Positions 1-64,000 of a stretch of 64,000 nt of DNA are shown piece by piece (within the stretch, counting starts at the first letter, position 1; every line of letters begins with the position of its first letter). This DNA is from Halovivax cerinus (lineage in GTDB: Archaea; Halobacteriota; Halobacteria; Halobacteriales; Natrialbaceae). A model generated the notes under the pieces. The model did no database searches. It worked only from the letters and a program-made list of their open reading frames with translations, and was not told the origin of the DNA. The position numbers and the translations under genes are program-made. The stretch covers positions 3,472,001 to 3,536,000 of the forward strand of contig NZ_CP101824.1 of the NCBI RefSeq assembly GCF_024498195.1, in the 5' to 3' direction.

Positions 1-1
1 C

Positions 2-1066
2 TCCGGAACGGGTCTCGCGCTCGCAACGAGTATCGCCGGATGTCTGGACACCATCGGCGACGAACCGACGTCGGCGACGGCCGGAACGACGTCGGCGTCG
101 GCCTGCGAAGCGGGCCGCGCGGTCCTCGAAGCGATCGGAAACGAAGAGTACGAAACGGCCGCTGCGTACTACCCGACTGCGCTCGAAGAGAGCGGGCACG
201 GCCCGAGCCCGGTCGACCGGTACCGGACAGTTCGGACGCCGGACGGGATCGGCGACATCGAGTGCGGAGAGGCCACCTCGGACCCGGACCTCGAAACCCA
301 GTTCTCCGAGTGGATCGACGGCGACGTGGGAACCGCGAAGACGATCCAGTACACGGCCGACGTCGATGTCGGATCGGTATCGATCGAGACGACTTCACAG
401 GTCGGCGCCGTCGAGATCGACGGCGACTGGTACGCCTGGCTCGACTCCGAGCTCGTCCCCCGACCGAACGCGGGGGTCACCGTGGACGAAGACGGACTGG
501 AGACAGCGACCGTCACCTACACCAGCGGCAGCGATGGTGTCTCCGTGTACATCACCGGGGACGGGATCGACGATCCGACGGCGTACCGCCTCGAGTCGCC
601 CGGCGCATCGACGACCGTCGCGGCGCCAGACCTCCCGCCGGGACGGTACGAGGTCGTCGCCGCGCGCGAACCGTACGACGAGGACGTGGCCACCACCGAG
701 GTCGCCGTGTTCGAACTCGTCGACCGGGACGCCTGGCGAGACGTCGACGAGATCGTCTTCAGCGCGGAGACGGTCGCGTGGGTGGGACGCGCCCCCGACC
801 ACGTCGAGGGCGTCGAGAATCCCACGCTCGTCCTGGAGGCTGGACGGACGTACCGAATCGGGTGGGATCGAGGGAACGGACAGGGGCACAATTTCGAGGT
901 GCACGACGCGGCCGGCACCGTCGTCGACGACTACGAGACAGAGCTCGCGATCGAGCCGGACGACGATCAGTTCCTGACCGTCACCGCGACCGAAGAACTC
1001 TCGACGTACCGATGTAGGCCACATACGGCTATGTCGGGGGCTATCGAGGTCGTCGACGAACTGTAG
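2..1066 (+). CDS. Halocyanin-like lipoprotein with C-terminal cupredoxin domain (5' end outside window)
   Basis: The reading frame is open from base 2, so the true start lies upstream. The visible part begins at the end of a signal peptide with a lipobox (IAGC, Cys codon at 41-43), so the protein is probably lipid-anchored outside the membrane. About 230 residues of unassigned sequence follow. The last ~85 residues resemble a type-1 copper domain: an early His (GHNFEVHD), then a Cys-x-x-His with a Met four residues later (YRCRPHTAMSG). Known halocyanins use this ligand set to carry single electrons. The long N-terminal region is unlike a simple halocyanin and its role is unknown. An ATG at 326 exists but would discard the lipobox, so it is not the start. 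Confidence 0.75.
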   Translation, partial: SGTGLALATSIAGCLDTIGDEPTSATAGTTSASACEAGRAVLEAIGNEEYETAAAYYPTALEESGHGPSPVDRYRTVRTPDGIGDIECGEATSDPDLETQFSEWIDGDVGTAKTIQYTADVDVGSVSIETTSQVGAVEIDGDWYAWLDSELVPRPNAGVTVDEDGLETATVTYTSGSDGVSVYITGDGIDDPTAYRLESPGASTTVAAPDLPPGRYEVVAAREPYDEDVATTEVAVFELVDRDAWRDVDEIVFSAETVAWVGRAPDHVEGVENPTLVLEAGRTYRIGWDRGNGQGHNFEVHDAAGTVVDDYETELAIEPDDDQFLTVTATEELSTYRCRPHTAMSGAIEVVDEL

Positions 1067-1126
1067 CGACGGCCGGTACCCGACCTGCAGGCCGTCCCGG
1101 TCCGCGCGGACGGAACGCCGTACGGT

Positions 1127-1654
1127 TCACCGGCCGGGATGTTCGTGCACCGTCAGGTCCACGTCGCGCGACTCGCCTTCGACGTCGGCGACCAGTCGCC
1201 GCACCACGTTCTCCGCTTCCTCGTACAGGCGCGGCCGAACGAGTCCGATCACCCGGTCGAGCGAGACGAATCGCGGAAGGCTGACCGCGTTCGTATCGGC
1301 GGTATGTGGGTCGTATGCCACGTCGAAGTAGAGCCGGCTCGCGGTCTGCTCGTCCGGGGGTGCCGACTCGGGTTCGGGGTCGACGCGCCACTCGCCGCCG
1401 GCGTCGAGGTCGGCCGTGAGCCGCCACGCGAGTCGAGCGGGTTCCTCCACCGCCGTCACTTCCGACCGGGCGGTGTACGAGAGTTTCCACCACGAGAACG
1501 CGAGTTCGTACCGCGTGCCGGCACCCCCGTCGCCGGTCGCTTCGACCGAGTCGAGAACGGGCGCGTACTGCGGGTAGGCGGTGAAGTCACTGACGGCGCC
1601 GAAGACCGTCTCGGGATCGCGGTGAACGAGCGTGCTGAGGACGATCCGTTCCAC
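1127..1654 (-). CDS. SRPBCC (START/polyketide cyclase-like) family protein
   Basis: 175 residues. The N-terminus (VERIVLSTLVHRDPETVFGA) and the pattern with FTAYPQYAPVLDSVE are typical of haloarchaeal coenzyme-Q-binding/cyclase-like SRPBCC proteins, which form a ligand-binding cavity. The ligand is unknown. I chose the GTG at 1654 because family members begin at this point and a weak TATA-like element lies about 28 nt before it, suggesting a leaderless mRNA. An ATG at 1711 would add 19 poorly matching residues. The frame stays open much further upstream, but that is a GC-rich shadow of the opposite-strand genes. It converges with the halocyanin-like gene. Confidence 0.8.
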   Translation of the reverse strand: MERIVLSTLVHRDPETVFGAVSDFTAYPQYAPVLDSVEATGDGGAGTRYELAFSWWKLSYTARSEVTAVEEPARLAWRLTADLDAGGEWRVDPEPESAPPDEQTASRLYFDVAYDPHTADTNAVSLPRFVSLDRVIGLVRPRLYEEAENVVRRLVADVEGESRDVDLTVHEHPGR

Positions 1655-1849
1655 ACCCGGAAGTCGATGGCCGGGAGGGTAAGCGTTACTCGTCGGACCG
1701 GCGGCCGGCATCGTGGTCTCGGTCGCCGGCGTCGACCGCGGCTCCGCGCACCAGCAGGCCGTCGTATCACGCGTCTGTCCCCTCGGCGTACGAGGGATTT
1801 TCCGGACCGAACCGACAGCGTTGTCAGCGCACCGGTGTAGGTTCGCCTC

Positions 1850-2617
1850 ATGAGGGACTGCATCATCGTCGGTGGCGGTGTCGCCGGCCTGTCGGCGGGA
1901 CTCTTCGCGGCCCGGGCCGGGCTCGACACGCTCGTCGTCTCCGGAGGCGAGTCGATCCTCGCGCGAAACGCGAGCCTGGAGAACTACCCCGGCTTGCCCG
2001 CGGGCTTCGACGCGCGGCGCTACCTCGCGTTCGTCCGCGAACAGGCGGAAGACGCCGGCTGCGCGGTCACCGAAGACAGGATCGTCGGCGTCGAGACGGA
2101 TGGAACCGACGGCGAAGCGAGCGGGGACGACGATCGCGGCTCCGACGACGAGCAGTGGTTCAGGCTCGGTGGAGAATCGTCGACCTACCACGGACGGCGT
2201 CTCGTCGCGGCCTCGTGGCCGGACAGCGAGTACCTCGTCGAGCTCGGCGTGGACCGCGAACAGCGAGGAAGCAAGCACGTCATCGCCGTCGATCGGGCGG
2301 GTCGGACGTCCGTGGACGGAGTGTACGCAGCCGGACGGATCGCCGGACAGCCACACCAGGCGATCGTCGCCGCCGGCCACGGCGCCACCGTCGGGCTGGC
2401 GGTCGTCCAGGACGGCGAGGCACCCTTCTACCACGACTGGGTCGCGCCGGAGGGATACTTCACCGGTCGCGACCGCGAGGTGCCGCCCGCCTGCGCCGAG
2501 ATCGACGACGAAGAACGGCACGATCGTGAGGCGACGGCCAGGGAACGCCTCAGGGAGCGCCTGGGCGAACCGTTCGAGGCCGAACCGACCCAGCACCCGA
2601 GCGTCGACGGCGAGTGA
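1850..2617 (+). CDS. Short thioredoxin-reductase-like FAD protein without the redox CxxC
   Basis: 255 residues. The N-terminus is a Rossmann FAD site (GGGVAG, residues 8-13) followed by an ENYPG segment, both characteristic of the thioredoxin reductase family. The C-terminal FAD motif (TSVDGVYAAGRI) is also present, leading into an AIVAAGHGATVG segment. The central NAD(P)-binding domain of a normal ~310-residue reductase seems to be replaced by a short acidic stretch, and the CxxC redox pair is absent. It therefore binds FAD but probably does not reduce thioredoxin through a disulfide. The substrate is unknown. The last ~55 residues are a charged tail. Confidence 0.8.
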   Translation: MRDCIIVGGGVAGLSAGLFAARAGLDTLVVSGGESILARNASLENYPGLPAGFDARRYLAFVREQAEDAGCAVTEDRIVGVETDGTDGEASGDDDRGSDDEQWFRLGGESSTYHGRRLVAASWPDSEYLVELGVDREQRGSKHVIAVDRAGRTSVDGVYAAGRIAGQPHQAIVAAGHGATVGLAVVQDGEAPFYHDWVAPEGYFTGRDREVPPACAEIDDEERHDREATARERLRERLGEPFEAEPTQHPSVDGE

Positions 2618-2731
2618 TCGGTCACGGTCGTCGGGCAGCCGAACAGGTTCGGGCCCGAGTGTCGCCGACACGAGACGCCTCGCGCACACGACGGGTGACG
2701 TTTCTTCCCGTCGGCGGACGTCTACGCCCGC

Positions 2732-3511
2732 ATGGCCCGTATCGCGATCACCGGGGGAACCGGCACCGTCGGCCGGCAGGCGATTGCCGCGTTCGACGAC
2801 CACGAGACGACGATCCTCGCCAGGACCGACGTCGACGATCTCGACGTCGTCGAACTCGACGTGGCCGACCGCGACCGATTCGTCGACGTCCTCGAGGGCC
2901 ACGACACGCTCGTACACCTGGCGGCGAACCCCTCGCCGGAGGCAGACTGGGACGACGTGGTCGCGCCGAACATCGAGGGGACGTACAACGCGTACCATGC
3001 AGCCGTCGAGAACGACATCGATCGGGTCGTCTTCGCGAGTACGAATCACACCGTCCACATGTACAACGCGGCCGACACCAGCGAACCGGAGTCGATGGTC
3101 GTGCGACCGAAACCCGTCGTACCCGACGATCCGCCCAGACCGGACTCGCCGTACGGGATCAGCAAGGTGGCCGGCGAGGCCATCGGCACGTACTTCGCCG
3201 ATCGCCACGGCCTGACGGTAGTCACCCTCAGGATCGGCTGGCTCATGGACGACGAGTCGCTCCGGGCGACACAGGAGGAAGACGACTCCCACGCGCGATT
3301 CGCCCGGGCCATGTACCTGAGTCCGCGCGATTGCCGCGACGCACTGGAAGGGTCCGTGACCGTCACCATCGAGGAATCGCCGCTCACCTGCCACGTCGTC
3401 TCGGCGAACGACGAGCGGTACTTCTCGATCGTCGAAGCCCAGACGGGACTGGGATATCGTCCGCGGGACAACGCCGCCGCGGTGCTCGGACTGGATTCCC
3501 CGGACGACTGA
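2732..3511 (+). CDS. NAD-dependent epimerase/dehydratase (extended SDR)
   Basis: 259 residues. It has the nucleotide-binding glycine motif GGTGTVG at 8-14, a DTLVHLAA segment, the catalytic Ser region FASTNH near 101-106, and the active-site YGISK (Tyr141, Lys145). It belongs to the sugar-nucleotide epimerase/uronate dehydrogenase group. Haloarchaeal relatives include the NAD-dependent glucose-6-phosphate dehydrogenase Azf, and this gene could be such an enzyme, but I cannot assign a substrate from sequence alone. It is a single gene 114 bp after the FAD protein and 58 bp before coaBC. Confidence 0.85.
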   Translation: MARIAITGGTGTVGRQAIAAFDDHETTILARTDVDDLDVVELDVADRDRFVDVLEGHDTLVHLAANPSPEADWDDVVAPNIEGTYNAYHAAVENDIDRVVFASTNHTVHMYNAADTSEPESMVVRPKPVVPDDPPRPDSPYGISKVAGEAIGTYFADRHGLTVVTLRIGWLMDDESLRATQEEDDSHARFARAMYLSPRDCRDALEGSVTVTIEESPLTCHVVSANDERYFSIVEAQTGLGYRPRDNAAAVLGLDSPDD

Positions 3512-3569
3512 TCGCGACGTCCGAGTGGTCAACGTTTAACCCCTCCCGGGGGCATTCGTCGGGTATCAG

Positions 3570-4781
3570 ATGTCGACGCTCGAAGACGTGTCCGTCGCGC
3601 TCGGGGTGACGGGTTCGATCGCGGCCGTGAAGACGATCGAACTCGCCCACGAACTGCGCCGACGGGGAGCCGACGTGCGGGCAGTGATGAGCGACAGTGC
3701 GACGGGAATCGTCCACCCGGACGCCGTGGCGTACGCCACCGGAAACGACGTCGTCACGGCCCTCACCGGTCGCGTCGAGCACGTCGAACTCTGCGGTCGA
3801 GACGGGTGGGCCGACGTCCTGCTGATCGCACCCGCGACCGCCAACACCGTCGGCAAGCTCGCCGCGGCCGTCGACGACACGCCGGTGACGACGACGGCGA
3901 CGACCGCCCTCGGCGCCGACGTTCCGGTCGTCGTCGCGCCCGCGATGCACGAACCGATGTACGACCACCCCGGCGTACTCGCGTCGCTCGAGCGAATCGA
4001 ATCGTGGGGCGTCGACCTCGTCGACCCGCGCATCGAGGAGGGGAAGGCGAAGATCGCCACCGAGGATGCCATCTGTACGGCCATCGAGCGAGCGACGAGC
4101 GACGGGCAACTCGCCGGTGAGCACGTCGTCGTGACCGCCGGCGCGACGGCAGAGTCGATCGACCCCGTTCGGGTGCTCACCAACCGGTCGTCGGGCCGGA
4201 TGGGGCGCGCAGTCGCCAGGGCGTGTTACGCGCTCGGTGCGACGGTGACGCTCGTTCACGGCCCCGTCGGTCCACACGCCGTCACCCGATCCGACGCGGG
4301 CGATGGGGGCGACGTCTCGTACGCGGACGTACTGACAGTCGAGACCACCGCGGAGATGGTCGAAGAGACGCGGGCGGCCTGCGAGACGGCTGACGCACTC
4401 GTCTCCGCGGCGGCCGTCGCGGACTACACCGTCGACACGCACGACGAGAAGCTTCGGTCGGGTGACCGACGCGAGTTGACGCTCGAACCGACGGCGAAGC
4501 TCGTCGACGCGGTTCGCAACGACCGTCCCGACATGCCGATCGTCGGCTTCAAGACCGAGACGAGCGGCGACGACGAAGCGATGATCGAGGCGGCGCGCGA
4601 CCTGCGCGACCGCGTCCACCTCGCGTTCGTGGTGGCCAACGACGCCAGCGTCATGGGTCGAGGCGAGACGCGCGCGCTACTGGTGCACGCGGGCGACGTC
4701 GCGCGGTTTACCGGTTCGAAACGTGCGCTCGCGGACGAGATCGGTGCCTCGCTCGCCGTCGTCCTCCACGGGGAAACGTAG
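3570..4781 (+). CDS. coaBC: Bifunctional phosphopantothenoylcysteine decarboxylase / phosphopantothenate-cysteine ligase
   Basis: 403 residues, the usual length of CoaBC. The N-terminal CoaC half carries the flavoprotein motif TGSIAAV (14-20), the conserved IAPATANTVGK segment and PAMHEPMYDHP (about 127-137), the equivalent of the PAMNxxM motif. The C-terminal CoaB half starts near residue 185 with VVVTAGATAESIDPVR and has the SSGRMG dimer/nucleotide motif near 207. The two domains convert 4'-phosphopantothenate and cysteine to 4'-phosphopantetheine in coenzyme A synthesis. It is cytoplasmic. All expected motifs are intact. Confidence 0.95.
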   Translation: MSTLEDVSVALGVTGSIAAVKTIELAHELRRRGADVRAVMSDSATGIVHPDAVAYATGNDVVTALTGRVEHVELCGRDGWADVLLIAPATANTVGKLAAAVDDTPVTTTATTALGADVPVVVAPAMHEPMYDHPGVLASLERIESWGVDLVDPRIEEGKAKIATEDAICTAIERATSDGQLAGEHVVVTAGATAESIDPVRVLTNRSSGRMGRAVARACYALGATVTLVHGPVGPHAVTRSDAGDGGDVSYADVLTVETTAEMVEETRAACETADALVSAAAVADYTVDTHDEKLRSGDRRELTLEPTAKLVDAVRNDRPDMPIVGFKTETSGDDEAMIEAARDLRDRVHLAFVVANDASVMGRGETRALLVHAGDVARFTGSKRALADEIGASLAVVLHGET

Positions 4782-4884
4782 GGCTGCAAATCAGTCACGA
4801 AGATTAAATAGAACGCGTTTCAATCGAGCACGTATCCGGCTCTACCGCCGCCCGGTATCCATGGACGAGCCAACCTGATTCAGT

Positions 4885-5457
4885 ATGCCAATCGACCACG
4901 CACCCACGGAACAGCTGTCCAAAGGCGAGGTGTTCGAAGTTTTGCGCAACCAGCGACGCCGATTCGTCCTTCAGTACCTAAAACAGGACGATCGGCCAGT
5001 CGAGCTCGGCGATCTGGCCCAACAGGTCGCCGCCTGGGAGTACGAGACGACCCTCGAAGGCGTGACGCCCGAACAGCGAAAACGCGTCTACACCACGCTC
5101 CAGCAAACGCACCTGCCGAAGATGGACGAGGCGGGCATCCTCGTCTTCGACTCCGACGACGGGGTCATCGAATCGACGGACCGAACCCGGGACATCAGCG
5201 TCTACCTCGAGATCGTCCCTGGCCACGAGTTCGCCTGGCGAGAACTCTACCTCTCGCTCGGTGCCGTCAGTTGCGCACTCGTCGCTGCGCTCTGGGGCGG
5301 CGTCTACCCCTTCACTCTGATCCCGACGCTCGGCTGGACCGCCCTGCTCGCACTGGTATTTACCGGAACGGCCGTCGCGCACATCTATCACGAGCGAACG
5401 ATGCGCCTCGGATACGGCAATCAGCCGCCCGAGCTCTCCTACCAGGGCGAGAAGTGA
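4885..5457 (+). CDS. DUF7344-type winged-helix membrane protein
   Basis: 190 residues. Residues ~12-105 form a predicted winged helix (EVFEVLRNQRRRFVLQYL, then an RKRVYTTLQQTHLPKMDEAG segment) matching the haloarchaeal DUF7344 domain. Two hydrophobic helices follow (about 118-140 and 143-163). The protein is thus likely a membrane-tethered DNA-binding or regulatory protein. A TATA-like stretch (gattaaatag, ~4801-4810) lies about 75 bp upstream, so its mRNA probably has a short leader. The regulon is unknown. Confidence 0.8.
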   Translation: MPIDHAPTEQLSKGEVFEVLRNQRRRFVLQYLKQDDRPVELGDLAQQVAAWEYETTLEGVTPEQRKRVYTTLQQTHLPKMDEAGILVFDSDDGVIESTDRTRDISVYLEIVPGHEFAWRELYLSLGAVSCALVAALWGGVYPFTLIPTLGWTALLALVFTGTAVAHIYHERTMRLGYGNQPPELSYQGEK

Positions 5458-5607
5458 GCCGGCCGACGGCCGGAACGGCACACAGCGCAGGCGAATCGGT
5501 TCGGGCCACGTCAGAACCACGCGAGTCGGGTACGGACCCCTTCGACGCTCGCCAGCCGCCGTATCGACATTCGTCAGGTTTTACTCGGCGTCGGCCCCAC
5601 CAGCGAC

Positions 5608-6180
5608 ATGGATCGACTGGAACGGTCGTTACGCGAGGCCCCGATCGTCGAGAAAGACGACGGCTACCAGTACTTCGTCCACCCGATCAGCGACGGGATC
5701 CCCAACCTCGATCCCGGCTTGCTTCGCGAGATCGTCATCAGGATCATTCGAAAGGCCGACCTGGCAGAGGTCGACAAGATCGTGACCCCCGCGGCGATGG
5801 GGATCCACATCTCCACAGCCGTCTCGCTCATGACGGACATCCCCCTCACCGTCATCAGAAAACGCGAATACGGCCTCGACGGCGAAGTCGCCATCGCTCA
5901 GCAAACGGGCTACTCGGAGAACGAGATGTTCATCAACGACGTCCACGAGGGTGAGCGCGTCCTCGTCCTGGACGACGTCCTCTCGACCGGCGGAACGCTC
6001 GCGTCGGTCATCGACGCACTCGACGAGATCGGCGCCGACGTCGTCGACTCCGTCGCGGTCATCAAAAAAGTCGGTGGCGAGAACGAGGTCGACGAACGCG
6101 GCTATCACGTCAAGACGCTCGTCAACGTCGACGTCGTCGACGGAGCGGTCGTCATCGTCGACGCGAACGGCGACGACTGA
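5608..6180 (+). CDS. hpt: Hypoxanthine/guanine phosphoribosyltransferase (archaeal type)
   Basis: 190 residues, typical length. It carries the PRPP-binding loop [13 protein letters not shown] near residue 118 and the conserved archaeal features [14 protein letters not shown] and [10 protein letters not shown]. The enzyme salvages hypoxanthine and guanine to IMP and GMP. ATG at 5608 follows a short T-rich stretch (gttttactcgg) about 30 nt upstream, consistent with a leaderless transcript. It is monocistronic and converges with the ABC gene that ends at 6445. Confidence 0.93.
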
Positions 6181-6444
6181 CGCGACACGACGGGCAGATC
6201 GCGGACTGACTGCCGGGCCATCCGGGAAGCCACGGTCGAAGCCACTAGTGACCGGCTAGCTCGACGCAGGAGCGCACGATACCCGACCCGGTGTGAGAGC
6301 GCACGATACCACGAGTTCGTCTCCGTCGACTCCAGCACCACGACACGGGCCCTGACGTCGGATCACGTACCGGGTCACGTCCTGGAATCCCGAACCGCCG
6401 GGCTCGCACTCGTCGACGGTACAGTCATCAACCCGGAGGAACGC
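6181..6444. other. Intergenic region between convergent genes, with a 14-bp direct repeat
   Basis: No gene is supported here. The segment separates hpt from the convergent ATPase gene. It contains an exact 14-base direct repeat, GAGCGCACGATACC, at 6270-6283 and 6297-6310 (27-bp period). I see no clear terminator hairpin. Confidence 0.5.
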
Positions 6445-7812
6445 CTAGAGTCCCTCGCCGCGCCAGGGGATCGGCTCCGCGTCCCGGTCGTCGTCGTATC
6501 GGTGACACGAGACCGGTCGACCTCGGTGCGTCGACCGTTCGGGAACCGCCCGTTCACAGATCGTCGGCAGGGCCGTCGCGAGCTCCTGCGTGGCCGCGTC
6601 GACGTCACCCGATGCGAGCGAATCGACCGCCGATTGGACGTGACGATCCAGGTCCGGATCGTCGAGTTCCGCGGGCAGATCGAAGGCCGCTCTGACGGCC
6701 GACGCGCCGACGTCGGTCCCGGTCGTCGGGTCGACGGCCGACGGCAATTCGCCGGTTTCGACGGTAAATCGAAACGCCGCCAGCCGTCGCCAGGTCTCGC
6801 CGGAGACGGTCAGGTCCGGCGGCGGAATGAGTTCCGGACAGCGAGTGTGGAACCGACAGCCCGACGGCGGATCACTCGGATCCGGGATCGAGTCGGTGAG
6901 GGGACTCTCGAACGTCCGATCGGTCGGGTCGAGACTCGGAACCGAGTTCATCAACACCCGCGTGTACGGATGGGCTGGCGAGTCGAGCACGTCGTCGATC
7001 GCCCCCTGTTCGACGATCTCACCCAGGTACATGACGGCGACCCGATCGCAGAAGAGCCGAACGACGTCGAGGTCGTGACTGATGAAGAGGATCGAGATGT
7101 CGTGTTCGCGGCGAATGTCCTCCAGCAACGCGAGGACGTCGGACTGAACGCGCGCGTCGAGGGCGCTCGTCGGTTCGTCGGCGACGATGAGATCCGGGTT
7201 ACAGACGAGCGCTCGTGCGATCGAGATGCGCTGTTTCTCGCCGCCGGAGAACTCGTGTGGATAGCGATCGGCGTCGTCCGCGGACAAGCCGACGCGTTCG
7301 AGGACGTCCGCGACGATGGCGCGACGGCGCGATTCGTCCGACATGCCGTGGAGTGAGAGCGGTTCGGCGACGGCCTCGCCAACCGTCAGACGCGGGTTGA
7401 ACGCCTCGTTCGGGTCCTGGACCACGAGCTGCGCTCTCCGTCTGAACGACCGAAGGTCGGCCCCCGTGAGGTCGGTAACCGACTCGCCGTCGAAGACGAC
7501 CTCGCCGGCCGTGGGCTCTTCGAGGCGGAGGATCGAGTGGGCGGCCGTCGTCTTTCCGCTCCCCGATTCTCCGACGAGTCCGAGGACTTCGCCGCGACCG
7601 ATCTCGAAGTCGATACCGTCGACGGCGCGGACCCGACCGACCTCGCGGCGGAGGAACCCGCGCGTGATCGGATAGTGTGTCTCCAGCCCGCGGACACGGA
7701 GGAGCGGCTCCGAATCTGTCCAGACCGGCGACCCCTCGGCATAGTCTGCCGAGGTGTGATCACCGTCTTCGGACGGTCTCTCGCGCGGTGGGTCGGCGTT
7801 CGCGTCGCTCAT
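6445..7812 (-). CDS. Oligopeptide/dipeptide-type ABC transporter ATP-binding protein (DppF/OppF-like, left set)
   Basis: 455 residues. Walker A GESGSGKT is at 81-88, the Q-loop follows (VVQDPNEAFNPRLTVG), the ABC signature is FSGGEKQR, Walker B is LIVADEPTSALD and the H-loop is FISHD. The C-terminal oligopeptide-transporter extension includes the Cys motif GCRFHTRCPELIP. A further ~100 residues of acidic C-terminal extension are also seen in the second DppF-like protein here (16850-18184). It powers import of peptides or related solutes. It overlaps the next gene by 4 bp (ATGA type), so the three minus-strand genes 10088-6445 form one operon. Confidence 0.92.
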   Translation of the reverse strand: MSDANADPPRERPSEDGDHTSADYAEGSPVWTDSEPLLRVRGLETHYPITRGFLRREVGRVRAVDGIDFEIGRGEVLGLVGESGSGKTTAAHSILRLEEPTAGEVVFDGESVTDLTGADLRSFRRRAQLVVQDPNEAFNPRLTVGEAVAEPLSLHGMSDESRRRAIVADVLERVGLSADDADRYPHEFSGGEKQRISIARALVCNPDLIVADEPTSALDARVQSDVLALLEDIRREHDISILFISHDLDVVRLFCDRVAVMYLGEIVEQGAIDDVLDSPAHPYTRVLMNSVPSLDPTDRTFESPLTDSIPDPSDPPSGCRFHTRCPELIPPPDLTVSGETWRRLAAFRFTVETGELPSAVDPTTGTDVGASAVRAAFDLPAELDDPDLDRHVQSAVDSLASGDVDAATQELATALPTICERAVPERSTHRGRPVSCHRYDDDRDAEPIPWRGEGL

Positions 7813-8870
7813 CGCGACACCTCCGAGACGGAGTGAACTTCGTTCGCGGTATCGAGGACCTGCGTCGGATCGCCGTCGGGCCCGTAGTGGACGCAGGAGA
7901 CCGTGTGGTCGGGATCGCCGTCGATCCCGAAGAAGTCGGGCTGATCGCCACCCTCACACGTGGGCTCGGCGTACGGACACTCTCCGCGGAAGCGACACCC
8001 GTCCCGCGGGATATCGCCACGGGCCGATCGGTCGTCGCGTCTCGAGAGCCCGTCGTAGCTGTCGAAGAGTGCCTGTGTGTACGGGTGTGCCGGGGTCGAG
8101 AAGAGCGAGCTCACCGGGCCCCGTTCGACGATGGTGCCGCCGTACATGACGAGCACGCGATCTGCGAGCGATGCGACGACCCGGAGATCGTGTGTGATAA
8201 GCAGTATGGCCGTGTCGTCGTCCGTGAGTTCACGGAGGAGTTCGATCAACTTCGCCTGAACCGTGACGTCGACTGCAGTGGTCGGTTCGTCGGCGATGAG
8301 CAGGTCCGGGTCGGCCGCGAGCGCGATGGCGATAGCCACGCGTTGGCGCATCCCGCCGGAGAACTCGTGGGGGTACTCGTCGATCCGGTCGTCGGCTCGC
8401 GGGATGCCGACCTTCCGGAGGAGGGAGATCGCCCGTTCCCTGGCGGCTGCGCCCGACGCCTGTCCGTGAATCGTTATCGCCTCGACGATCTGATCGCCGA
8501 CGGTGTAGACCGGGTCGAGGGCCTGTTGTGGGTTCTGGAAGATGTGGGCGATCTTGTCGCCGCGAATCGATCTGAGGTCGCGTTCGCTCGCGCCGTCGAT
8601 CCGCTCACCGTCGAACGTGATCCGGCCGTCGACGACGTCTGCGGGCGGCTGGGGAACGATCCCGGTCAGCGATTCGCAGGTGACGCTCTTCCCACTTCCG
8701 GACTCGCCGACGATACAGACCGTTTCGCCGGGGTGGACGTCGAAGGTGACGCCGTCTACGGCCCGGATCAGTTCGCGATCCGTTTCGATGTGGGTTCGAA
8801 GTCCGTCGACCGAGAGGAGCGGCTCCGTGGACCGGGTCGATACCGTCGTGGAATCTGCGTTCGATGACAT
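7809..8870 (-). CDS. Oligopeptide/dipeptide-type ABC transporter ATP-binding protein (DppD/OppD-like, left set)
   Basis: 353 residues. Walker A GESGSGKS is at 55-62, signature FSGGMRQR, Walker B LLIADEPTTAVD and H-loop LITHD. The C-terminal region has the Cys-rich GCRFRGECPYAEPTCEGG motif and a later VSCVHYG cysteine, as in DppD-type subunits where these cysteines may bind an iron-sulfur cluster (known for some homologues, not shown here). It pairs with the ATPase at 6445-7812 and is encoded 3 bp after the permease ending at 8874. Confidence 0.92.
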   Translation of the reverse strand: MSSNADSTTVSTRSTEPLLSVDGLRTHIETDRELIRAVDGVTFDVHPGETVCIVGESGSGKSVTCESLTGIVPQPPADVVDGRITFDGERIDGASERDLRSIRGDKIAHIFQNPQQALDPVYTVGDQIVEAITIHGQASGAAARERAISLLRKVGIPRADDRIDEYPHEFSGGMRQRVAIAIALAADPDLLIADEPTTAVDVTVQAKLIELLRELTDDDTAILLITHDLRVVASLADRVLVMYGGTIVERGPVSSLFSTPAHPYTQALFDSYDGLSRRDDRSARGDIPRDGCRFRGECPYAEPTCEGGDQPDFFGIDGDPDHTVSCVHYGPDGDPTQVLDTANEVHSVSEVSR

Positions 8871-8873
8871 TGG

Positions 8874-10088
8874 TCAGTTCGTTTGTCGGGGGTCGAGGGC
8901 GTCTCGGACAGCGTCGCCGGTGATCTTGAGCGACGCCAGCGTGGCGGTCAGTGCGATCATGGGGAACGTCGAAATCCACCAGATGTCCGACGTCGTGGTC
9001 GGTGGGCGGACGAAGTCCTGTCCGGTGCTGACGGAGAGTGCCGTTCCCTCCTGGATTATCGATCCCCACGAGTACGTCTGAATGTGGTGGAACCCGAGGA
9101 ACGCGATGCCCGCCTCCACCAGAACGAACAGGGCGAGGAGGTGAAACACCGACGGAACGAGCGTGTTCGTGATGTTCGGAATGATGTGACGACGGCCGAT
9201 GTACGGGGCGGACGCGCCGAGACTTCGAGCGACGAGTACGTATCCATCCTCACGCCGCTGAAGCGTCTCACTGCGGACGATCCTGGCGATACCACCCCAG
9301 CTCAACAGTCCGAACGTGACGAGCAGGAGGAGCAACGACGTGTTCCAGTACATGTATCCCATGATGAACGCGACGATCGCCGGAATGCACAACTGGACGT
9401 CGACGTAACTCATCAGGAGGTCGTCGATCCGGCCACCGCGGAAGCCGGCGACGATGCCGACCACCGCAGCGACCGGAACGATGAACGCGAGCGTAAACAC
9501 GATCACTTCCACCGCGACGGCCGCACCCTCCGTGATCAGGTAATCGATCGAGTGACCGCGGTGGTTCGTCCCGAGCGGATACGCCATCGACCCCTGACAG
9601 TACCGTGTGAAGCCATCGGCCGCGACCGTCACCTCACCAGCACACTGGTTCGCCCACCCCATCTTACTCTTTCCCCAGAAGGGCGGGTTGTACTGATTCG
9701 CGAACGTGACGCTCGGGCTCCCGTAGATAGCAGGGCCGACGAACCCCAGAAGGACGACGAGCGAGAGGAGACCGCCCCCCACGGCGTGGACCGGTTTCGA
9801 ACAGATCCGTCTGAGGCGACGAACCGTTTGATCCCGGTGGCGAAGCATCGGGACGCCGAACAGGGACGCGATCACCACGACACCCCCGTAGACGATCCAG
9901 TCGAGTGTATCGATCTCCCACCGACCGACGAAAAATACGCCGGTGTACGAATCGTAGACGTACAGTGCGAAAACGACGGCGATGCCAACAGTAAACGTGA
10001 GCCGTTCCGGTGTGAGCAGCGTCCGCGAGTGCTCCACCTCGCTCCAGTCGACCGCTTCGAAGTTCGATCGGGCGTCGTCCGTACTCAT
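8874..10088 (-). CDS. ABC transporter permease (DppC-like, left set)
   Basis: 404 residues, longer than a usual DppC (~300). The N-terminus has two extra hydrophobic segments (about 31-47 and 60-78) before the typical first helix (VVLLGFVGPAIYG). A long external loop with two cysteines precedes the GTNHRGHSI segment common to DppC proteins. The core BPD_transp_1 region has the EAA-type loop (SLGASAPYIGRRHIIPN). It forms the channel with the divergently transcribed permease at 10465-11406. A TATA-like element lies just upstream (see 10112-10126). Confidence 0.9.
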   Translation of the reverse strand: MSTDDARSNFEAVDWSEVEHSRTLLTPERLTFTVGIAVVFALYVYDSYTGVFFVGRWEIDTLDWIVYGGVVVIASLFGVPMLRHRDQTVRRLRRICSKPVHAVGGGLLSLVVLLGFVGPAIYGSPSVTFANQYNPPFWGKSKMGWANQCAGEVTVAADGFTRYCQGSMAYPLGTNHRGHSIDYLITEGAAVAVEVIVFTLAFIVPVAAVVGIVAGFRGGRIDDLLMSYVDVQLCIPAIVAFIMGYMYWNTSLLLLLVTFGLLSWGGIARIVRSETLQRREDGYVLVARSLGASAPYIGRRHIIPNITNTLVPSVFHLLALFVLVEAGIAFLGFHHIQTYSWGSIIQEGTALSVSTGQDFVRPPTTTSDIWWISTFPMIALTATLASLKITGDAVRDALDPRQTN

Positions 10089-10111
10089 GAAGGGCGAGTG
10101 TGATTCACTGG

Positions 10112-10126
10112 CAACCGCATATAAAG
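10112..10126 (-). promoter_or_regulatory. Predicted core promoter of the left ABC operon
   Basis: On the minus strand the sequence reads CTTTATATGCGG, a good haloarchaeal TATA box, about 32 nt before the ATG at 10088. Initiation would fall only a few nucleotides before the start codon. It faces away from the + strand permease at 10465, so the 376-bp gap 10089-10464 is a divergent regulatory region. A second AT-rich stretch (aactttttta, ~10244-10253) also lies in this gap. I see no gene in it. Confidence 0.55.
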
Positions 10127-10464
10127 GTGTCTGATCACTTACGCGATTCTGGCAACAGTATAGTAATTACCGTTTGTGGCCCCACGAAGCATCGTAGATG
10201 GATGGTAGGCCGTGACAGGCACCGCCCGACGTGTCTGCTTTCGATAACTTTTTTACGTGGTAACAGACACCAATCAACGATGCCCTCCTCGATCGAAGCC
10301 AGGACACGGGCAGCACGCCTGCCAGCAGGTATCGCCAACCGAGGCAGACTCGCCACACGCAGAGCGCACGCGAACCGAATCAGCCGACCGCGCCTGCCTG
10401 CAGACGAACGAGACCAACGCACCCGTACAACGGGTCGTGAAGGGACGACTGTAGACTGGAACCC

Positions 10465-11406
10465 ATGAGCCTCGTTCGCCTGTTCGCGAAACGTATCGTG
10501 CTGGGATTCGTGGCCGCCTGGACGGTTCTGACGACCGTCTTCGCCGCGTTCAATTTGACAGACGACTGGGTACTCGCCGGTATAGAGGGACAGATGCGGT
10601 GGGGCGGCGCGAGCAAAGAGGAGATACGAGAACGAACGAACGCGTACATGGCCAGGCGAGGCCTCGACGATCCACTCTTCGAACGGTACGTCGACTGGAT
10701 GGGGAGAATGCTCACCTTCGACTGGGGACAGTCGATCCAGAGCGGAGAACCGGCGCTCGCGATCGTCCGGGAGGGGCTCTGGCGAACTGCGGCGTACGTC
10801 GTACCGGGACTCGCTCTCGCCATCGTGATCGGCATCGGTGTCGGGCTGTACGCGGCGCTGCGCCCGAACAGCAAACTCGCGGGCCTGAGCGTCACGACCG
10901 CCTACCTCGGATTCGCAGTGCCGAACTTCTGGCTCGCGGCCATGCTCTACTCCCTCGACGGACAGCTGTTCGAGGCACCGCCTGTCGTCTTCGACTCGAT
11001 CCTCCCGATCGTTCTGACGACGTCGACGTTACTCGGTGGGTACGTGAGTTATGCACGTGCGCACTCACGCGAGTACGCGTCCGCGGAGTTCGTCAAACTC
11101 GTCCGGACCAAGGGTGCCGGTCCGATCACGATAGCCCGCCACATCGTCCGAAACGCGGCGATCCCGTTCGTCTCGATGGTCTTCGTCGAAGCGCTGGCGC
11201 TCCTCGTACTCACGGTATTCGTCATCGAGATCGTGTTCGGTATCCAGGGCTTCGGGTACACGTTCTTCACCGCGATCGAAGGGCGCGACTTGCCGATCGT
11301 CCTCGGGAGTACGCTCGTGATCGTCGCCGTCGGGATCGTCGGTAACATCCTCCAGGACATCGGATACACCGCGCTCGATCCGCGTGTCGACACCGGAACG
11401 CGGTAG
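10465..11406 (+). CDS. ABC transporter permease (DppB-like, left set, divergent)
   Basis: 313 residues with six predicted membrane helices and the DppB-type C-terminus. The conserved cytoplasmic loop SAEFVKLVRTKGAGPITIARHIVRNA matches the EAA motif (SEYVRTARAKG...). The N-terminal segment FDWGQSIQSGEPALAIV is the usual periplasmic DppB motif. It is the natural partner of the DppC-like permease transcribed away from it at 8874-10088. Splitting a DppB/DppC pair across divergent promoters is unusual because these genes normally overlap in one operon. Confidence 0.9.
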   Translation: MSLVRLFAKRIVLGFVAAWTVLTTVFAAFNLTDDWVLAGIEGQMRWGGASKEEIRERTNAYMARRGLDDPLFERYVDWMGRMLTFDWGQSIQSGEPALAIVREGLWRTAAYVVPGLALAIVIGIGVGLYAALRPNSKLAGLSVTTAYLGFAVPNFWLAAMLYSLDGQLFEAPPVVFDSILPIVLTTSTLLGGYVSYARAHSREYASAEFVKLVRTKGAGPITIARHIVRNAAIPFVSMVFVEALALLVLTVFVIEIVFGIQGFGYTFFTAIEGRDLPIVLGSTLVIVAVGIVGNILQDIGYTALDPRVDTGTR

Positions 11407-11738
11407 CCCGTCCGGTCTGTCTCCCGTCGACGGACGAACCGATAGCGGGGGATCGTTCGGGGACAGGGGCTGTCGAACGAGAGATAGACCTCGACCGATC
11501 TCGAGTGAGAGTTATTTATCCAATGTTCTGTATTTTGAAATTTTCATGGAGACAATTATACACCACTGGGCAAACGACGCCAGCGTAACAAACTGATGTA
11601 ATTCCGGACGTTTGTTCTCAATACGCCCGTGTAAATGACCAATCAAAAATAATATAGGGGCCAGAAGCGTGCCGTATGCAAACCCGCTTCACTCAGAAAC
11701 AATACTTATATATGGGGTAAGAACACTGTTGTCACGCA
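11407..11738. other. AT-rich intergenic region upstream of the substrate-binding protein
   Basis: About 330 bp with no credible gene. It is markedly AT-rich from ~11510 (gttatttatcc, tgtattttgaaattttc, caaaaataatatagg). This probably includes the end of the permease transcript and the control region of the large ABC operon. The promoter nearest the operon is listed separately. Confidence 0.6.
11702..11715 (+). promoter_or_regulatory. Predicted core promoter of the substrate-binding-protein operon
   Basis: The sequence tacttatatatggg is a strong TATA box centred about 29 nt before the ATG at 11739, the spacing expected for a leaderless haloarchaeal transcript. It would drive the five-gene operon 11739-18184. 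Confidence 0.65.
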
Positions 11739-13703
11739 ATGGTGCTAGACCAGGCAAAATCAGCGACGGACGTTGACCGACGAACGGTACTGAAGACCGT
11801 CGGTGCAGGTGGTGCGATCACGCTCGCCGGCTGTCTCGACGATGGCGACGGATCGGACGACGCCGACTTCCCGATGGACATCACGCTCGAAGTGAACGCG
11901 GACAACGACGACCGCGTCCAGATGGTCGAACTCATCGCGGCCTCCCTGGAAGAGTCGGGATACTTCAACACGACCATCGAGACGTTCGAGTGGACGACCT
12001 ACGTGAGCCGCGTCATGGGCTCCGACTACCCGACCATGGGCGTCGTTCCCTGCATCGGACTGGCCGGGACCTTCAACCCAGGCAGTTTCTGTAACGCACT
12101 CCACCACACGGACAACGTCGGACAGTGCTGTAACCTGACCGGTGTCGGCAACGAGGAACTGGACGGGATGATCGAGTCCGCCCGGTATGGCGTCGAGGTC
12201 TCCCAGGACAACGAGCTTCGTGGCGAGCGCTACGACGAGGTCTGGAACGCGCTCGCCGACTACAAGTACAGTTCGATCACCCACTTCGACGTCCAGAACG
12301 TCATCACGACGACGGACGTCCACAACTTCGTCTCGTACCCGTTCCAGCAGACCCTGATGAGCCACGCGCTCTACGAACCGGCAGACGAGCAGGTCGCGTG
12401 GATCGACCGCGAGAACGCGGCGAGTACGGACGGCGAGACGTCGCTGTCGGAGATCAGCGAAGGCGGCGAACTGAGCATCGGGCTCGGCGCCAACCCGTCG
12501 TCGTTCGACCCGCCGTACAGTACGGACACGACGTCGAGCATCGGACAGAATTACATCTTCGAGTACCTGACGACGTCGGACTCGCAGGGGAACGTCTACC
12601 CGTGGCTCGCGGAGGACTACACCATCGAAGACGTCCAGGACATCGACGTGACGGCGTACGAGCCGTACATGACCGAAGTGTCGACCACCGAGGATGGGGC
12701 CCCTGATACGGACGCGCAGATCATCGTCCAGCACCCGGAGGACGATCCCTCGAGTCAGGACTCGGTCCGCATCCTCACGCCCACGGAAGCCGCCGACGCC
12801 GTCGCCGACGGTACCTACGGTATGCACTTCCGGTACGCGCTGGAGCAGGGCGTCACGTTCCACAACGGCGAGGAGATGACCGCCGAGGACGTCGTCGCCT
12901 CGCTCAAGCGCGTCGAAAACTCGCAGATCTCCGCCCAGACGTTCGACTCCGTCCTCCACGCGGAGGCGGTCGACGACTACACCGTCGACTTCTACGCGCA
13001 AATTCCGGACGCGGAAGCGGAGCGCCTGCTCACGGGTACCACGGCCGTCATGCCCAAGGAGGTCGCCGAGTCGGAGGCCAGTGCGGTCGACCCGCGTCAG
13101 AGCGTCGATCCGGTCGGCACCGGTCCGTACGAGTTCGGCGAGATCGACGACGGGAACTACTTCACCGTCGAGCGGTTCGACGACTACTGGATGCACGACA
13201 AGGGCATCCAGAACAAGGACTGGTTCGACGGCCCCTCGGAATTCCCGAACGGACCCGTCGTCGATACGGTCTACAACGAAATTATCTCGGACGCCAGTAC
13301 CCGACAGGGTGCCCTCCAGAACGCGGAGCTCGACGTCACGTTCGGACTCAACGCGTCGGCCCTGGACAGCTTCGTCGAGAGCGACGACTTCATCGTGGAC
13401 AGTGTCGCCGCCGGTGGCTACGAGTACGTCCAGTACCCGATCGCCGTCGAACCGTTCGACGACGACCGGGTCCGCAAGGCGATCAACTACCTCGTCCCAC
13501 GACAGCGGATCGTCGACAACATCCTGAACGGCTGGGGATCGCCGGCCTGGACCAGTATCCCCGAACTCGCGCGCGGTGCTGGCACGGCCGACTACGGCGC
13601 GCTCGAATCCGAAGTCAAGCCGACGAACGAGTTCAAACCGGACGAGGCGGCGTCACTCCTCGAGGAGTTCATCGAGGACAGTGACTTCACGTCGAACGTC
13701 TAG
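11739..13703 (+). CDS. ABC transporter substrate-binding lipoprotein (SBP family 5), apparently circularly permuted
   Basis: 654 residues. It has a twin-arginine signal (DRRTVLKTVG) and a lipobox with Cys32 (TLAGC), so it is a Tat-exported lipoprotein. Residues ~46-214 match the C-terminal lobe end of family-5 peptide-binding proteins (MDITLEVNADNDDRVQ onward, TFNPGSFCNALHH, ending SHALYEP). Then comes an acidic linker (~215-243), and residues ~244-654 match the N-terminal lobe and hinge (ELSIGLGANPSSFDPPYS; FHNGEEMTAEDVVASLKRVE; DPVGTGPYEF). The protein stops at FKPDEAASLLEEFIEDSDF, exactly where the C-terminal segment normally begins. The order is thus C-part then N-part. All in one open frame. 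Likely ligand: peptides, opines or similar; not determinable. Confidence 0.9.
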   Translation: MVLDQAKSATDVDRRTVLKTVGAGGAITLAGCLDDGDGSDDADFPMDITLEVNADNDDRVQMVELIAASLEESGYFNTTIETFEWTTYVSRVMGSDYPTMGVVPCIGLAGTFNPGSFCNALHHTDNVGQCCNLTGVGNEELDGMIESARYGVEVSQDNELRGERYDEVWNALADYKYSSITHFDVQNVITTTDVHNFVSYPFQQTLMSHALYEPADEQVAWIDRENAASTDGETSLSEISEGGELSIGLGANPSSFDPPYSTDTTSSIGQNYIFEYLTTSDSQGNVYPWLAEDYTIEDVQDIDVTAYEPYMTEVSTTEDGAPDTDAQIIVQHPEDDPSSQDSVRILTPTEAADAVADGTYGMHFRYALEQGVTFHNGEEMTAEDVVASLKRVENSQISAQTFDSVLHAEAVDDYTVDFYAQIPDAEAERLLTGTTAVMPKEVAESEASAVDPRQSVDPVGTGPYEFGEIDDGNYFTVERFDDYWMHDKGIQNKDWFDGPSEFPNGPVVDTVYNEIISDASTRQGALQNAELDVTFGLNASALDSFVESDDFIVDSVAAGGYEYVQYPIAVEPFDDDRVRKAINYLVPRQRIVDNILNGWGSPAWTSIPELARGAGTADYGALESEVKPTNEFKPDEAASLLEEFIEDSDFTSNV

Positions 13704-13769
13704 AATCGCGCGAAAATTGCGGACCGACGCCTTTTAGGTACGTGGGCAGCAACCACGGTTTAGAATAGC

Positions 13770-14726
13770 ATGAGCCTCAGACGGTTTATCGTAAAGAGAC
13801 TACTGGCGATCATTCCAATCCTCTTCGGGGTGTCGATAATCACGTTCGGCCTGGTCCACCTGACCCCGGGCGACCCGGTCCAACAGATTCTCGCCCTCAA
13901 CCCGGACGCCGGTCCGGCAGAGAAGGCACAGTTACGGCGAGAGTTCGGATTCGACGTTCCGATCTGGGAACAGTACCTGAACTGGATGACCGGGGTGCTC
14001 ACCGGTGACTTCGGCGACGTGTACCGCTCCGGGCGTGACGTCGGAGACGTCATCTACGCACGGCTGCCCGAAACGCTCCTGCTCGGACTCTTCGGCTGGG
14101 TGTTCGGCCTCGTCATCGCGATCCCGACCGGGATCTACGCGGCCGTCAACAAGGACCAGTTCGGCGACACGGTAAGTCGATTCGTCGCCCTGTCGGGCAT
14201 CTCCATTCCGAACTTCTGGCTGGGGCTGATGCTCATCCTCATCGGGTCGCTCACGCTCGGCCTGTGGCCGGTCACGGCACCCAAGCGAGACCCGCTCCTC
14301 TCTACGGGGATGCTGTGGTACCTGGTGCTCCCGGGCCTGACGATCGGAACCGCGTCCGCGTCGTCCATCATGCGGGTGATGCGGACGTCCATGGCCGAGG
14401 AGATGAACAAGGAGTACGTGACCGCCGCGAGGGCGAAGGGACTCCCCGAGCGAACGGTCGTCCTCAAACACGTGCTACGGAACTCGCTCATCTCCGTCGT
14501 CACGCTGGCAGCGTCGCTGACCGCTGCCATCGTGGCAGGCTCCGTCGTCGTCGAACAGGTGTTCGCCTGGCCGGGACTCGGGAACGAGTTCATCCAGGCC
14601 ATCCGGAACGCCGAATACAACCTCATCATGGCGATCACCCTCTTTACGGGGGTGTTCATCATCCTCGCGAATCTGGTAGCGGACATACTGTACGCGGCTC
14701 TCGACCCGAGGATCCGATATGACTGA
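13770..14726 (+). CDS. ABC transporter permease (DppB-like, right set)
   Basis: 318 residues. It starts with the classic DppB N-terminus (LRRFIVKRLLAIIPILFGVS, LVHLTPGDPVQQIL), followed by GDFGDVYRSGRDV and the loop KEYVTAARAKGLPERTVVLKHVLRN. The end (LYAALDPRIRYD) is typical. Six membrane helices are predicted. It lies 66 bp after the binding-protein gene and overlaps the next permease by 8 bp, so it is co-transcribed. It forms the translocation channel with the DppC-like protein. Confidence 0.93.
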   Translation: MSLRRFIVKRLLAIIPILFGVSIITFGLVHLTPGDPVQQILALNPDAGPAEKAQLRREFGFDVPIWEQYLNWMTGVLTGDFGDVYRSGRDVGDVIYARLPETLLLGLFGWVFGLVIAIPTGIYAAVNKDQFGDTVSRFVALSGISIPNFWLGLMLILIGSLTLGLWPVTAPKRDPLLSTGMLWYLVLPGLTIGTASASSIMRVMRTSMAEEMNKEYVTAARAKGLPERTVVLKHVLRNSLISVVTLAASLTAAIVAGSVVVEQVFAWPGLGNEFIQAIRNAEYNLIMAITLFTGVFIILANLVADILYAALDPRIRYD

Positions 14727-15774
14727 TAAGAACGTATTAGCCGGACGTGGCCGCATCGAAATTTCCGGGTTCGACCCGAAACGAGTGGAACAGCGAGAGA
14801 GCCTCTCTGGCTGGACGGAGGAGGCTGGCCGAGCCACGCAAAGTCGCTGGGCCCGGGCGTGGCAGCGGTTCAAACGAAACCGGAGTGCCCTGCTCGGCCT
14901 GGCCGTCGTGGGATTCCTGACCTTCCTCGCCATCTTCGCCCGACCGATCGAGGTCTTCGGGCTCACCGTTCAGCCGATCGCACTCGCACCACACCCGCCA
15001 GGCGAACTGCTCTACTTCGCACACCCGGGGGAGGGATTCACCGGCGACTACCAGCCGCCGAGTATGAAGGCACCGATGGGGCTCGACGGCGACGGACGCG
15101 ATATCTTCTCGCGTCTGCTCTACGGCGGCCGGTACAGCCTCTCGATCGGATTTATCGTCGTCGCCCTGACAGCCGGTGTCGGGCTGATCTACGGCGCCGT
15201 CTCGGGCTACTACGGCGGCTGGGTCGACGAGATCATGATGCGCATCGTCGACATTATCTACGCCTTCCCGGGGCTCGTGCTGGCGCTCATCATCGTCTCC
15301 ATGCTCGGCCGGGGTTACACGCAACTCATCATCGCGTTCTCTCTGTTCGGCTGGGCGGGATACGGACGACTGGTGCGCGGCGAGGTGCTGAAGGTCAAAG
15401 AACACGAGTACGTGATGGCGGCAAAGGCACTCGGTGCGCGCGACAGGGGCGTCGTCTTAAGACACATCGCGCCCAACACGATGGCACCACTGCTGGTGGT
15501 CGCTTCCCTCCGGATCGGGACCGTCGTGATCGGCGTCGCGGCGCTCGGGTTCCTCGGACTCGGCATGCCCCCGGGAAGTGCGGAGTGGGGGACGATGCTC
15601 AACGGCGCCCGTAGTTCACTGATCCAGCTCGATACCTCACCCAAGTGGTGGGCGACCGTCTTCCCGGGAACGGCCATCTTCCTGTTCGTCATGTCGATGA
15701 ACATGATCGGTGACGGGATCAACGACGCGCTCGACGCCCAGCAGACCGGCGTCGGCAAGGGAGGTGAGGAATAA
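14719..15774 (+). CDS. ABC transporter permease (DppC-like, right set)
   Basis: 351 residues. It has a ~50-residue hydrophilic N-terminus, a first helix (LLGLAVVGFLTFLAIFA), a long external loop with PMGLDGDGRDIFSRLLYG (the usual GTDxxGRD motif), and five further helices. The cytoplasmic loop is HEYVMAAKALGARDRGVVLR. It overlaps the upstream permease by 8 bp and its stop shares a base with the start of the DppD-like gene. Confidence 0.93.
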   Translation: MTDKNVLAGRGRIEISGFDPKRVEQRESLSGWTEEAGRATQSRWARAWQRFKRNRSALLGLAVVGFLTFLAIFARPIEVFGLTVQPIALAPHPPGELLYFAHPGEGFTGDYQPPSMKAPMGLDGDGRDIFSRLLYGGRYSLSIGFIVVALTAGVGLIYGAVSGYYGGWVDEIMMRIVDIIYAFPGLVLALIIVSMLGRGYTQLIIAFSLFGWAGYGRLVRGEVLKVKEHEYVMAAKALGARDRGVVLRHIAPNTMAPLLVVASLRIGTVVIGVAALGFLGLGMPPGSAEWGTMLNGARSSLIQLDTSPKWWATVFPGTAIFLFVMSMNMIGDGINDALDAQQTGVGKGGEE

Positions 15775-16853
15775 TGGCGCTGCTCGAAGTCGAGGACCTG
15801 ACCGTCAACTTCTACACGCAGGACGGTACCGTCAACGCCGTCGACAACCTGTCCTACACCATCGAACGCGGGGAGAAGTTCGGCGTAGTGGGCGAGAGCG
15901 GGGCGGGAAAGAGCGTCACCGCTCTCTCGCTCATGCGCCTCATCGAACGTCCGGGTCACATCGAGAGCGGCGAGATCCGCTTCAAGGGCCAGGACATCCT
16001 GTCGATGTCCGAAGACGAGGTGCGCTCTATCCGGGGCAACGAGATTGCGATGATCTTTCAGGACGCCCAGACGGCTCTGAACCCGGTCTACACCGTCGGC
16101 GAACAGATCGCCGAAGCCATGCGACACCACCTCGGCTACGGCAAGTCAGAGGCCAAAGAGGAGACGATCGACCTCCTCGCGAAAGTCGGAATCCCGGAGG
16201 CCAGAAAGCGCTACAGTGACTACCCACACGAGTTCTCCGGCGGCATGCAACAGCGCGCGATCATCGCCATGGCGCTCTCGTGTGGCCCCGACCTGCTCAT
16301 CTGTGACGAACCGACCACCGCGCTCGACGTGACGATCGAAGCGAAGATCTTAGAAGAGATCGAGTCACTCGCCGAAGAGTTCGACACGGCGATCCAGCTC
16401 ATCACGCACGACCTCGGCGTCATCGCAGAGGTCTGTGACCGGGTCATGGTCATGTACGGCGGGAAACCAGTCGAGAAGGCACCCGTCGAGGACCTGTTCT
16501 ACGACCCCAAACACCCCTACACGGTCGGCCTGATGAGTTCCATCCCGCGGATCGGCGAATCCGCGGACCGCCTCCAGACGATCCCGGGCACCATGCCAGA
16601 CCTGGTCGAACTGCCACCGGGCTGTAGCTTCCACCCGCGCTGTCCCTTCGCGGAGGAAGCCTGCACGTTACGCGAACCCGACTTACTCGACACAGCGTCG
16701 GGCAAACCCGCGTCAGACGTAGAGACGGACCACGCAGCCGCCTGCCTGGCGTACTCCGGTGACCTGACCGGCGAACTCGACTACACGGTGCGTGTCGACG
16801 AAGATCCGAAATCGAACGCGCCTACCAGTCAAATCACGGGTGACAACCAATGA
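15774..16853 (+). CDS. ABC transporter ATP-binding protein (DppD-like, right set)
   Basis: 359 residues. Walker A GESGAGKS 40-47, Q-loop IFQDAQTALNPVYTVG, signature FSGGMQQR, Walker B LLICDEPTTALD, H-loop LITHD. The C-terminal oligo_HPY region has the Cys pattern GCSFHPRCPFAEEAC plus a later AACLAY cysteine. It energises the permease pair encoded immediately upstream. It overlaps the DppF-like gene by 4 bp (ATGA). Confidence 0.93.
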   Translation: MALLEVEDLTVNFYTQDGTVNAVDNLSYTIERGEKFGVVGESGAGKSVTALSLMRLIERPGHIESGEIRFKGQDILSMSEDEVRSIRGNEIAMIFQDAQTALNPVYTVGEQIAEAMRHHLGYGKSEAKEETIDLLAKVGIPEARKRYSDYPHEFSGGMQQRAIIAMALSCGPDLLICDEPTTALDVTIEAKILEEIESLAEEFDTAIQLITHDLGVIAEVCDRVMVMYGGKPVEKAPVEDLFYDPKHPYTVGLMSSIPRIGESADRLQTIPGTMPDLVELPPGCSFHPRCPFAEEACTLREPDLLDTASGKPASDVETDHAAACLAYSGDLTGELDYTVRVDEDPKSNAPTSQITGDNQ

Positions 16854-18184
16854 GTGACACCACCGGCGAGCCCATCCTCGAAGCCCGCGGGCTCAAGAAG
16901 TACTACGACACGGCGAGCGGCTTCATGGACAGTATGCTCGGTCGATCGAGCAAGGTCAAAGCTGTCGACGACGTCGACATAGAACTCTACGAGGGAGAAA
17001 CGCTCGGCGTCGTCGGCGAGAGCGGCTGTGGAAAGACGACACTCGGCCGAACGATGCTGCGGCTCATCGAACCGACCGACGGCTCGGTGTACTACAAGGG
17101 CCAGGATTTGACCGAGCTGTCCTCGAGCGACCTCCGCGACGTGCGGACTGACATCCAGTACATCTTCCAGGACCCGTTCTCGAGCCTGAACCCACGGATG
17201 ACGGTCGGCGACATCATCGGCGAACCGCTCGACATCCACGGCATCGCCGAGGGGCAAGAGCGCGACGAGCGGATCTACGAGCTCCTCGAAACCGTCGGCC
17301 TGAACGCGAGTCACAGTCACCGGTATCCACACGAGTTCTCCGGGGGACAGCGCCAACGTATCGGCATCGCCCGGGCGCTCGCTGTCGATCCGGAGGTGAT
17401 CATCTGCGACGAGCCGGTAAGCGCGCTCGACGTCAGCGTCCAGGCGCAGATCTTGAACCTTCTCGAAGACCTACAGGAGGAGTTCGGCCTCTCGTACATC
17501 TTCATCGCCCACGACCTGAGCGTCGTCGAACACATCTCGGACCGCATCGCTGTGATGTACCTCGGCGAGATTGCCGAGACAGGCACGACCGACGAGGTGT
17601 TCGAACCGCCCTACCACCCGTACGCGGAAGCCCTGCTGTCTGCGATCCCGGAACCGGATCCGCTGTGGGACGGCGAACAGATATACCTCTCCGGGACGGT
17701 TCCCTCGCCGATCGATCCGCCGTCGGGCTGTCGGTTCCACACCCGCTGTCCACGGGTGATCCAGCCCGAGGAGTACGACATGCCACAGGAGGAGTGGCGA
17801 CACCTGATGGACTTCAAACAGCGATTGCACGCGAGCGACGACCTCGAATCCGTCACGGAGACCGTGGATGCGGACGACCAGGTCGACCTCAATACGGTCG
17901 CCCGGGACACGCTCGACGAACTGATCAGACGGGAGTTCGATCTGCCGATGCAACTGTCGGATCTACAAGCAGAACAGATCTTCTCACAAGCCATCGACCG
18001 ACTGGCCGAAGAGAACTTCGACGATGCACGGGCACTGGTCGCGAACGGCTATCAATCGCCGTGCGAACAACGGAATCCCGAACTGCTGTCCACCGGCACC
18101 ACGCACAAGATCTCCTGTCACCTGTACGACGACGATATCACCCCCGCCACCTCGACGACCGGGGACGCGGTCGCAGACGACTGA
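16850..18184 (+). CDS. ABC transporter ATP-binding protein (DppF-like, right set)
   Basis: 444 residues. Walker A GESGCGKT 56-63, IFQDPFSSLNPRMTVG, signature FSGGQRQR, Walker B VIICDEPVSALD, H-loop FIAHD. The C-terminus includes GCRFHTRCPRVIQ and then about 110 extra acidic residues with two late cysteines (SPCEQRN, KISCHLYDDD). The left-set DppF-like protein has the same layout, which suggests that the two cassettes are related by duplication. Last gene of the operon. Confidence 0.93.
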   Translation: MSDTTGEPILEARGLKKYYDTASGFMDSMLGRSSKVKAVDDVDIELYEGETLGVVGESGCGKTTLGRTMLRLIEPTDGSVYYKGQDLTELSSSDLRDVRTDIQYIFQDPFSSLNPRMTVGDIIGEPLDIHGIAEGQERDERIYELLETVGLNASHSHRYPHEFSGGQRQRIGIARALAVDPEVIICDEPVSALDVSVQAQILNLLEDLQEEFGLSYIFIAHDLSVVEHISDRIAVMYLGEIAETGTTDEVFEPPYHPYAEALLSAIPEPDPLWDGEQIYLSGTVPSPIDPPSGCRFHTRCPRVIQPEEYDMPQEEWRHLMDFKQRLHASDDLESVTETVDADDQVDLNTVARDTLDELIRREFDLPMQLSDLQAEQIFSQAIDRLAEENFDDARALVANGYQSPCEQRNPELLSTGTTHKISCHLYDDDITPATSTTGDAVADD

Positions 18185-18256
18185 TCGATCCACCATACCG
18201 GGCCTGCACGGCCCATCACAACGGTTTTGTCCGCTGGCTCTCTCCTCACTAACGAG

Positions 18257-18799
18257 ATGCGTCGCATCTACGAATCGAACGCGCTCCAGCGCGAGACGGG
18301 CCCGTTCACTCCCAACGAGCGCTCCGACGGCAACAAAGGACCGAGCGTGCCCGACGGAGACGACACCGGTCTCCTCGGAACGCTCGTCCCTGACGCGATC
18401 AGCGAGCGCGCCATTGCGATCGACGTATCGACGCCCAAGGCGGTCTACGACGAGAACGAACCCATCCCGTTCCACGTCACGGTGTACAACCGGCTGCCGT
18501 TCGGCGTCTCAATCGAAACGCCGACGCCTCTCCTGTGGACGTGGGAGTTACCCGACCGGCCAAACGGGGCCGCTGACGAAACGGCCGATCCGCCGGCTGA
18601 CGCGAGCCGGCACGTGTTCTCGGGCGACGAACGGAAGCGATTCGACAAACGCTGGCTCCAGCGCTTCCAGGTGTCGAAATCGGAGTGGGAGCGCGCAGCG
18701 CCGGGAACCTACACGATCCGAGTACGAGTGAACCTTCCCGGATCGGAACGCGACCAGCACACGAGCGAGACGGTCGTAGAAATCACACCGCAATCGTGA
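18257..18799 (+). CDS. Hypothetical haloarchaeal protein (DUF7974-like)
   Basis: 180 residues from the ATG at 18257, which starts the recognisable MRRIYESNALQRE. The first ~50 residues are polar. Residues ~60-180 look like a beta-rich domain (IAIDVSTPKAVYDENEPIPFHV; PGTYTIRVRVNLPGS), resembling a substrate-binding or intracellular proteinase-inhibitor-like fold. I recall similar haloarchaeal proteins under a DUF7974 label, without known function. No signal peptide is visible. The gene stands alone, 72 bp after the ABC operon, and converges with 18824-19711. Confidence 0.7.
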   Translation: MRRIYESNALQRETGPFTPNERSDGNKGPSVPDGDDTGLLGTLVPDAISERAIAIDVSTPKAVYDENEPIPFHVTVYNRLPFGVSIETPTPLLWTWELPDRPNGAADETADPPADASRHVFSGDERKRFDKRWLQRFQVSKSEWERAAPGTYTIRVRVNLPGSERDQHTSETVVEITPQS

Positions 18800-18823
18800 C
18801 CGTCGACGGGCGTCGAACCGTCG

Positions 18824-19711
18824 CTACGGAATAAATCCCTTCTTCGCCGTTCCGGCGTCGACGTCGTCGGGATCGAGTTCGACGAAGTGTGCGTCACACG
18901 ACCCACAGCGATAGGTGACGACCTGAAACTCACGGCAACACGACGTGACCGTCTCTTCGTCGAACGACACCTCGCCACCGCACGTGGGACAGGTCTCCCA
19001 GAGCGATCGAATCGATCTGAGTAGCCTGACGCGCTGTTCGACGGGAACGTCCGACCAGTCGTCACGACGGTCGCGAAGGACGTCGTGTGCCGCGACGTCG
19101 ACGACGAACGCCGGCTCCGAGGGCCACCGACGAATCCGTCGGCGAGTCTCGATCGCGGGGTAGTCTCGATCAGGGACCGACACCTCGTCTGGCGTCACGT
19201 CGAACATCTCCGCGACGAACTCTACGTCGACGACACCGTCGAACGACGCCGCACGTTCTTCAGCCTGCGCCCTGAAGTCGGACGAAAGCGTCCGTCCGTC
19301 GCCACTGACCTCGACGACACCGGCGTCTTTCAGGTACGTCTCGCCGTCGACGCTGTGTTCTTCCCGGTACTGGATCTTTCTGATCGCCTCGTCCAGCGGA
19401 TTCCCGCCCCCGCCGTCCGTCACCATCGGCGGTTCGTGCTCGAAGCGTGCGAGGACGGTGTCCGGTAGATACCGCTTGGTCAGCGTGGGCGTTCCCGGGA
19501 CGAGGTATCCACGGACGTAGATGACCACGAGCGAGAGACCGAACGCGACCGCGCCGAGCGCCGGGTGTACCAGCGCCAGCGCGAGGCCCAAAACCGCGCC
19601 GATCGCTACGTTAACGCCCGTACACGGCGGACAGCGGTTCGTACCGGTGTATTCGGGGTTCTTGAGCGACGATAGACCGGATCGAATCGTCGACGTCACA
19701 GACTCGTCCAT
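18824..19711 (-). CDS. Membrane protein with C-terminal zinc-ribbon-like domain
   Basis: 295 residues. The start is the ATG at 19711 (MDESVTSTIRSGL); the frame is open further upstream but that part is not protein-like. A CPPC motif near residue 31 precedes two adjacent hydrophobic segments (about 36-75). The rest is soluble, and the C-terminal ~50 residues contain ETCPTCGG, SCCREFQ and YRCGSCDAHF: three Cys pairs of a zinc ribbon or rubredoxin-like fold. I do not recognise a function. The gene is single and convergent with 18257-18799. Confidence 0.75.
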   Translation of the reverse strand: MDESVTSTIRSGLSSLKNPEYTGTNRCPPCTGVNVAIGAVLGLALALVHPALGAVAFGLSLVVIYVRGYLVPGTPTLTKRYLPDTVLARFEHEPPMVTDGGGGNPLDEAIRKIQYREEHSVDGETYLKDAGVVEVSGDGRTLSSDFRAQAEERAASFDGVVDVEFVAEMFDVTPDEVSVPDRDYPAIETRRRIRRWPSEPAFVVDVAAHDVLRDRRDDWSDVPVEQRVRLLRSIRSLWETCPTCGGEVSFDEETVTSCCREFQVVTYRCGSCDAHFVELDPDDVDAGTAKKGFIP

Positions 19712-19873
19712 CGGATCACGGTACGCACGCGGCAGTAAAATATGACGTGGTTTCGCACCCGTCACTCCGACACAACCGGGTATCGACCTGGGTGTGATCG
19801 AACCTCCGCACGAGCGTCGACTCGACGTCGTCGAATCCCACTGTATCCCTCGGACGACACCGAATCGTCGACG

Positions 19874-19922
19874 CTCGCGAATTACTCGCGACAAATCATA
19901 ACGGGAGGGAGATTTGAACAAC
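19874..19922 (-). repeat. Degenerate copy of the tRNA-iMet 3' end and its downstream flank
   Basis: On the minus strand positions 19922-19899 match the T-arm and acceptor 3' end of the intact tRNA (20043-20020) at 21 of 24 bases, including the TTCAAATC T-loop and CCTCCCG. The similarity continues about 25 bp past the tRNA end (ctcgcgaatt...ctcgcg at 19874 versus ctcgcgagttt...ctcgtg at 19993), with a 2-bp shift. There is no 5' tRNA half here. This is either an old partial duplication or the scar of an element that once used the tRNA as its target. Confidence 0.6.
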
Positions 19923-20019
19923 CCCCCGAGAACCTGCTCGCTTCACTTACAGAACCTCGGTCTCGTTCGAACTACTCGTGCTATACCAGCCACTCGCGAG
20001 TTTGCTCGTGGCAGAAGTA

Positions 20020-20094
20020 TAGCGGGAGGTAGATTTGAACTACCGATCTGCGGGTTATGAGCCCGCCGGAATCTCCTGGCTATCCCATCCCGCT
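20020..20094 (-). tRNA. Initiator tRNA-Met (CAT)
   Basis: 75 nt on the minus strand. The acceptor stem is AGCGGGA / TCCCGCT with the A1-U72 pair. The anticodon arm is GCGGG-CTCATAA-CCCGC, so the anticodon is CAT, and three consecutive G-C pairs flank the loop. The A1-U72 pair and the three G-C pairs are the archaeal initiator hallmarks. The T-arm is GGTAG-TTCAAAT-CTACC. The discriminator A is at 20020. CCA is not encoded. Confidence 0.93.
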
Positions 20095-20264
20095 GTCTCA
20101 TCGTACCCGAGAACGGTAGTTAAGGGTTGTGATTCCCGTGCCGTGTGTGGGTTTGTACCGTGAGCGTGTCGAGTTCGCGATGAGCCGAGACGGAGCGACG
20201 TGATCGAGACGCTACCGCGGTGGACCCGAGGCCAGTGCCCGGTGAGTACGCCAAACGAGAGAAA

Positions 20265-20519
20265 CTACGCGGCGGAGGCGACGACCGCCACGTCCGATTC
20301 GTCGTAGTGTTCGACGTCGAGAAAGTGTGGGATGTAGGAGCGGCGGTCGTAGGCGTCCCGTTCGTCCTCAGAGCCGACGGTGCACCACAGCTGGACGCGG
20401 TCCGGACCGTGCCACTCACCCATTCGGTTGATCCCGAAACAGACGAACTCCTCACCGTCGACGGTGATCACGGCGTCCTTCCTGATCCCGGGATCGCCGT
20501 GGATGATGAGTTGCTTCAT
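20265..20519 (-). CDS. HAH_0734 family protein
   Basis: 84 residues starting at the ATG at 20519 ([20 protein letters not shown]). An ATG two codons upstream is possible but family members begin here. The sequence shows the family pattern [20 protein letters not shown] and [15 protein letters not shown]. It is a small, acidic, probably cytoplasmic protein of unknown function. It is divergent from the ribosomal operon that starts at 20682, and HAH_0734-type genes are commonly found next to rpl44e in haloarchaea (recalled, not checked). Confidence 0.85.
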
Positions 20520-20681
20520 GCGCAAATTCTCGTAGCGCCGTACCGTAAGCGCTTCGGAGTGCGGGCTGTGCGGCGATACCAGGAAGGTGCGGGGAAATCG
20601 CAGGAGCCACGTCCAATCGGTGCGTGGCGAACCAAACGGGTTTTAAGCGGCGGTGTCCAACTCGGGGTAAGTGAGATAGTC

Positions 20682-20966
20682 ATGCAGATGCCACGCCGAT
20701 TCAACACCTATTGCCCGCACTGCAACGAACACCACGAGCACGAAGTCGAGAAGGTCCGGACCGGCCGCTCGACGGGGATGAAGAAGGTCGCCGACCGACA
20801 GCGTCGCCGACAGACCTCGTCGATCGGTAACTCCGGGAAGTTCTCGAAAGTGCCGTCCGGGAACAAACCGACGAAGAAGACCGACCTCAAGTACCGCTGC
20901 AGCGAGTGCGGCAAGGCCCACCTCCGCGAGGGATGGCGAGCCGGCCGACTCGAATTCCAGGAGTGA
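20682..20966 (+). CDS. rpl44e: Ribosomal protein L44e
   Basis: 94 residues. It begins [20 protein letters not shown] with two zinc-binding Cys pairs, CPHC (11-14) and CSEC in [16 protein letters not shown], as in archaeal L44e, a protein of the large subunit E site. The ATG at 20682 gives the family N-terminus; a second ATG is at 20688. A TTTTAAG element ~38 nt upstream is a plausible promoter. It leads the translation operon 20682-22901 with tight spacing. Confidence 0.95.
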
Positions 20967-20971
20967 TATCG

Positions 20972-21145
20972 ATGGCAGGAACCTTCTACCGCGTTCAGTG
21001 TGCCGACTGTGAGAACGAACAGGTCGTCTTCGGGAAGGCCTCGACGACCGTCTCCTGTGCCGTCTGCGGAACGACCCTCGCGCGACCGACCGGTGGCAAC
21101 GCCTCGATCGAACACGAGATCGTAGAAACCGTCGAGTCACGATGA
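20972..21145 (+). CDS. rps27e: Ribosomal protein S27e
   Basis: 57 residues from the ATG at 20972, five bases after rpl44e, with an SD-like GGAGTGAT just before it. The zinc ribbon is CADC...CAVC. Small-subunit zinc protein. Its stop overlaps the start of eif2a by 4 bp (ATGA), so translation is probably coupled. Confidence 0.95.
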
Positions 21146-21942
21146 AGTACAGCGGCTGGCCTGATCCCGGAGAACTCGTCGTCGGCAAGATCGACGAGAT
21201 CGAAGACTTCGGTGTCTTCGTCGACCTCGAGGAGTACGAGGACAAACGCGGTCTCGCACACATCTCCGAGGTCGCGAGCGGCTGGATCAAGAACGTGAGA
21301 GATCACGTTCGCGAGGGCCAGATCACTGTCTGTAAAGTACTCGATGTCGACGAATCCGCCCAGCAGATCGACCTCTCGATCAAGGACGTCAACGACCACC
21401 AGCGATCCGAGAAGATCCAGGAGTGGAAGAACGAACAGAAGGCCGACAACTGGATGGAGCTCGCGTTCGGCGACGAGGTCGAAACCGAGACCTACACGAC
21501 CATCGCGAACGAACTCCTGGCCGTCCACGGAACCCTCTACGACGCGTTCGAAGAGTCGGCTATCCACGGCGCAGACGCGCTCTCCGACACCGATCTCGGC
21601 GACGACGAGGTCGACGCCATCGTCGACGCCGCCCGCGAGAACGTCTCGGTCCCCTACGTGAACGTAACCGGGTACGTGGACTTAGAAAACCCGACCGCGT
21701 CCGGAGTCGACGGCGTCAGAACGGCACTCGAAGCGGGTGCAGGCAACGGCGACGTTCCCGACGAAGTCGACCTGGACGTCACCTACGTCGGCGCTCCGGA
21801 GTACCGCATCCAGGTCACGGCGCCGAACTACAAGACAGCCGAGTCACAGCTCGAAGCGAGCGCCGAACGGGCGATCACCGCGATCGAATCCGAAGGCGGC
21901 ACCGGCTCGTTCCACCGCGAACGCCACACCGACGACGAGTGA
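21142..21942 (+). CDS. eif2a: Translation initiation factor aIF2 subunit alpha
   Basis: 266 residues, normal length. Residues ~9-84 form the S1/OB domain ([35 protein letters not shown]), then a helical domain to ~170 and the alpha/beta C-terminal domain ([20 protein letters not shown]). aIF2 alpha-beta-gamma brings initiator Met-tRNA to the 30S subunit. The initiator tRNA gene lies 1 kb away but on the other strand. Confidence 0.95.
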
Positions 21943-21952
21943 GCACCGGCCC

Positions 21953-22129
21953 GTGAAATCTGATATCCGCGTCTGTCGGACGCACGAACACGACAGACCA
22001 GTGTACACCCTCTCCGACACCTGTCCGTTCTGCGGCGAGCGTACCGAAAACAGCGCTCCGGCGCCGTTCTCGCCGGACGATCGCGTCGGCGAGTACCGAC
22101 GCGCACTTAAGCGACGCCGTCGCTCGTAG
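21953..22129 (+). CDS. nop10: H/ACA ribonucleoprotein protein Nop10
   Basis: 58 residues from a GTG at 21953. The archaeal Nop10 pattern is complete: an N-terminal half-ribbon in which the usual first Cys pair is reduced (IRVCRTHEHDRPVYTL), then DTCPFCG, and a C-terminal helix PAPFSPDDRVGEYRRALKRR. It supports Cbf5 in guide-RNA-directed pseudouridylation. Position after eif2a is conserved in archaea. Four bases separate it from the PAC2 gene. Confidence 0.93.
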   Translation: MKSDIRVCRTHEHDRPVYTLSDTCPFCGERTENSAPAPFSPDDRVGEYRRALKRRRRS

Positions 22130-22133
22130 AGGT

Positions 22134-22901
22134 ATGGACGAACTCGATATCGAGGTCGTCGCGGAACCGAGCCTCGACGACCCGGTGTTGATCGAAGGAT
22201 TGCCGGGCGTCGGCCACGTCGGTGCCCTGGCCGCCGATCACCTCCTCGAAGAGTTCGACGACGAATCGACGCTCGTCCGCCGTCTCTACTCGACCGCCTT
22301 TCCACCCCAGGTGTCGGTCGACGACGGCGTCGCGTCGCTCACCTGTACGGAGGTTCACGCGGTGACGGACACTGGCGGCCGGGACCTGCTCGTCTACACA
22401 GGAGATCACCAGGCCCAGCACGGCGAAGGTCACTACACGCTCGCCGAGGCGTACCTCGACGTCGCGGAATCCTTCGACGTCAGCGAGTGTTACGCGCTCG
22501 GCGGCGTTCCCACCGGCGAACTGATCGAGACGTACGACGTCGTCGGCGCCGTCACTGGTGAGGAGATGATCGACGACCTCGAATCGGCCGGCGTCGAGTT
22601 CCGAGAGGACGAACCGGCAGGCGGCATCGTCGGGGTCTCCGGACTATTGCTGGGTCTCGGCGCCCGACGCGACCTCACGGCCGCCTGTCTGATGGGTGAG
22701 ACGAGCGGCTACCTCGTCGACCCGAAGAGCGCGAGGGCCGTCCTCTCCGTACTCGAGTCACGTCTCGGGTTCGAAATCGGGTACGACTCGCTCGACGAGC
22801 GCGCCGAGGAGATGGAAGCGGTCATGGGCAAGATCCGGGAGATGGAATCCCAGGCGACGATGGACGTGCCGAGCGAGGACGATTTGCGCTACATCGGGTG
22901 A
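22134..22901 (+). CDS. PAC2 family proteasome-assembly-chaperone-like protein
   Basis: 255 residues. N-terminal VLIEGLPGVGHVGALAADHLLE and the YTGDHQAQ, YALGGVPTGEL and ASGLLLGLG-type (VSGLLLGLGARR) motifs define the archaeal PAC2/PbaB-like family. Archaeal relatives bind 20S proteasome alpha subunits or serve as their assembly chaperones, but not all have been tested. It is the last gene of the rpl44e operon. Confidence 0.88.
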   Translation: MDELDIEVVAEPSLDDPVLIEGLPGVGHVGALAADHLLEEFDDESTLVRRLYSTAFPPQVSVDDGVASLTCTEVHAVTDTGGRDLLVYTGDHQAQHGEGHYTLAEAYLDVAESFDVSECYALGGVPTGELIETYDVVGAVTGEEMIDDLESAGVEFREDEPAGGIVGVSGLLLGLGARRDLTAACLMGETSGYLVDPKSARAVLSVLESRLGFEIGYDSLDERAEEMEAVMGKIREMESQATMDVPSEDDLRYIG

Positions 22902-22921
22902 CCGTCGCACCCGGCGAGGGA

Positions 22922-23719
22922 CTACCGATTCTCGGTTCCCTGAGCGTCTGAGACTTCGTAGGAGACGTCGCTGTCGCGAAGTTCGTCCGTGATGCGACCG
23001 ACGGCGTCCGGCGTGGCCGCGACGAGGACGTCGAGGCCCCGCTCGGCCGCCGCCGACGCGACGGCACCGGCGGCGACGGTGACAGCGGGATCGACGTCGA
23101 TCGACTCGAGCGCGACGACGGACTCGACACCGCTGGCTGCGACGAGATCGACCCGCTCGACGGCCGAGGAAAGCGAATCCGAATCGACCGCAGTCGATCC
23201 ACCGGCCCGAACCGGTGGAATCTGCAACACTTCGACGGTTCCCGGATCGAGTTCGATGACGCCCTCGAACCCTGTGACGCCCACGTCGCTCCCGGCCGCC
23301 CCGTCGGTCGTCGCGATGGCGGTCGCCCCGCCAGATTCTCCAGGTGACGCGTGCAAGTGACCGTCGCGGATCGAAAGCGACACCGTCTCGCCCTCGACGA
23401 TAGCGTCTGTCGCGATGGCAGCGTCCTCGTCGACGGCCCCGAGGACGTCCTCGGTGACGTGGTCGGCGAATCGCCGCACAGCTTCCGACGCCCGGAAGAG
23501 CCAGTCGACGCCCTCGTTGGTCACGCGATAGCGCGACCGCGCTTCCTTCTCGACGAACCCTTCGTCCACGAGTTCTCGAATGTACTCGCTTACGGCCTGG
23601 CTCGTCACGCCGACCTCGTCGGCGATTTCGCTCTGACTGACGGCCGGCTGGCGTTCGGCGATCTCGACGAGGATGCGCAGACGCGTCGCGACGCGTTTGT
23701 TGTCGAGGACATCGACCAT
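22922..23719 (-). CDS. MarR/TrmB-like HTH transcriptional regulator (DUF7839-type)
   Basis: 265 residues from the ATG at 23719 (MVDVLDNKRVATRLRILVEI). An in-frame GTG nine bases upstream lies inside a palindrome and is less likely. Residues ~5-75 are a winged helix (AVSQSEIADEVGVTSQAVSEYIREL; RYRVTNEGVDWL). Residues ~85-260 contain repeated alpha/beta segments that resemble a ligand-sensing domain, including an acidic IELDPGTVEVLQIPPVRAGGS stretch. The perfect 9-bp palindrome between TATA box and ATG suggests that it represses itself. Confidence 0.82.
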   Translation of the reverse strand: MVDVLDNKRVATRLRILVEIAERQPAVSQSEIADEVGVTSQAVSEYIRELVDEGFVEKEARSRYRVTNEGVDWLFRASEAVRRFADHVTEDVLGAVDEDAAIATDAIVEGETVSLSIRDGHLHASPGESGGATAIATTDGAAGSDVGVTGFEGVIELDPGTVEVLQIPPVRAGGSTAVDSDSLSSAVERVDLVAASGVESVVALESIDVDPAVTVAAGAVASAAAERGLDVLVAATPDAVGRITDELRDSDVSYEVSDAQGTENR

Positions 23720-23743
23720 GCGTCTCACTCCGGGGTGAGACGC
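23720..23743 (-). promoter_or_regulatory. Palindromic operator directly before the HTH regulator start codon
   Basis: GCGTCTCAC - 6 bp - GTGAGACGC is a perfect 9-bp inverted repeat that abuts the ATG at 23719. On the minus strand it is preceded by a T-rich TATA-like element (agctttttg, about 23744-23752) at roughly -27. A repressor bound here would cover the start point of a leaderless transcript. Confidence 0.65.
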
Positions 23744-23846
23744 AAAAAGCTAGGTGATCCTGTCGACGGACGGTGTCGGTCCGATGGTCCCGTCCGAACC
23801 CGACGCGGGCACGATACGAAGTATGGGCGAAACGGACGGAGAGCCG

Positions 23847-24299
23847 TCACTCAGCCGGTCGTTTGCGAGAGAGGACCGTCCGATCGAACTCGCAGACGAT
23901 CTCGTCGTCCTGGTTGTACACCGTGACGTGCATGGTGACGACGCCGCGCTCGCCGTCGGAGGTCTCTCGCTTCTCGGTGACCGTCGACGTGACACGGATC
24001 GTATCGCCGTGAAACACCGGTTTCGGGTGTTCGACGTCGTCGTACGAGAGGTTCGCGACGATCGTTCCGTCGGTCGTTTCGGGGATCGTGATGCCGACTG
24101 CGAGCGACATCGTGTAGAGACCGTTGACCAGCCGTTCGCCGAAGTCGGTCTCGGCGGCGAACTCGTCGTCCAGGTGCAGCGGCTGCTGGTTCATCGTCAT
24201 GTCGCAGAAGCGCTGATTGTCGCTCTCGGAGATCGTCCGGCGTCGTTCGTGCTCGATCGTCTCCCCGACGTCGAACTCCTCGAAGTAGCGTCCAGTCAT
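23847..24299 (-). CDS. MaoC-like (R)-specific hydratase family protein
   Basis: 150 residues from the ATG at 24299 (MTGRYFEEFDVGETIEH); an ATG six codons earlier is not preferred. It has the hot-dog fold pattern of MaoC hydratases: SESDNQRFCDMTMNQQPLHL corresponds to the catalytic Asp/His region (N-x-x-P-x-H), followed by FGERLVNGLY. Such proteins hydrate enoyl-CoA, crotonyl-CoA or mesaconyl-CoA thioesters. The single-domain length differs from the ~340-residue mesaconyl-CoA hydratase. A CitE-like gene lies 2 kb away and may act on a related acyl-CoA. Confidence 0.83.
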   Translation of the reverse strand: MTGRYFEEFDVGETIEHERRRTISESDNQRFCDMTMNQQPLHLDDEFAAETDFGERLVNGLYTMSLAVGITIPETTDGTIVANLSYDDVEHPKPVFHGDTIRVTSTVTEKRETSDGERGVVTMHVTVYNQDDEIVCEFDRTVLSRKRPAE

Positions 24300-24354
24300 G
24301 CGAGACTGTTCGTTCAACCGGACAATAAGCGAATCGAAGACGATCGAACGGTCC

Positions 24355-24381
24355 CCCTGAGGGCGAACAGTCCCCCTCAGG
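24355..24381 (-). terminator. Possible hairpin at the 3' end of the peptidase gene
   Basis: CCTGAGGG (24355-24362) and CCCTCAGG (24374-24381) form an 8-bp perfect inverted repeat that overlaps the last codons of the 24377-26287 gene. There is no U-run after it on the minus strand, so termination is only a guess; it could equally be a binding site upstream of the MaoC gene. Confidence 0.3.
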
Positions 24382-26287
24382 AACTATTCGCGTCCCTGAA
24401 CGCATCGAGCCCGCCGACGACCGGGACGTCGAAACTGCTCCAGCCGGGCAGGAGCGTCACTTCCGGATAGTGCGAGGGTCGTTTGGTGAAGTCGTAGTCG
24501 CTCGATCTGAGGACGATCCCGAGACGGTGGCCCGACTCGAAGACGTAATCGTCCGCCTGCATCGGGAACCGAGCGCGGTAGCGGCCTGGGTCGGAATCGA
24601 GACGATAGGACTCGTAGAGCGACTCGAAGTTGTTCGCATTCATCCAGCCGCGACAGACGATCGAACCGTTGTCGTACTGGTCGTAGTCGACGAGGATTGC
24701 GGTGATGAGCGCGGCCGGTTCGTCACAGGAGAGCGCCAGGTTTGGCTCGATCGTTCCGGAGACGTGCAGATCCGTCTGGAGCTGGTTGGTTCGATAGACC
24801 AGCGAGTACGGCGAATCGAGGTCGTCGACGAGCGACGATGTCGGCGTGGATGGATCGTCTTCGAACGACTCCGTGCTCGGATCGCCGATCCGCGGCAGGG
24901 TCGTCAACCGGCCAGCACCGTCACCGGCGGGATCGGGCGAGACGGAGACGACATCTACGTCCTGGTGCGGCCAGGCGTCGTACTCGTCGAACGACCCGTC
25001 TGGGCGTTCGACCGTCGCGATCGGGACATCGTCGAGGGCGTCGCCCGGTTCCTGCAGCCAGTGGGTGAGCCAGATGTTCAGCGTATCGATCCAGGGGTTC
25101 GGGTGTTCTTCAATCGGATCTGCGTGCGCGGCCTGCATCAGCCACATCCGATGGTCCGTGTCGGCCTGTCCCTCGGTCAGGGCATCGTACCAGCGTCCGG
25201 CGTTTCTGGTCTTGACGTTGGTATCGTGGAGGCCGTGGACCACCAGCACCGACGCCTCGACCTGGTCGACGTCGAGAACGTAATCGCGCTCGTCCCAGAA
25301 GTCGTTCTTGTTGCCGGTGAGTCGGTCCTGTCGGTCGATGAGGTCCTGGCGAGCGGAGTCACAGACGTACGAGCCGGATCGTGTGATGACCGAGTCGAAG
25401 AGCGAATCGGTGTCCATCGCAGCGCCGGCGCCGGGGCCGGTCGCGATCACGGCGCCGTTCGCGCGGTAGTACGTGTACCAGCTCGAGATCGCGGCGATCG
25501 GAACGATCGTTTCGAGACCGTCCACACCGGTCGAGGCGACCCCGTTCGGGAGCGTGCCGTTGTAGGACACGCCGAGCATGCCGGTCGCCCCGTTCGTCCA
25601 GTCGGCCTCGACGGTCGAGCCACCGGATCGCGAGGTGTAGGCCGTCGCGCGACCGTTGAACCAGTCGACGACCGACTTCATGGCATCGATCTCCGCCGGG
25701 CCGCCGATGGTTGGACAACCGGTCGACTGTTCAGTGCCGATGGAGGCCGCGTACGCCCAGGCGAATCCTCGCGGCAGGAACTCATCCTCGTAGTCGCTCG
25801 GTCCGATCGGCGTACCCTCGGAGCCGGTGAACTCGAGGAGGTCGTCCTCGGACGTGATGAGTGCATCTTCAGAGCCACCCCGAGCGCTCCGTCGACCGTT
25901 CGTCTCCTCCGGCACGTAGAGTTCGTCGTCCATCGAGTGCGAGGACCCCTGGTTGAGTCCCCCGTAGTATGGGCTCGGCTGTACGACGACGGGAAGCGGA
26001 TTCGACGGGCCGGCGTCGTCGGGGTAGGCCACCTCGACGTGGACTCGGTCCGGCGACCCGGAGCCGTCGGTGTCGACCTCCGTCTCGACCCAGACGTCTT
26101 CGCGGACGACCGTCGAGTCGGCGAACGCGGGCTGAGATCGACCGTTCCTGATCACGGGTCGTGTCGGTCGACCGTCGCGCCTGGCACCGGCCGTCGACAC
26201 CATCGCCGCGCCGGAGAGACCGGTCGCAGAGGCCCGGAGAATCCGTCGGCGGGTCGCGTTCTGCCGTCGGTCGGGAGTCTCGTTCAT
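24377..26287 (-). CDS. Secreted Xaa-Pro dipeptidyl-peptidase-like hydrolase (CocE/NonD, S15 family)
   Basis: 636 residues with a Tat signal (TRRRILRASATGLSG, ending near AGA). Catalytic triad candidates are Ser in GVSYNGTLP (~241), Asp in HGLHDTNVK (~354) and His in QAAHADP (~387). The N-terminal VVVQPSPYYGG segment and the C-terminal jelly-roll-like region (FESGHRLGIVLRSSDYDFT) are those of PepX/CocE enzymes. It should cleave Xaa-Pro dipeptides or acyl esters outside the cell. It could feed peptides to importers, but the ABC genes are 6 kb away and no link is shown. Its start region faces the CitE-like gene. Confidence 0.88.
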   Translation of the reverse strand: MNETPDRRQNATRRRILRASATGLSGAAMVSTAGARRDGRPTRPVIRNGRSQPAFADSTVVREDVWVETEVDTDGSGSPDRVHVEVAYPDDAGPSNPLPVVVQPSPYYGGLNQGSSHSMDDELYVPEETNGRRSARGGSEDALITSEDDLLEFTGSEGTPIGPSDYEDEFLPRGFAWAYAASIGTEQSTGCPTIGGPAEIDAMKSVVDWFNGRATAYTSRSGGSTVEADWTNGATGMLGVSYNGTLPNGVASTGVDGLETIVPIAAISSWYTYYRANGAVIATGPGAGAAMDTDSLFDSVITRSGSYVCDSARQDLIDRQDRLTGNKNDFWDERDYVLDVDQVEASVLVVHGLHDTNVKTRNAGRWYDALTEGQADTDHRMWLMQAAHADPIEEHPNPWIDTLNIWLTHWLQEPGDALDDVPIATVERPDGSFDEYDAWPHQDVDVVSVSPDPAGDGAGRLTTLPRIGDPSTESFEDDPSTPTSSLVDDLDSPYSLVYRTNQLQTDLHVSGTIEPNLALSCDEPAALITAILVDYDQYDNGSIVCRGWMNANNFESLYESYRLDSDPGRYRARFPMQADDYVFESGHRLGIVLRSSDYDFTKRPSHYPEVTLLPGWSSFDVPVVGGLDAFRDANSS

Positions 26288-26534
26288 GCACAGTCACCGT
26301 TCGTCGTTCGCCCGGCGTCCACCGGACCGTCAGTACGTTCAGTACGCATCAACAAACGATTATAGACGGTGCTATTTAATTTATTTCGTCGTGTTTGGTA
26401 CATATTATTCCCGTAAGCCGCATAGATCTCGGATGGGGCTGCGACATGGATTCGACGCACGACCGATCGGGACCGGCGGCTGGCTCGCATCGAAAATCCG
26501 TACGTTCAACTCACAACCCGCACAAGGCAGTGAC

Positions 26535-27386
26535 ATGACTCGACGCTCGATCATGTTCACACCGGGCGATCGCCCGGAGATGATGCGCACGGCGCCCGAC
26601 TCCGGCGCCGACGTGGTGGTATTCGACCTCGAAGACGCCGTCGCGCCGGCCCGAACGGACGAGGCGCGCGAGGCCGTTCGGGACCTGCTGACGGACGATT
26701 CGTTCGATCCCGACTGCGAGGTCTGCGTACGCATCAATGCGGCGGCCGCCGACTGGGAGGCCGATCTGGCAGCGCTCACTGCGGAATCGACGTCGATACG
26801 ACTGGACTCGATCATGTACCCGAAAGCAGCGTCCCCGGCCGACGTCCGGTCTCTCGCGAGCGCCGTCGACGAATCGTGGCCGATACTCGCTCTCGTCGAG
26901 AGCGCTCGGGGGATCCTTCGAGCGGAAGAACTCGCCGCCGTCGACGCCGTCGACGCACTGGTCTTCGGCTCCGAGGACCTCGCCGTCGATCTCGGCGCGA
27001 CGACGACACCGTCGCTCTCGGAGGTCGCCTACGCCCGGCAGCGCATCGTCGTTGCGAGCGCCGCCCACGACGTGGCGGCCATCGATACGCTCGTGACGGA
27101 CTTCACCGACGACGAGCAGCTCGAACGCGCCGCGGAAACAGCCGTCCAGTACGGGTTCGACGGAAAGCTGGCGATTCACCCGTCGCAGGTCCCGATCATA
27201 AACGACGCGTTCACTCCCGACGAGGACGAACGCGAGTGGGCGCGGGCCGTCCTCGACGCGACGGACGAGGCCGACGCTGCCGATCGAGGGGTCTACGAGG
27301 TCGACGGAGAGATGATCGACGCGCCGCTTATCGCGAAGGCCGAGCGCATCGTCGAGCGAGCGGAGGCGGCAGACGTCCGGGACTAA
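26535..27386 (+). CDS. CitE-like HpcH/HpaI aldolase / citrate lyase beta-like protein
   Basis: 283 residues from the ATG at 26535 (MTRRSIMFTPGDRPEMMRTA). The family motifs are VVVFDLEDAVAP (substrate/Mg region), VRIN, LDSIMYPKA, LALVESARGIL (metal-binding Glu), VFGSEDLAVDLG (metal-binding Asp) and KLAIHPSQVP. Members include beta-methylmalyl-CoA lyase and malyl-CoA thioesterase of the haloarchaeal methylaspartate cycle, as well as other acyl-CoA lyases. The 283-residue length fits the shorter CitE group. The frame is open upstream but without family similarity. Confidence 0.85.
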   Translation: MTRRSIMFTPGDRPEMMRTAPDSGADVVVFDLEDAVAPARTDEAREAVRDLLTDDSFDPDCEVCVRINAAAADWEADLAALTAESTSIRLDSIMYPKAASPADVRSLASAVDESWPILALVESARGILRAEELAAVDAVDALVFGSEDLAVDLGATTTPSLSEVAYARQRIVVASAAHDVAAIDTLVTDFTDDEQLERAAETAVQYGFDGKLAIHPSQVPIINDAFTPDEDEREWARAVLDATDEADAADRGVYEVDGEMIDAPLIAKAERIVERAEAADVRD

Positions 27387-27560
27387 GCAGCTCCCTGTCG
27401 GGCGACCGCGCGATCCGTTCCGGCGAACGAACGATCGTCGTACGATTCGACCGGTCATCCGGTGGCTCACCCTCGTACGGACCGCTGGGGCGAGCGCACG
27501 GGCTGGGCAATTCTTACGCCGGTACCGCGATTGAAGCCCGCGCGGGTGCTAGCTGGTCTC

Positions 27561-28811
27561 ATGAGCCAGACCAACCCGTTCGAGACGCTCCGGTCGCAAC
27601 TCCAATCTGCGGCCGACCACATTGACGTCGAGCCGGACGTCCTGGACCGGCTCGGCCACCCGGAACGCGTGCTCGAGGCGAACCTCACGGTCGAACGCGA
27701 CGACGGAACCCTCGCCCGATTCCCCGCGTATCGCGTCCAGTTCAACGGCGACCGCGGCCCGTACAAGGGTGGGATCAGGTACCACCCCGACGTGACCCGG
27801 GACGAGGTGATCGCCTTGTCCGGGTGGATGACGTACAAGTGCGCACTCGTCGACATCCCCTTCGGTGGCGGAAAGGGCGGTATCGTGATCGATCCGAAGG
27901 AGTACTCGGACGACGAGCTCGAACGCGTGACGCGCGCGTTCGCAACCGAACTCCGCCCGCTCATCGGCGAAGACCGCGATGTCCCCGCACCGGACGTCAA
28001 CACCGGCCCACGCGAGATGAACTGGCTCAAAGATACCTACGAAACGCTCGAGGGAACGACCGCACCAGGGGTCGTCACGGGAAAGTCGATCGAGAGCGGC
28101 GGGAGCGCCGGTCGCGTCGAAGCCACGGGTCGGTCGACCGTCCTCGCCGCACGTGAAGCGTTCGCTCACCGCGGACGAACGCTCGATGGAGCCACCGTCG
28201 CCGTGCAGGGCTACGGCAACGCGGGCTGGATCGCAGCCCGACTACTCGACGAACGTGGTGCGACCGTCGTGGCCGTGAGCGACTCCGAGGGCGCCGTCGT
28301 CGATCGTGAGGGACTCGACACGGTGACCGTCAAGGGCCACAAAGACGAGACCGGGAGCGTGGTCGGACTCCCGGGTGCGACGGCACGAACGAACGAGGAG
28401 TTGCTGACGATGGACGTCGACCTCCTGATCCCGGCCGGCCTCGAGAACGCCATCGACGCCGACCTCGCCACGGACGTGCGAGCGGACGTCGTCGCCGAGG
28501 CCGCGAACGGCCCGACCACGCCGGCCGCCGACGAGATTCTCGTGGACAACGACGTCTTCGTCGTCCCGGACATCCTCGCGAACGCGGGCGGCGTCGTCGT
28601 CTCGTACTTCGAGTGGGTCCAGAACCGCCAGCGCCACTCCTGGAGTGAAACGCGTGTGAACGACGAACTCGAGGGGCGCATCGTCGACGCCTTCGACCGA
28701 CTCACGGCGACGATGGCCGAGTACGACCTCTCCAACCCGCGCACGGCGGCGTACGTGACCGCACTGACCCGGGTCGCCGACGCCGCCGAACAGGGCGGCA
28801 CCTGGCCCTGA
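27561..28811 (+). CDS. gdh: Glutamate dehydrogenase
   Basis: 416 residues from the ATG at 27561 ([20 protein letters not shown]). It carries [11 protein letters not shown] (substrate-binding Lys), [16 protein letters not shown] (catalytic Lys region), APDVNT, and the Rossmann motif [11 protein letters not shown] in the C-terminal half. It interconverts glutamate and 2-oxoglutarate plus ammonia. Haloarchaea have several paralogues with NAD or NADP preference, which cannot be assigned here. It lies 174 bp after the CitE-like gene in the same direction. Confidence 0.94.
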
Positions 28812-29043
28812 GATCCGAACGTCGTCGATGACGTGCTCGGTCTTCGTCGTCGTGAGTCGGTCTTCGCCGATGACGTGGTCGGACAGTCGCGAGAGACAGA
28901 GAAGCGAGCGAACGCCTGTATTCGCAGCGAAAATTGTTACAGCCACCACAGGCGGTCAGACGGGCGCCGGTCGCGGTGATACCAGTACCGTCGTGTGAGA
29001 GACCCATCTCCGAGGTCGGAGACCGGCTGTGAGAAACCGCTCC
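28812..29043. other. Intergenic region between convergent genes
   Basis: No gene, RNA or strong repeat is visible in this 232-bp stretch between gdh and the convergent small membrane protein gene. Confidence 0.5.
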
Positions 29044-29259
29044 TTAGCCCGAAAGCCTGGAAAAGACGAGGAACAGGCCGACGATCAGGAACACGGCACC
29101 CATGGCGCGGGTCACGAGAACACGGTCATCGTCGGTGATCTGTGCGGCATCGTCGTCGATCATGCCCTCCTCGCGACGGAGTTCGATCATCCGTGGGGCA
29201 AAGACGACCCCGCTCGCTCCGAGCGCGGCGAGGCCGACGCCGAGCGCGAGCAGCCACAC
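29044..29259 (-). CDS. Small two-helix membrane protein (DUF6199-like)
   Basis: 71 residues. Two hydrophobic segments (WLLALGVGLAALGASGVVF, ~2-21; AMGAVFLIVGLFLVFS, ~53-68) flank a charged loop with IDDDAAQITDDDRVLVTR. It resembles short DUF6199-type membrane proteins. It follows the acyl-CoA dehydrogenase gene by two bases, so the two are probably co-transcribed. Function unknown. Confidence 0.65.
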   Translation of the reverse strand: MWLLALGVGLAALGASGVVFAPRMIELRREEGMIDDDAAQITDDDRVLVTRAMGAVFLIVGLFLVFSRLSG

Positions 29260-29261
29260 GA

Positions 29262-30452
29262 TTACAGCCCGAGTTCCCGGCCGATGACGAGGTGCTGGAT
29301 CTCGCTCGTCCCCTCACCGATCTCCATGAGCTTCGCGTCGCGGTAGAAGCGCTGGGGGGCGAAGTCGGTGGTGTAGCCGTACCCGCCCAGCACCTGGACG
29401 GCCTCTTCGGCGACCTCGCGGGCGGCCTCGGAGGCGTCGAGTTTCGCGAGCGCCGAGGCCTTGGTGACGGGTTTCCCCTCGTCGTAGCGGCGCGCAGCCT
29501 TGTGCGTGAGCAGGCGGGCGCGCTCGGTCTTACGGTACATGTCGACGAGCTTGTCCCGGATGGCGTCGAACTCGCTGATCGGCTGGCCGAACTGCTCTCG
29601 CTGGCCGGCGTACTCCGTCGCGTGGTCGTAGGCGCCCTGAGCGAGCCCTGTCGAGAGCGCGGCGATGGAGATGCGACCGCCGTCCAACGTCTTCTTGGTC
29701 TGTTCCCAGCCGTCGCCTTCCTCCCCGAGCAGGCGGTCCTCCGGGACGCGAACGGAGTCGAGCGAGAGTTCACACGTCGGCGAGGCGTTCAGCCCCATCT
29801 TGTCCCAGACGGTGGTCACCTCGAAGCCGTCGTCTTCCTCGGGATCGACGATGAACGTCGAGATACCGCCGTAGCCGGCGTCGGGATCGGTGACGGCCTT
29901 CACGAGAACGGAGCCGGCTTCGGAGGCGTTCGTGATGAACTGCTTCGTGCCGTCGATGACCCACTCGTCGCCGTCCTTCTCCGCGGTTGCACCGCTCCGT
30001 TCCGAGGCGTCCGACGCCTCGCGTTTCTCCGCGGTGGTGTTCATGTCGGAGGCGTCGGAGCCGCTGCCGGGTTCGGTCAGCGCCCAGCCGCCGAGGTACT
30101 CGCCCTCCGCGAGCGGACGGAGCCACCGTTCTTTCTGCTCGGCGGTCCCGAAGAGTTCGAGCGGCTTTGAGGCCAGAGAAGTGTGTGCGACGTAGGAGAG
30201 CCCCACCGATCCCGAGACGCGACCGAGTTCCTCGGCGACGACGGCGTACATGAGCGTGTCGCCGCCCAGACCACCGTACTCGTCCGTGATCGGTACGCCC
30301 ATCACGTCCAGGTCCGCCAGCTGGTCGAAGATTTCGGCGGGGAAGCGGTGGTCGTCCTCGATCTCCTGGGCGATCGGTTCGAGTTCGGCCTCACAGAAGT
30401 CCCGCACCGTCTTGCGGATCATCCGGTGCTCCTCGGGGAGCTCGAAGTTCAT
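29262..30452 (-). CDS. Acyl-CoA dehydrogenase
   Basis: 396 residues from the ATG at 30452 ([20 protein letters not shown]). Family signatures are [13 protein letters not shown] (FAD/substrate), the [17 protein letters not shown] segment, and the catalytic Glu in [14 protein letters not shown] near the C-terminus. It is closest in pattern to short/branched-chain enzymes. A ~20-residue Glu/Ser/Ala-rich insertion after [13 protein letters not shown], before the [11 protein letters not shown] segment, is not in the bacterial consensus and may be a haloadaptive surface loop. The upstream frame is open but overlaps the next gene antiparallel in content and is not part of the protein. Confidence 0.92.
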
Positions 30453-30504
30453 ATTGGACCAAAGAGCGAGCCGTGAGATAAACGCACCGAACCCCGTCGG
30501 ACCG

Positions 30505-31677
30505 CTACCGCCAGTCGGACTCGTCGGTCGAGTCCGAATCGTCGGGGCCGTCGTCCGTCCCGCCCCAGCCGCCGTCGGCGTCGTCGGCTCCATCGTCGTC
30601 GGTCGGTCCGCTCCAGTCCGGGCCCGAATCCGTTCCCCAGTCGTCGCTGCCGGTATCCGGGTCGTCGCCGTCGCCGGCCCAGCTGTTACCGTCGTCCCAG
30701 TCGGCACCGGTCCGAACGGCGCGGCGCCGATCGGGAATCAGATCGAGGTCGGGATCCGTATCCCCGAGGACGAGTAGCGCGTAGTAGCGCACGAAGACGA
30801 CGAGGGGCATGTTGATCAGTGCGCTGACGAGCATGATCGCGAGGAACCCGAGGACGGCGAGCGGCACGAGCAGGAAGAGCCCGATTTCCCCCAGCATGAC
30901 CAGCATCACGCCCACTATCACGAACGGTATCGCGACGAGGAAGGAGACGATCAGCATGAGGATCCCCAGACCGATCGAGGCGGCGATGGAGACGACCGTC
31001 ACCAGGACGAGGTACAGGACGTACTCGCCCGGGTTCCCGCGGAGCGTGGTCCAGAACCGTCCCCAGGCCGAGAGGACGCCGCGGTCGTCGGCCACCATCG
31101 TCGGCACGACGAACTCCGTCGTCAGTCGGGAGACGATGGCGTAGACGAAGAAGACGACGACCGCGAGCGCGATCAGCTGTCCGATCGTGGAGAACGAGAT
31201 CGTCTCCAGCTGGTCGATCGGCCACACGAGGTAGTACGCCGGAACACCGACGAGGACCAGGCTGAGAAGACCCAGAACGGCCCGGAAGACGAACAACCTG
31301 ACGCCGCGCCAGAGGTTCGAGCCCAGCCCCGAGAGTATCGATACCGAGCCCGACCGCATCGAGTCGATCAGGACGAACTCGAGCGTCGATCCGAGAACAC
31401 CGAAGACGATCCAGATCGTGAGGACGATCGCGGCCATCAGTGCGAGGACCGCGATGACGTCGGGTGTCAGACTCGGCCAGTCGACCGCCGACGGTTCGGT
31501 CGGCGTCGTTCCCGTTCCCGTCGGATCGCCGGTCGTGAACGAGGTCGGCGAGAATCCGCCTGCGCCGCCGACGAAGAAGACGACGACCGCGAGTTTGAGC
31601 CACCGAACCACGTCTATCGGCGTGAGAAAGTCGCGCGTCACGTCGATCGCGTCGCCGAGGTCGTCGATCGCGTACAT
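30505..31677 (-). CDS. Multi-pass membrane protein with acidic Gly/Asp-rich tail (DUF7544-like)
   Basis: 390 residues. About six hydrophobic segments lie between ~25 and ~310 (for example VIAVLALMAAIVLTIWIVFG, ILMLIVSFLVAIPFVIVGVM, IGLFLLVPLAVLGFLAIMLV). The C-terminal ~65 residues are low-complexity Asp/Gly/Ser/Trp (DDGNSWAGDGDDPD and similar). The pattern matches haloarchaeal DUF7544 membrane proteins of unknown function. Upstream start sequence MYAIDDLGDAIDVTR is family-like. Confidence 0.78.
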   Translation of the reverse strand: MYAIDDLGDAIDVTRDFLTPIDVVRWLKLAVVVFFVGGAGGFSPTSFTTGDPTGTGTTPTEPSAVDWPSLTPDVIAVLALMAAIVLTIWIVFGVLGSTLEFVLIDSMRSGSVSILSGLGSNLWRGVRLFVFRAVLGLLSLVLVGVPAYYLVWPIDQLETISFSTIGQLIALAVVVFFVYAIVSRLTTEFVVPTMVADDRGVLSAWGRFWTTLRGNPGEYVLYLVLVTVVSIAASIGLGILMLIVSFLVAIPFVIVGVMLVMLGEIGLFLLVPLAVLGFLAIMLVSALINMPLVVFVRYYALLVLGDTDPDLDLIPDRRRAVRTGADWDDGNSWAGDGDDPDTGSDDWGTDSGPDWSGPTDDDGADDADGGWGGTDDGPDDSDSTDESDWR

Positions 31678-31881
31678 GGTCTTTCGTCGTCGGATTTACG
31701 CTCGCTTGATAAAACGGTGTTGATTTCGCCCAGTTGATAGGTAAGTCCGACGCCGGCGAGACGGCGCGACGATCGGTGGGGCGCGTCGATCCTCTACAGC
31801 CGATTCGACGAGTGAAAAGGCGTCCACGCTCGCCGTGGACGCCGGGACGATTATACCGTCTGACCGTAAACCATCCCGTGG

Positions 31882-32691
31882 ATGGACATCCGCCAGCTCG
31901 CCCGCGGGACTATCGCCTGGGATCGGCTCGAGCTCGTCGCCCGAACCCTCGCCGAGCGGTACGACCGCGACGCAGTTCGCGTCGAGTTCCTGACGGCGGA
32001 CAACTGGTTGTCCACACCCTGCGTGATCGACGAGGAGTGGTTCGTCAAGATCGTCTCGACGCAGAACACCAGGGTCCACTCGCTGCTGACCGCCGGTCGA
32101 AACGCCGGCGCGCTCACGGCGGGCGCGAGCGGCTTCTTCGATCGCTTCGAGACGCCCCTGGAGATGGTCGAACACGAGTACGAGGCGACGAATCGTATCC
32201 GCGAGATCGGCTGTCACGCCCCGGAACCGATCGAGGTCTTCGAGGTCAACGGTCTCGGCGTCCTCGTCCTCGAGTACCTACCGGCGTTCGAGTCGCTCGA
32301 CGAACTCCCCGAAGCGCGCGTCCGCACGGTGGCTCCGGACCTGTTCGAGACGCTCTCGACGATGCACGAGAACGGGCTGGCCCACGGCGACATCCGGGCC
32401 GAGAACCTCCTGGTGAGCGAGGGGCGCCTGCACGTCATCGACGCGACCCGCGTCCAGGCGGGCCGTCAGAGCGAAACCTCCGGGTACGACCTCGCGTGCG
32501 CGCTGGCCGTCCTCGAGCCCCGAATCGGCGCCCGTGACGCCGTCGATGTCGCAGCCAGGTACTACGACGGCGATGCCCTCCTGGCCGCACGGGAGTTTCT
32601 CGACTTCGTCCGGCTGCGGCCCGACCACGGGTTCGACAGCACCGTCCTCCGCGGCGAACTGGAGAAGGGTGCAGATCTGGACCGCCACTGA
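31882..32691 (+). CDS. RIO-type atypical protein kinase-like protein
   Basis: 269 residues. N-lobe: WFVKIVS supplies the ATP-binding Lys and EHEYEATNRI the helix-C Glu. Hinge: LVLEYLP. Catalytic loop: HGDIRAENLLV with the Asp. Metal-binding Asp: VIDATR in place of DFG, as in RIO-like and other lipopolysaccharide-kinase-like families. All catalytic residues seem present, so activity is plausible. Substrate unknown. ATG at 31882 gives MDIRQLARGTIAWDRLELVA. Single gene; promoter not obvious. Confidence 0.8.
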   Translation: MDIRQLARGTIAWDRLELVARTLAERYDRDAVRVEFLTADNWLSTPCVIDEEWFVKIVSTQNTRVHSLLTAGRNAGALTAGASGFFDRFETPLEMVEHEYEATNRIREIGCHAPEPIEVFEVNGLGVLVLEYLPAFESLDELPEARVRTVAPDLFETLSTMHENGLAHGDIRAENLLVSEGRLHVIDATRVQAGRQSETSGYDLACALAVLEPRIGARDAVDVAARYYDGDALLAAREFLDFVRLRPDHGFDSTVLRGELEKGADLDRH

Positions 32692-32777
32692 ACGGTCCGA
32701 TCGGATCGGACCCGATCGACCGTCCCCCGGTCGGATAGCAGGGTTTTTCATCCGGCTTGGCGAACCTTTGTCCGAGC

Positions 32778-34307
32778 ATGAGTCACGACGGCGAAACCTA
32801 CGGCCACTACATCGGTGGCGAGTGGACCGACGGCGCAGGCACAGACACGTTCGACAGTCAGAATCCGGCGACGGGCGAGTCGATCGCCACGTTCCACCGG
32901 GGCAGCGAAGACGACGTCGACGCCGCACTCGCCGCGGCCGACGACGCGTTCGACGAGTGGCGCGACCTCTCCTACATCGACCGCGCGGAGTACCTCTGGG
33001 ACATCTACCACGAACTGCGCGATCGCACCGACGAACTCGCCGAGGTCGTCACCAAAGAGTGCGGCAAGGAGATTTCGGAGGGACGTGCAGACGTCGTCGA
33101 GGCCTACCACATGGTCGAGTGGGCCGCCGGGAACGCCCGGCACCCCCACGGCGACGTCGTCCCGAGCGAGGTCGGCGCGAAGGACGCCTACATGCGCCGC
33201 AAACCGCGCGGCGTCATCGGCTGCATCACGCCGTGGAACTTCCCGGTCGCGATCCCGTTCTGGCACATGGCCATCGCGCTGGTCGAGGGCAACACCGTCG
33301 TCTGGAAGCCCGCCGAGCAGACGCCGTGGTGCGGCCAGATCATCGCCGAGATGATGGAGGACGCGGGCGTCCCCGACGGCGTCTTCAACATGGTACAGGG
33401 CTTCGGCGACGCCGGCGCCGCCATCACCGACGACGAGCGCGTCGACACGGTCCTCTTCACCGGCTCCGCCGAAGTCGGCCACGAGATCGCCGGCAAGGTC
33501 GGCGGCGAACCCGGCAAACTCGCCGCCTGCGAGATGGGCGGCAAGAACGGCATCGTCGTCACCGAAAACGCCGATCTGGACATCGCCGTCCACTCGGCGA
33601 TCATGTCGTCGTTCAAGACGACGGGTCAGCGCTGTGTCTCCTCCGAGCGCCTCATCGTCCACGAGGACGTCTACGACGAGTTCAAGGACCGCTACGTCGA
33701 GACGGCGAAGCAGGTCTCCGTCGGCGACCCGCTCGACGAGGACACGTTCATGGGCCCGGCGATCGAACCCGGCCACGTCGAGAAGATCCAGCGACACAAC
33801 GAGCTGGCGGAGAAAGAGGGTGCCGAGGTGCTCGTCGACCGCTTCGAACTCGACGACGACGAGATTCCCGAGGGACACGCGGACGGTAACTGGGTCGGCC
33901 CCTTCGTCTACGAGATCGACTACGATTCCGACCTGCGCTGTATCAAAGAGGAGTGCTTCGGCCCGCACGTCGCACTCATGAAGTACTCGGGCGACATCGA
34001 ACGCGCCGTCGAGATCCACAACGACACGCCTTACGGACTGGCCGGCGCCGTCATCTCCGAGGACTACCGCCAGATCAACTACTTCCGCGACCGCGCCGAA
34101 CTCGGGCTGGCCTACGCCAACCTGCCGTGCATCGGCGCCGAGGTTCAGCTGCCCTTCGGCGGCGTCAAGAAGTCGGGCAACGGCTACCCGAGCGCCCGAG
34201 AGGCCATCGAGGCCGTCACCGAGCGCACCGCCTGGACGATGAACAACTCGAAGGAGATCGAGATGGCACAGGGGCTCTCCGCGGACATCAAGACCGAAGA
34301 CGAGTAA
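32778..34307 (+). CDS. NAD(P)-dependent aldehyde dehydrogenase
   Basis: 509 residues from the ATG at 32778 (MSHDGETYGHYIGGEWTD). Motifs: TPWNFPVAIPFWHMA, TGSAEVG, catalytic Glu in ACEMGGKNG (~252), catalytic Cys in TTGQRCVSSERL (~286), ECFGPHVAL and LPFGGVKKSG. It oxidises an aldehyde to the acid; relatives include succinate-semialdehyde, 2-oxoglutarate-semialdehyde and lactaldehyde dehydrogenases. The substrate cannot be assigned. A TTTTTCA element ~33 nt upstream may be its TATA box. Confidence 0.92.
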   Translation: MSHDGETYGHYIGGEWTDGAGTDTFDSQNPATGESIATFHRGSEDDVDAALAAADDAFDEWRDLSYIDRAEYLWDIYHELRDRTDELAEVVTKECGKEISEGRADVVEAYHMVEWAAGNARHPHGDVVPSEVGAKDAYMRRKPRGVIGCITPWNFPVAIPFWHMAIALVEGNTVVWKPAEQTPWCGQIIAEMMEDAGVPDGVFNMVQGFGDAGAAITDDERVDTVLFTGSAEVGHEIAGKVGGEPGKLAACEMGGKNGIVVTENADLDIAVHSAIMSSFKTTGQRCVSSERLIVHEDVYDEFKDRYVETAKQVSVGDPLDEDTFMGPAIEPGHVEKIQRHNELAEKEGAEVLVDRFELDDDEIPEGHADGNWVGPFVYEIDYDSDLRCIKEECFGPHVALMKYSGDIERAVEIHNDTPYGLAGAVISEDYRQINYFRDRAELGLAYANLPCIGAEVQLPFGGVKKSGNGYPSAREAIEAVTERTAWTMNNSKEIEMAQGLSADIKTEDE

Positions 34308-34976
34308 CGTCGACACCCGACTCCGTTCGGTCCGTTCTCTCGGTCGTGACACGCCCGTGCTCCGTCAGCGTGACCAGCAGGGCCCCACCAGCACGACTCT
34401 CGGCTGGAGCGGTCGCTCGGCCGGAGACGTCGCCGTCGCACCGACTGTGGTCGTCGACGCCGACCGACTCACCCCCGATCGCGTGTTCTGGACCGCCCGG
34501 AGCATAGCCGCGGTCGAGACCCCGATTCCGACGCACTCAGTCATTGCACCGACGAGCGAAGCGCTCGACAGGCACCGTCGTCCGGCGAAATGGTGATGGC
34601 GGACCGAGAGGAGAACCCGGCTGCCGGCGAGGCCGGGTGCGGGCGGGCCGTGACCGACGTCCGTCCACGTGTGGCGACCGAGGTGATCTCGTTACCGATA
34701 CAGACGTGAAAAGCGCCTGCTATCGGCGGGAAACACTACGTCGGCGTGCACCAAAAGTGTCCCGGTCGGTGACGGTTCACGCGAACGCACCGTCCGTGTG
34801 TCGAAGTGAGACGCGAGCGAGGAGCAACCCGTGGCGGAACCTCGCCCGCCGAGCGACGGGTCGTCCTCCGAGGACCGAACCCCGCGCCCACCGGAGCGAC
34901 GACGAGGTGCACGAATTTCAATCCGGCAGAAGGGTCGCTCTTCCCGACCGGCTCGATTCCCGCCACCGTCCGGGAC
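34308..34976. other. Long intergenic region without a supported gene
   Basis: About 670 bp between the aldehyde dehydrogenase and the convergent nitrilase gene. The open frames here have no protein-like pattern, no TATA/start pairing and no zinc or membrane signature. A GC-rich hairpin candidate (ccggctgccggcgaggccgg, ~34619-34638) is present. It could hide an RNA gene, but I cannot support one. Confidence 0.5.
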
Positions 34977-35798
34977 TCACTGCCGCCTATCCGCCAGCGC
35001 CGGGAACTCCTCGCGCACCCGCGAGACCTGCGACGGATCGACGTCGGCGACGACCAGTCCGGCCTCGTCCCCGATCGAGGCGACCGGCGTCCCCCAGGGG
35101 TCGTACACGGTCGACCGACCGAGGAGCGTCGCATCCGGGAACGATCCCGACCCGTTGACGGCCGCGAGAAACAGCTGATTCTCGATCGCCCGCGCTCGCG
35201 AGAGGGTTTGCCAGTGTTCGATCCGGGGGTACGGCCAGGCGCTCGGGACGAGAACGAGCGTCGCCCCCGTCTCGACGAGCGTCCGGTACAGTTCGGGAAA
35301 CCTGAGGTCGTAACAGGTGGTGACGCCGATCGTGAACGGACCGATGTCGGCGACGTCGACGGCGTCGCCGGCCACGAGTACCTCGCTCTCGGCGGACTCG
35401 TAGCCGAAGAGGTGGTGCTTGCGGTAGACGAGACGGCGCTCGCCGGCGGCGTCGAACAGCATCGCCGTGTTTGCCAGTCCCTCCTCGGCCGGCGTCGGGG
35501 CACTCTCGGTCGCCGAGAGGTCCTCGACGATCGTCCCGGCGAGGACCGCGACGTCGTGCGCCGCGGCGGCCTCGGCGACCATCGCCGCCGTCTCACCGTC
35601 GAGCGGTTCGCTCGCCCGTTCGTACTCGTCGAACGCGAAATACCCCGCGGTGAAGAGCTCCGGCAGCGCGACGAGATCCGCTCCACGAGCGGCCGCTCGT
35701 GCGATCATCGTCCGAGCCCGCTCTCGATTGTCCGCGACGGCCCCGGACCGTACCGTACACTGTGCGAGGGCGATGGTGAACTGACCGGAGGCGGTCAC
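34977..35798 (-). CDS. Carbon-nitrogen hydrolase (nitrilase superfamily)
   Basis: 273 residues. The Glu-Lys-Cys triad is Glu47 (VALPELFTAGY), Lys127 (VYRKHHLFGYE) and Cys162 (TTCYDLRFPELYR). These amidases hydrolyse amides or nitriles such as omega-amides (Nit2-like) or carbamoyl compounds. It overlaps the upstream SRPBCC gene by 4 bp and is translated after it, so the pair is an operon. Confidence 0.9.
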   Translation of the reverse strand: MTASGQFTIALAQCTVRSGAVADNRERARTMIARAAARGADLVALPELFTAGYFAFDEYERASEPLDGETAAMVAEAAAAHDVAVLAGTIVEDLSATESAPTPAEEGLANTAMLFDAAGERRLVYRKHHLFGYESAESEVLVAGDAVDVADIGPFTIGVTTCYDLRFPELYRTLVETGATLVLVPSAWPYPRIEHWQTLSRARAIENQLFLAAVNGSGSFPDATLLGRSTVYDPWGTPVASIGDEAGLVVADVDPSQVSRVREEFPALADRRQ

Positions 35799-36244
35799 GT
35801 CGATCCCTCCGCGTCGGGCCCGGCGAACGAGCGCTCCGCGGCGCGACGGAGGTTCTCGAGTTCGTCATCCAGTTTCCGGGTGAAGTAGCGTTCGACGCCG
35901 GGAAGCGACCCGTCGACGACGAACTCGCTCTCCAGGCGACTCCCCGCGTCGGTGGCGTCGATCTCGTGTCTGCCCGTGACGTCCATCGCGGCGGAGCGAC
36001 CCACGAACTCCACGAGTGACGGCGGTTCCCGGACCCGATCGTGCGTCTCGACCGTCGCCGTCCGGTCGACGAACGGTATCGGTAGTTCGACCTCCCAGGT
36101 GCATCGACGCGGGTCGGACGGGTCGACCGAGAACGATCGGACGACGCTGATGGCTCGCGCCCGGTTCGCCGGGTCCCCGATGAACGCCCACAGCTCCGAC
36201 GGAGACACGTCGAACGCGTCCGTCCGTGTGACCCGTACGGTCAT
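35795..36244 (-). CDS. SRPBCC family protein
   Basis: 149 residues from the ATG at 36244 (MTVRVTRTDAFDVSPSELWA). Shows the ligand-cavity family pattern (an FDVSPSELWAFIGDPANRA opening and TGRHEIDATDAGSRLESEFV). ATGs at 36253 and upstream are possible but the chosen one starts the conserved part. Last four bases overlap the nitrilase start. Ligand unknown. Confidence 0.78.
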   Translation of the reverse strand: MTVRVTRTDAFDVSPSELWAFIGDPANRARAISVVRSFSVDPSDPRRCTWEVELPIPFVDRTATVETHDRVREPPSLVEFVGRSAAMDVTGRHEIDATDAGSRLESEFVVDGSLPGVERYFTRKLDDELENLRRAAERSFAGPDAEGST

Positions 36245-36374
36245 ACCACCCATCCGACCGCCGCGACTAAAAAGACGACGACCGATCGTCGACGTTCGCA
36301 CTCGTCACCCAAGAGAACCCACACACCACGGACGTCCTGTCGGTCTGTGACCGCTTCGATCCTGACGGCCGCCG

Positions 36375-36599
36375 TTAGCTCACCGTAACGCGCCAGGTCG
36401 TCGATCGTGCGCGTCCCCACTTCTCGATGTCGACGTCGTCCGACTTCTCCGAGAGTTCCGGCAGTCTCGCCCCCACTTGCTTCGACGAGAGGCCGATCGC
36501 GTTCGCGATATTTTTCGCCCGGAAGTACTGCTCGCCCCGGGCCGCACTCTCACGAAGATACGAGAGGATCCGCCGGTCTTCGTCTGAGTACTCGCTCAT
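36375..36599 (-). CDS. DUF7123 winged-helix protein
   Basis: 74 residues from the ATG at 36599 (MSEYSDEDRRILSYLRES). A helix-turn-helix core is visible in YFRAKNIANAIGLSSKQVGARLPEL, and the C-terminus KWGRARSTTWRVTVS is the conserved wing of haloarchaeal DUF7123 proteins. It is probably a small DNA-binding protein. Targets unknown. Single gene. Confidence 0.82.
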   Translation of the reverse strand: MSEYSDEDRRILSYLRESAARGEQYFRAKNIANAIGLSSKQVGARLPELSEKSDDVDIEKWGRARSTTWRVTVS

Positions 36600-36676
36600 T
36601 CGTTCACCGAAAGTACGGGCCGGCACGTCTTAACTGTTGGCAGACGGGGCGACGCCGTCGGCAGTGATTCCAATCG

Positions 36677-36862
36677 TCACACCCAGGAGAGGTGTGTGAC
36701 GACGACCGCGAGACTGCCGAACAGGACAGCTCCGGCGAATCCCCAGGCAGCCAGTTGCTCCGGAGCGCCGACGAACATGACGACGGCTCCGAGAACGGCG
36801 AGCGCGCCGAAGAGCATCGAGAGACCGATGCCGCGATCGGACGAGGTCGTTGCGGTAGTCAT
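36677..36862 (-). CDS. Small membrane protein (DUF7525-like)
   Basis: 61 residues from the ATG at 36862 (MTTATTSSDRGIGLSMLFG); the ATG at 36901 gives a longer, less typical N-terminus. Two hydrophobic helices cover ~14-33 and ~37-58 (GFAGAVLFGSLAVVVTHLSW). The pattern matches haloarchaeal DUF7525. Function unknown. Confidence 0.72.
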   Translation of the reverse strand: MTTATTSSDRGIGLSMLFGALAVLGAVVMFVGAPEQLAAWGFAGAVLFGSLAVVVTHLSWV

Positions 36863-37045
36863 GCGAGTCTCTCGTGAGGGAACGGCCTTAACTATGCTCA
36901 TTTTCCCGTTCGATAGGCCGGCTGGAACGGGTCCGTTCGGTGGGACGCACCGGTCCGGATGGACCGTTCGGTCTCGTGAACGCGACCGACGGCCGGAATC
37001 GAGACCACGTTCCGACCGGGTCGGTCGCCAGTCGGGCCCCTCGCG

Positions 37046-38077
37046 TCAGTGAATCGTCGTGTAATCGGACTCCTCGTTGAGCGCGAGGTTCGCCGCGATC
37101 TCGGCGTTTCTGACGGCGTACTGCGCGGTCTGTTCGAGACTGACGAGGACCTCTCGGACACGGAGGAGATCTTCGTTCGGCATCTCCGGGAGACCCGTGA
37201 GCACGTCGTCCTCGTGGTCTGATATCTCGGCGAAACTCGTTCGGGCTCCGATCGCCATGTCGTACTCTCGTTCGACGGCTGCCTCGACGGCCAGCGTGGT
37301 GATGTCGTCGACCTCGTCGGTCAGCTCGCGAATATCCGAAACGACGGCGTTCTCGACGTCGAGGCTGTGTCCCTGCGTCTCCAGGACGATGTCAGCGATG
37401 TCCTCGGCGTTGTCGGCTGTGAGTTCCAGGTTCTTCGCGATGGAGCGATAACCGATGAGCGAGACGCCGCCGTCCAGTCCCACCGCCTGCGCAACGGCGG
37501 GATTCCCGTGGGCGCTGAAGATGAGCCGGAGGATGAGAACGAAGATCTTGTTCGCCTGGCGCTCCCGGTTCAACGCACGCTCTGCGAGGTCGGGATTGCC
37601 GTGAGCGAGCGCCTTGATCGCCTCGCCGCGCATGGTTCGCCCGGTCCGCTCGAGTCGAGTGAGCAGGTTGTCGAGCGTGAAGTCGGCCGGATCGACGGAA
37701 CACCGAATCGCGATGCTCTCCGGCGTCTCCTCGATGACGCCGAGGCCCATCAGCTGCGTCTCCGCCAGATAAACCGCGTTGATGATGTCGGAATCGAGCG
37801 CGCCGTCCTCCCGCTCGACGTGAATCACCCGACGTCCGAGCGCGTACTGGGCGACGATCGCCCGCTCGACAGCCGTCGCGTCCAGTTCGTCAGCGTGGAC
37901 GATCGCCTCGCTCTCTTCGACGTGTGCCGACTCGGGCATCACGGTCAGCGTCCCGTTCGACCCCGTGCGCAACGAGACCTCGTCACCCTTTTCGACGCCC
38001 TGTGCGCTCGCCCACTCCGCCGGCAACGTCATCGCCAGCGTCGACGGACCGAGACGCTGGACCTTTCGCGTCTTCAT
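37046..38077 (-). CDS. phoU: PhoU-domain phosphate uptake regulator with AbrB-like N-terminus
   Basis: 343 residues from the ATG at 38077 (MKTRKVQRLGPSTLAMTLPA). The first ~45 residues are a SpoVT/AbrB swapped-hairpin DNA-binding domain. Residues ~110-340 are two PhoU helical bundles with the metal-binding-type repeats (ELTADNAEDIADIVLETQGH; FAEISDHEDDVL). This fusion is common in haloarchaea, where it is proposed to couple phosphate signals to gene control. No pst genes are adjacent in this window. Confidence 0.88.
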   Translation of the reverse strand: MKTRKVQRLGPSTLAMTLPAEWASAQGVEKGDEVSLRTGSNGTLTVMPESAHVEESEAIVHADELDATAVERAIVAQYALGRRVIHVEREDGALDSDIINAVYLAETQLMGLGVIEETPESIAIRCSVDPADFTLDNLLTRLERTGRTMRGEAIKALAHGNPDLAERALNRERQANKIFVLILRLIFSAHGNPAVAQAVGLDGGVSLIGYRSIAKNLELTADNAEDIADIVLETQGHSLDVENAVVSDIRELTDEVDDITTLAVEAAVEREYDMAIGARTSFAEISDHEDDVLTGLPEMPNEDLLRVREVLVSLEQTAQYAVRNAEIAANLALNEESDYTTIH

Positions 38078-38188
38078 GCGGAGAGCTTGCACGGCACCGT
38101 CCTTAACCCTACCCCTACATCCTTATATTCACTCCAGTTTATGAGGATGAGGATAAGGTCGTGATCGAGGACCGACAGACGGTGGAAC

Positions 38189-38230
38189 CCATCGGGGACG
38201 GGTACGATACCATCGGGGACAGGTACGATC
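38189..38230. repeat. Two-copy 21-bp tandem repeat
   Basis: Units at 38189-38209 and 38210-38230 (ccatcggggac[g/a]ggtacgat) agree at 19 of 21 bases. They lie in the 338-bp gap between phoU and the ATP-NAD kinase gene, which holds no supported gene. Confidence 0.7.
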
Positions 38231-38270
38231 CGTGAGCAGACTGCCGTGGCGACAGAACACACTCGAGCGT

Positions 38271-38334
38271 GGTGCCGAAGAGGGCTCGATCCCGGCAACA
38301 GGACACACCTGATTGCGGTACCGAAGAGGGCTCG
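38271..38334. repeat. Direct repeat pair of 18 bp
   Basis: GGTGCCGAAGAGGGCTCG at 38271-38288 and GGTACCGAAGAGGGCTCG at 38317-38334 (17 of 18 identical) lie in the same gap as the 21-bp tandem repeat. They could be protein-binding sites or slippage products. Confidence 0.6.
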
Positions 38335-38415
38335 GCGGTCGGGCGACGAGCGTCGGACCGTTGTACCGCACACGACTGAGCACGTCACCGGGCGACGACA
38401 CGGAGGACAGGGCGT

Positions 38416-39492
38416 TCACACCACTTTGATCATTCGCGTCGTAAATCGGCCCGTTCTGACGTCCATCCAGCCCCTGAGAGACTCGTCGATGTCGGGGTCG
38501 TCGGTATCGACACGGAGGACGTCGAGCGCGTCGAGTTTCGCACCGGAGGCGACGACGTCGATCTCGTCGGCCTGCCCCAACACGGCCGGCGAAAGCTGGT
38601 GATTGCCGCGGCCGAAGACGAACCCCTGTCCGCCGATGGGTGAGACGACGACGGTCGCCGGCGGTTCCATCGCCTCCAGGATCTCCGATTCGGCCGCGTC
38701 ACGCGCGATCGTCTCGCCGTCGCGCCACACGTCGACCCCGAGCGGCGAGGAATCTGCGCCCAGTTCCTCCTGGATCGCTCCGACGGTCCCGCCCGGACCG
38801 AAGACGTAGGTCCTGTCGGGGTCGATCCCGCGGGCGAACCCGGCCGCGAGCGTCTCGACGCTCCCACTGGCGAGTTGCTTGCCGGACTGGACCGCCCGCG
38901 TGACGGGGACCTGGACGACGGCTTTGAGTTCCGTCCGGACCGTCCCCTCGCGATAGGCCGCTTCGTCGATGTCGTTGACCTCCCGCGCGGCGACGTCGTC
39001 GTATGTCGCCGCGACGCGTCCGGCATCCGCGGGCGTGACACCGAAGACGGCGGAGTAGATCTTGACGCCGGCGGGAACGCCGAGGACGGGCGTCTCCCCG
39101 CCGTCCTCCTCGACGACGGTCGCGACGTCGACGGCCGTGCCGTCACCACCGACGAACAGCACGAGATCGACGCCCCGATCGAGCAGCGCGCGGACGGTCT
39201 CGCGCGTGTCGCTCCCGCCCGTCTCCGTCGGCGACGTCGGGGGTTCGTGGACGACCGTCGGTTCGACGCCCGCCGCGCGGACGGCGTCCGCGCCCATCGG
39301 CGCACCCGCTGTGAGGACCGTCGCATCCGGTTCGCGTTCGACGAACGCGGCGATCGCCTCGCGCGCTCGATCGGGTGCACGGGGCTCGGCGCCCCGCTCA
39401 CGCGCTTCGTCTAGCAGTCCATCGGTCCCCTTGAGCCCGACTCGACCGCCCATCCCGGCGATCGGATTTACGACGAAACCCAGCCGTGTCAT
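38416..39492 (-). CDS. ATP-NAD/AcoX kinase family protein
   Basis: 358 residues from the ATG at 39492 (MTRLGFVVNPIAGMGGRVGL). The kinase signatures are NPIAGMGG, LVLFVGGDGTAVDVA (GGDGT), GVPAGVKIYSAVFG and SPIGGQGFVFGRGNHQL. The family is related to NAD kinase and AcoX; the haloarchaeal members are uncharacterised or annotated as ATP-NAD kinase. The genes for this and the 40-codon protein at 39614 start back to back. Confidence 0.85.
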   Translation of the reverse strand: MTRLGFVVNPIAGMGGRVGLKGTDGLLDEARERGAEPRAPDRAREAIAAFVEREPDATVLTAGAPMGADAVRAAGVEPTVVHEPPTSPTETGGSDTRETVRALLDRGVDLVLFVGGDGTAVDVATVVEEDGGETPVLGVPAGVKIYSAVFGVTPADAGRVAATYDDVAAREVNDIDEAAYREGTVRTELKAVVQVPVTRAVQSGKQLASGSVETLAAGFARGIDPDRTYVFGPGGTVGAIQEELGADSSPLGVDVWRDGETIARDAAESEILEAMEPPATVVVSPIGGQGFVFGRGNHQLSPAVLGQADEIDVVASGAKLDALDVLRVDTDDPDIDESLRGWMDVRTGRFTTRMIKVV

Positions 39493-39613
39493 GCCGAGGG
39501 GTTGCAGCGGAGACGGCAAAAGCCACGCGGCTCCGACGGCCCAGAGTGGCGAGTTCGCGGCGACACCGACGCGGATCTGAACGATTAAGGAGCCCCACCC
39601 GTCACTATCGGAC

Positions 39614-39736
39614 ATGGTCGAACACGCACCCGTCCTCGAGACCGGATCAACGCTACCCATCGACGCCGTCGGCTGGGGCGTCCTCCTTCTCAGCCTGCTC
39701 GTAACGGCTCTCTGGCTCGCGTACGTCTACCGCTGA
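39614..39736 (+). CDS. 40-residue single-helix membrane microprotein
   Basis: ATG at 39614, stop at 39734-39736. The peptide starts MVEHAPVLETGS, has a hydrophobic helix (VGWGVLLLSLLVTALWLAYV) and ends with Tyr-Arg. The composition and the sharp helix, plus its position divergent from the ATP-NAD kinase gene, make it look real. I recall similar 40-residue haloarchaeal proteins next to this kinase gene. Function unknown. Confidence 0.65.
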   Translation: MVEHAPVLETGSTLPIDAVGWGVLLLSLLVTALWLAYVYR

Positions 39737-40033
39737 CGCGGGTCGGAGCCCAGAAGCACCCCCAGCGAACGACGAGACGCGGCCGCTGGATACGGGATTC
39801 GATCCAGCGTCGGGACGGAAACCCGATGCGGGAATCGACCCGGAGGATCAGATTACGCGGGTCCCGACACGAATGGCCTGATTCCGTGGTGCCCGACCCG
39901 ACAGGTCTGGACGACGAACAGTCCGGCTCCGGTTCGAATACGACGATGTGACGGCGAAAACGGGATTCCTTCGACGGTGACGGTCTCCGTAACCACAAGA
40001 TTCAACCCTGATAATTTGCAACACTGTCGTAGG

Positions 40034-40387
40034 ATGTCACACAGTCCGCAGGGGGGGAACCAGGAAGCGCGGTCCGTGCTGGGCGCTCTCGGCAGCAAAT
40101 ACAGCGCGGAGATCCTGTGTGCGGCAGAGACACCGAAGTCCGCACAGGCGCTGAGCGACGACATCGAGATCCCGATCGCGACGTGCTATCGCCGCATCGA
40201 GGAACTCGTCGAGGCCGGACTCTTGGAGTGCGAAGGCCGACAGCTGTCAGAGGAGGGGAGACGCACGAGCATCTACCGTCGAACCATCGACGAGGTCGAG
40301 ATCGACTTCAGCGACGACCGGCCGCGATTCTCTGAGAAACGCCGCACCGAAGCCAAGAATCGACTCCAGGACCAGCGCCGGGAGTGA
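40034..40387 (+). CDS. Winged-helix transcriptional regulator (ArsR-like)
   Basis: 117 residues from the ATG at 40034 (MSHSPQGGNQEARSVLGALG). The helix-turn-helix is EILCAAETPKSAQALSDDIEIPIATCYRRI followed by EELVEAGLLECEG (wing). Similar haloarchaeal proteins control membrane or stress genes, but the target here is unknown. TATA-like gataatttg lies about 28 nt before the ATG, so the mRNA is probably leaderless. The 297-bp stretch 39737-40033 upstream has no supported gene. Confidence 0.8.
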   Translation: MSHSPQGGNQEARSVLGALGSKYSAEILCAAETPKSAQALSDDIEIPIATCYRRIEELVEAGLLECEGRQLSEEGRRTSIYRRTIDEVEIDFSDDRPRFSEKRRTEAKNRLQDQRRE

Positions 40388-40568
40388 GATGGGCGATCGA
40401 GCGTCGCCGGGCCAGACGCCACATCACCGCGTTCGCACTACGATCGTCCGATCGGTCCGAGCGTGTCGGCATACAAACGCCGACGTCACGTGGTAGCGAA
40501 TTCTTCCGCGAACGCGGAACCACCAGTACGAGTCGCGTTCGATCGAGAATCGATCAGAGGGTCGTCGG

Positions 40569-41465
40569 TTACGTACCCGCGTCACGTCCACGTGACGTGA
40601 CGTAGATTCCCACGAGGACGACCGCACCACCGGTGAGCGTGACCGCGTCTGGCACCTCGGCGAGCAAGGCGAGTGCGAGCACCGTCGATCCGATCGGTTC
40701 ACCGAGCCAGGCGACGCTGACGACGACGGATTCGACGTGTTCGAGCGTCCAGTTGATCAACGTGTGCCCCAGGATACCCGGGACGACCGCCATCGTCACG
40801 AAGAGGAGCCACTCGACGGGCGGGTAGGCCACGTACTCGTGACCCTGTGCGCCGACGAGTGCGAACAGCGTGAGCGAACAGGCGGCGTAGACCACGGTGA
40901 CGTATGGAAACAACGAGACGCGCTGGCGGATCGATCGCCCGGCGAGGACGTACCCGGCGAGGGTGATCGCACCGACCATGGCGAGCGCATTTCCGAGGGC
41001 GGTGGCGTCCGCGAGCGGCGCCTGACCGGCGTCACCGAACGACATGATCGCCGCCCCGCCGATCGCGACGGCGATGCCGCCGACCGTCCGACGCGTGATC
41101 CGCTCGCCGAGGAGGAATCCCGCACCGATCGCGACGAAGACCGGCTGGGTCTGCACCAGCGTCACGCTCGCCGCGACGCTCGTGTAATTCAGGCTCTCGA
41201 ACCAGGACGCAAAGTGGACGGCGAGTGCGATACCGGCGAGCGCGGCGAACGCGAGATCACGACGCGAGAGACGACCGAACTCCTCACGGTGAAAGTGGAC
41301 GGCGATCGGTGCGACGAGAACCGTCGTGAAGAGCACCCGGTAGAACGCTGCGACGGACGACGGCGCGGCGCTCCAGCGGACCAGGATTGCGCTCATACTC
41401 CCGGCCAGGACGGCGACCGCGAGGGCGGTGACCGGCGTGACGCGTCCGTCCGTCGAGAGAGACAC
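40569..41465 (-). CDS. EamA/DMT-superfamily transporter
   Basis: About 298 residues from a GTG at 41465 (VSLSTDGRVTPVTALAVAVL). Ten predicted helices in two EamA repeats are seen; conserved segments include SMSAILVRWSAAPS, FYRVLFTTVLVAP, TSVAASVTLVQTQPVF, and WLGEPIGSTVLALALLAEVP. It should be a metabolite or amino-acid exporter/permease. The start is uncertain: an in-frame start at 41561 adds 32 residues that do not look like the family. Confidence 0.8.
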   Translation of the reverse strand: MSLSTDGRVTPVTALAVAVLAGSMSAILVRWSAAPSSVAAFYRVLFTTVLVAPIAVHFHREEFGRLSRRDLAFAALAGIALAVHFASWFESLNYTSVAASVTLVQTQPVFVAIGAGFLLGERITRRTVGGIAVAIGGAAIMSFGDAGQAPLADATALGNALAMVGAITLAGYVLAGRSIRQRVSLFPYVTVVYAACSLTLFALVGAQGHEYVAYPPVEWLLFVTMAVVPGILGHTLINWTLEHVESVVVSVAWLGEPIGSTVLALALLAEVPDAVTLTGGAVVLVGIYVTSRGRDAGT

Positions 41466-41677
41466 GTTGTGGACCTTCCAGGCCAGCACCCAATCAGTTT
41501 CGACTGCGGCAGTCGAGACCGACACGGCGACGGTCGATGCAGCGGGCCGGCGAACGCACACTGGAACGCGTTCGTGACGGGAACGTACGCGAGAACGAGG
41601 GGACAGAGAACGACACCGTCGATAGCGCGGAGACGCGCTCCGTTCGGGAGACGGATCCCGTCAGGTGACCCGTCCCG

Positions 41678-43108
41678 TTACCGGGCGCGTTCGGCTTCCG
41701 CCTGGACGAGGTAGACACGGTCATCGGCGTACGGCGTCACCGCCTCGAGGGCGTCTTCGGTGCCGATCTGTCGGAGCGCCCACGCGGCGCTCGCACGGAC
41801 GGAGTCGGTCTCGTCACCAGCGAGGACGTCCGCGAGCGGGGCGATGGTCCGTGTATCGCCGATGAGTCCCAGCGAGCGAGCCGCCCGACTGCGAACGGTG
41901 GGGTTCTCGTCGGCCAGCTGGTCGGCGATCGGCTGGACGGCCGCCTCGGCGCCGAGCTGTCCGAGGGCGCGCATCGTCGTGGTACGCATGGCGACGTCGC
42001 CGGTGTCGACGTAGTCGAGGAGGGTGTCGACGACGTCCTCCGTGGATTCGCCGATCGCGCCCAGCACCCGGATCGCCCGTTCGTCGCGGCGGTTCGCCCG
42101 CTGGACCATGGCGTCGATCGCCGCGGGATCGGCCAGGTGTTCGAGCGCCTCGAAGCAGTGGCCCTCCATGTAGTCCGAATCGAGCGAGTCGAGCGCGAGC
42201 AAGATTTGCTCGACGTTGCCCTGCTGCTGGTGGACCTTGAGCGCGTGCCACTCCGGCGGGAAGTCCTTGACGTGATCGAGAACGTCGTAGAATCCCTCTC
42301 GACGGAGCTGCTCGCGGACCTCGAGGTCGTCCCAGGCAGTCGCGTCGTCCACTCCGTCGTGCAGGTCGTCGGCGATTTCGAGAAGCGTCGCGATGGTCCC
42401 AGCGTCGTCGTCCGGGTCGAGGTCGGCGGCGTCGATCTCGGCCTCGGCGTCCTCGACCGTGGCCGCGAGGTCGGCGACGGCGTCTTCGATCCGATCGTCG
42501 ACGACCGATCGCACCGCGCCGGGATCGTCGCTCGCGGCGGTGGAGTCGCCCTCGTCTTCGGCCCCGTCGGACGGGTCGACGTCCGAGACGTCGAACGCGG
42601 ACTCCTCGACCGGCGCGATCGCCTCGTCGGCCGCACCGAGCGCCGCTATCGTCTCGTCGCGTGCAGTGGCGACGACCGGCCGGAGCTGGTCGACGCCCTC
42701 CGCGGTCCAACGCGTCGACGACAGGTCGCTCCGTGCGCTCCCGTACTCGTCGACGACGTCCTCGGCGTACGGGCCGCGCTGGTCCTCGATCCCCGACTCG
42801 ACGTCGTCTATGGCGTCGCCGAGGTCGTCGCGTTCCTCGCGGACCGCTTCGTACGGGTCCTCGGGGACCTCTTCGTCTTCGTCCTCCGGTTCGTCCGGCG
42901 GCTCGGGTACCTCGATCGACTCGTGGTCCGCCCGGACGTCGTCGAGCGTGGCCTCGACCTCGTCCAGGTCGGGTTCCGTCTCGGCCGCCTCGAGCTCCGT
43001 TTCGAGCGCGTCGACGGCCTCGCGAACGGCCGCGAGTGTCGACTCGAGTTCCTCGACGTCGGGGACCGCTTCGTCCGCCGACCCCTCGTCGGCGTCCCCG
43101 TCGCTCAT
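41678..43108 (-). CDS. HEAT-repeat protein with acidic coiled-coil N-terminus
   Basis: 476 residues from the ATG at 43108 (MSDGDADEGSADEAVPDVEE). Residues ~15-240 are very acidic and predicted coiled coil (LAAVREAVDALETELEAAE). Residues ~260-475 carry HEAT/PBS-lyase repeats, for example MRTTTMRALGQLGAEAAVQP, VRSRAARSLGLIGDTRTIAP and VRASAAWALRQIGTEDALEA. A protein-protein scaffold is likely. Partner unknown. Confidence 0.85.
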   Translation of the reverse strand: MSDGDADEGSADEAVPDVEELESTLAAVREAVDALETELEAAETEPDLDEVEATLDDVRADHESIEVPEPPDEPEDEDEEVPEDPYEAVREERDDLGDAIDDVESGIEDQRGPYAEDVVDEYGSARSDLSSTRWTAEGVDQLRPVVATARDETIAALGAADEAIAPVEESAFDVSDVDPSDGAEDEGDSTAASDDPGAVRSVVDDRIEDAVADLAATVEDAEAEIDAADLDPDDDAGTIATLLEIADDLHDGVDDATAWDDLEVREQLRREGFYDVLDHVKDFPPEWHALKVHQQQGNVEQILLALDSLDSDYMEGHCFEALEHLADPAAIDAMVQRANRRDERAIRVLGAIGESTEDVVDTLLDYVDTGDVAMRTTTMRALGQLGAEAAVQPIADQLADENPTVRSRAARSLGLIGDTRTIAPLADVLAGDETDSVRASAAWALRQIGTEDALEAVTPYADDRVYLVQAEAERAR

Positions 43109-43183
43109 GCCCGCACCTCCCCGCGGTCTCCGGACCGCCGATCGCTGGGCGCCTTCATACCCGCCGTTCGGGTACAAATCCCC

Positions 43184-43903
43184 CTAAGCGTTTCCATACA
43201 CCCGGGCGGCGAACCGTCCGCCCTGCCAGTAGAGCCACGGTCCGAGGAGGAGGTACGCGAGGCCGAGCGTCAGAAGGGCGACGGGAAACGACCGACCGGC
43301 AACGGACGGAATCGCGACCGCGAGCACGTGGACGATGCCCATCAACAACGCGTCGCGGGCCTGCAGGTCGGGATAGCGGATCGTCGCCACCATCAGGTAA
43401 CAGAAGGCGATGGTGAGCCCCAGAATGACCACCGGGTCGTCGATACCGGCGAGGATCGCCGCACCGAGGATCGTCCCCGCGAGCGTCGTCTGGACGCCCT
43501 CCGTGTAGTCGGCGTCGGTGTCGTACGCCGTGTACAGGCCGAGCCTGGCCACGGCCATCGCGACGAACGTGGCACTGACCGCTCCGATCCCGACCAGCCG
43601 TGGGGAGACGGCGGTGGACGCCACGTCGAAGCCGTCCGTGACGACGACGAACGAGAGTGTCGCCGGCGCGACGGCGAACGAGGCGACGTCGGCCAGCGAG
43701 TCGAGGTGCGGGCCAGCGGGCGTTCCGCCGAACCGCCGGGCGAGGACGCCGTCCAGACCGTCGAGGACCGCAGCCAGCAACACCAGTCGGGCGGCGAATC
43801 GGACGTCGACGAACGCGAACACGACGGCGAGGAACCCGAGCGCCGCGTTCCCGATCGTGACGGCGTCGGCGACGCCGAGCCGTCCGACGAACCGGGGTCG
43901 CAT
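43184..43903 (-). CDS. pssA: Protein-sorting-system archaetidylserine synthase (CDP-alcohol phosphatidyltransferase)
   Basis: 239 residues. The CDP-alcohol phosphotransferase motif D-G-x2-A-R-x8-G-x3-D-x3-D is Asp51-Gly52, Ala55-Arg56, Gly64, Asp68 and Asp72 (allowing for the family's spacing). Six to seven helices are predicted. In haloarchaea PssA makes archaetidylserine, which with PssD supplies the lipid used to anchor ArtA/PGF-CTERM proteins. A PGF-CTERM protein is encoded at 59215-64000. Confidence 0.85.
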   Translation of the reverse strand: MRPRFVGRLGVADAVTIGNAALGFLAVVFAFVDVRFAARLVLLAAVLDGLDGVLARRFGGTPAGPHLDSLADVASFAVAPATLSFVVVTDGFDVASTAVSPRLVGIGAVSATFVAMAVARLGLYTAYDTDADYTEGVQTTLAGTILGAAILAGIDDPVVILGLTIAFCYLMVATIRYPDLQARDALLMGIVHVLAVAIPSVAGRSFPVALLTLGLAYLLLGPWLYWQGGRFAARVYGNA

Positions 43904-44076
43904 ACGTCTCCGTGACGCGGCACCGACCTTACGTGTTCCGTCTCGCCGCGAACGCCCTCGGCGAGCCCGCCACCATCGCTCGGCCGTGTCGCTCCCGAAC
44001 GAGGGATACCGCGCCCATTCCCACAGTCCGGGGACGAACCGCGCCGGTTAAACGACCCACGGCCGAAGTCGCGGGT

Positions 44077-44523
44077 ATGAGACGCCGAGCGTACCTCGCC
44101 GGAGCGGGCTCACTCGGCACCCTCACCCTGTCGGGCTGTACCGCGCTCGCCGACACCGCGGACCACCTGTTCGGGGACGAGTACGACGTGGGGATGGACC
44201 GCAACGCGTTCACCCCCGCGACCGTCGAGACGCGCGCCGGCGACCCCATCGTCTGGAAGAACACGAGCGGCTCCGTCCACACCGTCACGGGCTACGACGG
44301 CTCGTTCGAGGGCGCGGCCGAGTATTTCGCCTCCGGCGGGTACGACTCCGAGTCCGCAGCGCGCGAGACCTGGTTCGACTCGCAAGGCGGCGCCATCGGA
44401 ACCGGCGACACCTTCGAACACACGATCGAGGTTCCAGGCCGATACCAGTACTTTTGCGTTCCACACGAGCTGGACGGCAACGGACGCGCCCGCATGGTCG
44501 GGACGATCGTCGTGACCGAGTGA
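44077..44523 (+). CDS. Halocyanin-like blue-copper lipoprotein
   Basis: 148 residues from the ATG at 44077. Signal with lipobox Cys21 (LTLSGC). Cupredoxin copper ligands: His in GSVHTVTGYD, Cys and His in YQYFCVPHELDG and Met in RARMVGTIVV. It should be anchored outside the membrane and carry electrons between redox complexes. An upstream frame is open but contains only a shadow. Confidence 0.9.
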   Translation: MRRRAYLAGAGSLGTLTLSGCTALADTADHLFGDEYDVGMDRNAFTPATVETRAGDPIVWKNTSGSVHTVTGYDGSFEGAAEYFASGGYDSESAARETWFDSQGGAIGTGDTFEHTIEVPGRYQYFCVPHELDGNGRARMVGTIVVTE

Positions 44524-44681
44524 TTTCGGGGACCGGCCGAATCGGGACGCCCAGGAGAATTCGACTGCACGCTCGTCGATGGGCACGGACCGGCCGGGAG
44601 CCGGTCGGTGCGCCGACCCACGTCAGAGACGCGGTCACTGACGAACGACAGCTCGCAAAACGGAAACGGGCGCTCGACGGG

Positions 44682-45323
44682 TCAGTCGTCGGCTTCCACG
44701 TCGCTCTCGTCGAGGTCCACGGCGGTCGCCTCCTCTTCGGCCACCTCGTCGGGGTGCGCCTCGAGCGTCGTCTTCTGGACTTCGACGCGTCGGAGCGGGT
44801 AGATCGTCTTCGCCTCACCGTAGATCGCCGATGAGAGACGGCCCTGGACGATGCTGTCGACGAGCTCTTCGAAGGTTCGGTCGGCCGCGGCCGACTCGAC
44901 CATCTCGACCATCTCCTCCCGGATCGCCATCTCCTGGCTCGCGTCGGCCTTCTTGGTCGTGAACGCGACCGGCTGGACCTGCACGCGGTAGTCGTCGGTC
45001 GTCATGACCGTCACGTACGCCTCTACCTTCGAGGCACCGCGGCGGACCAGCGAACGCAGGTAGTCCCGCGTGAGGGAGTGTTCGACGAACTCGGTGTAGG
45101 CCGAGTCGCTGCCGACGTCAGTGATGCGGAACGTGAGCTTCGTGTTGTTCTCGCTGGCGTTGTTCGTGAGGTCGCCGAGCGTCGTCTCGATCGTTCGGTC
45201 GTATACCTGTTCGGCTTCGTCCGCGGGGGTCTCGCCGAGCTCCTCCCGGTCGAACATCTCCGGGGCGAGCACGGTGTACCACCGCTTCTCTTGCTTCGTG
45301 CGTGAAACTGATCGTTCACTCAT
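44682..45323 (-). CDS. rps3ae: Ribosomal protein S3Ae (S1e)
   Basis: 213 residues. Starts MSERSVSRTKQEKRWYTVLA; conserved EMFDREELGET, TDVGSDSAYTEFVEHSLTRDYLRSLVRRG and IYPLRRVEVQK. The small-subunit protein S3Ae has an acidic C-terminal tail here (ATAVDLDESDVEADD). Its ATG overlaps the pcc1 stop by 4 bp. Last gene of the operon rps15-recJ-like-pcc1-rps3ae. Confidence 0.95.
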   Translation of the reverse strand: MSERSVSRTKQEKRWYTVLAPEMFDREELGETPADEAEQVYDRTIETTLGDLTNNASENNTKLTFRITDVGSDSAYTEFVEHSLTRDYLRSLVRRGASKVEAYVTVMTTDDYRVQVQPVAFTTKKADASQEMAIREEMVEMVESAAADRTFEELVDSIVQGRLSSAIYGEAKTIYPLRRVEVQKTTLEAHPDEVAEEEATAVDLDESDVEADD

Positions 45324-45796
45324 GGTGTATCTGTTGTGTCTGTCTGCGTTCGGTCGTCTGTCGATTCGTCGGTTGGCTGCGAACCGGCCGTCGATGCGCT
45401 TTCATCCGGCGCGTCGCCGTTCGTCCGCTCGGCATCCGCTGACGTCTCGTCGTCCGGCGCGTCGCCGTTCATCGTCGAACGCTCGGTCTGCGCGCGGGCC
45501 GCGTCTCCCGACCGGGCGCCCGTCGCCACCGCCTCTGCGACCGCGAGGTTGACGAGCGTGTCGTCCACGGTGGACTGGAGTCCGCTCGTCGACTCGCGCT
45601 CGATCGTCGTGACGACGACGCGTTCGTCGGCGCCGGCGGTCGTCGCATCGGCCGCTCCTCCCTCGTCGTTCGTCGACCCGTCGTCGACGACGGACTCGAC
45701 GCGCGTGTCCATCTCGTCGGTGTTGTCGGGAGCCAGCGCAGCGGCGACCGTCTCCGGGTCGGCGTGAGCCGTCCGGATGGTGGCGCGTCGCGTCAT
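45320..45796 (-). CDS. pcc1: KEOPS complex subunit Pcc1 with long acidic C-terminal extension
   Basis: 158 residues from the ATG at 45796 (MTRRATIRTAHADPETVAAA). The N-terminal ~90 residues match Pcc1: alternating strands with ALAPDNTDEM and the C-terminal helix TVDDTLVNLAVAEAVA. Pcc1 is the dimerisation subunit of KEOPS, which makes t6A in tRNA. Archaeal Pcc1 is normally ~80-100 residues. Here ~70 acidic low-complexity residues follow, containing a repeated NGDAPD (exact 18-bp DNA repeat at 45405-45422 and 45453-45470). It overlaps both neighbours by 4 bp. Confidence 0.85.
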   Translation of the reverse strand: MTRRATIRTAHADPETVAAALAPDNTDEMDTRVESVVDDGSTNDEGGAADATTAGADERVVVTTIERESTSGLQSTVDDTLVNLAVAEAVATGARSGDAARAQTERSTMNGDAPDDETSADAERTNGDAPDESASTAGSQPTDESTDDRTQTDTTDTP

Positions 45797-47034
45797 ACTC
45801 GCCCCCGTGCGGATTCGATCACGGCGTCCGCGTCGATCGTCGTCCCGGTGGTGTCGCCGTCGTCCGTCGGCTCGTCGTCGAGCCGGATCGTCGCTGCGCG
45901 GTGACCCGCGTCCCACGAGAGATCGTGGGCCGCGGCGATCGCGTCGGCGGCCGGTTCGACCGGGCCGTCCGTGGCAGCGAGCCCGACGCGGTCGTCGCCG
46001 ACCACGCACACCAGCGACTCCGGCGTGCTCGTCGCGGCGACGAGCTCTGCGACGGACTCGATGGCGTCCGTGCGCGCCGTCTCGGGCGCGTCCTCGCCCA
46101 GCCGCAGGACGAAGACGCCGTCGTGGCGCGCCGTCTCGGCGGCGTCGATCGCCGCGTGGACGGCCTCGCCGTGGGCGCGCCAGGCGTCGAGCGCAGCCTC
46201 GGGGCCGCCGTGGCCGATGGCCAGCGCGATGGCCGCCGCGGGCGACGTGCGCGCCGTCGCCGCGAGGACGTCGGCCAGGCCGCCCACCGTTTCGAGCGGG
46301 GCGGCCGGTGTCACGTCCGGGTGGACGATCCGGTCGAGCGTCTCCGTGGCGCGGTCCGTGGCGCCGTCGCGTCCGATGGCGTCGATCGCGACGAGCGAGG
46401 CGACCCGTCGCCCCTCGGCGTCGCCGATCGCGTCGGCGACGGCGTCCGCGTCACCCGACCAGTCGGCGCGGACGAGCGTCGAGTGAGCGAGTCCGTCGAC
46501 GACGTCGTCGGTCGGAATCGCCACGCCGGGTCGTCGGTCGACGGTACCCGTCTCGCGAGCGATCTCGACCACGTCGGCGACGAGTTCGGTATCGGGTTCG
46601 CCGTAGCCGGCCGCGATGGTCCCAGCGAGCGCGAGCGCAGGATCCGGATCGACGTCGAGTTCGTCTTCGGCGGCGAGTTCGTCCACAAGGGCGACGGCCC
46701 GACCCGTCAACGATCCGGTCGTCGGGTCGAGGATTTCGACGACGGCATCGGAAGGGACGTCGTCGGTCCGCGGGCCGTCCGACTGGTCCGTGTCGCCGTC
46801 GTGAAGCGGTCCGAAGGCCACCGTCACCGCGTCCGCGTCGGTCGCGACGCGATCGGCGCGTTCGGTGCGCTCACCGAGGCTCACCTGGTACGGCGTCCCG
46901 CGGGTGGCGAGCGCCCGTGCGAGGACGCCCGCAGCGGCGAGGGCGTCGCCGTCGGGGCGGGCGAGCAACTGGACGAAGCCGGCGCTGTCGAGGGTGGCCG
47001 GCGTCGCCTCGGTGGAACGGCCCGTCGTCGTCAT
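45793..47034 (-). CDS. RecJ/DHH-like protein, catalytic DHH motif not recognised
   Basis: 413 residues. Its place between rps15 and pcc1/rps3ae is the usual haloarchaeal site of a protein annotated as exonuclease RecJ. The N-terminal LLARPDGDALAAAGVLARAL resembles DHH motif I. Further on, VVEILDPTTG and ALALAGTIAAGYG fit the family fold, but a proper DHH triad and several metal ligands are missing, and there is no clear C-terminal GGGH (only AIGHGGPEAA). It may be inactive and structural, as with eukaryotic Cdc45 in CMG. That analogy is inference. Confidence 0.75.
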   Translation of the reverse strand: MTTTGRSTEATPATLDSAGFVQLLARPDGDALAAAGVLARALATRGTPYQVSLGERTERADRVATDADAVTVAFGPLHDGDTDQSDGPRTDDVPSDAVVEILDPTTGSLTGRAVALVDELAAEDELDVDPDPALALAGTIAAGYGEPDTELVADVVEIARETGTVDRRPGVAIPTDDVVDGLAHSTLVRADWSGDADAVADAIGDAEGRRVASLVAIDAIGRDGATDRATETLDRIVHPDVTPAAPLETVGGLADVLAATARTSPAAAIALAIGHGGPEAALDAWRAHGEAVHAAIDAAETARHDGVFVLRLGEDAPETARTDAIESVAELVAATSTPESLVCVVGDDRVGLAATDGPVEPAADAIAAAHDLSWDAGHRAATIRLDDEPTDDGDTTGTTIDADAVIESARGRV

Positions 47035-47502
47035 CTAGTCTTCTACGATCTCGACGGCGACGTCGTAGCTGTACGTGAAGTCGGGTGCAATTTCGTCGCC
47101 GCTATAGTACTGGACGAGTCGGCGTACCTTCGACTCCGTGTTCTGTAGCGCCCGCTTGTTCTGGTGGTCCTGCGGGTTCTCCTGGATGTGCTCGCGCAGG
47201 CGGACTGCGCGCTCCATCAGGTTGTACAGGTCCTCCGGGAACTCCGGTGCCGCGTCGTTGTCGTCCAGGATCTCCGTGATCGACTTGCCCGTCGCGAGGG
47301 AGACGTCCGGGACCGGCGTCCCGGTGACGCCCTCGTCGCGCAGTTTCATGCCGATCTGGCTGGGGTCGTGGCCCTGCTCGGCCAGCTCGACGACGCGCTC
47401 TTCGATCGCGTCTTCGTCCACGTCACTCCACTCCGGCGGGTCGTCTGCCGTCGGCTTGTCCGAACCGGACGAGCCGCGACGGCGGGTGTGCATTCGTGCC
47501 AT
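47035..47502 (-). CDS. rps15: Ribosomal protein S15
   Basis: 155 residues, archaeal/eukaryal-type long S15. Starts MARMHTRRRGSSGSDKPTAD; conserved PPEWSDVDEDAIEERVVELA, HDPSQIGMKLRDEG, and the C-terminal LYNLMERAVRLREHIQENPQDH with RALQNTESKVRRLVQYY. First gene of the operon; its stop directly adjoins the RecJ-like start. Confidence 0.95.
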   Translation of the reverse strand: MARMHTRRRGSSGSDKPTADDPPEWSDVDEDAIEERVVELAEQGHDPSQIGMKLRDEGVTGTPVPDVSLATGKSITEILDDNDAAPEFPEDLYNLMERAVRLREHIQENPQDHQNKRALQNTESKVRRLVQYYSGDEIAPDFTYSYDVAVEIVED

Positions 47503-48119
47503 TGTCTGAGGATAGGAACCACACTGACCGCGAAAGTCCGGCGACTGGCCGGGCGCACTTCCGCAATCTCGAGTCGCGCCGAGAGATCGGGTCCGAGGTG
47601 GACACCGTGACGCGACGGGTCAGATTTGCGGCCGTGCGATTCCCGCCGAATATCGGACGAGAACCGGTAAAAGCGTGTCGACTCGGGAAGACGGGATCGA
47701 CGCTGTCGCCCAGACGCGATTCCAGGTCCGTCGTCCCGACAGGTATCGATCGAGGGGTGGAGGGGCCGAGGGCGCACGGCCCGAGTGACAGCCGCTCCGG
47801 TGTACGAACCGAGTGGCGGACGGTCTGGGTGGCGGACGGACGCAAGCGGTGGCGGTTGCACACCGGAGCCGGTAGAAGGCACATCGGGAGGCGCACTCTG
47901 GGTGCATACGGATAGCCGGCACGAAGTCCTCGCGGCACCGATCACACCAGCGCTCGACCGGATCGCGGGACCGGACGCGCATTACCGTCTCCACTGCAGG
48001 CGGTTCGATTATTAGTCATCTTACGGTATTTGCGTTGGTCATATCTATATCTTTTACTTCATTGTGAATTGTATGTACAATCGAACAATTTATCATACAT
48101 CGATGGGCAGTCGTATATC
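47503..48119. other. Long divergent intergenic region, AT-rich at its right end
   Basis: 617 bp between divergent genes rps15 and the membrane protein. A minus-strand frame near 47979-47850 begins with a CDRC pair but soon becomes Arg/Pro-rich shadow sequence and is not supported. From ~48000 the DNA turns AT-rich (tatctatatcttttacttc, ~48040-48058), probably the promoter region of the membrane protein. Confidence 0.5.
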
Positions 48120-49103
48120 ATGGCAATACATTTCGGTAAAGGAACTCGTGTGTTCGCGAAGACACTCCCGTTCGTCCTGCTCAGGATGGGCGTCGGGGCC
48201 CTGTTCGGGCTACTCGCCGTGCTCTACTTTGGCGTGGTCGCCTGGGTGCTGTTCACCCTCGTCGACGGCGGCTCCATATCCGGCATGATCGCGCTCGTCG
48301 GCCTGCTCCTGGCGGCCGGATTCTTCGCATGGGTCGTCCGACTGGCCAGGCGGTACGTCCTGTATCTCGTCAGCGCGGGCCACATCGCCGTCATCGCACA
48401 CATCCTCGATACGGGAGCGGCGCCGGACAGCCAGCTCTCCTACGGCATCGGGCAGGTCAAGGAGAACTTCGCCTCCGCCAGCGCGCTCTTCGCGGTCGAC
48501 CAGCTCGTGAAAGGTGTCATCAAGCAGTTCAACCGCGCGGTAGCGTCCCTCGCGAACTGGGTCTCGTTCGTCCCAGCGCTGAAGAACATCATCGAGATCC
48601 TGCGGCGGGCGATCGCGATGGCCGCCTCCTACATCGACGAGGCGATCCTGGCGCACATCTTCCTCAGCGACGAACCCAACAACTGGCGAGCGGCCCGCGA
48701 CGGCGTCGTCCTCTACGGCAAGACCTGGAAGCCCGTCCTCACGGCGACGATCATCATCGTCGTCGGGATGTACGTCGCCGCCTTCGTCGGCCTGCTCCTC
48801 CTGACGCCGCTCGCCAGCGTCCTCGGGAACCTCTCGCCCACGTTCGAGTACGCCGGCTGGATCATGGTCGCCGGCATCGCCCTCACCGGCTACCTCGGCT
48901 TCCTCCGGCCGTGGGTCAAGACGGTCGTCATCACGACGTTCATCCTCGAAGCGCGCGACGAGACGCCCGACAGCCAGACCGTCGACGACCTCGTCTCGAA
49001 GTCCGAGAAGTTCTCGGAGCTCATGGCGAAAGCCGAGTCCGAAGAAGCGGCAGAGACCGACCCCGACGCACCCGAGCCCAAGACGCCCGGCTCGGCCGCG
49101 TAA
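48120..49103 (+). CDS. Multi-pass membrane protein of unknown function
   Basis: 327 residues from the ATG at 48120 (MAIHFGKGTRVFAKTLPFVL). Hydrophobic segments at ~17-50, ~55-77, ~215-240 and ~248-275, with amphipathic stretches between (AVDQLVKGVIKQF; NIIEILRRAIAMAASYIDEA). The tail is acidic/Pro-rich. Similar proteins occur in archaea and bacteria without assigned function. The gene is 92 bp upstream of tRNA-Ala. Confidence 0.75.
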   Translation: MAIHFGKGTRVFAKTLPFVLLRMGVGALFGLLAVLYFGVVAWVLFTLVDGGSISGMIALVGLLLAAGFFAWVVRLARRYVLYLVSAGHIAVIAHILDTGAAPDSQLSYGIGQVKENFASASALFAVDQLVKGVIKQFNRAVASLANWVSFVPALKNIIEILRRAIAMAASYIDEAILAHIFLSDEPNNWRAARDGVVLYGKTWKPVLTATIIIVVGMYVAAFVGLLLLTPLASVLGNLSPTFEYAGWIMVAGIALTGYLGFLRPWVKTVVITTFILEARDETPDSQTVDDLVSKSEKFSELMAKAESEEAAETDPDAPEPKTPGSAA

Positions 49104-49195
49104 GTCGCACTCGGCCGCGCCACCGAATCGCACGCACGCGTCGTGTATTTCGAGGGGTTTATCTATACCCGTCGGGAACACGGACTTGCGAAGGC

Positions 49196-49267
49196 GGGCT
49201 CGTAGATCAGTGGTAGATCACTCCCTTGGCATGGGAGAGGCCCCGGGTTCAAATCCCGGCGAGTCCA
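49196..49267 (+). tRNA. tRNA-Ala (GGC)
   Basis: 72 nt. Acceptor GGGCTCG / CGAGTCC with discriminator A; the third pair is G-U, the alanine identity element. Anticodon arm CTCCC-TTGGCAT-GGGAG gives anticodon GGC. T-arm CCGGG-TTCAAAT-CCCGG. CCA is not encoded. The 3' end is the probable left attachment site of the element to its right. Confidence 0.95.
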
Positions 49268-49271
49268 TTCG
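49261..49271. repeat. Candidate attL (3' end of tRNA-Ala)
   Basis: GAGTCCATTCG spans the last tRNA bases and a few bases beyond. It is repeated exactly at 56087-56097. On both sides a GGC(G) lies immediately before it. Confidence 0.5.
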
Positions 49272-49434
49272 GAATTAACCGTTTTATCCGGGGAAATCCA
49301 CACCGTCGAGAGACCTCAGTTCGTCGGTTTTCAGGCGAATAGCACCCTGACGGTGCTCCCTCGGAAATTGGGGGCAGTCCAATCCGGAACGCGCCCCGAC
49401 GCTGTCACCGTCTCGATTCAGGGAGGTGAGTCTC

Positions 49435-49557
49435 ATGTCGACGAGTGAAATCGTCGATAGAGACCGCGCTCTACCCATCTGCACCTATTGCGGGCTCCAA
49501 ATCGATCGTGAACCGCGCGACTGTCCAGCACTCGACGATGGGAGGTGTCATCCGTAA
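49435..49557 (+). CDS. 40-residue cysteine-pair (zinc-ribbon-like) microprotein
   Basis: ATG at 49435, stop at 49555-49557. It is preceded by a strong Shine-Dalgarno (ggaggtga, 49422-49429) five bases before the ATG, unlike the leaderless chromosomal genes. The sequence starts MSTSEIVDRDRALPICTYCG and has a second Cys pair (DCPALDDGRC), so it likely binds zinc. Its stop overlaps the next ATG (TAATG). First gene of the element's operon. Confidence 0.7.
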   Translation: MSTSEIVDRDRALPICTYCGLQIDREPRDCPALDDGRCHP

Positions 49558-49844
49558 TGCACCGATTCGACCCCGATCACCGTCCGAATCGGTGCCTCAA
49601 ATGCGGAAGCCACGTCACCCCGGAATTCCGCCGGGGGAACGGTGACGATCGCGACCGAGCCCACCGGTGCTACGAGTGCGATTCCCGGAGTCGAATCGAT
49701 CGCGGTAGCGCTGCGGGCCGGTCCGTCTCGATCGTCGATCCGCTCGACGAGCCGGGGCGTTTCGGCGAACCGATCGACGAACTACCCGCGACGGTTCAGG
49801 CTCTTTGCCGGCAGGTCGCGACCGACGGAGGTGAGCGCCGGTGA
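49557..49844 (+). CDS. Small zinc-finger-like protein
   Basis: 95 residues from the ATG at 49557 (MHRFDPDHRPNRCLKCGSHV). Cys pairs CLKC and CYEC ~25 residues apart suggest a zinc ribbon; the C-terminal half is polar and not recognised. A GTG at 49545 would overlap the upstream gene more. Overlaps the following gene by 4 bp. Confidence 0.68.
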   Translation: MHRFDPDHRPNRCLKCGSHVTPEFRRGNGDDRDRAHRCYECDSRSRIDRGSAAGRSVSIVDPLDEPGRFGEPIDELPATVQALCRQVATDGGERR

Positions 49845-50134
49845 CGGGCGAGTTCGTGCGTGCGAGTCGCCTGTTCGACGTCGAGAGTCGGACGCCCATA
49901 GCCCACCCGGCGACGCAGGCGACTGACCGTGATGTTCGGAAGGCAATCGAGACCACCGAGCGCGAACTCGTCACCGACGGCGGGACCGATCGGCCGACTT
50001 GCTACAATCCTCTCTGTGACGAACCGGTTCTCGAACCGGAGAACCCGGAGGTTCGCGAGTCCTACTGTAGCTGGGAGTGCTGTGTCGAGGCGCGCGAGGG
50101 TCGAGCTGATCGTGACGGAGGCGATCGCCGATGA
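49841..50134 (+). CDS. Small Cys-rich protein of the element operon
   Basis: 97 residues from a GTG at 49841 in a GTGA overlap with the previous stop. The C-terminal half has CYNPLCDEPV and YCSWECC, the pattern of a treble-clef or FmdB/FCS-like zinc finger. N-terminal half unrecognised. Its stop overlaps the next ATG by 4 bp. Confidence 0.66.
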   Translation: MTGEFVRASRLFDVESRTPIAHPATQATDRDVRKAIETTERELVTDGGTDRPTCYNPLCDEPVLEPENPEVRESYCSWECCVEAREGRADRDGGDRR

Positions 50135-50580
50135 ACGCCCGCGACATAGCCAGGGCCGCCACGGCTGTGATCGCGATCGTGGCGTTAGCTCTCTCCGGAG
50201 CGTACGCAGCCGACGTAATCAGGCCGGACGAGACGACGGACGGCCGTCCGAACGTGACTGTGTGGGCCGAGGAGTCGTACTTTGACCGTTGCCTGGTCCT
50301 CGCGTCGGTCACCGTCGACACGGACGAGGCAGTCTTAGCACAAAGTGAGTTCCCGAATGAATCCCATTTAGCCGCGCCCGCGAGACTCGTTCGGGAGGAC
50401 ACCGACCGGGTCCCTGTTGCGCTTACAGACGGAGGTGAAAACGTCTCGTTCCGGTCGATCAACACGGCCGAGAATCGAATCGGCGACCCCCTGGTCTACT
50501 CGATCGACACCGAGTGCAACGCGACGGTCGTGAGTGATCCGTTCGCCGAGGCGGCAGAACGGGGTGAGTCTGGCCGATGA
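50131..50580 (+). CDS. Small exported or membrane-anchored protein
   Basis: 149 residues (MNARDIARAATAVIAIVALA). A single hydrophobic segment at ~8-28 is a signal anchor or signal peptide (ALSGAYA). The remaining region is acidic and beta-rich with two cysteines (FDRCLVLASVTV, DTECNATVV) that might pair outside the cell. Not recognised. Its stop overlaps the next ATG by 4 bp. Confidence 0.66.
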   Translation: MNARDIARAATAVIAIVALALSGAYAADVIRPDETTDGRPNVTVWAEESYFDRCLVLASVTVDTDEAVLAQSEFPNESHLAAPARLVREDTDRVPVALTDGGENVSFRSINTAENRIGDPLVYSIDTECNATVVSDPFAEAAERGESGR

Positions 50581-50696
50581 GCCGACTCGTCGAGCGCGAC
50601 GACTGCGAGCGCTGCGGCGAGCCGACCGCGGCGACGAGCCGCCTGTGTCCCGACTGCGTTCGCGAGGTCCGGAAAGCGCGGGGTGATGTGCTGTGA
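50577..50696 (+). CDS. 39-residue double-CxxC microprotein
   Basis: ATG at 50577 in an ATGA overlap, stop at 50694-50696. It consists almost only of two zinc-binding Cys pairs: DDCERCGEPT and RLCPDCVREV. Similar tiny zinc-ribbon proteins abound in haloarchaea and their viruses. Its stop overlaps the GTG of the next gene, so translation is coupled. Confidence 0.68.
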   Translation: MSRLVERDDCERCGEPTAATSRLCPDCVREVRKARGDVL

Positions 50697-51220
50697 GTTC
50701 TCGCGCGAGTCTCGGCGAGATCGAGAGTCCGAAGGCTAGTGGCGACGCGATCGAGGCCAGCCTCATTCAGGAGATCGACGCGTTGGGCTACGTGGGCGAC
50801 CGAACGGCCACCTGGCACGACGCGGTGACGACCGGTCTCCTGGAGCCGTCGACGACGCTGCCCTTCTACGGTATCGTGGTTGTCGAGACGGAGACGCCGA
50901 TCGAGATCAAGGCCTGCCAGGTCCGGACGAGCAACGGTTCCCGGTCGACGCGCGGCCGATTCTACGTCAAGCGTCAGGCGCACGAGCAGCTGCTCGACGC
51001 CGCCGGGATGTACCTGCTCGCGGTGTACGTCCCGCGGCCGGGCCTGCCGAACCTGGCGCGGGCGATCGTGCCCGCGACGCTCGTCGACGAACTCCTCCGC
51101 GGTCGGTGGTACGACGTGGCCGCCGATCGGTCCGAGCAGGAGGTGGCGCAGCTGGCGTGGTCGCACGTGATCGATCCGGAGACGGTCGACGAATCGCGGG
51201 GTGGTCGCCGTGTCGAGTGA
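50693..51220 (+). CDS. PD-(D/E)XK nuclease-like / Holliday-junction-resolvase-like protein
   Basis: 175 residues from a GTG at 50693. The core has VVVETETPIEIKACQVRTSNG (a Glu-x-Lys following a strand) and then RGRFYVKRQAHEQLLDAAGMYLLAVYV, the layout of PD-(D/E)XK proteins, where an acidic residue precedes the E-x-K and a helix follows. An upstream acidic residue is not certain. Likely role is processing of element DNA. Overlaps neighbours. Confidence 0.6.
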   Translation: MSSRASLGEIESPKASGDAIEASLIQEIDALGYVGDRTATWHDAVTTGLLEPSTTLPFYGIVVVETETPIEIKACQVRTSNGSRSTRGRFYVKRQAHEQLLDAAGMYLLAVYVPRPGLPNLARAIVPATLVDELLRGRWYDVAADRSEQEVAQLAWSHVIDPETVDESRGGRRVE

Positions 51221-51536
51221 CGAGCCAACTCTATCGGACTTCGGTGGCGGGACAGACGACCCGAAACCGGCACCGACCCGATATACCGAATACGGCCACT
51301 CAGGAAACCGGTGCCACGCGATCACGGACGATGGAACCCGGTGTAACCGTTGGTCCCTCGATCTACACTGGCTTTGCGAGGTTCATCAGGACACACTGGT
51401 TGCCACGATCGACCACGACCCGATTCGACTCATCGAGGCGACGGCCGACGTCCGTTGGAAAGACGTCGAGAACGAGCAGATCCGAGAGGCTGTCGGGAAC
51501 GTCGATCGGCGCTACTACGGAGGTGAGCGGCGGTGA
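51210..51536 (+). CDS. Small Cys/His protein of the element operon
   Basis: 108 residues from a GTG at 51210 (VSSDEPTLSDFGGG), with GGTGG just before it as SD; the GTG at 51201 is an alternative. It has NRCHAITDDGTRCNRWSLDL and HWLCEVH: a possible Cys3His zinc site. Function unknown. Overlaps the next gene by 4 bp. Confidence 0.64.
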   Translation: MSSDEPTLSDFGGGTDDPKPAPTRYTEYGHSGNRCHAITDDGTRCNRWSLDLHWLCEVHQDTLVATIDHDPIRLIEATADVRWKDVENEQIREAVGNVDRRYYGGERR

Positions 51537-51820
51537 GCGTCGACGCCGATCGAGACCTGAGCGCCGAGCTCGCGAGTCCGGAGTCGGGCCTCCAGGGTTT
51601 CCCCGTCGACGCGATCTGCACTGGCTGCCAGCGCGTTCACGTCAAGCAGGTGCGCCCGGAAGACGTCGACGCGGAGATCGGCGTCGATCCGGTGACGCTC
51701 GACGCGGAAGGTCTCACGTCGTTCAAACACGTCTGCCACCGGTGCGGGACGGCGACGTGGTGGAACCCGACGGCGGTCCTGACCGGCTTGATCGAGGCGA
51801 AGCGGTCAGCGGAGGAGTGA
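51533..51820 (+). CDS. Small zinc-ribbon protein of the element operon
   Basis: 95 residues from a GTG at 51533. Two Cys pairs, ICTGCQRVHV and HVCHRCGTATWWNPTAVL, ~40 residues apart, make a zinc ribbon. It ends three bases before the large HTH gene. Function unknown. Confidence 0.68.
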   Translation: MSVDADRDLSAELASPESGLQGFPVDAICTGCQRVHVKQVRPEDVDAEIGVDPVTLDAEGLTSFKHVCHRCGTATWWNPTAVLTGLIEAKRSAEE

Positions 51821-51823
51821 CCG

Positions 51824-53446
51824 ATGTCGCAGGTCGCGGACGCCCCGCACGAGAGCCACGGCCGTTGGAAGTGGGACGAGTGGGGCCGCGGGCCATACAC
51901 GGCGCTGTCGAAGGTGATGCTCGGACCGCCGTTCGAGGGAGAGATGAATCTCGACGTCGAGGTCGACGGCGAGCCCTGGCACATCTACGTCAAGTATTCG
52001 AAATCCGGGTTTGCGCCGGCCGAGAGCGACCCGATCGAAGCGACGCGGTTATACGAGTGGGACATAATCGGCCGCGGTCCGGGTGAGTCGAAGTCGACGT
52101 ACAACATCTCACCCCGATTCCCGGATATGCGTCACTTCGAGACGGGTGAACCGGTCAATCTCCCGTGGGAGAACCAGTTTGGCGAGGTCGAGGGAGTCGA
52201 CGTCGAGTACAAACCCTCGAACGTGACGCCCGAGCGATCGCTCGAACTGTTACCCGAGTTCTTCCACGCGATCTTCGAGGAGGCCGGCGAACCGGTGTAT
52301 CGCGAGTACTTCCGAGAACCGCCGCACCCGGAGTACAGCCGCGAGTGGGCGCACGAGCGATACGTACGCGCTCGCCGAGAATGGGCCGAGCGGATGGCGC
52401 AGTCGGGTGTTCTGCAGAAGGTCACGCACCACCTGGCCGATACCGAGGGTGTGAAGATGACCCTCGATATCGACAACGAGGAGGTCGTGAACCACCAGAA
52501 CCGGCTTATTCTCCCGCCGTCGGCGGTGAGCGAACTGTTTCCCGGACACACCTACGGCCGAAAGTTCGAGATCTACCTGCTCGCCGATCCGAACGCGGTG
52601 AGTTCGGATCACCCGTCGTACCATCCGAAGGTGGAGGTCCTCGTAAACAAGTCGTTCAACGACGGCGAGTCGTGGGCGTGGGCCGAGCGCCAGGAAGTCG
52701 TCGAGGAGATCGAGGAGACGCTGATGAACTTCCTGGCGTGGGAGGACATTCCGTTGAACCCGGACGGGAGCGGCGTGTACGTCGAAGACGACCACTTCGC
52801 GGCCGAAACGCGCGAGGAACCGGTCGAGATCTACCAGGACCCGACGCCAGGTCTCGAAGCGAAAAGCGACCACCTGTTGGTGACGACGCTCCGCGAGATG
52901 GGCGACACGGCCGAGGAGGTCGCCGGCACGATCGCGACGGACGGCGGCCAGCGCGTCGACGACCTGGCCGACGACCTGGGGAAGCATCCGGCGACGATCT
53001 ACCGCGCGATCCAGGAACTCGGTGAGCTCGTGACGCTCGATCAGGGCCACGTCTCGTACCGAGCGCGGAAGTTCCAGGAGGAGATTCGTGCGCTCGTCGA
53101 GAGCGCCGAGTACGCCATCGAGAGTACGGCCGACCGACTCCAGCAGGTCATGCACCTGGCGGAGCACGTCGCCGACGTCTCGCCGTTCCAGAAGTGGGTG
53201 GCCGAGTACGGCGCCGAGATTCAGTTCGACGAAGACGGCGATCCGGAGCAGCTGCGAATCGACGGTATCCTATCGTGGCTGAAATCCAGCTCGTACGAGT
53301 CCGTCCAGGAGGCCGCGCGGAAGGCGATCGAGAAGTGGCGCCACTCGGGGAACGATCCAGCTGTTCTCCGTGGCGCTATTATGAAGTGGCAGACCCCTGA
53401 AGGCGGGACCGACACCGGCTACATTGGGGCCGTCGCCGACCGCTGA
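51824..53446 (+). CDS. Large HTH-containing element protein (DUF7845-type)
   Basis: 540 residues. I recall related proteins in haloarchaeal proviruses and integrated elements under DUF7845. The N-terminal ~330 residues are beta/alpha and not similar to a known fold I can name. Residues ~365-420 include a winged helix (RVDDLADDLGKHPATIYRAIQEL) and the C-terminal ~100 residues are helical. Candidate roles are replication initiation, partition or gene control. It ends the operon, followed by a non-coding region with strong hairpins. Confidence 0.72.
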   Translation: MSQVADAPHESHGRWKWDEWGRGPYTALSKVMLGPPFEGEMNLDVEVDGEPWHIYVKYSKSGFAPAESDPIEATRLYEWDIIGRGPGESKSTYNISPRFPDMRHFETGEPVNLPWENQFGEVEGVDVEYKPSNVTPERSLELLPEFFHAIFEEAGEPVYREYFREPPHPEYSREWAHERYVRARREWAERMAQSGVLQKVTHHLADTEGVKMTLDIDNEEVVNHQNRLILPPSAVSELFPGHTYGRKFEIYLLADPNAVSSDHPSYHPKVEVLVNKSFNDGESWAWAERQEVVEEIEETLMNFLAWEDIPLNPDGSGVYVEDDHFAAETREEPVEIYQDPTPGLEAKSDHLLVTTLREMGDTAEEVAGTIATDGGQRVDDLADDLGKHPATIYRAIQELGELVTLDQGHVSYRARKFQEEIRALVESAEYAIESTADRLQQVMHLAEHVADVSPFQKWVAEYGAEIQFDEDGDPEQLRIDGILSWLKSSSYESVQEAARKAIEKWRHSGNDPAVLRGAIMKWQTPEGGTDTGYIGAVADR

Positions 53447-53578
53447 AATTGCCAGCGTAGTGGCAACACTATTCTAACACTTATTTTCAGCAAGTAGACT
53501 TTCATCCAGTTCTGACTATCACAACCATGTTTGTGTTTAGCCGGTCGCCGGCGCGTCGATCAGCGCGACCGCACCGCA

Positions 53579-53639
53579 ACCCCTGCGGGGTCGTTTCGCG
53601 CTGCGCGCGAAAGCCCCCTTGGGGCGTGTCCCCAAGGGG
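53579..53639. repeat. Three consecutive perfect hairpins
   Basis: (1) ACCCC-TGC-GGGGT at 53579-53591; (2) TTTCGCGC-TGC-GCGCGAAA at 53594-53612; (3) CCCCTTGGGG-cgtgt-CCCCAAGGGG at 53615-53639. Stems are 5, 8 and 10 bp with loops of 3, 3 and 5. The first two share the TGC loop. An A/T-rich tract follows. Confidence 0.75.
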
Positions 53640-53792
53640 ACAGAGCCTAAAAATTACACAGCCACCGCCCTGCCTCCGCAGATCTCCAGTTGAAGCACAC
53701 GAAACGGTGGTTGGTCGGGCGCACCGAGCCGCCTGGAAGGCCGATCGGCCGCGAGTCCTTGGGGTCGCACGTCGACAAAACCGGTTTCCCGA

Positions 53793-53827
53793 ATATGCAC
53801 ACGAGCGCCAGCTCGGCGTGTGCATAT
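53793..53827. repeat. 11-bp perfect inverted repeat
   Basis: ATATGCACACG (53793-53803) and CGTGTGCATAT (53817-53827) are separated by 13 bp, of which GAGC-gcca-GCTC (53803-53814) can form an alternative inner hairpin. It lies 128 bp before the DUF7692 gene. It is an operator, recombination or replication site candidate. Confidence 0.7.
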
Positions 53828-53954
53828 CTCGCGCCGATCGAGCCGACCGGCTCGCAGACTCCTCTGACATCCTGACAGAAACACCCCGATTATGGGCTGT
53901 GGGCCGGGTTGAGTGAGTCGAAAAACTAGGATTCGGGAGTTCGTGTGTACGAGT

Positions 53955-54209
53955 ATGCGAATCCGCACCGACGGAGACTACGCGTATCGGAAGGACGTGA
54001 TCGAACGAGCGGCTGACTACTACGGCTGTAACAAGACGAAAGCCGTCACGCAGGCGTGCGAGGACGTGCCCGAACTCGTCGGGGCGGCTCGCCAGGTGAT
54101 CGAGCGCGAGGACCTGACCGCCGAGCAGCGCCAGGAGATCGCCGAGACGCTATCGACGAAGGCCGTCGGGTTCGACGTCCAGACGACGGTCGAAACTCGC
54201 ACTGAATGA
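53955..54209 (+). CDS. DUF7692-type small protein
   Basis: 84 residues from the ATG at 53955 (MRIRTDGDYAYRKDVIERAA). Conserved DYYGCNKTKAVTQACEDVP pattern of haloarchaeal DUF7692 proteins, often found in plasmids and proviruses; it resembles ribbon-helix-helix antitoxin-like DNA-binding folds, which is inference. The aaaaactagg stretch ~27 nt upstream may be its TATA region, so it has its own promoter. Confidence 0.75.
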   Translation: MRIRTDGDYAYRKDVIERAADYYGCNKTKAVTQACEDVPELVGAARQVIEREDLTAEQRQEIAETLSTKAVGFDVQTTVETRTE

Positions 54210-54544
54210 AAGGTGCCGGTAGTCTTTTATCATAATACGTTATGTTTCTCTCTGCGGGCATGTCCGTCTGTGGTTGCCACCCAGATCGTACTCCACGGTG
54301 CCCGCATTTTTCATAAACCGAACCCAACGGGCATTAGGTTTACCGATGTCCGTAATCGGCCAAAACGCCTATTCTTCGCGGGTACAGTGCCTATATTGGC
54401 GGGTAGCACCAGTCCGATCCGATCACCGTCAATAGCTTCGGACCCCCGCCGACGAAGACATGGGGCGTGGCGCGTTCGGTCGGTCCCCCCGCCGAGGGCG
54501 CCACTATCGTTTTCGTTTCCTACCGATAGCATATAGCCGTCGGT
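54210..54544. other. Non-coding region between convergent element genes
   Basis: 335 bp with no supported gene. It holds the inverted repeat listed at 54253-54311 and several AT-rich stretches (tcataatacgttatg; gtgcctatattgg; atagcatatagcc). Confidence 0.5.
54253..54311 (+). terminator. Possible terminator or structured 3' region of the DUF7692 gene
   Basis: TGCGGGCA (54253-54260) pairs with TGCCCGCA (54299-54306), directly followed by TTTTT (54307-54311). The 38-nt interior contains a second small hairpin (GTGG-ttg-CCAC). The arrangement of GC stem plus U-run resembles a factor-independent terminator for the + strand gene ending at 54209, though the loop is long. Confidence 0.45.
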
Positions 54545-54928
54545 TCAGAACACGTCGCCGATAGGGATCTTCGCCTGCTTCGTATCACGGTGATCGCCGC
54601 CACCGTGCCACCGGAGGAGCGGGAGATTCGCCGCTTTGACCATCTTGTCTTTAAGGATCGTACAGCCTGAGCGGCCGTGCGGGCGGTAGACGACGAAGCA
54701 GTACCAGCCGTCGTGCCGCCGGAGTTTCCGGTGGTAGGCGTGATAGACCTTGAAGTTTCCCGGCTGGCCGTCGGCATGTTCGATCATCGTCGATTTGATC
54801 TCGACCGGTGTTCCGTTTCCGAACCTGGCGTCGTGCCAGCTCGACCGTTCGAGATCGAACCGACGCTTTGCGGCCATCCGCTTTTCGCAGATCGTGCCGA
54901 AATGGTTCGCCCGCTTCGAGCGATTCAC
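54545..54928 (-). CDS. PD-(D/E)XK endonuclease-like protein
   Basis: 127 residues from a GTG at 54928 (VNRSKRANHFGTICEKRMAA). The catalytic-type core is DLERSSWHDARFGNGTPVEI followed by Lys (Asp...Glu-x-Lys), then FKVYHAYHRKL, and the C-terminal WYCFVVYRPHG and LRWHGGGDHRDTKQAKIP. I recognise this as a haloarchaeal element-associated endonuclease family. The GTG sits ~28 nt after a TATA box (see 54949-54962), which supports a leaderless transcript and this start. Confidence 0.72.
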   Translation of the reverse strand: MNRSKRANHFGTICEKRMAAKRRFDLERSSWHDARFGNGTPVEIKSTMIEHADGQPGNFKVYHAYHRKLRRHDGWYCFVVYRPHGRSGCTILKDKMVKAANLPLLRWHGGGDHRDTKQAKIPIGDVF

Positions 54929-55331
54929 GCCGAACCACGCGCCACGCGCGTTTTATATATCGACTCCTCTCGGCTGTTGGCTGGCGTGGGCCGTGGGCCG
55001 CAAGGTTCGACGAAAGGAGAGAGAACCGCAGTAATAGTGGGGTGTCCCGTGTCGTTGCCGGAATGCCACCCGCCTGCCCCCATGCGATCGTGGCCTCCAC
55101 GTTGGCAACGGCCTCGGTATGTTTTCCATCAGTATCATATTCGTTCCACCGTTTCCGGACAGTTTCGCGACTCCAGGGGACGAATTTCGCCACTTGCCGG
55201 TTGCTCATCCCCTGCTGTTTCGCTCGGATGACCGAGTAGAGAGCGGCTTTCTCGACGGCTACTTTCTCGCTCACATCGTCGCGATCGTCATCCTCGATGA
55301 GGCGGATTTCGCGGCGCACCTCCGTACTCAT
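54651..55331 (-). CDS. HTH protein of the element; C-terminal half of the frame doubtful
   Basis: The frame runs 226 residues from the ATG at 55331 (MSTEVRREIRLIEDDDRDDV). Residues ~25-75 look real: a homeodomain-like helix-turn-helix (VIRAKQQGMSNRQVAKFVPW; SRETVRKRWNEYDTDGKHT). After about residue 100 the sequence becomes Arg/Pro-rich and reads through the promoter and coding sequence of the endonuclease in another frame. The natural protein is probably ~100 residues and has lost its stop by a frameshift or mutation. No stop is seen in the three minus frames near 55040. Confidence 0.5.
   Translation of the reverse strand: MSTEVRREIRLIEDDDRDDVSEKVAVEKAALYSVIRAKQQGMSNRQVAKFVPWSRETVRKRWNEYDTDGKHTEAVANVEATIAWGQAGGIPATTRDTPLLLRFSLLSSNLAAHGPRQPTAERSRYIKRAWRVVRRESLEAGEPFRHDLRKADGRKASVRSRTVELARRQVRKRNTGRDQIDDDRTCRRPAGKLQGLSRLPPETPAARRLVLLRRLPPARPLRLYDP
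54949..54962 (-). promoter_or_regulatory. Predicted core promoter of the endonuclease gene
   Basis: On the minus strand the sequence reads GATATATAAAACGCG, one of the best TATA boxes in the window, ~28 nt before the GTG at 54928. It lies inside the open frame of the upstream HTH gene, which argues that the true end of that gene is earlier. Confidence 0.65.
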
Positions 55332-55477
55332 GCGATGTTCTACGGCGGCCGGTGGATAAGCGTTCGGTCGCTCTTCGAAGGAAAGGTGGTCGGATTCTAC
55401 CCAGAGTGCTTCGTGCGGATGTACGTAAAACAATCCATACCGGAACGCTGACAGCCCAAAGGTACGGTCCGCCCCAC

Positions 55478-55714
55478 CTAGCCCCGATCTAACTGCTGTG
55501 TCCACTGATGCGAGAAGTCGGAGAGATTCATCGCGGCGGCGCAGTGTTCACAGCAGTACCGGACGGAGTTCCCGTACTTCTTCGACAGGCCGGACGACGG
55601 CTCGACGGAGACCTTGAAGAGGAACGCCGGCGCCACGGCGCGATCACACCGGTAGCACTCTTCGTTCCGAGGCGTCTCGGGAGACCCGGCGCCCGAGCTT
55701 CCGATCGATTTCAC
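55478..55714 (-). CDS. DUF7576-like zinc-finger protein
   Basis: 78 residues from a GTG at 55714 (VKSIGSSGAGSPETPRNEEC). Two Cys pairs, EECYRCDRAV and RYCCEHCAAAMNL, with the intervening FLFKVSVEPSSGL, match the haloarchaeal DUF7576 zinc-finger family. The frame upstream of the GTG lacks similarity. Function unknown; single gene on the minus strand of the element. Confidence 0.7.
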   Translation of the reverse strand: MKSIGSSGAGSPETPRNEECYRCDRAVAPAFLFKVSVEPSSGLSKKYGNSVRYCCEHCAAAMNLSDFSHQWTQQLDRG

Positions 55715-55862
55715 GCGTGAACACCTCGATCGAGTCGCACGGGGAGGTCGATCATGTGCGCTCTCCAATCCCCGATTTCGAAAGTAAACGACGGAGAGCG
55801 ATTCGACTCTCGAAACCGAGAGCGGGCGAGACCTTTTTGTCGTAGTGGTGTGTTCCGTAACA

Positions 55863-55982
55863 TGGCAACCAAAACCCCGTTACAGGGTTTGGAAGCCAAG
55901 CGTCTCGGGTGTCCTTACCACCCGGGACTTTTGCTGCGAAGTCCCCTGCGACCGACGGAGACGCTGGCTTCCAGCGGGAGCT
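55863..55982 (-). ncRNA. Candidate structured RNA with three-way junction and own promoter
   Basis: Outer stem P1 pairs 55891-55906 with 55958-55972 (15 pairs, one bulged A). It encloses hairpin P2 (55907-55911 with 55919-55923, 5 bp) and hairpin P3 (55924-55930 with 55939-55945, 7 bp). On the minus strand a TATA-like ttataataa (55995-56003) would start transcription at about 55973, exactly at the 5' end of P1. A GC hairpin with a short U-run (minus strand ACCC-tgtaac-GGGGTTTT, ~55888-55873) could end it. TGGC (55863-55866) can also pair with GCCA (55895-55898), in competition with P1. A + strand transcript (T-tract at 55834) is the alternative. Confidence 0.5.
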
Positions 55983-56055
55983 ACGTGGTACTAGTTATTA
56001 TAATTATTGGACGTTCGAGGAATTAATTATCTGAAGCCACACGCCGCCGTTCCAA

Positions 56056-56086
56056 CGCCAATTTGCCATCGAACGGAAAATTGGCG
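56056..56086. repeat. 9-bp perfect inverted repeat next to the candidate attR
   Basis: CGCCAATTT (56056-56064) and AAATTGGCG (56078-56086) are exact reverse complements with a 13-bp spacer. The second arm directly adjoins the attR-like GAGTCCATTCG, as expected of recombinase arm-binding sites, but this role is inferred. Confidence 0.55.
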
Positions 56087-56097
56087 GAGTCCATTCG
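56087..56097. repeat. Candidate attR
   Basis: Exact copy (GAGTCCATTCG) of 49261-49271. Preceded by GGCG here and GGC at the tRNA. The match is short, so its role as element border is moderately supported. Between this point and the DUF5518-like remnant (56098-56207) no gene is supported. Confidence 0.5.
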
Positions 56098-56207
56098 TCG
56101 AAACCCAGGTGTCGCTTTCGATCTCACCAACTGAGATGGATCGAAACACCAGCCCAGAGAGACCGAGCATCGGCGAGCCTTCAAATACCCGGCTCGCGTC
56201 CAGTCCC

Positions 56208-56609
56208 TCAGCGTCCTTCCGTACAACGTCGGCAGCCATCCGGCATCTCCGTTCTGCGTTCATCCCCTGACGATCGGTCGAGCGAGCCGTAGTGGGGTTG
56301 TGCGCGTACCTCCGACGAGTATCGCCGACTGGCAGCGGCTCGCGGGCTCCCGAACGTCGTGGTCGCCCACCCACCGACGATGCCGCCAATCCAACCCGGT
56401 AACGCGGCAACGACGAGGAGTACCGGAATCGAGATCAAAAATATGGCGACGACACCGAACGGCGATGGCCACGCCGTGGCCGTCCGAATTAACTGGGATG
56501 ACAGCCAGACGTACGCCGGTACGCCACCGAGTATCCCCGCACCGATACCCGCACTCGCAGGCTTCCGAGCGTTTCGCTGGGCGAGGTAACCCGCGAGTAG
56601 GCCTCCCAC
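56208..56609 (-). pseudogene. DUF5518-like membrane protein, 5' end deleted
   Basis: 133 residues are open from a GTG-like codon at 56609, starting directly in the conserved GGLLAGYLAQRNARKPASAG. The DUF5518 pattern of glycine-rich hydrophobic segments follows (IGAGILGGVPAYVW; VVAIFLISIPVLLVVAALPG). Family members have an N-terminal helix before this point, which is missing. The C-terminal ~40 residues are polar. The truncation point coincides with the truncation of the methyltransferase on the other strand. Confidence 0.6.
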
Positions 56610-56614
56610 CGCCC

Positions 56615-57067
56615 GAACAGGTCGAGCAGGCCACCGATCTGGCGGTGCGGAACGGCTTTCACAACGTCAGCTTCCGAGAGGGATACATCGAGGACCTGCC
56701 CTTCGAGGATGCACCGTTCGACGTCGTGATCTCGAACGGCGTCATCAACCTCTCCGCGGAGAAAGCACGGGTGTTCGAGGAGGCACGTCGTGTCCTTCGG
56801 CCGGGCGGGCAGATAGTGCTCGCGGACATCGTCAGCGACCGACAGCTGCCCGAGAGCGTCAAAGCCGACGCGGATCTCTGGGCGGCCTGCATCGGCGGGG
56901 CCGAACAGGTCGACAGCTACACCTCGCTCGTCGAAGCCGCCGGATTCGAGGTACAGGAAGTCACCGAGAACACGCGGTACGAGTTCGTCTCCGACCGAGC
57001 GGCGAACGCGTGTCAGAAGTACGGTGTGAAGAGCATCTCGGTGCGCGCCAGCACGTCTTCGACGTGA
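56615..57067 (+). pseudogene. Class I SAM methyltransferase (arsenite-methyltransferase-like), 5' end deleted
   Basis: The remaining ~150 codons begin at PEQVEQATDLAVRNGFHNVSFREGY, in the middle of a Methyltransf_11-type domain. Present: EDLPFEDAPFDVVISNGVIN (motif IV), RRVLRPGGQIVLADIV, and the AACIGGAEQVDSYTSLVEAA segment of the ArsM group. Missing: the N-terminal cysteine region and the GxGxG SAM-binding motif I. No start codon lies nearby, so the product cannot work. Confidence 0.75.
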
Positions 57068-57239
57068 ACGGCGCTCCGGCCTGCGCTCGGTTGCCGAACC
57101 GAGCGTCGCACCCGTTTGATCGCCGACGCGTGCTCGAACACCGTCGGTCGCCGGTCCCTGCGGAATCGATCATCCGTTCGAACTTTCCAAAATAATAGGC
57201 AGTATTCAGTTAATGAATTACGAATGATCCAGACTGTCA

Positions 57240-57257
57240 CCTAGTTTTATGTAATGG
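57240..57257 (+). promoter_or_regulatory. Predicted core promoter of the amidohydrolase gene
   Basis: agttttatgtaatgg is a TATA-like element ~30 nt before the ATG at 57281. The mRNA would be leaderless. The 213-bp stretch 57068-57280 holds no other feature. Confidence 0.5.
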
Positions 57258-57280
57258 TGTGTGGTAGCGCCCCACGTACC

Positions 57281-59077
57281 ATGACCGATGGAGATTCCCA
57301 ATTCGAAGAACTCGGCGTCGAACTGCACAGCAAGCGGCGGACGTTCATGGCCGCGACGGGTGCCGGCCTGGGCATACTCGGAACCAACTCGGCCGCGGCC
57401 CGGCGTGAGACAACGGACGATCCTACCCCAACTGACGAACGGCGCAGGACCGTCGCCGGGAACGCCCGGTTCGCGGACACGGTACTCTTCAACGGGCAGA
57501 TCCTCACCGTCGACGACGCGTTCTCGGTCGCCGATGGCGTCGCGATCCGCGACGGCCGGTTCGTCGCCGTCGGCGGCCGCGGGGACGTAAAGCGGCTCGC
57601 GGGACCGAACACCGAAGAGATCGATCTCGGCGGGCGCACGGTCGTCCCCGGGCTGGTCGACTCGCACCTGCACATGCTGTCGGTCGGGCTGGACCTCGCG
57701 AAAGCGGATCTCTTCGACGCGCGGAGCGTGGCCGACGTGATCGCCGTCGTCGAGGCCGAGGCCCAGGAGACGCCGGCAGGCGAGTGGGTCCAGACCTCCT
57801 CGAGCTGGCACGAGGGGCAGCTCGACGAGAAGCGCCTCCCGACCCGTGACGACCTGGATCCCGTCTCGCCGGACAACCCTGTCTTCGTCCCCCGCGGCGG
57901 GCACGTCTGTACGGTGAACAGCGCCGCGCTCGACCTGGCCGGCATCGACGCGAGCACGGACGACCCAGCGGGCGGGACGATCGTCCGGGATCCCGACACC
58001 GGCGAGCCGACCGGCGTCCTGCTGGAGACGGCCCGCGATCTCGTCGAAGGGCTCATCCCGGAGCCGACGCGCGAGGAGCGAAAGGCCGCCATCCCGCGCG
58101 CGATGGGAGAACTCAACGCCCGCGGCGTCACCGCGGCCCTCGAACCAGGGCTGTCGATCGCCGACATGCGCGCGTACATGGAGTTCCGGACGACCGGGAC
58201 CCCGACTGTCCGCACCGACATGCTCGCCCGCGTTCACTCCATCGACGACGTCGACGCGGCGACGAGCCACTACGCCCGGGGCTTCGGCGACGGCATGCTG
58301 AAGGTCGGCGGGATGAAGTACCTGATCGACGGCGGGGTGGAAGGCGCGGCGTTGCACGAGCCGTACGAGATCGTCGACGGCGTCCAGGAGGACCCGACCT
58401 ATCGAGGCCACCTGATCCTCCCGCCCGGCGGGCGCGACGAGTACCGCGAGATGCTCGAGCTCGCGGCCGATCGGGGCTTCCAGGTGCAGACCCACGCCGT
58501 GGGCGACCGCGCGATCGACCTCGTGATGGAGGAGTACGCGGCCGTCGACGAATCGGTCGACGTCGGTGACCTCCGGTGGGCGGTGATGCACAATTTCCTC
58601 CCGACGGAGTGGAGTATGGAGCAGATGGCGGCGTTAGACGTCGTCGCGACCGTCCAGAACCACCCGACTCGGCTCGGCTTCAACCAGCTCGAGTGGTGGG
58701 GCGACGACCGCGGCAACTACGCGATTCCGATCCGTGACCTGCTCGATGCCGGCGTCGCGGTCGCCGGCGGAACGGACGCGAACGTCGTCCCCTGGCGGCC
58801 GTTCGAGTCGCTCTGGTGGATGGTCACGAGGCAAACGGTCGGCGCCGGCACCCTCGGCGCGGATCAGGCCATCTCCCGCGAGGAGGCGCTCCGGCTGTGG
58901 ACGATCGGCAGCGCGTACGCGATGCACTGGGAGGACGAGATCGGCTCGATCGAACCCGGGAAACTGGCCGATCTCGCCGTCCTCGACACCGACTACCTAC
59001 GATGTGCCGCAGACGACATCGTCGACGTCTCGGTCGATATGACGATGGTCGGCGGGGATATCGTCCACCGGACGTAA
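57281..59077 (+). CDS. Tat-exported YtcJ-like amidohydrolase
   Basis: 598 residues from the ATG at 57281 (MTDGDSQFEELGVELHSKRR). Twin-arginine signal KRRTFMAATGAG at ~19-30. The amidohydrolase core has the metal-binding GLVDSHLHM, later His residues (QTHAVGDRAID; VMHNFLPTEWS) and the metal Asp in AGGTDANVVPWRPF, then EEALRLWTIGSAYAM and GSIEPGKLADLAVLD. YtcJ-like enzymes hydrolyse N-acyl or imidazolone-type bonds; the substrate is unknown. The start was chosen because the ATG at 57254 lies in the TATA region. Confidence 0.9.
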   Translation: MTDGDSQFEELGVELHSKRRTFMAATGAGLGILGTNSAAARRETTDDPTPTDERRRTVAGNARFADTVLFNGQILTVDDAFSVADGVAIRDGRFVAVGGRGDVKRLAGPNTEEIDLGGRTVVPGLVDSHLHMLSVGLDLAKADLFDARSVADVIAVVEAEAQETPAGEWVQTSSSWHEGQLDEKRLPTRDDLDPVSPDNPVFVPRGGHVCTVNSAALDLAGIDASTDDPAGGTIVRDPDTGEPTGVLLETARDLVEGLIPEPTREERKAAIPRAMGELNARGVTAALEPGLSIADMRAYMEFRTTGTPTVRTDMLARVHSIDDVDAATSHYARGFGDGMLKVGGMKYLIDGGVEGAALHEPYEIVDGVQEDPTYRGHLILPPGGRDEYREMLELAADRGFQVQTHAVGDRAIDLVMEEYAAVDESVDVGDLRWAVMHNFLPTEWSMEQMAALDVVATVQNHPTRLGFNQLEWWGDDRGNYAIPIRDLLDAGVAVAGGTDANVVPWRPFESLWWMVTRQTVGAGTLGADQAISREEALRLWTIGSAYAMHWEDEIGSIEPGKLADLAVLDTDYLRCAADDIVDVSVDMTMVGGDIVHRT

Positions 59078-59214
59078 GGCAGCCGTATCCATCTGAGTGA
59101 TTTGGCGTATCGTCGAGCGGACGGGCGTTCGATTGGACAGTCGACGCCGCGATGCGTGTCTAATTGTTTCGGACGGTAGACGGGGAAAACCGGGCTGTCG
59201 ATGGACGAACGGAA

Positions 59215-62200
59215 CTACGTCCGGTATCGACGCTGTGCCAGGGCGACCGTGACACATAGCGCTACGACGGTTGCCGCAGCCCCGAAACCGGGAACAGAAT
59301 CCTCGCCGCCCGATGAGTCTATCCGGTCGCTCCTGTCGGCATCACCTTCACTATCAGTACCACCGTCGGACCCGTCTCCCGAGGTGTCGTCAGGCGACTC
59401 GTTGTCCTCGTCGCCAACCTCTTCGTCGGTACCGTCGTCTTCGTCCTCGCCCGGATCGTCGCCGCCGGGGGGAAGAGGCGGAAGTCCCCCGCCTGCTCCG
59501 CCGACGGTGATCGACTCCTCGGCCGTCACCTCGTTGCCGGCGGTGTCGACGAGGGTGAGCGTCACGGTGACGGAATCACCGTCTTCGAGCGCCGAAAGGT
59601 CGACGCGGGCGCGGTCGTCGGTCAGGTGCCGATCGATCCCCTCGTCGGCGCCCTCGATTGCGAGTACCGACGCTTCGACGTCGATTGGAGTGATCGACGG
59701 CGAGTACTCGAACGAGACGGTGACCGGACCGTCCCCCGGTTCGATGTCGGTTCCGGGGTCGACGGTCACGTTCTCGACGATCGGTGGCGTCTCGTCGACA
59801 CCAGCGACGGCGAACTGACTGAACCCGTCCACAGTGGCGACCAGTTCGTTGCTGGCGCCCGTGTAGTCGGTCGAGATCGGCTGGTATTCGGGTTCGCCGT
59901 CGGGTGATCGAATAACGACGAGATCCGCAGGATCGAAATCGTCGGTGAGTTCCGGATCAAGATCCGAAAGGGATACCAGTAGCGTCGCGTTCTCGAGTTC
60001 GGCGTCGGTCAGGCCGTCGTCGACGACGTTCAGGTAGCCGTCGGCGACGAACCGGGAATCGAGGGTCGTCGAGGCCGGCGGTTCGTCGCTTTCCGTGAGG
60101 ACGGCCTGGCGAACGGTGTCGTTGCCGATCGCGGAGGCGTTGACCGCGAGATCGATCTCGTACCCGCCGCCCTCCGAGACCAGCGACGCAGTCCCGTTTT
60201 CGATCTCGTAGCCCGAGATCGTGGATTCGAGCGCCGTCGGTCCGCCGTTCCCCGCGTCGTCGACGACCGTTCCCGAAACGGAGTAAGTCGTGTTGACGCC
60301 ATCGACCAGCCCGCCCTCGAACTCGATCGTGAGTTCGTCCGCCGGATCTTCGAGGCGAGTCGGATAACTGGACGGCGTCCGATCGACCGATTCCGCCCCC
60401 TCGGCGACGATCTCGAGGTCGGTCAGGTCGAGCGGTTCGTCCGCCTCGAGGGTGAGGGTCGCGACGTCCTGGCCGAGATCCTCGACGGTCGCGCGCGGTT
60501 TGGGCGGCGTCGTATCGACGTCGACCCGACCGTCATCACGGTCGGCGACGTTCCCGTGCTCGTCGACAGCTTCGACGAAGGCGGTGTAGTTCCCGTCGGC
60601 GACGAGGGCGTCTGCGTGGATCGTCGCTTCGACGGTCCCCGGATCGACGTCGTCCACCGAGACGGTCTCGGTGTATGGCGCGAACGTCGCGTTGAGACCG
60701 AGTTCGACCGACGCCAAGGCGGCGCCCGTGGGTTCGACCGTTGCCCGGACCGTCGCGGAGTCGTTCGTCCGAGACTCCTCGACCTCGAGGTCGGTTATCG
60801 TCGGTGGCCTGTCGTCGTGTTCGACGGCTACCGTTTTCTCGTACGTTTCGCTCGCGTTGCCGACGACGAATTCGACGGACACGTTGTAGGTTCCCGCGTC
60901 ATCGAACCGGTGTTCCAGGACCGGGTCGTCCGTCGTCTCGGTGGTTCCGTCCCCGAGATCCCAGCGGAAGGCGTCGATTGCGACTTCGGTCCCGTCCACG
61001 AACGCCGTCGCCTCAGAGGCGTCGAGCGTGACCGTCTCCGTGTTGTAGGGCGTCGCGTCGGAGACGTCGAGCGCCGGTTCGATCGTGAGGGATCGTACCT
61101 CGACCGACAGACTCGAAACGTCGTCGTCGCTCCGGACCTGGAGGGCGTGCGTTCCCGCATCGCCTCGCTCGGTATCCCACTCGAACGAGACGGTGTCGGA
61201 CTCGTTCTCGTCGAGCGAGAGCGACGTTTCGTCGAGAACCGAGCCGTCGCCCGAGACGAGCTCGATCGTCTGGGTCGCGCTCACGTCCTCGGTGTTATCG
61301 ACCGCCGCCTCGACGGATAGTGTATCACCCTCGGTCACAGGGTCAGATGCACTGAGTCCAGTAACGATGAACTCTCCATCGGGAACGTCGTCCGGGCCGA
61401 CGTGGAACCGCTGGGTCTGTTCGATCCGTGAATCTCCAGACTCGTAAGCCACGGTCACGGCGTATTCGCCAGACTCGGTCGGAGCCCAGTCGACAGTGTG
61501 ACCACTCAAATTGAACGTCCCGTCGCCGGTAATGTCCCATTCGACATCGACCATGCTCGGGCCGATCGTTGGGAGATCCCCGTCTGCGACTAGTCGACCG
61601 TCGGCGTAGTGGAACGACACGCGATGAGTGACGTCTTGCCTGTCGCGCCCGGGATCGTCGTCGGTTCCTTCCCAGCGGTCGTAGAAGTCGTCGAACGATT
61701 CGCCCGTTGTCGAAGCGAACCGGCTACGCATGTCGTCACCGTCGTCGGTGTTTTCGACAAGGTCCAGAAACGTTTGCCGGCCGTACTCGGCGTAGAATGC
61801 GCTGACGAAATCGCTCGCGTGGTCGTACTCTCTACCGGACATCCCCCAATCGAGAAGATCGGTTCTGTCGAGTCTCTCGTCGTATATCGAGTACGGTTGT
61901 CTCGTCGATGCTTCGAACGTGGCGTGACCTTCCAGGAGGTAGTTCCAGTCGCCGTCAGGCTCCATGTCCATTTCGAACTGGGCCAGGTGGACGAGCTCGT
62001 GTTCCGTCGTGCTCAATGCGCCCGGATTTCCGGACGACCCCGACCCACGAGCCGTTTCGATGACGACTCGATCCGGATGGTCGGCGTACCCGGAACGATC
62101 GACCGGGGAATCGACCACGTCGCTGGCGTCTTCTACTGCGTCGAAATCGATCGATGCCGGTAGATCGCCGACCCGCTGTTCGATGTTTCGAATCAGGAGT

Positions 62201-64000
62201 TCGACGTCGGGCTGCATAGTCGCTACCCCGACTCTGGTCTTGCGACTGTCCGCTTCGTACTCTATGCGATCCGTCTCCGTCTGGTACTCGTGGACGCGAA
62301 GCGTAACGGTCCGAGTGACGGGTTCGTCGACTCCGTCGACGTCGAGGGTGGCCGTGATCGTCGCCTCGCCGCGCTGGGCGAACTGGACCGAGTCGTCTCC
62401 GGTCGCCGCTCCCACGCCATCGACCTCGAGGGCGTCCAGAGTCGCTGTACCACCAGCCTCGACGGATACTGTCTCCTCGACGAGAACGTCCTCGTCGAAG
62501 TAGAGATCAGCTTGCGGCGTCCCATCGACCGTCAACCCGATACCCACGTCGACGGGGACGATCTCGACGCTCGTCGTGTCGGTCTCGCCGACCTGATCCG
62601 TGGCAGTGACGGACACCTCGACCGGCTGGTCGTCTTCGACGGCCACGTCGCAGGTTTCGCCACAATCGAGGGCCTCGCCGCTCCCGTCGGTCCACTCGAA
62701 CTCGAGATCGCCCGTCCCGGAGCTGTTCGCCGCGGAGACCGTGACCGTCGTCGGCGTGGATTCGGGATACCGCTCGTCCGGTTCGAGGGATGCCACGACC
62801 GGTTCGGTGACCGTCACGGACTCGACGTACCGCTGTGAGTCCGCGCCGTCGGGATCGGTGACGATCGAGACGTCTCGCGTCCCCGATCGCTCGAACGTGT
62901 GCTCGACTGTCTCCCCGTACGCGTCCACCTCGCCGTCGTCGTCGAAGTCCCAGCCGAAGGTGGTGGCATCGACGGTGGCTTCGAACGTCGCCGGCTCGTC
63001 TATCGCGGGCATTTCCGGGTCGACATCGAAGCCGGATTCGGTCGGTCCGTCGAAAGTCAGCACCGACGCGTTTTGCCCGTCGTCGACGGTCACGACGGTC
63101 CCGTTCGCGACCGCGGTGATTCTGTCCGGCGTCCCGCCGCTCTCGTGAGCGACCGACTCGATGCGCTTCCCAGAGGACAGGTCGTGGGCGGCAACCTCGC
63201 CTCCCGCGACGCCGATGGCAACGTCGCCCACGACGAGCGGTTGCGCGTCGAACGGCAGGGAGGCTGTTTGATTGAACCCTGTCCGCGAGTACACGCCCTC
63301 GTTGGTGATCAACCGGGAAGAAGTGACGGCCTGTTTAGCCGCCGAATCTCCGGAATTGAAAGTTTCGTTGGCAAGTACCTCACCGGTCACCGCGTCGAAT
63401 TGGACGATGTCGGTGTCTGCAGAGTAGTCGACTGAGACGTATAGAGATCCGTCGGCAACGACCGGAATCGGTGGGTCGGAACGTGACATGAACCGGTGGG
63501 TTGTGACCTCGACCCATCGAACGGTTCCGGTCGCTCTATCGACTGCGACTGCGCACCCGGTTTGCGTGCCCGATTCCGGAACCTCACAGTCAGCCACGGA
63601 GAAGACTGTGTCGTTGGTGAGGGCAAGAGGCCCGTTTGTGGCAGAAAACGTGGCTCGTTCTTCCTCCGGGGCTGCAGTCCACTCGGTCTCACCGGTCTCC
63701 GTGTCGAGAGCGTGAACGGAAGACCTCGTCTGGAAGTAAACCGTCTCATTAAGGGCCGTAACGCCCCATCTTGTGAATTCAATTCGTTCCTTCTGCCAGC
63801 GCTTCTCCCCGGTTTCTACGTCAAGTCCAACAAGTTCGCGGTTGGACGCGTTGGTTGGTTCGACATAGACGATGACTGCGGTGTCACCAGTTATCTGGAT
63901 GTCAGTTACATGTCGCTCACTGGAACCGCGATCGATCGACTCCCATCGAGTCTCACCGGTCTCGCGGTCGATGCCGAAGACGATCGATCCATCGTAGACT
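59215..64000 (-). CDS. Giant PGF-CTERM surface protein with HExxH peptidase core (5' end outside window)
   Basis: The frame is open from the stop at 59215 to the window edge (>1,590 residues). N-terminal visible part (from ~64000 to ~63000): beta-propeller PQQ-like repeats (VYDGSIVFGIDRETGETRW; VHALDTETGETEWTA). Then a PKD domain (TFGWDFDDDGEVDAYGETVE), an Ig-like region and a zinc-peptidase motif HELVH (DNA 61987-62001) with a following EGHATFE. Next another PKD (RWDLGDGTTETTDDPVLEHR) and CARDB-like domains (LSVEAAVDNTEDVSATQTIE), ending in a D/E/G/S-rich stalk and the PGF-CTERM signal (VPGFGAAATVVALCVTVALA-QRR). It should be cut and lipid-anchored by ArtA. Cell-wall peptidase or adhesin role is inferred. 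Confidence 0.88.
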   Translation of the reverse strand, partial: VYDGSIVFGIDRETGETRWESIDRGSSERHVTDIQITGDTAVIVYVEPTNASNRELVGLDVETGEKRWQKERIEFTRWGVTALNETVYFQTRSSVHALDTETGETEWTAAPEEERATFSATNGPLALTNDTVFSVADCEVPESGTQTGCAVAVDRATGTVRWVEVTTHRFMSRSDPPIPVVADGSLYVSVDYSADTDIVQFDAVTGEVLANETFNSGDSAAKQAVTSSRLITNEGVYSRTGFNQTASLPFDAQPLVVGDVAIGVAGGEVAAHDLSSGKRIESVAHESGGTPDRITAVANGTVVTVDDGQNASVLTFDGPTESGFDVDPEMPAIDEPATFEATVDATTFGWDFDDDGEVDAYGETVEHTFERSGTRDVSIVTDPDGADSQRYVESVTVTEPVVASLEPDERYPESTPTTVTVSAANSSGTGDLEFEWTDGSGEALDCGETCDVAVEDDQPVEVSVTATDQVGETDTTSVEIVPVDVGIGLTVDGTPQADLYFDEDVLVEETVSVEAGGTATLDALEVDGVGAATGDDSVQFAQRGEATITATLDVDGVDEPVTRTVTLRVHEYQTETDRIEYEADSRKTRVGVATMQPDVELLIRNIEQRVGDLPASIDFDAVEDASDVVDSPVDRSGYADHPDRVVIETARGSGSSGNPGALSTTEHELVHLAQFEMDMEPDGDWNYLLEGHATFEASTRQPYSIYDERLDRTDLLDWGMSGREYDHASDFVSAFYAEYGRQTFLDLVENTDDGDDMRSRFASTTGESFDDFYDRWEGTDDDPGRDRQDVTHRVSFHYADGRLVADGDLPTIGPSMVDVEWDITGDGTFNLSGHTVDWAPTESGEYAVTVAYESGDSRIEQTQRFHVGPDDVPDGEFIVTGLSASDPVTEGDTLSVEAAVDNTEDVSATQTIELVSGDGSVLDETSLSLDENESDTVSFEWDTERGDAGTHALQVRSDDDVSSLSVEVRSLTIEPALDVSDATPYNTETVTLDASEATAFVDGTEVAIDAFRWDLGDGTTETTDDPVLEHRFDDAGTYNVSVEFVVGNASETYEKTVAVEHDDRPPTITDLEVEESRTNDSATVRATVEPTGAALASVELGLNATFAPYTETVSVDDVDPGTVEATIHADALVADGNYTAFVEAVDEHGNVADRDDGRVDVDTTPPKPRATVEDLGQDVATLTLEADEPLDLTDLEIVAEGAESVDRTPSSYPTRLEDPADELTIEFEGGLVDGVNTTYSVSGTVVDDAGNGGPTALESTISGYEIENGTASLVSEGGGYEIDLAVNASAIGNDTVRQAVLTESDEPPASTTLDSRFVADGYLNVVDDGLTDAELENATLLVSLSDLDPELTDDFDPADLVVIRSPDGEPEYQPISTDYTGASNELVATVDGFSQFAVAGVDETPPIVENVTVDPGTDIEPGDGPVTVSFEYSPSITPIDVEASVLAIEGADEGIDRHLTDDRARVDLSALEDGDSVTVTLTLVDTAGNEVTAEESITVGGAGGGLPPLPPGGDDPGEDEDDGTDEEVGDEDNESPDDTSGDGSDGGTDSEGDADRSDRIDSSGGEDSVPGFGAAATVVALCVTVALAQRRYRT

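Follow-up and report, generated by a model that had tools for sequence, protein, structure and literature searches.

Natural circular permutations usually come to light in comparisons of distant homologues, in which the intermediate steps have been lost. The canonical substrate-binding proteins (SBPs) of family 5, or cluster C, include Escherichia coli DppA (1dpp), Bacillus subtilis AppA (1xoc) and NikA (1zlq). The closest described permuted SBP is TpMglB-2 (Tp0684) of Treponema pallidum and its relatives, a naturally permuted, membrane-anchored SBP of an ABC importer that was designated 'Type Ic/Cluster Bc' (PMC4990184). TpMglB-2 binds sugars and belongs to type I/cluster B. Its permutation displaced N-lobe strands only, along with a poorly conserved segment possibly derived from another gene, and Brautigam et al. 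suggested a link between the permutation and membrane tethering (PMC4990184). TpMglB-2 was the only natural permuted SBP found in the open-access literature; the same search found no report of circular permutation in family 5/cluster C, including OppA, or of an orthologous binding protein occurring in both orders within one operon.

The window analyzed here is a stretch of 64,000 nucleotides from a 3.9 Mb single-contig haloarchaeal genome. It encodes a 654-residue protein that shares with the canonical cluster C SBPs both segments of the fold and the dppBCDF-type partners. Profile and structure comparisons, done in pieces, point to the same fold, but it begins and ends at approximately residue 360 of the canonical protein and not at the canonical termini. 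With TpMglB-2 the protein has in common a natural permutation, a predicted membrane anchor and its place as the SBP of an ABC importer, while it differs in its membership of cluster C and in that closely related orthologues of canonical order head the same operon. A Pfam scan to E = 1 returned SBP_bac_5 and no cluster B sugar-binding family. Natural permutation and one permuted family of cluster B SBPs are already known; what appears to be new, judged by the open-access literature, is its occurrence in family 5/cluster C and the repeated switching between the two orders.

Gene organization and operon context

The gene is located on the forward strand at positions 11739–13703 as a single intact open reading frame (ORF), running from the ATG at 11739 to the stop at 13703. 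The ORF, the Pfam matches, the orthologue comparison and an AlphaFold model together identify the product as a circularly permuted family-5 substrate-binding lipoprotein. A possible archaeal TATA element on the same strand (cttatatat, 11705–11713) is centred approximately 30 nt 5′ of the ATG, a spacing that would fit a leaderless transcript. Positions 11739–11834 encode a predicted twin-arginine signal peptide (DRRTVLK) followed by a lipobox that ends at Cys32 (TLAGC), the leader reading ..RRTVLKTVGAGGAITLAGC. The TAT_signal profile gave an E value of 0.067, below its cut-off; residues R14, R15, G31 and C32 are invariant across 39 permuted proteins, and the twin arginines with the lipobox cysteine mark the protein as a putative Tat-exported archaeal lipoprotein. 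This agrees with the single frame, signal peptide and intact lipobox described in the initial annotation.

A short acidic spacer (11835–11867), with pLDDT values below 50 up to residue 40, connects the lipobox cysteine to the new N-terminus of the fold. It is followed by the C-terminal third of the SBP fold, corresponding to residues ~360–505 of DppA/AppA and now placed in front (residues ~44–224, 11868–12410), by a linker that bridges the canonical C-terminus and the mature N-terminus of the canonical protein (residues ~225–241, 12411–12461) and by the N-terminal two thirds of the fold, AppA ~17–359 (residues ~242–654, 12462–13700). In the Halorubrum-type permuted proteins (L081–L090) the spacer that separates the lipobox cysteine from the fold is an extended Gly/Asp repeat (GGDGGDGG), and its length differs among close species. 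An invariant stretch with vicinal cysteines, NxGQCCNL, lies within residues 118–132 (nt 12090–12134) near a conserved ALHH motif; the region is present in the permuted and in most canonical proteins of the group, and the cysteine stretch may represent a site of metal binding or of a disulphide. The Asp of the 'GDNGDPDNF' stretch of DppA is absent from 'GTFNP'.

The SBP gene is genetically linked to a dppB/C/D/F-type importer (13770–18184), all on the forward strand: a dppB/oppB-type permease in the same operon (13770–14726; PF00528, PF19300), a dppC/oppC-type permease (14719–15774; PF00528, PF12911), a dppD-type ATPase (15774–16853; PF00005, PF08352) and a dppF-type ATPase (16850–18184; PF00005, PF08352). 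The same neighbours were present at nearly all permuted and canonical loci read, the exceptions being a few loci without ATPase genes or interrupted by contig ends. A second Dpp-type importer occupies positions 6445–11406 of the window, where dppF, dppD and dppC on the reverse strand diverge from dppB on the forward strand, and no binding protein of its own was seen near it. The second importer also adjoins the permuted operon (e.g., L056–L061, L067, L070, L074) or the canonical operon (L039, L040) in other genomes. As no dedicated binding protein was seen near it and it adjoins the SBP operon in several other genomes, it may share one receptor with the DppBCDF operon.

Rotation of the segment order

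The protein was matched by PF00496 (SBP_bac_5) in two pieces that are swapped relative to the profile, with profile positions 286–341 at approximately 11856–12035 (weak, E of 9e-4) ahead of positions 16–276 at approximately 12819–13670 (E of 5e-49). The 654-residue protein scored 184.7 bits against a gathering threshold of 32.4, which places it in the family. The C-segment by itself scored 19.5 bits, under the family cut-off, and illustrates how order-dependent profiles under-report permuted proteins. Comparison with AppA (1xoc) using phmmer aligned query residues 230–293 and 353–608 with chain residues 9–72 and 71–311, and query residues 30–182 with chain residues 342–487, the last match being weak taken alone. 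A profile built from 22 permuted C-segments (window residues 44–223) matched solved family-5 proteins in their last third only (1xoc 361–508, 1dpp 360–500, 3m8u 353–500), a weak sequence match with a best E value of 1.6e-5. On the E. coli DppA precursor, hhalign placed this profile at residues 386–526 and the N-segment at residues 88–366.

The ranges of the two segments abut at approximately residue 360 of AppA, and at that resolution each is present once, with none duplicated or missing. Because the C-segment precedes the N-segment, the protein departs from the canonical order of SBP_bac_5 and is a permuted variant and not a canonical member of the family. The boundaries given in the initial annotation (46–214 and 244–654) were correct to approximately 10 residues and have been refined to ~44–224 and ~242–654. 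The best matches among ligand-type profiles were to nickel- and oligopeptide-type proteins, all far below their cut-offs, and none of the NCBIfam equivalog cut-offs was reached.

Canonical orthologues were identified that contain the same two segments in normal order within one ORF heading the same operon. Their identity to the N- and C-segments of the window protein is 59 and 58% for L100 and 57 and 60% for L102. Relative to L100, L102 and L039, every segment of the window protein occurs once and the order is rotated. A listing of the junctions showed the old termini joined and the new termini at a point where the homologues are continuous. The canonical sequence '..EYDPERAEELLEEVVDDLGLDTPIEIQLEVNADN' corresponds to the split point: the permuted proteins end there, for example with '..EEVIEDRGYESSV' and a stop, or '..EEFIEDSDFTSNV' and a stop in the window protein, and begin there with, for example, 'SFPLDVQLEV', or 'DFPMDITLEV' in the window protein. 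The proposal that FKPDEAASLLEEFIEDSDF at the C-terminus would run into FPMDITLEVNADN after the signal peptide was matched by the canonical orthologues, where the two are contiguous, as in 'YDPERAEELLEEVVDDLGLDTPIEIQLEVNADN' of L039. At the second joint the canonical C-terminus (..DEQVxWIDR; e.g., '..EEQVIYLERDE' and a stop) is fused through approximately 15–17 residues to 'EGGTLRxG', which is the canonical mature N-terminus.

These canonical orthologues, and not the match to solved structures, are the strongest evidence for the identity of the C-segment. An unrelated domain at residues 46–214 was ruled out because this region is 58–60% identical to the C-terminal third in the nearest canonical orthologues. 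No normal C-lobe was found elsewhere in the protein, as the ORF ends with the N-segment. The circular permutation of a family-5 SBP first proposed in the initial annotation is confirmed by the swapped Pfam match, the segment profiles and the canonical orthologues in the same operon.

Structural model and proposed mechanism

The AlphaFold model, calculated with 39 permuted proteins, had a pLDDT of 83.7 and a pTM of 0.82, with low pLDDT confined to the leader (1–40) and a short loop (125–133). The model fits a protein that folds as one compact unit. It was compared with canonical SBPs in two pieces, the front part of the canonical fold by structure and the C-part by profile only. VIA-align superposed model residues 238–654 on residues 17–359 of 1xoc with a Z score of 22.5 and an rmsd of 4.9 for 325 aligned residues; as the alignment follows sequence order, the model alone does not establish a DppA-like arrangement of the lobes. 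Very probably the window encodes a genuine, functional, naturally circularly permuted SBP of the DppA/OppA/NikA type (family 5, cluster C), for which export, lipidation and ligand binding are presumed.

The polypeptide chain would start near residue 360 of the canonical protein, run to the old C-terminus, pass through the linker of approximately 17 residues to the old N-terminus and end near residue 360. Because the old termini of family-5 SBPs are near each other, no change of the fold is expected. The new termini fall within a loop on the surface of the second lobe, which would shift the membrane tether from the first lobe to the second. By analogy with the family, the protein would be exported by the Tat route, anchored to lipid at Cys32, close on its solute like a Venus flytrap and hand it to the DppBCDF importer. 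The receptor would then be that of an otherwise ordinary Venus-flytrap importer, with its lipid anchor now on the other lobe. The permuted gene is likely to have originated by in-frame tandem duplication followed by loss of both outer ends; no tandem-duplicate intermediates were present among the loci read.

Conservation and distribution

The whole permuted protein was found in 24 genomes of the family to which the window belongs, the window included, and in 17 genomes of two other families (f5, f4). The search for orthologues of the same order suggested in the initial annotation thus recovered 40 other haloarchaeal genomes, among them Halovivax asiaticus, Natronorubrum, Natronococcus, Halobiforma, Halostagnicola and Halorubrum. 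The permuted genes were re-read as single ORFs at the head of an SBP-dppB-dppC-dppD-dppF operon. No full-length permuted match was detected outside the haloarchaea in the sampled phylum-level genomes. The nearest named relative is the H. asiaticus protein (83% identity). Comparison of these two gave a dN/dS of 0.16, with values of 0.12–0.27 for four other pairs, and the dN of the C-segment (0.093) and N-segment (0.092) was alike. Both lobes are under purifying selection. The linker is fast-evolving (dN 0.56, dS 0.47, from 14 codons only).

The main alternative named in the initial annotation was an error of assembly or annotation concealing a gene of normal order, since mis-assembled tandem repeats can yield a permuted read-out. 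This explanation is extremely improbable, and assembly error is excluded because the 40 other genomes carry the same order in one frame: the orthologues come from independent projects and assemblies of 41 species in all, some of them complete chromosomes, with 49–83% identity to the window protein, and selection has been maintained on both lobes.

Among the sampled Halovivax genomes, two have the permuted gene (the window and L056), two have a distant canonical-order homologue that heads the same kind of operon (L043, L045) and one has neither. Three genomes of the Halostagnicola group (L036, L037, L038) carry both a permuted and a canonical-order operon, approximately 10 kb apart on opposite strands.

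A second permutant

A different permutant was encoded by L080 (G138:C138), a metagenome-assembled genome (MAG) of another family, as a 634-residue ORF at the same operon-head position. Its order is N(108–411)-C-N(4–87), with the opening ~85 residues of the N-lobe now placed last. It shares the operon head and the segments with the window protein but is cut in another loop, near residue 320 of the window protein, and has almost no linker. Its own signal peptide, lipobox and a Thr/Pro spacer precede the fold. The model of L080 had a pLDDT of 82.6 and a pTM of 0.81, and residues 88–554 were superposed on residues 57–507 of 1dpp with a Z score of 24.7 and an rmsd of 3.5 for 417 aligned residues. 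This type was found in one MAG only, and the other sampled genome of its family had no close relative of it.

Number of order changes

The phylogeny was calculated from 49 rows in which, solely for this purpose, the N- and C-parts were joined in the canonical order. A first tree of 44 rows had given two clades and a single clean origin, which was rejected by wider sampling and AU tests. Monophyly of the permuted proteins was rejected with AU p values of 2.7e-5 for the gene and 8e-6 for dppB+C+D. The gene tree required at least three order changes, and a single change sufficed in 0% of 200 bootstrap trees. The permuted L086 (Natronocalculus) and the canonical L100 (halophilic archaeon SHRA6) pair as sisters with 100/99 support in the gene tree. 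Separate trees of the N- and C-parts recover the pair with SH-aLRT values of 94 and 91, and the dppBCD tree does so with a support of 99. As the orthologues do not separate into a permuted and a canonical clade, the order has changed at least three times among them, a conclusion that is well supported.

Three histories could account for this pattern. We tentatively favor, at slightly under an even chance, a single ancestral permutation after which the canonical order returned at least twice, in L100 and in the f14-type clade. The careful tree then needs three changes (one gain, two losses), where gains alone need seven, or 4–8 over 1000 bootstraps, and a reversible model gave a lnL of −14.4 vs. 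−19.2 for a gain-only model. The pairing of L086 with L100 in all four trees is consistent with reversion, as is the resemblance of the linkers across permuted groups, although these linkers are short and acidic. The canonical N-terminal motif of the f14-type proteins (DREEVDFADLQEGG) argues the other way in being like that of outgroup canonical proteins (DRETVDPDEIKSGG), as if they had never been permuted; in addition, the backbone branches are short and the dppBCD tree needs six changes.

Alternatively, the permutation may have arisen several times independently, each time at almost the same loop, a possible but rather doubtful history. The rejected monophyly of gene and operon genes is what such a history would give, the new C-termini vary by group (DHDLE, DRGYESSV, VAAEN) and the clearly separate permutation of L080 indicates that the family tolerates permutation. 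This history requires approximately 4–8 gains at a worse likelihood, and would have to produce cut points and linker lengths that are nearly identical in all groups.

Haloarchaea recombine freely, and the trees could also mislead if a single permutation had been followed by gene conversion or segment transfer between permuted and canonical operons, such as those that lie ~10 kb apart in the three Halostagnicola-group genomes. This is unlikely: the canonical copy that neighbours the permuted one there is only distantly related (~38%), and the N-part, C-part and operon genes concur on the sisterhood of L086 and L100, so that several transfers would be needed.

Returning to the favored history, segment order may be evolutionarily reversible, with an ancestral permutation, restoration of canonical order in at least two lineages and a different permutant made independently in another; taken as a whole this scenario is plausible, and somewhat less than an even prospect.

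Significance

To the initial annotation the analysis added that the permuted gene is widely conserved, that the segment order has changed three times or more and that a permutant of a second type exists. Because permuted and canonical orthologues are 50–60% identical, head the same operon and occur in cultivable haloarchaea, the path of the permutation and its reversibility are directly testable, and so are its effects on folding, ligand binding and membrane tethering. The gene family is a natural experiment in protein rewiring and not a sequencing mistake.

Follow-up and report, generated by a model that had tools for sequence, protein, structure and literature searches.

Related systems

Confirmed or predicted cis-regulatory RNAs of archaea amounted to only a handful in 2020 (PMC7247131), and in 2021 experimental proof of a natural archaeal riboswitch was limited to the fluoride one (PMC8241225), according to the accessible parts of these papers. 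In translational riboswitches with start-codon masking, both the natural bacterial classes and a synthetic theophylline switch described for Haloferax in the available text of PMC8241225, two exclusive folds leave the start codon exposed or bury it. Structured leaders of small haloarchaeal operons are found among the archaeal ribosomal-protein leaders, such as S15-Halobacteria (RF03143). As to gene organization, termination-reinitiation at ATGA overlaps, with a Shine-Dalgarno (SD) sequence before the downstream gene, has been shown experimentally in Haloferax volcanii (PMC6728339, accessible part), and small two-CxxC proteins with many paralogues are known as haloarchaeal zinc-finger micro-proteins (PMC11241148 and PMC6562870, as far as their available text goes).

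The RNA described here is encoded in a 64,000-nucleotide stretch of the Halovivax cerinus genome, hereafter the window, and resembles in part each of these systems. A conserved structured RNA in the 5' leader of a gene, the feature expected of a riboswitch, is present, and two exclusive folds, with the start codon exposed or buried, are predicted. Unlike translational riboswitches, the leader has no known ligand and no sequence match in Rfam, the start that it would control lacks an SD sequence (SD-like motifs in 3/102 loci), and the putative switching strand lies at the very beginning of the RNA and recurs ahead of the AUG. Unlike S15-Halobacteria, the leader precedes non-ribosomal genes (two-CxxC, SWIM), is found in up to 32 copies per genome and does not match the RF03143 model. 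It differs from the H. volcanii pairs, as presented in the accessible part of PMC6728339, because here a short ORF under little protein-level constraint takes the upstream position, behind a conserved RNA. Compared with the micro-proteins, in the available text of PMC11241148 and PMC6562870, the gene families described here have a leader RNA in common and reach the cut-off of no Pfam or NCBIfam model.

The leader family is probably a new class of cis-regulatory RNA leader with two exclusive predicted folds, and its platform is unusual in being SD-free and in repeating the 5' end. No Rfam family matches the leader at gathering cut-offs or with E up to 10 (best match elsewhere, E 4.9), and 12 loci searched gave only a tRNA. 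The leader is similarly not described in the accessible portions of the open literature on haloarchaeal riboswitches, RNA motifs, Natrialbaceae non-coding RNA, SWIM genes and leader-peptide attenuation (PMC2864571, PMC8241225, PMC7247131 and PMC6728339 included). Dozens of copies per genome would make the family conspicuous among archaeal cis-regulatory RNAs; it provides a concrete model for the structural regulation of SD-less start codons, and would place a group of uncharacterised zinc-protein families under a common control.

A structured leader on the minus strand

A conserved structured RNA is encoded by the minus strand of the interval (Table 1). The minus-strand fold is better than 200/200 dinucleotide shuffles (z -3.49); the plus-strand fold is weaker (z -2.39), 4 of 200 shuffles being equally good. 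The stem P1, made of 15 pairs and one bulged base, encloses the hairpins P2 and P3 in a three-way junction, and the outer stem, junction and two hairpins proposed in the initial annotation are borne out. The 3' end of the leader is directly adjoined by an ATG. This is the start of a 50-codon ORF, which is followed by the gene for a 78-aa CxxC protein; both recur in the family, and both had been overlooked when it was stated that no protein gene in the region is convincing.

Table 1. Leader, promoter-like box and downstream genes at the window locus
Feature	Position in window	Strand	Basis or remark
TATA-like box TATAATAACTAG	55991..56002	minus	first base at -30 from predicted start
Transcript start, predicted	55972 (first base of P1)	minus	TATA distance only
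Structured 5' leader, 109 nt	55864..55972	minus	covariance-model match E 6.8e-19; fold z -3.49
P1 5' strand GGAAGCCAGCGTCTC, extreme 5' end of RNA	55958..55972	minus	fold and covariation
P2 hairpin GGGACTT...AAGTCCC	55924..55945	minus	fold
P3 hairpin GGGTG...CACCC	55907..55923	minus	fold and covariation
Middle strand GAGACGCTTGGCTTCC, P1 3' strand and predicted alternative-pairing partner	55891..55906	minus	fold and covariation
P4 hairpin CCAAACCC...GGGGTTTTGG; CC common to P4 and P1	55869..55892	minus	fold
GCC and A of ATG; partner of TGGC (55898-55895) in predicted alternative state	55863..55866	minus	fold and class-level covariation
First ORF, 50 codons, MLRNTPLRQKGLARSRFRESNRSPSFTFEIGDWRAHMIDLPVRLDRGVHA, no SD-like sequence	55711..55863	minus	frame open to second gene in family
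SD-like GAGGTG before second gene	55722..55727	minus	sequence; motif recurs in family
Second gene, 78 aa, two-CxxC (ECYRCDR...YCCEHCAAAMNLS)	55478..55714	minus	GTG start overlaps first-ORF TGA

Conservation and covariation

The window region matches 22 places of its own genome in a sequence search. Twenty stretches were taken, and 18 of these (all except L043 and L047; the prefix L denotes loci) form alignment A1, the basis of a covariance model. Models R1 and R2 encode P1, P3 and the letters preceding the ATG, and do not include the alternative pairing discussed below. After removal of repeats, 137 matches yielded 131 non-identical leaders. Eighty loci (L108-L187) were retrieved with a pattern in which P3 and GGCTTCC are fixed, letters that are consequently conserved in them by construction; 56 other matches, as well as the distant leaders, come from sequence and model searches alone. 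One hundred chosen loci, distant ones included, make up the 101 rows of alignment A5.

A TATA-like box is located at exactly -30 in 119/131 leaders, which supports, as a prediction, the minus-strand start that the initial annotation had set at the base of the stem. GCC-ATG closes the leader in 104 cases, AGC-ATG in 13, ACC-ATG in 10 and other sequences in 4, and all but 2 of the 131 end at a start codon. P1 forms 7/7 pairs in 127 leaders and 6/7 in the other 4. In A5, an alignment fitted to P1 and P3 in a way that favours both stems, 97.1% of the P1 and P3 cells are paired and 11/14 pairs have changed on both sides; none of 500 shuffles reaches any of five covariation measures, and a slid partner gives 25-51%. 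P3 alone has 99.0% of cells paired, with double changes in 4/6 pairs. Compensatory changes in homologues, which had been suggested as a check on the structure, are hence present. Apart from P1 and P3, little was recovered by RNAalifold from the whole alignments. The 3' part of the leader, which includes P4, is more stable than with a shuffled loop (mean z -2.3, 131 leaders). The hairpin outside the junction had also been read as a terminator, a role that is not confirmed, no conserved U tract being visible by eye after P4. Beyond the stems, GAAA before the 3' strand of P2, GUG..CAC in P3 and AGAC are conserved in different gene contexts.

Size and distribution of the family

The covariance-model search, likewise proposed at the outset, finds the leader 32 times in its own genome at E <= 2.0e-9, the next match having E 0.02. 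The copies are scattered over the chromosome at unrelated places. One of them, L034 (own genome 72038-72200), has about 50 nt of extra insertion in the P2 region, which brings the leader to 160 nt; the standard gene pair is still found downstream. Matches were found in 37 of 145 genomes sampled from the class and in 79 of 391 Halobacteria genomes, 66 of which belong to the family of the window and 13 do not. At most 26 candidates per genome were scored in the former run and at most 10 in the latter, so copy numbers there are lower bounds. Several genomes of the window's own family gave no match in these covariance-model runs. Genera such as Natrinema, Natrialba, Halovivax and Halopiger are among the named pattern-search matches listed, and the taxonomy lines of Natrinema, Haloterrigena, Natrarchaeobaculum and Halovivax place these in Natrialbaceae. 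The first-ORF and second-gene sequences of the window are most alike to Halovivax asiaticus loci.

Outside Natrialbaceae, leaders are found on plasmids of Halorubrum, Haloarcula, Halalkalicoccus, Haladaptatus and strain DL31. Plasmid genes were also picked by protein similarity alone, and the DNA upstream of 18 records (6 of 8 plus 12 of 49) was tested. R2 matches with E <= 0.01 were obtained in three (L305, L306, L307), and matches with E 0.035 and 0.11 in L310 and L304, respectively; L311 and L312 are leader-like by eye only, and 11/18 of these protein-found relatives have no such leader upstream. At L304 (2510-2902 of NZ_CP027032.1) a hypothetical protein is annotated on the opposite strand over the ORF adjoining the leader-like RNA, and this annotation is probably wrong. 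A sequence-free descriptor scan of plasmid loci performed as on shuffled sequence (4 vs 4 matches), true leaders being missed at its threshold. In the viral_contigs set two strict patterns and the SWIM-type pattern gave 0 matches each. A loose pattern gave 26 stretches, one of which, L328 (1316-1394 of an IMG/VR contig classed as viral), is by eye a convincing short leader (E 0.11), with GGAACG..., CCGGTGCTAGAACACCGG, GGGTTCCC and GAACCC-ATG.

The initial annotation placed the RNA near the right end of an element and proposed that it controls this element (copy number, excision) or acts as a guide-like RNA. A promoter-like box of its own and an independent structure would suit an element-control RNA, or more generally a small RNA acting in trans, but the start codon of a conserved two-gene unit lies directly at the 3' end in nearly all copies, and the copies occupy many unrelated sites of the chromosome. 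In addition, the nearby tRNA-Ala gene has no exact att-like repeat of 13 nt elsewhere in the window. Neither an adjacent nuclease gene nor a variable guide segment was seen in the locus contexts inspected, and nothing there is guide-like. Such functions are highly improbable, and were rejected on gene context.

Pairing of the middle strand with the bases before the AUG

When the first 8 nt are held unpaired, folding pairs the pre-AUG bases with the 3' strand of P1 in 129/131 leaders, and the competing TGGC/GCCA pairing pointed out in the initial annotation is thus real. Since the strand closing P1 is the same that pairs with the pre-AUG bases, the two states are mutually exclusive. The mean predicted unpaired probabilities of A, U and G of the start codon are 0.77, 0.72 and 0.58 with P1, and 0.15, 0.24 and 0.24 without it. 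In many copies the letters preceding the ATG (GAAGCC or GGAAGC) reproduce the GGAAGCC with which the RNA begins. Among distant relatives the three strands change together, and the 5', middle and pre-ATG strands read GGAAGAC / GGTCTTCC / GAAGACC in L229, GGGAAC / GGGTTCCC / GAACCC in L253, GGAACCC / GGGTTCC / GAACCC in L305 and GAGACAGACC / GGTCTGTTTC / ACAGACC in L310. The same three-strand layout is featured by L305, L307 and L310, leaders found afterwards through protein similarity.

In fixed columns, the alternative helix is 75.9% paired in the first register, with a score reached by 17/500 shuffles (weak covariation), and no covariation is seen in the other register. Fixed-column covariation is unconvincing because registers shift and many copies use a P4-extended form, and support for the alternative pairing therefore rests on a register-free test, carried out on the 95 A5 rows ending in ATG. 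Taking one random leader from each of 15 middle-strand classes, the own partner forms 4.93 bp vs 3.03 for permuted partners, a difference attained in 0/3000 permutations. Five or more pairs ending at -1 are found in 58/95 leaders, and in 0 to 22 at eight other end positions.

A structure devoid of switching, which merely shields the 5' end or places the ribosome, the second strand copy being a by-product of start-codon context, would agree with the weak fixed-register covariation and with the predicted stability of P1, which on average exceeds that of the alternative by 5.4 kcal/mol (sd 3.8; 131 leaders). Such a fixed structure is nonetheless quite unlikely, as pre-AUG bases track the middle strand over the 15 classes, and pairing is specific to -1. 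Class-level covariation supports a predicted expression platform with two mutually exclusive states, and the switch-like layout noticed in the initial annotation gains support from both conservation and covariation.

Downstream genes and probable coupling

In the window, the stop of the first ORF and the start of the second gene overlap in GCGTGA, the TGA ending at 55711 and the GTG starting at 55714. Of 104 leaders followed by a two-pair cysteine ORF, 102 have one in a frame other than that of the first ORF. In 100/102 of these the first frame stays open as far as the second gene, against 19/102 for the third frame. Relative to the first stop, the second gene starts at -1 in 62 loci, at -5 in 22, at -8 in 7 and at +4 in 5. 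SD-like motifs precede the second gene in 71/102 loci and the first ORF in 3/102. Overlapping stop and start codons with an SD before the second gene, as expected of a termination-reinitiation pair, are found both in the window and in the family, and frame, overlap and SD data altogether fit the process described in the accessible part of PMC6728339.

A conserved small protein was considered as the cause of the conservation, and rejected. In the own-genome group, codons 1-14 of the first ORF have a pN/pS of 0.51 in frame, and of 1.04 and 1.50 out of frame, which is coding-like. In relatives pN/pS is 1.00 for codons 2-14 and 0.94 for codons 15-25, values that are not coding-like. Coupling is therefore the probable reason why the first ORF stays open, and its first codons are probably conserved for a role in the RNA. 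Codon 10 is Lys AAA in 127/130 leaders, and codons 10-14 read in relatives, for example in L105, AAA CGT CTC/CCC GCA CGA, with nucleotide-level conservation and atypical codon choice. The conserved stretch (AAACGTCYCGCACG; 55836-55822 in the window) is complementary to CGAGACGT of the leader, with no covariation. A longer alternative hairpin, formed by nt 30-37 of the first ORF (ACGUCUCG) and CGAGACGU of the leader, is among the best diagonals of leader-ORF complementarity and similarly shows no covariation. Third-position GC is 36% in codons 2-14 of the first ORF vs 78% in the second gene. The nucleotide conservation of codons 2-14 is outside what the switch model explains.

Some loci deviate from the standard organization. 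The first ORF has a stop at codon 9 in L073 (own genome 1015479-1015566), which offers a natural test of the need for coupling, and encodes 119-159 aa in L050, L054, L057 and L059. In L050 and L054 (the same places as L046 and L048) it includes a CPHC...CGC finger of its own before a similar second one, as after tandem duplication. In Haladaptatus the leader ends exactly where the first gene, annotated as 'SWIM zinc finger family protein', begins. SWIM genes are found in many copies and fragments per plasmid (L272, L273); NZ_CP085339.1 has 33 matches, several of them interrupted by stops, a picture that would suit a gene that spreads and decays on Haladaptatus plasmids.

A model for the leader and its signal

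From these data, the leader is probably a cis-acting translational switch of a two-gene unit, in which the start codon is free when P1 is closed and the zinc protein is made by coupling. Transcription is predicted to begin at the first base of P1. Closure of P1, a stem supported by covariation, would complete the three-way junction and sequester the middle strand (..GGCUUCC), leaving GCC-AUG mostly free for translation of the first ORF. When the 5' strand is unavailable the middle strand, as conservation and class-level covariation suggest, would take the pre-AUG bases, which are often nearly identical to the 5' strand; the start codon would then be buried at the foot of a hairpin, and the unit would be OFF. 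Judging from frame, overlap and SD, ribosomes that terminate on the first ORF may start again on the overlapping gene of the small zinc-binding protein, whose output the leader RNA would thereby set. In the SWIM part of the family the zinc protein is the first ORF itself. As P1 is favoured by 5.4 kcal/mol and presumably forms first in transcription, the default state should be ON, and an opener of P1 would be needed; given the predicted stability of P1, unaided switching to OFF is not expected at equilibrium. The opener is envisaged as a shared signal, which might act on the P1-P2-P3 junction.

Two-pair cysteine ORFs are found within 560 nt of 104/123 leaders, 8 further leaders being left out of this count as too near the end of the DNA fetched. 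In distant leaders a zinc-like pattern is seen in the first or next ORF of 21/34, vs 1/24 small annotated leaderless genes in a small control drawn from two plasmid stretches. The zinc-protein types behind the leader (two-CxxC, PCGC, SWIM) are mutually unrelated, and none of the small proteins tried corresponds to a Pfam or NCBIfam family above cut-off. An association of this kind might reflect autoregulation, in which the encoded zinc protein binds the three-way junction and opens P1, as in ribosomal-protein leaders. Autoregulation concerns the signal only and is compatible with the switch; it is conceivable, if rather doubtful, because unrelated protein types are carried by the same RNA, and 32 copies per genome would cross-talk. 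The presence of zinc proteins downstream would also suit a putative riboswitch for a ligand or ion (zinc, another metal, or ionic strength) with the junction as sensor, again an alternative on the signal only, and the compact junction, with non-stem stretches conserved across different gene contexts, agrees with it; a ligand or ion riboswitch is however unlikely, no biosynthesis or transport gene pointing to a metabolite.

As the opener of P1 in the translational switch, a host factor common to all copies, or a signal linked to metals, seems more likely than separate autoregulation, since unrelated zinc-protein types carry the same leader. In its broadest and rather improbable extension, the model would describe a natural archaeal RNA regulon, in which dozens of unrelated small zinc-protein genes per cell respond through one RNA device to a common zinc-linked or ionic signal, the transcript 5' end competing with its own pre-AUG repeat. 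The regulon so conceived would take in relatives on plasmids and on at least one viral contig.

Two other features of the window may be mentioned. An S15-Halobacteria leader (RF03143) is found on the minus strand at 47555-47646, with 66.7 bits vs a cut-off of 49, and a 540-aa protein with DUF7845 (E 4.1e-100) is encoded at 51824-53446, close to the tRNA-Ala gene.
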